Both the position numbers and the translations under genes were made by a program. A stretch of 21,877 nucleotides of DNA from a virus: the IMG/VR virus record IMGVR_UViG_3300025131_000491, positions 1 through 21,877 of that record; one strand, given 5' to 3'. Shown here in pieces: positions 1 to 21,877 of this stretch; the first letter of the stretch is position 1; each line of letters begins with the position of its first letter. The notes under the pieces were generated by a model. It worked only from the letters and a program-made list of their open reading frames with translations, had not been told where the DNA came from and searched no databases.

Positions 1-216
1 GGATCGATACCCCTCCGCCATTTTATTTTTAAATTGAACCCGTGTGAAACCCGAGGCCAGCCCAACGCAAGAGATGCCGGGCGCTGACCTGCGGTTTTAA
101 TAACCTCGCCCTGCTGTGCGTGAACGAAAATCTAAGAGCGGACCCCCCCCTACCCCCCAAAAACCGCCCGCCAGCTCTTATAGCGTATATATCAAAAAGG
201 AACCTTCGGAGACACT
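1..216. other. Non-coding leader upstream of terminase
   Basis: I see no convincing complete gene here. Forward frames are closed by stops within the first 90 bases, so at most the last few codons of an upstream gene (often the small terminase subunit in such phages) could lie at the left edge; nothing identifies it. The notable content is a C-rich stretch (C8 at 143-150, C6 at 153-158, then A-rich) and an AT-rich segment at about 178-196 just before the terminase ribosome binding site. A promoter could sit there, but no standard -35/-10 pair is clear. Confidence 0.5.
133..180 (+). repeat. Inverted repeat enclosing C-rich tract
   Basis: TAAGAGC at 133-139 is the exact reverse complement of GCTCTTA at 174-180, a 7-bp stem. 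The 34-nt loop holds the C8-T-A-C6 tract. There is no T-tract after it, so it is not a classical intrinsic terminator. It may be an mRNA structure, a processing site or part of a packaging or transcription signal ahead of the terminase gene; nothing in the sequence decides between these. Confidence 0.4.
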
Positions 217-1503
217 GTGACTGAGATCCAGATCCCTTACACGCCGCGGCCGCTGCAGGCGGAGCTTCACCAGCAGCTCGAGGCTCACAGGTGGTCTGTA
301 GTGGTTTGCCATCGTCGCTGGGGCAAGACGGTCTGTCTGCTTAATCATCTACTGAGAGCGGCTGTGCAGTGTGGCAAGAAGAGTCCGCGTTATCATTATT
401 TGACGGCTTCTTATCGCATGGCCAAGCAGGTTGCTTGGGATTACATGCATCAATTTGCCGAGGGCATTCCTGGGGTTAAGTTTAACGAGACTGAGCTGCG
501 CTGTGATTTGCCTAATGGCGCGCGCATCCAGCTGCTTGGAGGTGAAGACGAATCCAGGCTGAGAGGCATGTATTCTGACGGCATTGTCATTGATGAAATG
601 GGCATCATGTCGGAGACCATATTTACTGAGGTCATCAGGCCTATGTTGGTTGATCGGCCGGGCAGCTGGTGTTGTATGATTGGCACGCCGCAGGGGCATA
701 ATTTATTTTATGATTACTGGCAGGCTGCTGCTGATGATCCTGAGTGGTATCGGGTCATGTATAAAGCTTCGGAGACGGGAATTATCCCGCAAAAGGAATT
801 AGACGCGGCACGGGCAAGTATGAATGAGGATGCTTACCGCCAGGAATTTTTATGTAGTTTCGAGGCGGCTGTGCCGGGCGCGGTATTTGGCAAGGAGCTG
901 CAGAAAGTTGATGAAGCTGGGCGGATTTGCAAGGTGCCTTATGACCCGACTTTGCGGGTCGATACTCATTTTGATTTGGGTGTTAATGATGCGACCAGCG
1001 TGATTTTCACCCAATCGGCAGGTCGAGCGTTACACGTTATAGATTATTTTGAAGCACGGAACGAGGGCCTGCCTTTTTATGCGAGGATGCTTGATGAAAA
1101 AGGTTATCTCTATGGTCGTCACCATGCTCCGCACGATATTGAGGTGCGTGAAATGGGTAGCGGCAAAAGCCGCCGAGAAATTGCGTGGGATTTGGGCATC
1201 AATTTTGAAGTGGTGCCGAAACTTCCGATAGAAGACGGCATCCATGCGGCCAAGATGCTTTTGGCCAAGGCCTGGTTTGACAAGGAGAAATGCGACCAGC
1301 TGCTCGAGGCGCTGCGATTCTATCACCGGGTTTACGATCCCAAGAATAGAATGTTCCGGTCGAGGGTAAAACACGACTGGTCATCCCATGCTGCAGACTG
1401 CTGGCGCTATTGTGCCCTTGCACAGCGGGACACGCCGAATAACGGTGTGCCACCGCAGATGATTGCGGAGAGCGCCTACAATCCACTGGAGAACAGAATA
1501 TGA
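217..1503 (+). CDS. Terminase large subunit (TerL)
   Basis: ATP-driven DNA-packaging motor and headful or site nuclease, which docks on the portal. The 428-residue protein has an N-terminal ATPase: a Walker A-like RRWGKT at residues 33-38 and a Walker B with catalytic acid, GIVIDE, at 122-127. The C-terminal RNase H-like nuclease shows the expected spaced acidic residues: D253 in HFDLG, D307 in APHD, and D394 in SHAADCW. The start is GTG at 217, preceded by CGGAG at a suitable distance; no ATG fits the N-terminus. It is the first gene of the late block and overlaps the next gene by ATGA. At 428 residues it is shorter than T7 gp19 (about 586) but normal for many other phage terminases. The family is certain; the packaging mode cannot be read from sequence. 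Confidence 0.95.
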   Translation: MTEIQIPYTPRPLQAELHQQLEAHRWSVVVCHRRWGKTVCLLNHLLRAAVQCGKKSPRYHYLTASYRMAKQVAWDYMHQFAEGIPGVKFNETELRCDLPNGARIQLLGGEDESRLRGMYSDGIVIDEMGIMSETIFTEVIRPMLVDRPGSWCCMIGTPQGHNLFYDYWQAAADDPEWYRVMYKASETGIIPQKELDAARASMNEDAYRQEFLCSFEAAVPGAVFGKELQKVDEAGRICKVPYDPTLRVDTHFDLGVNDATSVIFTQSAGRALHVIDYFEARNEGLPFYARMLDEKGYLYGRHHAPHDIEVREMGSGKSRREIAWDLGINFEVVPKLPIEDGIHAAKMLLAKAWFDKEKCDQLLEALRFYHRVYDPKNRMFRSRVKHDWSSHAADCWRYCALAQRDTPNNGVPPQMIAESAYNPLENRI

Positions 1504-1724
1504 GTTTTTTGTCACCTAAAGCGCCACCACCGCCGCCGCCAGTGCCGCCGCCGCCACCAGCTCCCCCGGTCAATCCAATTCCGGCGGAAGGGACAAGGTC
1601 GGCCAAGGAGCGGGATCGCATCAGACGCAAGCGCGGCGTCAGCTCAACGATTTTGACCGGCCCTCGCGGCCTATTGCCAGAACAGATGCCGGTGACGGCA
1701 CCAACCTTGCTGGGTGGAGGCTGA
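1500..1724 (+). CDS. Small proline-rich virion-type protein
   Basis: This is a 74-residue protein with an N-terminal MSFLSPK followed by an almost pure proline run (about residues 9-23), a basic middle (RIRRKR near 40-45), and a C-terminal STILTGPRGLL segment ending in TLLGGG. Small phage proteins with a polyproline start and a TILTG...TLLGG end commonly sit beside terminase and portal genes; I recall the pattern but have not run a search. The position also resembles that of the T7 gp6.7-type small virion protein. It starts inside the TerL stop (ATGA), so it is probably translationally coupled, with GGAG upstream. The function is unknown; a minor virion role is inferred. Confidence 0.75.
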   Translation: MSFLSPKAPPPPPPVPPPPPAPPVNPIPAEGTRSAKERDRIRRKRGVSSTILTGPRGLLPEQMPVTAPTLLGGG

Positions 1725-1725
1725 T

Positions 1726-2544
1726 ATGAGCTTTGGCGGCAGTGCTGAAGGCAGCGATTACGACACCGGCCAAGGTACAGTCACTCTGGGCAAGACAGAG
1801 CCGACGGTGCCCGCTCGACGGACGCTTGACCCAGTAACGCCCGGTGATGACCCGGAGGCTAAGTGGGAGTTCACGGAAGTGCCAGGCTACACTCAGCCAG
1901 CCGAGCAGAAACAAACCGGCGGCCGGAGCGACCCACACCTGGCGGTCGGTAGATCCGACGCGGCGAGAGAACTCTATACCCGTAGATTTCATCCAGATTC
2001 GCCGACTTATGCTGGCCGCACTCCGACGGCAGGGGAAGCGGCTAAGTTCCATATGTGGGATGCGCCGACACCGGGTGAAACTTTTTTAAAGACACTGGCC
2101 GGAATACTGATTCCCGGCGGCAGCCTGATCACGGGGTTTGGCACCGCGGTTAATATTGCCAAAGACGTTATGGACGATCGTGACGCAGTGTGGCGTTCGG
2201 TAGGCATTCGTGATCGGAACCGCACGCTCGACGAACACGGGCGAGATCCAGAGACCGGCCGCTGGGACACCACATTTATGAGTGGTGATGATGACAGGTA
2301 CGACAAATGGGCCGACCCAACTCCTCCCAAGAAGCGGATCTTGCGGAAGCAGCCGGGCGGCCAGGCGAAAGCCGTTCAAGCCCGCTCGGCAAGTGCAACT
2401 GGGACCGGCGGGGTCACACGGGTCGGCGGAACGACAACGGCGGCCGCCGCAGGCAGTGCCGCCGCCGCGAGAAGCAAAGGCCCGACGATGGCGGCGCTGC
2501 TCGAAACGGTGCCGACAACCACTAAGAATTTACTGGGGGCATAG
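1726..2544 (+). CDS. Hypothetical protein, probable minor virion protein
   Basis: About 272 residues, not recognised with confidence. The start is ATG at 1726: GGTGGAGG at 1713-1720 is a near-ideal ribosome binding site for it, whereas an in-frame GTG at 1714 lies inside that site. The first 110 residues are Gly/Pro/charge-rich and probably disordered. A hydrophobic, glycine-containing stretch (TFLKTLAGILIPGGSLITGF, roughly residues 120-140) could be a membrane-active or buried helix. The middle is Asp/Arg-rich and the tail is Ala/Gly/Thr-rich, ending in NLLGA, reminiscent of the TLLGGG end of the preceding gene. The stop codon abuts the portal ATG. Placement suggests a virion-associated role, but this is inference only. 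Confidence 0.7.
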   Translation: MSFGGSAEGSDYDTGQGTVTLGKTEPTVPARRTLDPVTPGDDPEAKWEFTEVPGYTQPAEQKQTGGRSDPHLAVGRSDAARELYTRRFHPDSPTYAGRTPTAGEAAKFHMWDAPTPGETFLKTLAGILIPGGSLITGFGTAVNIAKDVMDDRDAVWRSVGIRDRNRTLDEHGRDPETGRWDTTFMSGDDDRYDKWADPTPPKKRILRKQPGGQAKAVQARSASATGTGGVTRVGGTTTAAAAGSAAAARSKGPTMAALLETVPTTTKNLLGA

Positions 2545-4263
2545 ATGCCAGCAGATGAAAAAGCGGTCGTTCTTCTCAGACGGCTAACCCAACTGGAAGA
2601 ACGGCGCTCGACCTGGGAAGTGCATTGGCAGGAAGTCGCCGATTATATGCGGCCGCGCAAAGCCGACATCACCAAGCAGCGCACCGAGGGACAGAAACGC
2701 ACCGAGCTGATCTTCGACGGCACCGCCATCCATGCGGCCGAGATGCTGTCGGCCAGCCTGCACGGTATGCTCACCAACATGGCGACACCCTGGTTTACGC
2801 TTCGATATACTGACCCGATATTGGAAGACGACGACGTTGCCAAGGAATGGCTGGAAGCCGCCGAAAATACCATGTACCAGGCTTTCCAGCGATCCAACTT
2901 CCAAGAACAAGTCCATGAAATGTACGATGATTTGGTGTGCTTCGGCACCGCCATCATGTTTGTCGAGAAAGACCCGGTCACCAGCTATCGGTTTTCCACC
3001 CGGCACATTGCCGAATGTTTCCTCGGCGAGGACGAGCAGGGCCGTGTCGATACGGTCTTTCGCAAGTTTAAGATGTCGGCTCGCGCGGCGATCGCTCAGT
3101 TCGGCGAGAAGATCAGCGACCGCATCAAGCGTGAAGACGAACGCGATCCCTACAAGATGGTCGAACTGGTGCATGTGGTTCTGCCGAGGGACGATCGCGA
3201 CGTTACCAAGAAAAGCAAACAGAACAAACCTTGGGCCTCGATCTATATCGATTCCGAAGAGAAGGTCGTCCTCGGCGAGTCGGGCTACGACGAGATGCCC
3301 TATGTGGTGCCGCGTTGGCTGAAGGCCTCGACGGAAACACTGGGCTTCGGCCATTCCTGCGCGATGGCGTGTTTGGCCGACGTCAAGATGCTCAACAAAA
3401 TGAGCGAGATTACCATCAGGGCGGCGCAGAAGCAGATCGACCCGCCGCTGATGCTCCCAGACGACGGCTTTATGCTGCCGATCAGAACAGTGCCTGGCGG
3501 GCTGAACTTTTATCGGTCAGGCACCAGGGACCGCATCGAACCGCTGAACATCGGGGCCAACCAGCCCCTCGGCCTGCAGATGGAAGACCAGCGACGGCAG
3601 GCGATCAGATCGGCTTTTTACGTCGACCAGCTGATCCTGTCGCAGAACCAGACGATGACGGCCACCGAGGTCATCCAGCGCACCGAAGAAAAAATGAGAC
3701 TGCTCGGCCCGGTGCTGGGCAGATTGCAGGCAGAGTTTCTGCAGCCCCTGATCGAACGGTGTTTTCAGATCCTGTCGCGGGCCAGGAAGCTGCCCGCCGC
3801 GCCGGAATTTATGAACGGCTTCGATATCGAGATCGAGTATGTATCACCGATCGCCAAGGCCCAGCGCAGCGGCGATGTGCAGTCTATTGTTCGGATGTTG
3901 GAAATGCTCGGCCCGCTGCAGTCGCTGGAGCCCGGCATCATCGACTGGATCGATATGGACGGTCTGGCGAAACACGCAATTAAGGTGCTGGGCATACCCG
4001 CTACCGTAGTCCGCGGCGGCGAAGAAGTGCAGATGATGCGCCAGGAACGCCAGATGCAGATGCAGATGCAAGAACAGAAACAAGACGCCCTGGCAACCGC
4101 GCAAGCGGCCGGGCAGGCCGCTCCGGCAATCAAGGCCGTGCAGGAAGGCATGGCGGTGCCGGAAGGTGAACCGCCGCCAGGTGCTGAGATCATACCGCCG
4201 CCGGGTGCTGAGATCATACCGCCGCCAGGTGCTGAGATCATACCGGGACCGGGCGCGGCATGA
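2545..4263 (+). CDS. Portal (head-tail connector) protein
   Basis: A 572-residue homologue of the T7 gp8 head-tail connector family. It forms the dodecameric ring at one capsid vertex through which DNA is packaged and ejected, and to which tail tubular A binds. Family-typical features include an N-terminal RLTQLEERRSTWEVHWQEV helix, a YMRPRKADI-like segment, LSASLHGMLTNMATPWF near residues 67-83, and the DQLILSQNQTMTATEV segment near residue 360. Length is close to T7 gp8 (about 536). The C-terminus is unusual: a Met/Gln-rich helix (MRQERQMQMQMQEQKQ) is followed by three exact 8-residue repeats PPPGAEII. It is followed with a 4-base overlap by the Bbp19-like gene. The start ATG directly abuts the previous stop. 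Confidence 0.95.
   Translation: MPADEKAVVLLRRLTQLEERRSTWEVHWQEVADYMRPRKADITKQRTEGQKRTELIFDGTAIHAAEMLSASLHGMLTNMATPWFTLRYTDPILEDDDVAKEWLEAAENTMYQAFQRSNFQEQVHEMYDDLVCFGTAIMFVEKDPVTSYRFSTRHIAECFLGEDEQGRVDTVFRKFKMSARAAIAQFGEKISDRIKREDERDPYKMVELVHVVLPRDDRDVTKKSKQNKPWASIYIDSEEKVVLGESGYDEMPYVVPRWLKASTETLGFGHSCAMACLADVKMLNKMSEITIRAAQKQIDPPLMLPDDGFMLPIRTVPGGLNFYRSGTRDRIEPLNIGANQPLGLQMEDQRRQAIRSAFYVDQLILSQNQTMTATEVIQRTEEKMRLLGPVLGRLQAEFLQPLIERCFQILSRARKLPAAPEFMNGFDIEIEYVSPIAKAQRSGDVQSIVRMLEMLGPLQSLEPGIIDWIDMDGLAKHAIKVLGIPATVVRGGEEVQMMRQERQMQMQMQEQKQDALATAQAAGQAAPAIKAVQEGMAVPEGEPPPGAEIIPPPGAEIIPPPGAEIIPGPGAA
4171..4242 (+). repeat. Three 24-bp tandem repeats in portal C-terminus
   Basis: Units at 4171-4194, 4195-4218 and 4219-4242 are identical except for one silent A/G change in the middle unit, and each encodes PPPGAEII. 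Near-identity at DNA level points to recent slippage or recombination. The peptide is likely a flexible tail at the portal C-terminus. Confidence 0.95.
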
Positions 4264-4472
4264 CCCCTGAAGATTTACGCTCAGCCTATAAATTTATTCT
4301 CGAAAGCAACGATGGCGAAGTGATCATGGAAGACCTCGAACTGAGGTTCCATATCCATGCCCCGGTGTTTTCAAATGACCCTCACGAAACCGCGTTCCGC
4401 GACGGCCAACGGAGTGTGGTGCTGTTCATGCAGAACATGATTAAGGACCGGCCGCCAATCAAAGAGGAGTAA
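4260..4472 (+). CDS. Bbp19-like small phage protein
   Basis: A 70-residue protein matching the general pattern of the Bbp19-type phage family: an N-terminal helix (LRSAYKFILESNDGEVIMEDL), a central histidine-containing FHIH segment, then DPHETAFRDGQRSVVLFMQNMI. The DPH-x-T-A-x-x-x-G-x-R core is the part I recognise. The function of the family is unknown to me. It is encoded between portal and scaffold, overlapping the portal stop by ATGA, so it is likely coupled to portal translation. It ends with AAAGAGGAG, which doubles as the ribosome binding site of the scaffold gene. Confidence 0.8.
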   Translation: MTPEDLRSAYKFILESNDGEVIMEDLELRFHIHAPVFSNDPHETAFRDGQRSVVLFMQNMIKDRPPIKEE

Positions 4473-4478
4473 ATCACA

Positions 4479-5339
4479 GTGGAAGAGCAGGTAGCGGATG
4501 TCTCGGGCGAGCCCGAGGGAGCACCGTCTGCAACAATTTTAGCAGACACCGAAACATTAACGGACGGCGACTGGCGCGACCAGCTGCCCGATGATCTCAG
4601 GGATCACCAATCGTTACAAAATATTACAGACGTTGGAGCCCTGGCCAAAACAATGATCCACGCCCAGTCGATGGTCGGCGCTGAGAAGATCCCGGTGCCC
4701 GGCAAGTGGGCATCCGATGACGACTGGAACCAGGTCTATCAAAAGCTGGGCAGGCCCGACGAGGCCGACGGCTACGAGTTCGACTTCGGCGACCAGCCGC
4801 TGGATGACGACTTTGTAAACAACTTTAGATCGACGGCCCATGACGCCGGTCTCAGCGCCCGCCAGGCGCAGAAGCTGGTTGCCTGGTACACCGACATCGC
4901 CAGAGAGCATGGCGGCGGCAGTGAAGAAGAGATCCAACATGCCGTCGAAGCCGCCAAGACCGCCGCCGAGACAGAACTTAAAAAGGAATACGGCAACGCT
5001 CTCAAGGACCGGCTGGAGATGGGCGACAATCTCTTAAACGAGTTCGGTGCCGAAGGCATTATGGAACTGACGCTGGCCGACGGCACGCCGCTGGTCAACA
5101 ACCCGGCATTCATCAAAACAGTGGTTGCCGCCGCGCATTGGATCAATGAAAGCGTCAGCGAAGACAAATTGATTGGCGACAAGGGCAGCACTGCAATGAC
5201 ACCGGCCGAAGCCGATCAGAAGATCGCCGAGCTGATGCGGCCGGACGGCCCCTATTGGGATGCGCGTCATCCGCAGCACCAAAGCTATGTCGATCAAGTT
5301 CTGGAGATGCAGAAGCAAAAGCATCCAGAAGAAGAATAA
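4479..5339 (+). CDS. Capsid assembly scaffolding protein
   Basis: A 286-residue acidic, helix-rich protein directly upstream of the capsid gene, the standard place for scaffold. The N-terminus is disordered and acidic; then come WRDQLPDDLRDHQSLQNITDVGALAKTMI-type residues (about 32-60), a VPGKWASDDDW segment, YEFDFGD, and a long charged helical region (residues 120-190). The C-terminus contains IAELMRPDGPYWDARHPQH, a segment typical of these scaffolds, followed by a final basic/acidic helix likely to contact the capsid protein. The start is GTG at 4479, with AGGAG ending about 10 bases upstream. It directs procapsid assembly and is expected to leave before or during packaging. Family assignment rests on pattern and position. 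Confidence 0.88.
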   Translation: MEEQVADVSGEPEGAPSATILADTETLTDGDWRDQLPDDLRDHQSLQNITDVGALAKTMIHAQSMVGAEKIPVPGKWASDDDWNQVYQKLGRPDEADGYEFDFGDQPLDDDFVNNFRSTAHDAGLSARQAQKLVAWYTDIAREHGGGSEEEIQHAVEAAKTAAETELKKEYGNALKDRLEMGDNLLNEFGAEGIMELTLADGTPLVNNPAFIKTVVAAAHWINESVSEDKLIGDKGSTAMTPAEADQKIAELMRPDGPYWDARHPQHQSYVDQVLEMQKQKHPEEE

Positions 5340-5505
5340 CCAATTCACGCGGGCAGCCGCCTGATAAGCCGCAAGGCCCAGGCACGCGCTTGCATGATGA
5401 CAAGTCGGGATAAGCGCGTTCGCGCCCCTGCAACCCCAAACCCAGAGTCCGTTGCAATTTTGCGGGTAGCTCGTTTTTTTCAACTTGCTACTGAGAGGTC
5501 AGTAA
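5340..5505 (+). promoter_or_regulatory. Structured leader of the capsid gene
   Basis: This 166-base gap precedes the intron-split capsid gene. It can form a hairpin between CGCGCTT (5385-5391) and AAGCGCG (5412-5418), a perfect 7-bp stem with a 20-nt loop that also contains CTTG/CAAG. Further on, GTAGC and GCTAC flank a T7 tract just before the ribosome binding site GAGAGG. I see no conserved bacterial promoter. The region could carry a phage promoter, an mRNA processing site or a translation-tuning leader for the most abundant virion protein; this is inferred from position only. Confidence 0.4.
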
Positions 5506-6755
5506 ATGAGTACACAAGTAACTACTGCCTTTTCACAGATGTTTTCAACCAATGTCCAGCTGCTTTCACAGCAGAAGGGCAGCTTGTTGAGGTCGTCTGT
5601 AAGTGAGGAAGCTGTGACGGGCGAGAAAGCGTTTTTCGACCAGGTAGACTAACCTGCCTAGCTGGATGGCGACACCCAGCTGAAAACTTGTCAAATTCGG
5701 GGAAGGCTTAACTGCTAATCCCGAGCGAAGCTCCGCAAGGAGAACGTGTAGAGACTTGACGGCAAGCATCTCTAGCAGATGAAGAGAAAGTCCAGCGCAC
5801 AAAGCCTGCAAAGGTGGCGGCGAAAGCCGTAGTGTGATGAGGATCAGCAACCGCACAGAAAAGGACGTCACGACACGCGGATACCCCGCTGTCTGACACA
5901 CCTCACTCTCGTAGAATGGTTACAATGGATTCGTATGAATATGCGGATTTGATCGATGATCCGGACAAGGTCCAGATGCTTATCGATCCAACGTCCAGTT
6001 ATGCAAACGCAGCTGCGTATGCAATCGGGCGTGCCGTTGACGATTCGATCATCTCGGCTGCGCTGGGAACAGCGTCCACCGGGAAATCGGGTAGTACATC
6101 TACGAGCAACTCCAACAGCGTGGGCGTCGGTTCTCCGGCGGCTGGGTTGACAATTGCTAAACTTGTTGAAGCCCGCAAGGTCTTCGACAACGGCAGCGTC
6201 GATCCATCGATACCCAAATTCATCGCGGTCGGACCTGAACAGATCGAAGATCTGCTCAACAACACCACGGTGACAAGTGCAGATTACAACTCGGTAAATT
6301 CTTTGCCTATCTAGGTGGCAACATCTAGACGAAACCTCATCAAATTCGGGGAAGCCTGTAAAATGGTAATCCCGAGCCAAGCCCTGCAAAGGGAAGGTGT
6401 AGAGACTAGACGGTGAGCATCCCAAGCGGATGAAGGGATAGTCCAGACCACAAACGGAGACATCCGGCAGCGAAAGCTGTAGCTGGTATGAAAGGCACTT
6501 GTACAAGGTGAGATCGACACGTTCCTGGGCTTCAAGTTCATTACCTCGACCCGGCTGGAAACCGACGGCAGCTCCTATCGCAAAGTCATTGCATGGGCGC
6601 AAGACGGTATCAAGCTGGCGATGGGCCGTGACCTGATGTCTAAAATCGAACCTCGCGCAGATAAATCGTACAGCACGCAAGTCTATGTATGTGCCACCTT
6701 TGGTGCCACTCGCATGGAGGAAGCGAAGGTGTGCGAGATACTCTGTTCAGAATAG
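5506..6755 (+). CDS. Major capsid protein, three exons split by two introns
   Basis: Coding parts are 5506-5645, 5840-6295 and 6491-6755, which join to 861 nt encoding 286 residues plus TAG. Exon 1 encodes MSTQVTTAFSQMF through AFFDQV. Exon 2 encodes GSATAQKRTSRHADTP, then DSYEYADLIDDPDKVQMLID and the core to SADYNSV. Exon 3 continues KALVQGEIDTFLGFKFI to the end. These junction sequences read like uninterrupted capsid proteins of podophages with T7-like tails; an HK97 fold is expected for the family. The start ATG 5506 has GAGAGG upstream. Both junctions split a Val codon after base 2. Read unspliced, exon 1 stops at TAA 5650-5652 and exon 2 stops at TAG 6312-6314, so splicing is required. 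Scaffold lies upstream, a decoration-like gene downstream. Confidence 0.94.
5646..5839 (+). ncRNA. Group I intron 1 in capsid gene (Azoarcus-like)
   Basis: A 194-nt self-splicing intron. P1 pairs exon AGGU (5642-5645) plus AG with CU plus GCCU (5656-5659), giving the obligatory U5645-G5656 wobble. P10 pairs 3' exon AGG (5840-5842) with CCU (5653-5655). P2 is 5660-5668/5673-5681, capped by GCGA, with one A-C mismatch. P3 is CUUG 5687-5690/CAAG 5763-5766. P4 is 5697-5702/5719-5724. P5 is GGC 5705-5707/GCU 5714-5716. P6 is CUCC/GGAG with a GCAA loop (5731-5742). P7 is GACUU 5753-5757/AAGUC 5788-5792. P8 is CAUCU 5767-5771/AGAUG 5777-5781. P9 is CGGC-GAAA-GCCG 5818-5829. It ends in the expected G (5839). 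The core GTGTAGAGACT...GACGG matches the Azoarcus tRNA-Ile intron as I recall it. No endonuclease gene is present. Confidence 0.95.
6296..6490 (+). ncRNA. Group I intron 2 in capsid gene (Azoarcus-like)
   Basis: A 195-nt self-splicing intron related to intron 1. P1 pairs exon GGU (6293-6295) plus AAA with UUU plus GCC (6305-6307), giving wobble U6295-G6305 around a UUC loop. P10 pairs 3' exon AAAG (6491-6494) with CUUU (6301-6304). P2 is 6310-6317/6322-6329 with a GCAA loop. P3 is CUCA 6336-6339/UGAG 6414-6417. P4 is 6346-6351/6370-6375. P5 is GCC 6354-6356/GGU 6365-6367. P6 is CCCU/AGGG with a GCAA loop (6382-6393). P7 is GACUA 6404-6408/UAGUC 6439-6443. P8 is CAUCC 6418-6422/GGAUG 6428-6432. 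P9 is CAGC-GAAA-GCUG 6468-6479. It ends in G (6490). P2, P3, P6, P7, P8 and P9 all differ from intron 1 while keeping pairing. No open reading frame is inside. Confidence 0.95.
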
Positions 6756-6770
6756 GAAAGGAGAAGCTAA

Positions 6771-7283
6771 ATGACTACTAAAAATAGCACACTCGTTTCC
6801 AATTGGATTGCGAGTCCACAAGTCCTTAGTCCAAGCTATCAGCTGCACGGCGTTACGCGGACTGCACAAGGCACGATCGAGCTGGCAACGTCTGATATCG
6901 ACGATAATGATGTCATTCATTTGATGCCGATCGCGGTCGGTGCGTCGATAACGTCGATTAAGCTGGCAGCTGACGATATGGACTCAGGCGGTTCTCCGAC
7001 TTTGACCTTCAATGTTGGCCTGTACACTACGGCCAGCACTCCTGTGGTCAAAGACGAGGATTGTTACTCCACCGCGATCACGCTCGGCCAGGCTGCTACA
7101 GCCTTCACCGAGTATGCGTTCGAGGTGCGTAACATCAACGTCTGTGGCCAGCGCGTCTGGGAAGATGCGGGCGAAACCACTGATCCGGGCGGGCAGTATT
7201 ATCTGTCCCTCACGGTCCAGGCAGCAGCTGATACAGCTGTGGCTGGGGATCTCTCGTTTATCGTCCAGTACGTTGTTGACTAA
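6771..7283 (+). CDS. Probable capsid decoration / conserved virion protein
   Basis: A 170-residue protein directly after the capsid gene, with AAAGGAG as ribosome binding site. It begins MTTKNSTLVSNW and contains SLT/SIK-type beta strands: GTIELATSDIDDNDVIHLMPI, ITSIKLAADDMDSGG, TFNVGLYTT, a conserved-looking RVWEDAGETTDPGG, and a C-terminal FIVQYVVD. Proteins of this size and style commonly follow the capsid gene in related podophages. A head decoration or capsid-surface role is inferred from position and the beta-rich pattern, not from a solved homologue. No signal peptide or membrane segment is seen. Transcription may be attenuated just after it by the hairpin at 7298-7322. Confidence 0.72.
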   Translation: MTTKNSTLVSNWIASPQVLSPSYQLHGVTRTAQGTIELATSDIDDNDVIHLMPIAVGASITSIKLAADDMDSGGSPTLTFNVGLYTTASTPVVKDEDCYSTAITLGQAATAFTEYAFEVRNINVCGQRVWEDAGETTDPGGQYYLSLTVQAAADTAVAGDLSFIVQYVVD

Positions 7284-7297
7284 CGGCTAACCGGAAA

Positions 7298-7322
7298 GGG
7301 GAGCTGGCGATTGCGGCTCCCC
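7298..7322 (+). terminator. Strong hairpin after capsid/decoration genes
   Basis: GGGGAGCUG at 7298-7306 pairs with CGGCUCCCC at 7314-7322, a 9-bp stem with one U-G pair and a 7-nt loop. Only a short TTT follows at 7332-7334, so termination by host polymerase would be weak. Its position just downstream of the capsid block matches where T7 has its Tphi terminator, so a role in lowering downstream transcription is a reasonable inference. Confidence 0.6.
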
Positions 7323-7354
7323 GATCCGCTCTTTAAACTTCGGAGTCAATCATT

Positions 7355-7480
7355 ATGCCAAGAAAACGAAAGATAGTTACCGCATCGGGTGCGACGATCA
7401 TCGACCCGAATGAAATTAGGGCAAGAACCCAGCGACCTGCATGGGCTAAGAAAAAAGCAAAGCCAAAAAAGAAAAAATAA
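7355..7480 (+). CDS. 41-residue highly basic small protein
   Basis: The open frame starts with ATG 7355, preceded by CGGAG at 7341-7345, and ends at TAA 7478-7480; the next gene begins at 7481 with no gap. The product is MPRKRKIVTASG...DPNEIRARTQRPAWA followed by a lysine tail (KKKAKPKKKK). About 15 of 41 residues are Lys or Arg and the middle has a short normal-looking segment, so it may bind nucleic acid or the DNA-facing capsid surface. I do not recognise a family. Tight packing and a ribosome binding site argue it is translated, but its small size leaves doubt. Confidence 0.6.
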   Translation: MPRKRKIVTASGATIIDPNEIRARTQRPAWAKKKAKPKKKK

Positions 7481-7894
7481 ATGCGTAAGCTGGTCCCTGA
7501 CATGCTGTCAGCCGACGAGGCCAATAGCCTGATGATCGGTAATCAGAGCTTTGACAATCCGCTGGTGAAGCGGGTCATCTCGCATATGCCAAAGGCCGCG
7601 GCGATTGTGTCCGAAGCCATTGCCCGTGTCGAAGATCATAAGCCGGGTCATCCCTGGCACCTCGATACCGGCGATGCCAACCAGATGCCCTGGTGCCGAT
7701 TTACTGCGTCCACACTGCTGTCGCCGGTCGAAGATTTTACCGGCGGCATGTTTTATTTTAAAGACCCGCCCGCCCAGCACAAAAAATATCTCGCCAGCGT
7801 TATCTTCGACCTTGATAACGAGCATATGGTCGATCCGCATGAGGGCGTGCGAAAGGTTCTGCTAATTTTTCTGGGGGCTCAAGATGGCCAGTGA
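7481..7894 (+). CDS. Putative 2-oxoglutarate/Fe(II)-dependent oxygenase
   Basis: A 137-residue protein with the metal and cosubstrate signature of the prolyl-4-hydroxylase-like oxygenases: H60-x-D62 in WHLDTGD, a FTGGMFYFKD strand (residues 86-95) where the family has a GGE/GG turn, distal H115 in DNEHMVDPHEG, and R124 nine residues later in GVRKVLLIFLG, the expected 2-oxoglutarate carboxylate ligand. Such enzymes hydroxylate proteins, small molecules or nucleic acid bases using O2 and 2-oxoglutarate. It lacks a long N-terminus, so it is a minimal double-stranded beta-helix core. It lies between the basic small protein and tail tubular A and overlaps the latter by 11 bases, so it is co-expressed with structural genes. 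The substrate is unknown. Family assignment rests on motif spacing only. Confidence 0.72.
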   Translation: MRKLVPDMLSADEANSLMIGNQSFDNPLVKRVISHMPKAAAIVSEAIARVEDHKPGHPWHLDTGDANQMPWCRFTASTLLSPVEDFTGGMFYFKDPPAQHKKYLASVIFDLDNEHMVDPHEGVRKVLLIFLGAQDGQ

Positions 7895-8474
7895 AGTCGA
7901 GACAATTAATTCCGCACTCAACATGCTGGGTGCGACCAACATCATCAGTCGCGGTGAGGACAGTAAATCTGCGCGGGTAACCAATCAGCGGTTTGACGCT
8001 GTCCGCGATGCTGTCTTCCGCGCTCATCCCTGGAACTGTTTGGTGACCAGAGTAGCTCTGACATCTGACAGTGATTCCCCGGCCTTTGACTGGTCTTATC
8101 AGTTCACCCTGCCGACAGATCCCTATTGTCTGCGTGTCATGCGCCTCGACTATCTGGATATCGAATTTCGCGTCGAAGGCCGAAAAATACTCTGCGACGA
8201 AAGCACCATTAATATGGTTTACCTGGCTCGCGTCACTGATCCCAATGAGTGGGATAGTCTGCTGGTGGAAACGATCGCCGCCCGCCTGGCTGCAGATGTT
8301 AGTTTTGCGATGGTGCAGTCAACCAGTTTAACGTCGACACTTTATGCGCTTTATGAAAACAAACTCTCCGAGGCTCGCTTCACCGATGCTACCGAGGGCA
8401 CGCCAGGTGCAGTTACCGGCGTTGTCAGCTCGGGCGGGCTTCAATCCGATGTCCTGATTAACTCCAGGCTGTAA
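7884..8474 (+). CDS. Tail tubular protein A (T7 gp11-like)
   Basis: A 196-residue adaptor/gatekeeper of the short tail, binding below the portal ring and above the nozzle. The N-terminus MASEVETINSALNMLGATNI is the usual family start, followed by R-x-x-N-x-RFDAVRDAVFRAHPWNC (residues 31-52), the most conserved part. A middle segment, LPTDPYCLRVMRLDY (near 75-89), and the VYLARVTDPNEWDSLLVETIAARLAADVSFAMV helix region (112-145) also fit. Size equals T7 gp11 (196). The start at 7884 lies within the end of the oxygenase gene, with GGGGG just upstream. The stop is one base before the next ATG. Confidence 0.95.
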   Translation: MASEVETINSALNMLGATNIISRGEDSKSARVTNQRFDAVRDAVFRAHPWNCLVTRVALTSDSDSPAFDWSYQFTLPTDPYCLRVMRLDYLDIEFRVEGRKILCDESTINMVYLARVTDPNEWDSLLVETIAARLAADVSFAMVQSTSLTSTLYALYENKLSEARFTDATEGTPGAVTGVVSSGGLQSDVLINSRL

Positions 8475-8475
8475 C

Positions 8476-11085
8476 ATGGCCAAAGTCAATTATGCCTTCG
8501 CAAATTTTACGGCAGGCTTGCTCAGCCCGCGCCTGGGCGGCCGGACTGATTTAAGCAAGTATTACAATGGCTGTAATCAATTAGAGAATTTCCTGGTGCA
8601 TCCGCATGGCGGTGTCTCGCGGCGGCCGGGCACACGCTACGTTGCAGATTGCAAAAGTAGTGCGGCCAAATCACGGCTGATCCCGTTCATTTTTTCGGTC
8701 ACGCAAGCATACGTCCTCGAATTTTTTAACAACGGATTCAGAATTTATCGAGATGGCGGGCAGGTCACCAGCGGGTCGCCAGCTACTGCCGTCGAGGTTG
8801 TAACGACCTATACAACGGCGCAGCTGGCGGCTCTAAAATTTGCCCAATCGGCCGATGTGATGTATGTGGTTCATCCCGATCATCCGTTGAGGAAGATCAG
8901 CCGGACCTCGCACACCGCATGGACGATCGCCGATGTCGAATTGGCGAGAGGGCCGTTCCTCGATGTCAATAAAACAACTACAACCATGACGGCCGACGCC
9001 CGCACAGGTGCGTCGATCACCATCACCGCCAGTGCAGTTACCGGCGTCAACAACGGCGATGGCTTTACGACCGCCGTCGATGTCGGCCGCCTGATCAGAC
9101 TGCATCATGGCTACGCCAAGATCACCGCAGTGGGATCGACCACCACATGTACTGCAACGGCGCAGGAGAACGGGGATTTCATCGCGGAGCTCGAGCCGTC
9201 TTACACCGCGACCACTATCGGCCTGGCCGAGGGGGATCCCAGCAGCACCGGCCTTGAACACAACGATCGCATCACCGACACGGCCAAGATGTTCGTCGAG
9301 GAAGGATTCAAAAACGGCATGACGATCACGGTGTCGGGCTGCGGCACTGGTGCCAACGACGGCGACTATCTGGTTGTTGCCGTCACCGACGACACCATGC
9401 TGCTGGCACCCAGCGATGATGTCACAACAGAAGCTGCCACCGCCTCGATCACGATCGTCGGCAAACTGAAGCCCGACAAGAACTGGGCGCTAGGCTCGTT
9501 TTATCCGGCCTGCTATCCATCGGCCATCGCGTTTTATGAACAGCGGCTCGTTCTCGCGGCGACCTCAAACCAACCGCAAACGGTTTTCTTTAGTGTTGGC
9601 GGCGACTTTGAAAATTTCACGGGCGGCACCCTGGCCGACAGCGCACTGACTTATACTCTGGGATCTAATTTTCAGAACATCATCCACTACTTGTCGTCCT
9701 CGCGCTCGCTATTGGTCGGCACTTCCGGCGGCGAGTTCGCCGTCAGGGCAAGCGGCACCGATGAGCCGATCACGCCAGTCAACGCGCAGATCAAGCAGCA
9801 GTCGACCTATGGGTCGGCTGACGTTCAGCCGATCCAAGTCGGCAATGCGGTTCTGTTTCTGCATAGAGAAAGCAGAAAGATTCGCGAGCTGACTTACAAT
9901 TATGATTCTGACAGCTATACCGCGCCTGATCTAACCATCCTCTCGGAGCATGTCACCGAGGGCGGTGTCACCGAGATGGCGTATCAACAGGAGCCTGATA
10001 GCATTGTCTGGGGCGTGCGCGCCGATGGCGTGCTGTTGGGCATGACTTACCGGCGCGAAGAGCAAGTGGTCGCCTGGCACACTCACAAGATCGGCGGTGT
10101 CTCGGGCAACTGCACCGTCACCGTCACCGACTATGCCAACATTGCAACCGGCACAACGCTGACGCTGACCAAGAGCGACGGCACCGAAGTGGTGTTTACC
10201 TGTCAAGGGGCTGGCGACAGTACGCCGGACACAAATAAGTTTTTCCACAACGAGGGCAACGATACGACGGCCGACAATATTTTTACGGCTGTAAATTTGC
10301 ACTCAGATTTTACAGTGGCCAACCCTGCGGCCAATGTGGTGACGATTTACGAGACAACCAGGGCTGGCGTCGGCTACCTGTCGATCGAATCAACCGACGA
10401 TATCAGGCTGGCCGTCACCAGCGAAAGTCACGCACTGGTCGAAAGTGTTACCTCGATCCCCGGCACCAATGAAGGCGAGGTCTGGATCGTCGTTCAGCGC
10501 ACTATCAACGGCGCAACAACCCGGTGTATCGAATATATGAAATCGTTCGACTTCGGCACCGACATCGCCGATTCATTTTTTGTCGACAGCGGGCTTACCT
10601 ACTCAGGCGCGGCGGCGACAACGCTGAGCGGTCTGACGCATCTGGAAACGGAGAATGTCAGCATCCTCACCAACGGCGCAACCCATGACACAAAGGTCGT
10701 TGCCTCGGGTGCGGTATCGCTGGATATTTCGACCACAAAGGCGCATGTCGGGCTGCCCTATAATTCCACCTTGCAGACCATGCGTCTCGAGGCCGGTGCT
10801 ACCGACGGCACGGCGCAGGGCAAGATCAAGCGGATCGATACGGCCACCGTCCGGCTGTTCCGCACCGTCAACGCAATGGTCGGCGGCGATACCACTACCC
10901 TGGACAGGATCGCTTTTCGATCCGCTGCCGACGAGATGGATGAGCCGGTGCCGCTGTTTACCGGCGATAAGTCGATCGAGATGCCGACCGGCTACGATCA
11001 GGATGGTTACGTTGTCGTGCGTCAGGACTTGCCATTGCCGATGACGCTAATTTCGGTCATAGCAAGGGCTCAGACATTTGATTAG
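8476..11085 (+). CDS. Tail tubular protein B / nozzle (T7 gp12-like)
   Basis: An 869-residue nozzle protein forming the distal short-tail tube. The N-terminus ANFTAGLLSPRLGGRTDL... and NFLVHPHGGVSRRPGTRYVA (about residues 8-57) is diagnostic. The central GTSGGEFAVRASG, the QIKQQSTYGSADVQPI motif and the WGVRADGVLLGMTYRREEQVVAWHTHKIGG region (ending near residue 541) are also typical. It is longer than T7 gp12 (about 794). Two segments look like inserted beta domains: roughly residues 240-335 (NDRITDTAKMFVEEGF...GMTITVSG...NDGDYLV) and 543-654 (CTVTVTDYANIATGTTLTLT...TTADNIFTAVN). After the second, the canonical frame resumes with ESVTSIPG...EVWIVVQRTING. Such surface modules may contact host glycans or fibres (inference). 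It overlaps the next gene by 8 bases. Confidence 0.95.
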   Translation: MAKVNYAFANFTAGLLSPRLGGRTDLSKYYNGCNQLENFLVHPHGGVSRRPGTRYVADCKSSAAKSRLIPFIFSVTQAYVLEFFNNGFRIYRDGGQVTSGSPATAVEVVTTYTTAQLAALKFAQSADVMYVVHPDHPLRKISRTSHTAWTIADVELARGPFLDVNKTTTTMTADARTGASITITASAVTGVNNGDGFTTAVDVGRLIRLHHGYAKITAVGSTTTCTATAQENGDFIAELEPSYTATTIGLAEGDPSSTGLEHNDRITDTAKMFVEEGFKNGMTITVSGCGTGANDGDYLVVAVTDDTMLLAPSDDVTTEAATASITIVGKLKPDKNWALGSFYPACYPSAIAFYEQRLVLAATSNQPQTVFFSVGGDFENFTGGTLADSALTYTLGSNFQNIIHYLSSSRSLLVGTSGGEFAVRASGTDEPITPVNAQIKQQSTYGSADVQPIQVGNAVLFLHRESRKIRELTYNYDSDSYTAPDLTILSEHVTEGGVTEMAYQQEPDSIVWGVRADGVLLGMTYRREEQVVAWHTHKIGGVSGNCTVTVTDYANIATGTTLTLTKSDGTEVVFTCQGAGDSTPDTNKFFHNEGNDTTADNIFTAVNLHSDFTVANPAANVVTIYETTRAGVGYLSIESTDDIRLAVTSESHALVESVTSIPGTNEGEVWIVVQRTINGATTRCIEYMKSFDFGTDIADSFFVDSGLTYSGAAATTLSGLTHLETENVSILTNGATHDTKVVASGAVSLDISTTKAHVGLPYNSTLQTMRLEAGATDGTAQGKIKRIDTATVRLFRTVNAMVGGDTTTLDRIAFRSAADEMDEPVPLFTGDKSIEMPTGYDQDGYVVVRQDLPLPMTLISVIARAQTFD

Positions 11086-11521
11086 ATTGATTGATTTTGA
11101 TGCCGCCCATGCCGACGATTTGTTTAAGAGATCGACAACGCTGGCGACGGCCGACAGCAAGTATGTTTTGGGCAATTGGCTCGACCGGCTGCAGCGGAAG
11201 GATCGCTCTTTTTCGCTGGTCGACAACGGCCATCTTGTCGCTGCATCGGGTGTTGTGGAAATTTGGCCGGGCATGGCCGAGGCCTGGCTGATCCCAAGCG
11301 ACGATATTGTTAAATATAAATTCAAGGTCGTGCGCCTCGTCAGGCAGATGCAGGACGAGATTATGGCCGAGGACGAACTTCACCGGCTGCAGGCAACCGT
11401 GCGTGCCGACTATTCGATAGCCGTCAAGTTCATCGAGTTTGTTGGCTTTAAGCTGGAGGGCGTGATGAAAAATTACGGGCCTGACGGCACCGATCACTTA
11501 ATGTATGCGAGGGTTGCTTAA
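11078..11521 (+). CDS. Internal virion protein A-like (T7 gp13 / GNAT-like)
   Basis: A 147-residue protein in the T7 gp13 position with an acetyltransferase-like pattern: MIRLIDFDAAHADDL start, a SFSLVDNGHLVAASGVVEIWPGMAEAWLI central sheet (residues 47-74), and RADYSIAVKFIEFVGFKLEGVMKNYGPDG (from about 109), which resembles the GNAT A-x-x-F-x-x-x-x-GF-x-x-E-G end. The Gly-rich acetyl-CoA loop is not clear, so catalytic activity is doubtful; in T7 the protein is a virion morphogenesis factor. The start is an unusual TTG at 11078 overlapping the nozzle stop; another in-frame TTG is at 11087 and no early ATG exists. It ends in TAATG shared with the next gene. Confidence 0.82.
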   Translation: MIRLIDFDAAHADDLFKRSTTLATADSKYVLGNWLDRLQRKDRSFSLVDNGHLVAASGVVEIWPGMAEAWLIPSDDIVKYKFKVVRLVRQMQDEIMAEDELHRLQATVRADYSIAVKFIEFVGFKLEGVMKNYGPDGTDHLMYARVA

Positions 11522-11970
11522 TGTCCAGTTTGTTAGGAATGGATGCGGCTAAAGAGCAGGCGCGGGCGCATCGCTGGAACGCGGCGATCCAAGAGCGCAA
11601 TGCCAAGGTAGCCGACAGCGAAATCGAGTGGAAAAATATCGTTGGCGGTATCGCCGAGCAAGATTTTCTCGATGATGCCGAAAAGTTCAACGCTTTTGTC
11701 GGCGCAGCCAATCGGCATAATGGCTGGCAGAACACCGGCACCGCACTCGACGTTGCGATGGAATCCATTGCCGAGCAGGAGCAGGAAATCTCCAACATGG
11801 AGACAACGCAATTCGCCGAAGAGCGTGCCCTTCGGGAGCAAGCCGTCAACTTCCGGCTGCAAGGCGAGCTGAACCAGATTTATGCCCGCCAGGCTATCAA
11901 AGCTGGCAAGGCTCGCGCCTTTAGCACGATGGTCGATTGGGGTTTCAAGGGGGCATCATTGTTGATGTGA
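11521..11970 (+). CDS. Internal virion protein B-like (T7 gp14)
   Basis: A 149-residue, helix-rich, charged protein placed exactly where T7 encodes gp14, the ejectosome protein that inserts in the outer membrane at infection. It contains long amphipathic, coiled-coil-like stretches: AAKEQARAHRWNAAIQERNA (9-28), a middle IAEQEQEISNMETTQFAEERALREQAVNFRL region, and a C-terminal weakly hydrophobic MVDWGFKGASLLM that may contact membrane. It is shorter than T7 gp14 (196). The start shares one base with the preceding stop (TAATG), so coupled translation is likely. Assignment rests on gene order and helical character; sequence similarity is only suggestive. Confidence 0.75.
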   Translation: MSSLLGMDAAKEQARAHRWNAAIQERNAKVADSEIEWKNIVGGIAEQDFLDDAEKFNAFVGAANRHNGWQNTGTALDVAMESIAEQEQEISNMETTQFAEERALREQAVNFRLQGELNQIYARQAIKAGKARAFSTMVDWGFKGASLLM

Positions 11971-11976
11971 TGAGTC

Positions 11977-13965
11977 ATGCAAGTACCGACATATAAAAAC
12001 CAGACAAAACTGCCCAAACAAACTGGGGCCAGCCCGCTCACCGTGCAGGCCAGTCCTGCTCAATACTCCCAAGGCAGTGAGGCCATCTATCAGGCGACCC
12101 AGAAAGCCGTGACGGCGGCGACGGCGTTCGCAGTGCAATTGCAAAAGTCCGATCGAGCTGCCGAGGAAGCTCGCCAGAAAGGCCTCATGGGGAATGTTCT
12201 TGATGTAACGCTGAAATCGGTGATGAAGCGGAAAGTTGGCGATTGGGTAGATAGGACAGGCAAACCTTACGAAACATACAGCGATTGGTATGAAGATCTT
12301 AGCAGTGGTTTAAAATACAAGAAACGACGGGCCTTGGCGGGCATCACCGACAAGATTGTCCGCGCTCGGGTTGCAGCAGACTGGGACACGGGCATCGCGG
12401 CCTCTCTGAACCAGGCGAGGGCTATTTTCCGCCCGAGGTGGATCGATAGTAAAAAGGCGTTGATCAAAGGAGATGTCTTAAAAACGGTCCAAAACATCGC
12501 GCTGATGCCAGCCAATAACCCTGCAGAGCGAAACGCCAAAGAAGATGCGATTACCAGACTACACGACAAGCTGGACGAACAAGCCAGTCACTTTGTTAAT
12601 CTTGGCGATACTTTTTTCTCAAAGACGAAAAAGGAACTTGGGAACGACATCGCCGAGCGGGCCATTCAGCCGCACATCGCCGCTATCAGGACATCCGCCG
12701 ACGCCGAGGCCTGGAAGAGAAGACTGACTGAACCGAACTACGAGGGCACATGGTCAAACGACATCAAGCGTTTAAGCGGCGATACAGTGACGAAACTGCT
12801 CACCAGGCTCGAGCGCATTGATGCTCGATTAAAAAATGCCGAGGATAATAAAGCGCATCGAGAGATGGTGCAACACAGCACAAAAAAGAAGATCCAGGGA
12901 ACAGACCTTTTTAATAAGACATCTAGGGAGATTCAAATATATCGAAATTTAATTGCCGCTGGCAAAGAGCCCGACACCGACGGCGTCATTACCGATGACG
13001 CCGGGAATCAGTATAAGATGCCCGCGGCTGTGGATATCGACATGTTGATAACTTCAGACGGGTATTCGATGACCGGGGCGCAAACGGCACAGCTACACAA
13101 AATGCTGGCTGGCAACGACGCGGTCTACAACAAGCGTGAGGTGCTGCGCTACACTGCCCAGATCTACGAGGCCGTCACCGACGATGATCTCGATGTGATT
13201 GAGGAGGATGTCAATCAGTCTGCCATTAAAAATTATATCGGCGGCAAGGCGCAGGATCAGCTGCTGACGAAAATAGAAACCGCGCGGGCGAAGACGCCGG
13301 AAATCCAGGAAATTAAGCGGTTTAGGAACACTCTTAGCGAAGTTATGAAAGCTCATAAACTGAATGTCGAAGACTACTCTGCACAGTCTGAAGCGGATGA
13401 AAAGTCAGAAAGCGACACTTACATTCCGGCGGCGCTGATGAAGTTCGACAATCAGATCGAAAACGGTATACGGCCAGCTACTGCATTCTGGCAGACGTTG
13501 AGCAAGCTGCATCAGCGCAAGGAGACTATTGTTAAAACCTTCATCAGTACGTTGCCCGAATTGGGCATACCGCAAGTGGCAACCGATGACCCGAAGCAAC
13601 ACCTGACAACCGAGATGATTGACACGGCGATAGAAATCCTAAAAGAAGCCGCCGCTGCCGACGGCAGCATCTCCTGGAAAGTCTACTCAGACGAGGGTGA
13701 TGCGTTTAGTCAAAAGGATCTTGGCGAAGCCCAGCGCAGACGGCCAACAAAAGGCCCGCCGCTGACGAAAAAGGAACGGCTTTCGATCCGCCGAATTTAT
13801 GCGACTGAGCAGAAACTTAAATATATCAGAACCTACGCGGAGATCCCGATCGGGCAACGGAACGTGCCGGGCGAACCTGACAAGTCCGGTTCCGATCGAG
13901 ACGAAACACAACACAAAGCCCCGTTCGATAAGGTTCTTAAATGGTTCAAAGGGGTCATCGAATAA
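11977..13965 (+). CDS. Internal virion protein C-like (T7 gp15)
   Basis: A 662-residue protein, largely alpha-helical and charged, in the T7 gp15 position (T7 gp15 about 747). The gp15 family forms part of the internal core and, after ejection, the periplasmic tube of the DNA ejectosome. The N-terminus is extended (MQVPTYKNQTKLPKQTG) then helical (SEAIYQATQKAVTAATAFAVQLQKSDRAAEEARQ). Further charged helices with Ala/Lys/Glu continue to the end, with a disordered acidic/basic tail. No enzymatic motif is seen. The start ATG 11977 lacks a strong Shine-Dalgarno and may be reached by re-initiation from the upstream stop 7 bases away. It shares one base with the next gene (TAATG). Confidence 0.8.
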   Translation: MQVPTYKNQTKLPKQTGASPLTVQASPAQYSQGSEAIYQATQKAVTAATAFAVQLQKSDRAAEEARQKGLMGNVLDVTLKSVMKRKVGDWVDRTGKPYETYSDWYEDLSSGLKYKKRRALAGITDKIVRARVAADWDTGIAASLNQARAIFRPRWIDSKKALIKGDVLKTVQNIALMPANNPAERNAKEDAITRLHDKLDEQASHFVNLGDTFFSKTKKELGNDIAERAIQPHIAAIRTSADAEAWKRRLTEPNYEGTWSNDIKRLSGDTVTKLLTRLERIDARLKNAEDNKAHREMVQHSTKKKIQGTDLFNKTSREIQIYRNLIAAGKEPDTDGVITDDAGNQYKMPAAVDIDMLITSDGYSMTGAQTAQLHKMLAGNDAVYNKREVLRYTAQIYEAVTDDDLDVIEEDVNQSAIKNYIGGKAQDQLLTKIETARAKTPEIQEIKRFRNTLSEVMKAHKLNVEDYSAQSEADEKSESDTYIPAALMKFDNQIENGIRPATAFWQTLSKLHQRKETIVKTFISTLPELGIPQVATDDPKQHLTTEMIDTAIEILKEAAAADGSISWKVYSDEGDAFSQKDLGEAQRRRPTKGPPLTKKERLSIRRIYATEQKLKYIRTYAEIPIGQRNVPGEPDKSGSDRDETQHKAPFDKVLKWFKGVIE

Positions 13966-16900
13966 TGGCTGAAACACAAACTAACAGCCTACTCCCTGTA
14001 CCTGGCGCAGGCGAACGGCGGGCTGGGCCTGGAGACACGAAACACATCGATGTGACTTTTGATGTGGACAAGGCTGCTGACACTCAACTCAAGACCCCGG
14101 CCGCCCCGCCCGAGGTGACGCCGGTAGTAGAAACTGCCGAGCCGGTCAAACCTGCCGAGCCAGTCGAACCTGCCGAGCCGGTCAAAGTCAAGACCCCGGC
14201 CGACGACCCAGGAGGTCACTGGTCGTCGAAACCAGTATCCTCCACTGCAGTCGATGAGCTGCGGCGGCTTCGTGATTTCTTCGTCGACGACAAAGACCCA
14301 CTTGATCGTGCCATTGAAGCTGAGAACAAAAAGCTGGTGGAGCAGAGCGACACCTACAAAGCCGTGGAAGATGGCGGCTCTGACTTCTGGTATGCGATGG
14401 CTTCCAACAAGCCACCTGCCGACGATATCGATATGGAAAAAGTGGTGCTGGACCCCACTACACCGATGGGCGATGCCACCTTTAAGGGCTCTCGAATCCT
14501 CGCCGATCATTTTTGGGTGCCATCTGTGGATGACGTACTCGACCCGAATATCGATAAGGCTAGGTTGGACGACAAAGATGTAGCGCAATTCGGCATAGAA
14601 ATGCTGGGCTATGCGAATTGGAATACTATGTTTGCCGGGTTTCTATTTGCTCAAAATGAGATGGGCAAACTGCCGCCGCCAGTGCAAATAGCTTTGGCGG
14701 GTATGCAAGACATCTACACGAATGAGCTGCCTTTTTTCAGCTGGTCGGGCGGGAAAAGAATGCTGAAGGGGATGATTTCCGATCCATCGGCATGGTTTGG
14801 TTTGGCGTCACTGCACTTTGTAAAGGGTTTATTGGCGGGCGGGTCAAAGACGGCTGCTTCAAATCTTTTACGCAATGCCTTTTTGAGCAAGCTGCTGGGA
14901 TCGTCTTTCGTCGGTGTTGAGGGCGCTGGCTATGCGGTGATGTACGACTTTTTTATGCAGAAAAGGGAGCATGGTGCCAACCCCGGCGTGCCCTTTAAAT
15001 ACAATAAAGCGCGGGGTCTTATAGCTGCTGGTGCCGGTTTCGGGTTTGGCAGTGGCATTACAATGGGTGTAGCTCATTTGCCCCAAGCAGGGCAGGCAAT
15101 TCAAAAGGGAGCCCGAGCGGTAAATAAGACCTATCAAAAGGTGGTCGATGATGGAGGGCTATCGGCTGGACTTAGTATCAAGAATGTTGGCCTGGATGCA
15201 GACGAAATTATGAGTGTCATTTCCGACCACGGGACGAATGTTCTGGAAACGGAATTTACTAAAACGGGCGTGTCTGCCGTGAAGGTCGTATCGCGATATG
15301 GCAACGACAAGAAGGTTAGAAAAACCTTCCGGCCTGGAGTGACAAAGGATGAGGTTGTTGCTTGGCTGGAAGATACGGCGTACAGGCCAAAGGTTAAGAA
15401 GGATGCCACACTGGCTGAAGCACAGGCCGACACAAGAAAACAGGCCGACATTGTGGCCGAGCGTTTGAATGTTCTGGTCCCAGTGGAAACCCGTATTGCC
15501 GGAGGCGGCAAATATAAACCAGGCCAGCCTAACAGCGGTAAGCCTTGGTCGGATTTGACTGAAACACAACTTGCCGAGCCTGGGCCAGGTTTTAAGGGCA
15601 CTGATAATGATCTAAGCAAGATGCTCGACGATGCGATTTCCAACAGCTCGGCGGCGGCACAAGACTCTGCTCAAAAAACAGGAATGAATATAACCCTCAC
15701 AGCTGCTGATTTTGACAAGGCTTTGAAGTTACCGAAAAGTGCCCAGCTGTGGTACGAACTGGGCGGTGAAGGTCTGAGAAATAAAATACCAATACTGAAA
15801 ACCGACAAGCTATTTAGTTTGGTTAATGATGTGCTTGGGGTTACGTCACCCCTGACTAAGCCGCTTGATAATCTGAAGCGCACCCTTGCAACCTTGTCGC
15901 AGCATTTGCGAAAGGAGCCTATGGATGTCGATATTGTTAATCCTGCCGGTGTCCAAGAAGCGTTGGCTAGATCCGCGAGCGGGAAGATCTCAGCAGTTGC
16001 GTCCGGCAATAAGACGGGGAACTTTTCTGATACTCTGTCAATGGTTGGGGGGGCTAATGTGCCACCGCCAATCCCAGTTAATGACGTTTGGGTAGGTAAG
16101 TTGTTTGGTCTTACGGAAGAACAACTGATGAATAACCAGAGCCTTCACGAACCGATGGCGCTGTTCTTTAATGCACTGCGTGATCATGTAAATAAAACAT
16201 CTGGTAAGGCGCTCCCACATGAGAGCTGGCAGATTCAGTCACGGACATGGGTCAGCGAGCGCGGTGCCCAGGATGACTATGCACAAGCTTTGAGTACTAT
16301 AGTGAGCGAGCTACGCGGGTCTGGTATCCCTGGCATTACTAAAGATGGAAAGATAACAGAACAGGCATTAAAGCATCCTGACTTTGCAGCAGCCCTTAGA
16401 CCAACGATGGAGGGGTTTAGAAAAGCTGCTGTGGCAACGGTTGAGGTTGGTACAAAGCAGACGGCGGCAGGCCGCGAAGCAGCTGCATCGGTTGTTGAAT
16501 TACGGAAGATGAAAAACAACCCACAAGCTGTGAAACTGCTCGATGATTATACTGGGATTCATACAAGTGCTCTTTACCATGCTACGCGCGGACCTGGGAA
16601 TATGTTCGACAGGGTCTACCAGGCTGTATTGGGTTTGCCAGCTGGAGCCAGGATAACCAGAATTTCCAGGCCGAATAAGGACCGCCCTTTTGATGTTGCG
16701 GGATCGTTTAACGGAGTTTTCAGTCCGAATGTACGCATACCGTTGCGGGACATGTCCGATGATCAGGTGGCCATCTTCAACGCCATCGCCGGAGCTGGAC
16801 TGCGCCAGGACGCGATGGCATCGAGCCGAATCGCAACAGTCTCCAGTTCAGCGCCAGTTGTTGCGGGCAAAACACGCGGCCAATCCGTATTTATAGAGAC

Positions 16901-17687
16901 GTCAGAAACCATCGACGGCAAAATTATCCAGGACTTCCTCAAACGGTTGCCCAAAGGATTTGACATAAGTACGGATCGCGTAGCCAACGGCTACCTTATA
17001 GATATCAACCCGAAGTTCACTAATGCGGGGCCGAAAGGGATTACTGATAAACAACTCGGGCCCGCGTTTCAGATGCTCCATGCCAAGAAATTAAGCCCCA
17101 AACGGTTGCGTCACGATCATTCCAGCGTATATAATGAGGCCAGCGAATTTGCTGCATTAGAAACGAAATTTAGACAGGAGTTGAAAGATGGCGTCATCAA
17201 AGAACTCGGGGAAAAGCTCGGTTGGACAGAAGCCCGCGCCCGAAGATACATTGACGGGCGAGGAATTGGTAAGGCTACACACGCTCAGCGATCAAGAGCT
17301 AAAACGGCTAGGTCTCGATACCAGAGACGACTTGGTGATCTCGACGCAGCAGCGCAAGCCAGCCGCGAGGTAAGCGAGTCAGTAAATATTGGTTACACCC
17401 TCTGGAATGAGAAGGCCAGGAAGGTACTGCCAGAGCATATTACTTCAGCGGCCATTCGGTTGCCAGACGGCACGATCGTTGAAGGGACTACCCACGGGGT
17501 AGCAATTAACAAAGCACGGGAAGGCGGTCTGCTTAATGATTGGCCAGAAGCGGGCCTTAATCCTTGGGAGTTCCAGGATGCTGGAGGGCATTTAGACCTA
17601 TTCAAGACTTCATCTGGTCGAGTGATTGATAGATTTGAGGCAAATAAAAAATTCGGCATTAGTGCTGCAGAAGACGTAAAACCCTGA
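13965..17687 (+). CDS. Internal virion protein D-like (T7 gp16 position)
   Basis: A roughly 1240-residue giant virion protein. The start is ATG 13965 (MAETQTNSL), preceded by AAAGGGG; an in-frame ATG at 13941 lies inside the upstream gene and is less likely. N-terminal residues include a proline/glutamate repeat (VETAEPVKPAEPVEPAEPVK, near 50-70). Residues about 260-380 are rich in Gly/Ala hydrophobic segments (FGLASLHFVKGLLAGG; LIAAGAGFGFGSGI) that could be membrane-active on ejection. I see no lytic transglycosylase motif of the kind found at the N-terminus of T7 gp16, so the role is assigned from order and size. A second frame is open across 17188-17373. The gene is followed by a good intrinsic terminator. 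Confidence 0.75.
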   Translation: MAETQTNSLLPVPGAGERRAGPGDTKHIDVTFDVDKAADTQLKTPAAPPEVTPVVETAEPVKPAEPVEPAEPVKVKTPADDPGGHWSSKPVSSTAVDELRRLRDFFVDDKDPLDRAIEAENKKLVEQSDTYKAVEDGGSDFWYAMASNKPPADDIDMEKVVLDPTTPMGDATFKGSRILADHFWVPSVDDVLDPNIDKARLDDKDVAQFGIEMLGYANWNTMFAGFLFAQNEMGKLPPPVQIALAGMQDIYTNELPFFSWSGGKRMLKGMISDPSAWFGLASLHFVKGLLAGGSKTAASNLLRNAFLSKLLGSSFVGVEGAGYAVMYDFFMQKREHGANPGVPFKYNKARGLIAAGAGFGFGSGITMGVAHLPQAGQAIQKGARAVNKTYQKVVDDGGLSAGLSIKNVGLDADEIMSVISDHGTNVLETEFTKTGVSAVKVVSRYGNDKKVRKTFRPGVTKDEVVAWLEDTAYRPKVKKDATLAEAQADTRKQADIVAERLNVLVPVETRIAGGGKYKPGQPNSGKPWSDLTETQLAEPGPGFKGTDNDLSKMLDDAISNSSAAAQDSAQKTGMNITLTAADFDKALKLPKSAQLWYELGGEGLRNKIPILKTDKLFSLVNDVLGVTSPLTKPLDNLKRTLATLSQHLRKEPMDVDIVNPAGVQEALARSASGKISAVASGNKTGNFSDTLSMVGGANVPPPIPVNDVWVGKLFGLTEEQLMNNQSLHEPMALFFNALRDHVNKTSGKALPHESWQIQSRTWVSERGAQDDYAQALSTIVSELRGSGIPGITKDGKITEQALKHPDFAAALRPTMEGFRKAAVATVEVGTKQTAAGREAAASVVELRKMKNNPQAVKLLDDYTGIHTSALYHATRGPGNMFDRVYQAVLGLPAGARITRISRPNKDRPFDVAGSFNGVFSPNVRIPLRDMSDDQVAIFNAIAGAGLRQDAMASSRIATVSSSAPVVAGKTRGQSVFIETSETIDGKIIQDFLKRLPKGFDISTDRVANGYLIDINPKFTNAGPKGITDKQLGPAFQMLHAKKLSPKRLRHDHSSVYNEASEFAALETKFRQELKDGVIKELGEKLGWTEARARRYIDGRGIGKATHAQRSRAKTARSRYQRRLGDLDAAAQASREVSESVNIGYTLWNEKARKVLPEHITSAAIRLPDGTIVEGTTHGVAINKAREGGLLNDWPEAGLNPWEFQDAGGHLDLFKTSSGRVIDRFEANKKFGISAAEDVKP
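17188..17373 (+). CDS. Candidate nested small gene inside gp16-like gene
   Basis: A 61-residue frame in the +1 phase of the large gene. AGGAG at 17176-17180 lies 7 bases before ATG 17188, an ideal ribosome binding site. The product carries a normal-looking helix-forming segment, TLTGEELVRLHTLSDQELKR, followed by LGLDTRDDLV, reminiscent of the L-S-D-x-E-L-x-x-I/L-G-L pattern of DUF1127-like small proteins. By eye, its third codon positions are more GC-rich than those of the host frame over the same bases. It may be a real overlapping gene or a chance open frame; the evidence is limited. Confidence 0.3.
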   Translation: MASSKNSGKSSVGQKPAPEDTLTGEELVRLHTLSDQELKRLGLDTRDDLVISTQQRKPAAR

Positions 17688-17713
17688 CTGACATCACCAA
17701 ATTTTCGGTCACA

Positions 17714-17733
17714 CCCGCTGCGGCGGGCTTTTT
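17714..17733 (+). terminator. Intrinsic terminator after gp16-like gene
   Basis: CCCGC (17714-17718) pairs with GCGGG (17723-17727) around a TGCG loop, followed by C and T5 (17729-17733). This is a classic Rho-independent terminator, 27 bases after the gp16-like stop and 15 bases before the next ATG. It suggests the downstream large protein and fibre genes are read partly by read-through or by a polymerase that ignores it. Confidence 0.8.
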
Positions 17734-17747
17734 ATTGGAAGAAATGA

Positions 17748-20700
17748 ATGAATTTACCGTCTGGAATTAAGCAGGCCGAGGCTATGCAGGCTTACACGGC
17801 TGAAGAAACCTCGAACCTAATATCGCCGCTGCCCGAAGATAATATTTTGCCGATCAGCGACGAGCAGCAGATCGAGTCGCAACTCATAAATGTTGCACAG
17901 ATTTCACAAGGGTCGAGTGCTGTCGCGCGAACGGTCGGCCGCGTTTTAAACCCATCCGGTAGACTGTCTCCAGCCTGGCATAAGCTCCGTAATCTCGAGC
18001 TGAAACAACGCTCAGATGAGCTACGTGAGCAAGGGCTAGAAGATCCGGTGGAGGCAGCGGTAGAGGCGTTAAGACCAAAAACACCGAAGCCGCCGTCGGA
18101 ACTAAAGCCCGCGGCCGCTGACGATTCTTATTGGCTCGACCCAGAGCAGATGGCCATTTATGGTTCTCGACCCGATCTCGACCCAGAGAATCCAATCGCG
18201 AACCTGCTTACACCGTCCAGCAGGATTGCCGATGAGGCTACCGCAAACGACGGCTATCTTCGGCATATCACCGTCGGCGATGCTGACATGGATCGCATTC
18301 TGGCCGATCGAATTGACAACAACCCGTTGATCAAGGACGGCATCATCGCTGGCATTCGAGCAATCGGCAAAGGCGGTGACGTTAAAGTGCCCGACGAGCA
18401 TCACATTCGGGTACTGCTAAGCTCGATCGGCGCTCACGTTGAGAAGCAGCTGAAGGGCAAGACGCCGGACGAGATGCGGCATCTAACCCAGCAGCAGCTC
18501 GTCAGCATGGCGGATTTACTGGGCGAGAATGCGGAACGGCTGAAAATAAATTTCATGGGCGGGCTGCAGATTGATCTGGCTCAACCGGGGCAGCTGGCGG
18601 CTCAAATGGTCGCTGGTAAAAAACTGCTCGTCAATGAATTGGCAATTCTGGACAAGATCACCGATGAGGTGATGAATACTCCGTTGGGTGAGGCCCGTGA
18701 TCTTGCCCGCCTGGCATGGCGGCAGCAGGCCGAGATGATTGCCCAGCTGGCGGCGGCATTCAAAGGGACAACAACCGATATTGCTCGGGCGTTGAATGCG
18801 CTGAAACCTCCGGCCGGGCTGGATGATAAAATGTTGCGGAGAGATGTCACGGCAATTGTCGATGACCTGGTGAAATCCAACAGGGACGGCAAGTGGGGTA
18901 ATTTGGATGAAGCAATCGAGGCGTATTCCAAGACGGCTGACGAAGTTGACCGGCTTGAGCTGACGCGGGTGCTGTCGCGGCCGGGCACATGGACAGACGC
19001 AATTTACGAGGTCTGGATCAATTCGATTCTTTCCGGCTACTGGAGTCACGTAAAAAACGCGGTTGGCGGCATTTCGATGATTCTTGGCGACAATCTCGAA
19101 ACCTACGCCGCCGCCACCGGCCAGGTATTTACGAAAGGCTTGCGCGGCCAGCCGCGGGATGTTGCCTTTGGTGAAGCCAGCGCGAAAATGTTCGGTCAGA
19201 TAATGGCTATGCGCGAGGCACTTGGGGCTATGTGGAAGGGCGCGGTCCATCGCAGTGATCCGAGTATGTTGGGGCATGGCAGCAAACTGGATTCTCCTCG
19301 CCAATTTCAACATGCCAACGGTTTCTCAGCGCAGGCTATGCCAAACTCATGGCTGGCGCAGAACTTTCCGCGAGCTGTCAATTTCATGGGCAGTTTGCTG
19401 ACATTCGGGCGGTCACCGATGCGGGCGCTGCAAGCCGAAGATGCTTTTTTCAAGACGGTGTCCTATAAGGGTTCGCTGTATGAGCAGGCCTGGGCCAGCG
19501 GCCGGGCGATGGGCCTCGAGGGTGATGAGTTCTCTACTCACGTTGCTGATTTTATTTTTCACCCGCCGGAAGAGGCGATCATCAAGGCGCAGGATCTGGC
19601 TAGATATGTGACACTGCAAAGCGAAATGGTTGGCCAGTGGAAAGATATTCAAAAAGCTCTGCGCTTTCCCGGGCTTCGCTGGCTGGTTCCATTTTTCAAG
19701 ACGCCAACCAATGCGCTGTTGTATGTCGGCGAGAGATCTCCCGTAGCCAGATGGACGAACCGATATGATCGGGCGATGAAGGCGGGCGGGTCGGAGGCGG
19801 CCAAGGCTCGAACACGCTGGGCGATGGGCAATGTAGCGGTGCTGGCGATCGGGTTTGAATACATGCAGGGTAATATTACCGGCGGTATCTCGGCAGACAG
19901 CCGAATAGTAAAATCGTATGAACGTCAAAACGTGCGACGGTACTCTTATCGGATTGGAGACGATTATTATTCTTACGCCTGGATTGAGCCGATATCGTCA
20001 GTCATCGGCATAGTTGCCGACACGATAGAAGTTGTCAGTCATCCTGATACCGACGACCGCACAGCAGCTGAGCTGATGGCGGGTGTTATCGGTGCCATCG
20101 GCTACAACATGACAAACAAAACATTTATGGCCGGGATATCACAGTTCCTTGATGCTATCAGAGATCCTCATCGACGCATGGAGTCTTTCGTCAAGCAGTA
20201 CGCTGCTAGCGCAATACCGGGATCGGCGATGTTCAATGAGATGCGGAAACTGAATGACGATCTGAAGCGATTTAAATTCTCGGTCTTGGATGCGGCTAAA
20301 GCAAAACTGCCGTGGGCCTCGGGTGATCTGGGACCAAAGCGCGATCTCTGGGGCCGTCTAACTGTTGAGAACCGGATCACTTCGCCATATCGCCAAAACC
20401 CGCGCGACGATGTAATCTCCAAGCTGCGGCTGCCGATACCGGACCATGACCCGAATTATGGGTTGCCCAAGGGCATGGAGTTCACAGTTGAGGAACGTGA
20501 TTTCTTTCTCGAGCTTGCTGGCGAGAAATCGAAAAAATTTATCGACGACCGGATGAAAGGCGGACGCTTCAAAGCGGACTGGAAGAACTGGCAGAAAACC
20601 GAAGACCCGCTGGCGCGCCAACAAATCTGGGATGGTTTTCGCGAAGAACTGAAAAAGGCGCGGTCAACAGCTTTCAAGCAGCTGCTTCGCCACCGCCAAC

Positions 20701-20774
20701 TAGGCGGTCCTTTGATCGATCGAATCCAGCAACACAAGGCCAAGATGGCCAGGCCAAAAGGGGAACCTCGATGA
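17748..20774 (+). CDS. Large phage virion protein (1008 aa), internal/ejection type
   Basis: A 1008-residue protein. The start ATG 17748 has GGAAG 7 bases upstream; a closer ATG at 17744 is out of frame. Two thirds of the way through it contains a pattern I recognise from large phage structural proteins: WINSILSGYWSHVKNAVGG (about residues 424-442), RSPMRALQAEDAFFKTVSYK, FHPPEEAIIKAQDLARYVTLQ, and FPGLRWLVPFFKTPTNALLY. Segments such as WAMGNVAVLAIGFEYM and ELMAGVIGAIGYNM are hydrophobic. The C-terminus is basic and helical. No enzyme motif was found. Its place between the gp16-like gene and the fibre suggests a second internal or ejected protein, perhaps sharing the work of T7 gp16; this is inferred. 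It overlaps the fibre gene by ATGA. Confidence 0.75.
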   Translation: MNLPSGIKQAEAMQAYTAEETSNLISPLPEDNILPISDEQQIESQLINVAQISQGSSAVARTVGRVLNPSGRLSPAWHKLRNLELKQRSDELREQGLEDPVEAAVEALRPKTPKPPSELKPAAADDSYWLDPEQMAIYGSRPDLDPENPIANLLTPSSRIADEATANDGYLRHITVGDADMDRILADRIDNNPLIKDGIIAGIRAIGKGGDVKVPDEHHIRVLLSSIGAHVEKQLKGKTPDEMRHLTQQQLVSMADLLGENAERLKINFMGGLQIDLAQPGQLAAQMVAGKKLLVNELAILDKITDEVMNTPLGEARDLARLAWRQQAEMIAQLAAAFKGTTTDIARALNALKPPAGLDDKMLRRDVTAIVDDLVKSNRDGKWGNLDEAIEAYSKTADEVDRLELTRVLSRPGTWTDAIYEVWINSILSGYWSHVKNAVGGISMILGDNLETYAAATGQVFTKGLRGQPRDVAFGEASAKMFGQIMAMREALGAMWKGAVHRSDPSMLGHGSKLDSPRQFQHANGFSAQAMPNSWLAQNFPRAVNFMGSLLTFGRSPMRALQAEDAFFKTVSYKGSLYEQAWASGRAMGLEGDEFSTHVADFIFHPPEEAIIKAQDLARYVTLQSEMVGQWKDIQKALRFPGLRWLVPFFKTPTNALLYVGERSPVARWTNRYDRAMKAGGSEAAKARTRWAMGNVAVLAIGFEYMQGNITGGISADSRIVKSYERQNVRRYSYRIGDDYYSYAWIEPISSVIGIVADTIEVVSHPDTDDRTAAELMAGVIGAIGYNMTNKTFMAGISQFLDAIRDPHRRMESFVKQYAASAIPGSAMFNEMRKLNDDLKRFKFSVLDAAKAKLPWASGDLGPKRDLWGRLTVENRITSPYRQNPRDDVISKLRLPIPDHDPNYGLPKGMEFTVEERDFFLELAGEKSKKFIDDRMKGGRFKADWKNWQKTEDPLARQQIWDGFREELKKARSTAFKQLLRHRQLGGPLIDRIQQHKAKMARPKGEPR

Positions 20775-21865
20775 CAGTTTCGACGACGACAATTAAAGAT
20801 TCATACGCGGGCAACGACTCGGTTACGGCTTTCAGCTACACTTTCAAAGTGTTCGCATCGAGCGAGGCGAAGGTCTATGTCAGGACGGATTCGACCGGCG
20901 CTGAGAGCCTGCGGGCTGAAGGCACGGGTTCGACCAATTACGCAGTTTCCGGCGTTGGCGAGACCGGCGGCGGCACGATTACCTTTGTGACGGCACCGAT
21001 TACCGGCGAAACCGTCATCATTCGCAGGCTCAGCGCAAAGACTCAGGCCACCGATTATCAACCGAGCGACAGTTTTCCCGCTGCATCCCATGAAGATGCT
21101 CTAGACAAGCTCACCAACATCACCCAGGAAATGCAGGAGGAGCTGGATCGATCCTTCAAGGTGTCGAAAACGAACAGCATCACGACGCCTGAGTTTGTTG
21201 ATAATGCGGCGACCCGCGCAAGTAAGGTGTTGGGCTTTAGTACCGACGGCAACACCCTGGAGGCAAGTACCGCGATTGGCGATAACACGGGCAACTGGGC
21301 GACATCAACCGCCTATACAGTGCGCGACATGGTCAAGGACACAAGTAACAACAATATTTATTTCTGTATTACAGCACATACATCAAGTGGCTCTCAACCT
21401 ATCTCTACCAATGCCGACTCTGCAAAATGGTCACTGCTGGTTGACGCTGCATCAGCAACTAGTAGCGCCTCGGCGGCATCCTCAAGTGCGACTGCGGCGG
21501 CAACTTCAGCAACTAGCAGCGCCTCGAGTGCAACTTCAGCAGCATCGAGTGCTACAACCGCGACAAGCAAGGCCTCAGAAGCCTCATCGAGTGCGACTGC
21601 AGCGGCAGCGTCGGCGGCAGCGGCGGCAACTTCAGCCGATAATTTTGATGATACTTATTTGGGCGCAAAAGCATCAGATCCTACACTTGACAATGATGGG
21701 GATGCGCTGAGCACTGGTGATTTGTATTTCAACACGGGGTCGAATGTTATGAAAGTTTACACGGGGTCGGCGTGGAATGTTGCGGCTGCCGATACCTCGA
21801 CGTTTGTAACCGCAGCTGATGCGGCCTCAACAGCAGCAGCTTTAGCCATAGCACTAGGAGGATAA
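20771..21865 (+). CDS. Tail fibre N-terminal protein (T7 gp17-like adaptor)
   Basis: A 364-residue protein. Residues 1-150 match the T7 tail-fibre N-terminal domain that plugs into the tail nozzle: a TVSTTTIKDSYAGNDSVTAF start, FSYTFKVFASSEAKVYV, TFVTAPITGETVIIRR, and DALDKLTNITQEMQEELDRS followed by SFKV. Residues about 160-225 form a WATSTAYTVRDMV...SAKWSLL carbohydrate-binding-module-like segment. Residues 226-290 are a low-complexity Ala/Ser/Thr run, likely an extended or coiled fibre shaft. It ends in a short beta domain (DDTYLGAKASDPTLDNDGDA...YFNTGSNVMKVYTGSAW) seen in marine-type phage fibres (recalled). At 364 residues it is short for a complete fibre, so the receptor-binding part may be in the next gene. 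It overlaps the previous stop by ATGA. Confidence 0.9.
   Translation: MTVSTTTIKDSYAGNDSVTAFSYTFKVFASSEAKVYVRTDSTGAESLRAEGTGSTNYAVSGVGETGGGTITFVTAPITGETVIIRRLSAKTQATDYQPSDSFPAASHEDALDKLTNITQEMQEELDRSFKVSKTNSITTPEFVDNAATRASKVLGFSTDGNTLEASTAIGDNTGNWATSTAYTVRDMVKDTSNNNIYFCITAHTSSGSQPISTNADSAKWSLLVDAASATSSASAASSSATAAATSATSSASSATSAASSATTATSKASEASSSATAAAASAAAAATSADNFDDTYLGAKASDPTLDNDGDALSTGDLYFNTGSNVMKVYTGSAWNVAAADTSTFVTAADAASTAAALAIALGG
21446..21640 (+). repeat. Degenerate Ala/Ser/Thr repeat region of tail fibre
   Basis: Imperfect short repeats built from GCAACTAG(T/C)AGCGCC-, AGTGCGACTGC- and GCAACTTCAGCA-like units encode a run of almost only Ala, Ser and Thr (residues 226-290). This is typical of phage fibre shafts and prone to expansion or contraction by recombination. 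Confidence 0.75.
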
Positions 21866-21868
21866 AAC

Positions 21869-21877
21869 ATGGCAGAT
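21869..21877 (+). CDS. Start of next gene, cut by window edge
   Basis: ATG at 21869 (codons Met-Ala-Asp) is preceded by a perfect AGGAGG at 21856-21861 with a 7-base spacer, overlapping the end of the fibre gene. Only three codons lie in the window, so the product cannot be named. Given the short fibre upstream, a receptor-binding or tail-spike-like protein is a reasonable guess. Confidence 0.6.

Follow-up and report, generated by a model that had tools for sequence, protein, structure and literature searches.

The main result of this analysis is the recurrence of group I introns in the major capsid genes of environmental phages. The DNA under study, referred to below as the window, is the 21,877-base virus record IMGVR_UViG_3300025131_000491, which is one fragment of a genome. 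Its major capsid gene, at positions 5506-6755, consists of three exons with two group I introns between them. Our reading, to which we assign a probability of roughly 0.93, is that this gene carries two compact, endonuclease-free introns which would remove themselves to give the mRNA of a 286-residue major capsid protein, and that such introns have been gained and lost repeatedly.

The interrupted capsid gene and its introns

The window contains a podovirus gene set of terminase, connector, capsid and tail genes, as recognized by Pfam and PHROG profile matches, and the virus is an HTVC010P-like, pelagiphage-like podovirus. On the plus strand, which also holds the capsid gene, the genes for the terminase large subunit (217-1503; PF03237 and phrog_2) and for the head-tail connector or portal (2545-4263; PF12236, 1.5e-151) are both uninterrupted. 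A probable scaffold gene, so named from its position upstream of the capsid gene, lies at 4479-5339 (phrog_3742 and phrog_458), and the motif GAGAGG at 5493-5498, 8 nt 5' of the capsid ATG, reads as a likely ribosome-binding site. Three late ORFs (6771-7283, 11977-13965 and 13941-17687) gave no Pfam match, and the first two of them gave no PHROG match either.

The exons were delimited by the spliced translation and its match to PF19821. Exon 1 (5506-5645, 140 nt) opens with the ATG and ends in CAGGU, exon 2 (5840-6295, 456 nt) ends in CUCGGU, and exon 3 (6491-6755, 265 nt) includes the stop codon. With both inserts taken out, the 861 nt encode 286 amino acids plus the stop and contain no internal stop; retaining either insert brings immediate stops into the capsid frame. 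The spliced protein matches PF19821 (Phage_capsid_2) over its full length (290.8 bits, 1.4e-86, profile positions 1-293 of 293) as well as the major head protein family phrog_3437. The initial annotation had proposed precisely these exon and intron boundaries and lengths, which proved exact, and had claimed that joining the exons restores a capsid protein. The profile match bears this out, as does an intronless relative (L001, 93% identical) whose capsid gene runs colinearly and without a break across both exon junctions, so that it presents the two empty sites. The comparison with phage capsids suggested at that time gave 62.6-64.7% identity to the capsid proteins of the pelagiphages HTVC010P, HTVC034P and HTVC035P. 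The dN/dS ratio, calculated against L120 and L001, is 0.05-0.09 in each of the three exons, a sign of purifying selection as expected for a protein that is translated from joined exons.

Intron 1 (5646-5839, 194 nt) and intron 2 (6296-6490, 195 nt) are both of the type that we call class A, and neither contains an ORF; their identification rests on covariation and on the Rfam model RF00028, whose gathering cut-off is 50 bits. The covariance search advised in the initial annotation succeeded fully for intron 2 (64.4 bits over 6286-6467), but it left intron 1 slightly below the cut-off (47.4 bits over 5636-5804, E 1.3e-10 in the stretch searched). Intron 1 aligns with 49 relatives that share the conserved core. 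The P7 helix, placed by our alignment A2 and by pair counts, joins 5753-5757 (GACTT) with 5788-5792 (AAGTC) in intron 1, where the last pair covaries between U-A and A-U, and 6404-6408 (GACTA) with 6439-6443 (TAGTC) in intron 2.

For 50 distinct introns we scored P2, P3, P4, P5, P6, P6a, P7 (which crosses P3), P8, P9 and the last hairpin. Of all core base-pair cells, 98.0% are paired, compared with 78.4% after shuffling, and two-sided changes occur at 32 of the 48 core pairs, so the earlier claim that all core helices can be paired holds for compensatory change as well. The covariation score is 0.515; shuffling lowers it to 0.144, and slid partners give no more than 0.059, the latter control being biased in favor of the structure since this was drawn from intron 2 of the window; the two-sided changes, unlike that control, do not depend on the choice of reference structure. 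In a near-identical phage (L109), P2 of intron 2 has changed on both sides with its pairing intact. Free folding of the 3' part was uninformative for intron 1 (z -0.5) and of modest value for intron 2 (z -2.0), and it is of little use here because P3 and P7 cannot form together in it. A search for group II introns by domain V gave no match in the window at the gathering score, nor up to an E of 1 within 5480-6780. P5 consists of 3 bp and a short loop with no P5abc extension, as in the IC3 subgroup, and a tree of the core intermixes capsid and tRNA introns, although its forks are weak. The family of the window introns appears to be closely akin to the IC3-type tRNA-gene introns, and the conserved core leads us to infer that both are self-splicing.

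The splice sites are set by short pairings of an internal guide. In intron 1 the guide (5653-5659) pairs CCU with 5840-5842 as P10 and GCCU with 5642-5645 as P1, with the wobble U5645.G5656; in intron 2 the guide (6300-6307) pairs UCUUU with 6491-6495 as P10 and GCC with 6293-6295 as P1, with the wobble U6295.G6305. Both introns therefore have the P1 with a U-G wobble and the P10 that the initial annotation had assigned to them. P1 is of 3-4 bp, with exon GGU paired to intron GCC and the U.G at the cut, and P10 is of 3-5 bp, with the bases immediately 5' of the wobble G paired to the start of the next exon. Both also end in G. Among the relatives, the U before the intron and the G at its end were conditions of the search; P10 was not, and it is paired at 54 of 64 positions (16 distinct guide/exon combinations). 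When the exons were permuted, 38.7 +/- 2.9 positions paired, and 54 was reached in none of 20,000 permutations, hence P10 follows the local exon sequence. As for the choice of donor in the relatives, GGT was preferred where there were several candidates, and most introns had just one. At the position of intron 2, after about residue 199 of the capsid protein (site 199), GGT is found in all 24 distinct intron-bearing contexts and in 28 of 105 intronless alleles, counts that are uncorrected for kinship. The intronless sister L001 has AAT and TGT in place of GGT at the exon ends (3115-3165 and 3571-3621 of its own sequence), which could reflect either a target requirement or a co-converted exon. 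A P1 of only 3-4 bp means that splicing may need folding independent of translation, or host proteins.

Recurrence, gain and loss among environmental phages

A gene-blind pattern made from the intron core was run on IMG/VR and returned 112 class A stretches, many of them near-copies, from which the 50 distinct introns were kept. The hosts of these 112 loci are 87 major capsid genes from three Pfam families, 24 tRNA genes (23 recognized by ARAGORN and one, L085, by eye) and one other gene, so that major capsid genes make up 87 of the 88 protein-coding hosts. The capsid gene is of the PF19821 family at 85 loci, T7-like (PF21703) at L155 and SU10-type at L173. Within the PF19821 gene, class A introns sit at no fewer than five sites, after residues about 47/48, 52, 65, 199 and 205, and class A introns of capsid genes as a whole are 188-210 nt long with a median of 195. 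The sole class A intron in a non-capsid protein gene (L153, about 2515-2561, minus strand) lies in a small, unnamed and possibly structural gene.

A second type of intron, class B, is 220-266 nt long and has a different core; it occupies about ten further sites of the PF19821 gene and has also entered genes of other capsid families. The gene-blind scan for its core gave at least 120 stretches, from which 95 downstream ORFs were searched with profiles. At least 26 of these matched SU10_MCP and at least 9 PF19821, with P22 coat, Phage_capsid_3, Phage_capsid_4 and PF05065 as further capsid families that overlap in part; non-capsid matches were to DNA_pol_A (at least 8), DNA_pol_B (at least 4), sheath (at least 2) and some endonucleases. 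A single capsid gene can hold up to four introns. An SU10-type gene at 148-1763 (minus strand) of L391 has four Rfam group I matches of 78.6-91.9 bits within 1.6 kb, and the SU10-type gene of L173 (425-1439, minus strand) has three group I introns in the order class B, A, B. At L090 (3933-4426), two group I matches are separated by 71 nt, and a very short capsid exon, just a few codons long, seems to sit between the two introns.

To put a figure on the frequency, a sample chosen independently of introns is more suitable. Among the best 80 matches to exon 3, some of them near-copies, 69 hold the whole gene; 21 of these 69 (about 30%) have one insert or more and 10 have two. In a mixed set, 66 of 158 distinct capsid proteins have introns, and 20 of the 158 have two or three; the initial annotation had regarded two introns in one capsid gene as unusual, a view that these counts show to be overstated. 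Among the matches listed, none of the isolates with a PF19821 capsid has an interrupted capsid gene. On the capsid tree, intron presence at site 199 changes 17 times, and at least 9 of these changes are forced by well-supported branches.

The intron trees add to this picture. In the full-length tree, intron 1 is nearest to introns at sites 47/48 of other phages and intron 2 to those at site 199, and grouping the two window introns together is rejected (p-AU 1e-50). The site 199 introns do not form one clade (p 0.018). In the shorter core tree, a well-supported set of 21 spans four or more PF19821 sites together with the SU10-type and T7-like capsids. The trees fit introns that stay at one site for long periods and jump occasionally.

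Cultured and sequenced phages also carry such introns. In Pelagibacter phage HTVC120P (L313, MH598807.1; Autographiviridae, host Candidatus Pelagibacter HTCC7211) the capsid gene, in the region 3825-4999, is already annotated as two "capsid protein" ORFs, gp29 and gp30, and a 197-nt class A intron separates them; taking out the 197 nt gives the join ATFPV-MGRTVAAYHTPG. This intron has no Rfam match at E up to 0.01, yet it aligns with the class A family. The capsid region of the deep-sea Chosvirus contig KT997847.1 (L314) gives two Rfam group I matches (78 and 77 bits), corresponding to introns at 3990-4170 and 4699-4879, and its third exon is unannotated. Neither of the two records annotates an intron.

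Relation to known introns

The small size of the window introns had been put forward as remarkable by comparison with the Azoarcus intron, which is 205 nt long. At 194 and 195 nt they are indeed shorter, but related introns of tRNA genes reach down to 185 nt, and size was rejected as the chief point. Of the bacterial loci retrieved with the class A core, ARAGORN placed at least 66 in tRNA genes, with introns of 185-277 nt except for one of 413. The IC3-type tRNA-gene introns of bacteria and phages share the same core motifs, whereas their host is the anticodon loop of a tRNA and not a protein-coding gene. The Jug phages likewise have small introns, averaging about 206 nt, with metatranscriptome reads backing the splicing of 37 of 76 (PMC12363816); their genomes, however, are of 360-402 kb, and their introns are in terL, nrdD and other genes with no capsid pattern reported.

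Capsid-gene introns as such are already known. The mycobacteriophage LittleE (Cluster J) has a probable group I intron in its major capsid gene, also with U before it and G at its end, and its splicing was demonstrated by RT-PCR and protein sequencing (PMC3706429). It differs in its length of 819 bp, its endonuclease frame, its single site and the HK97-type capsid of a siphovirus. A capsid intron of the lactococcal phage Tuc2009 is cited in the same paper. In crAss-like phages of the Delta and Zeta groups, the capsid gene is among the core genes that hold group I introns, and one capsid gene comes in five pieces (PMC7886860); to this extent the rarity claimed at the outset was overstated. Those introns, unlike ours, were recognized chiefly through their endonuclease domains, and they occur in large genomes and in many host genes. 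A phage gene with several group I introns is also known from Staphylococcus phage Twort (Landthaler and Shub 1999, as cited in PMC6669764), though in a different gene, host and intron lineage. The excerpts of PMC6487183, PMC10580990, PMC8541194 and PMC6669764 contain no report of pelagiphage capsid introns, and full-text searches of the openly searchable papers for group I introns of pelagiphages, introns of HTVC120P or capsid-gene introns linked to SAR11 turned up no report. Against the searchable literature, what appears to be new is that introns without endonuclease genes occupy capsid genes at several sites, both in relatives of pelagiphages and in other families of capsid genes.

Persistence and spread

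According to the reading we prefer, the capsid gene would be transcribed together with both introns, each of which would fold into the standard core, with P1 and P10 holding the exons; guanosine would start two transesterifications, after which the intron leaves and the mRNA of the 286-residue protein remains. Splicing in the cell would presumably take this course. Gain and loss of this family has recurred at a number of GGU positions in the PF19821 gene, and the family has entered other capsid families as well. Its spread is probably selfish, through co-conversion when phages infect the same cell, possibly aided by a trans-acting endonuclease, or through reverse splicing. Residence in an essential gene may help the introns to persist since only exact removal would be tolerated there.

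Other explanations have to be weighed against this one. The inserts could be dead relics in a degenerate capsid gene that has been replaced elsewhere, and the record, being a fragment of a genome, leaves room for a second capsid gene. We regard this as very improbable given the strong purifying selection on the exons, the intact core with compensatory changes in dozens of lineages, and the GGT bias at site 199. It is even harder to accept that one window intron is a recent within-gene duplicate of the other; the two do align over their length and have the core motifs in common, but the nearest kin of each are the introns that other phages carry at the corresponding site, and duplication was rejected together with their joint grouping. 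A role in regulation, in which splicing would couple capsid translation to GTP, Mg2+ or growth state, seems unlikely, even though the introns recur in a highly expressed late gene of several capsid families and growth-state control has been proposed for T4 introns (judging from a title cited in PMC8541194). Close relatives do well without the introns, whose distribution is patchy, the insertion sites differ, and no conserved extra element was seen beyond the core.

A more serious contender, with a chance a little short of even, is that the spread relies on a homing endonuclease acting in trans, or on one recently lost from the introns. Endonuclease families are present among the class B flanks, and two phage tRNA-gene introns (L145 and L089, about 670-695 nt) have, by eye, an HNH-like frame 5' of the core. 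On the other side, an endonuclease ORF is found neither inside the window introns nor in any of the 50 distinct relatives, and no long form was seen at the class A sites of PF19821 capsid genes. Endonuclease families were likewise absent from the tested window ORFs and from the 62 tested ORFs that flank seven intron-bearing loci, a search over incomplete genome fragments with the top 25 PHROG families listed. A more speculative and rather doubtful proposal is that these IC3-like, endonuclease-free introns reverse-splice into the most abundant late mRNA, moving between sites and families under the sole guidance of a 3-bp P1 and P10, and that among the protein-coding genes of small environmental phages the capsid gene has thereby become their main refuge.

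The preferred reading, of recurrent self-removing introns, has practical consequences, as HTVC010P-like pelagiphages have been described as abundant worldwide (PMC6487183). If about one third of the nearest relatives are interrupted, ORF callers and marker-gene surveys would mis-split or miss the capsid gene. It also raises the question of how endonuclease-free introns move so often, and why into several capsid families, which becomes testable with HTVC120P, a cultured phage that has such an intron. The phage tRNA-gene intron of L085 has an HNH-like reading frame before its core too, and together with L145 and L089 it is possibly a full-length mobile relative.
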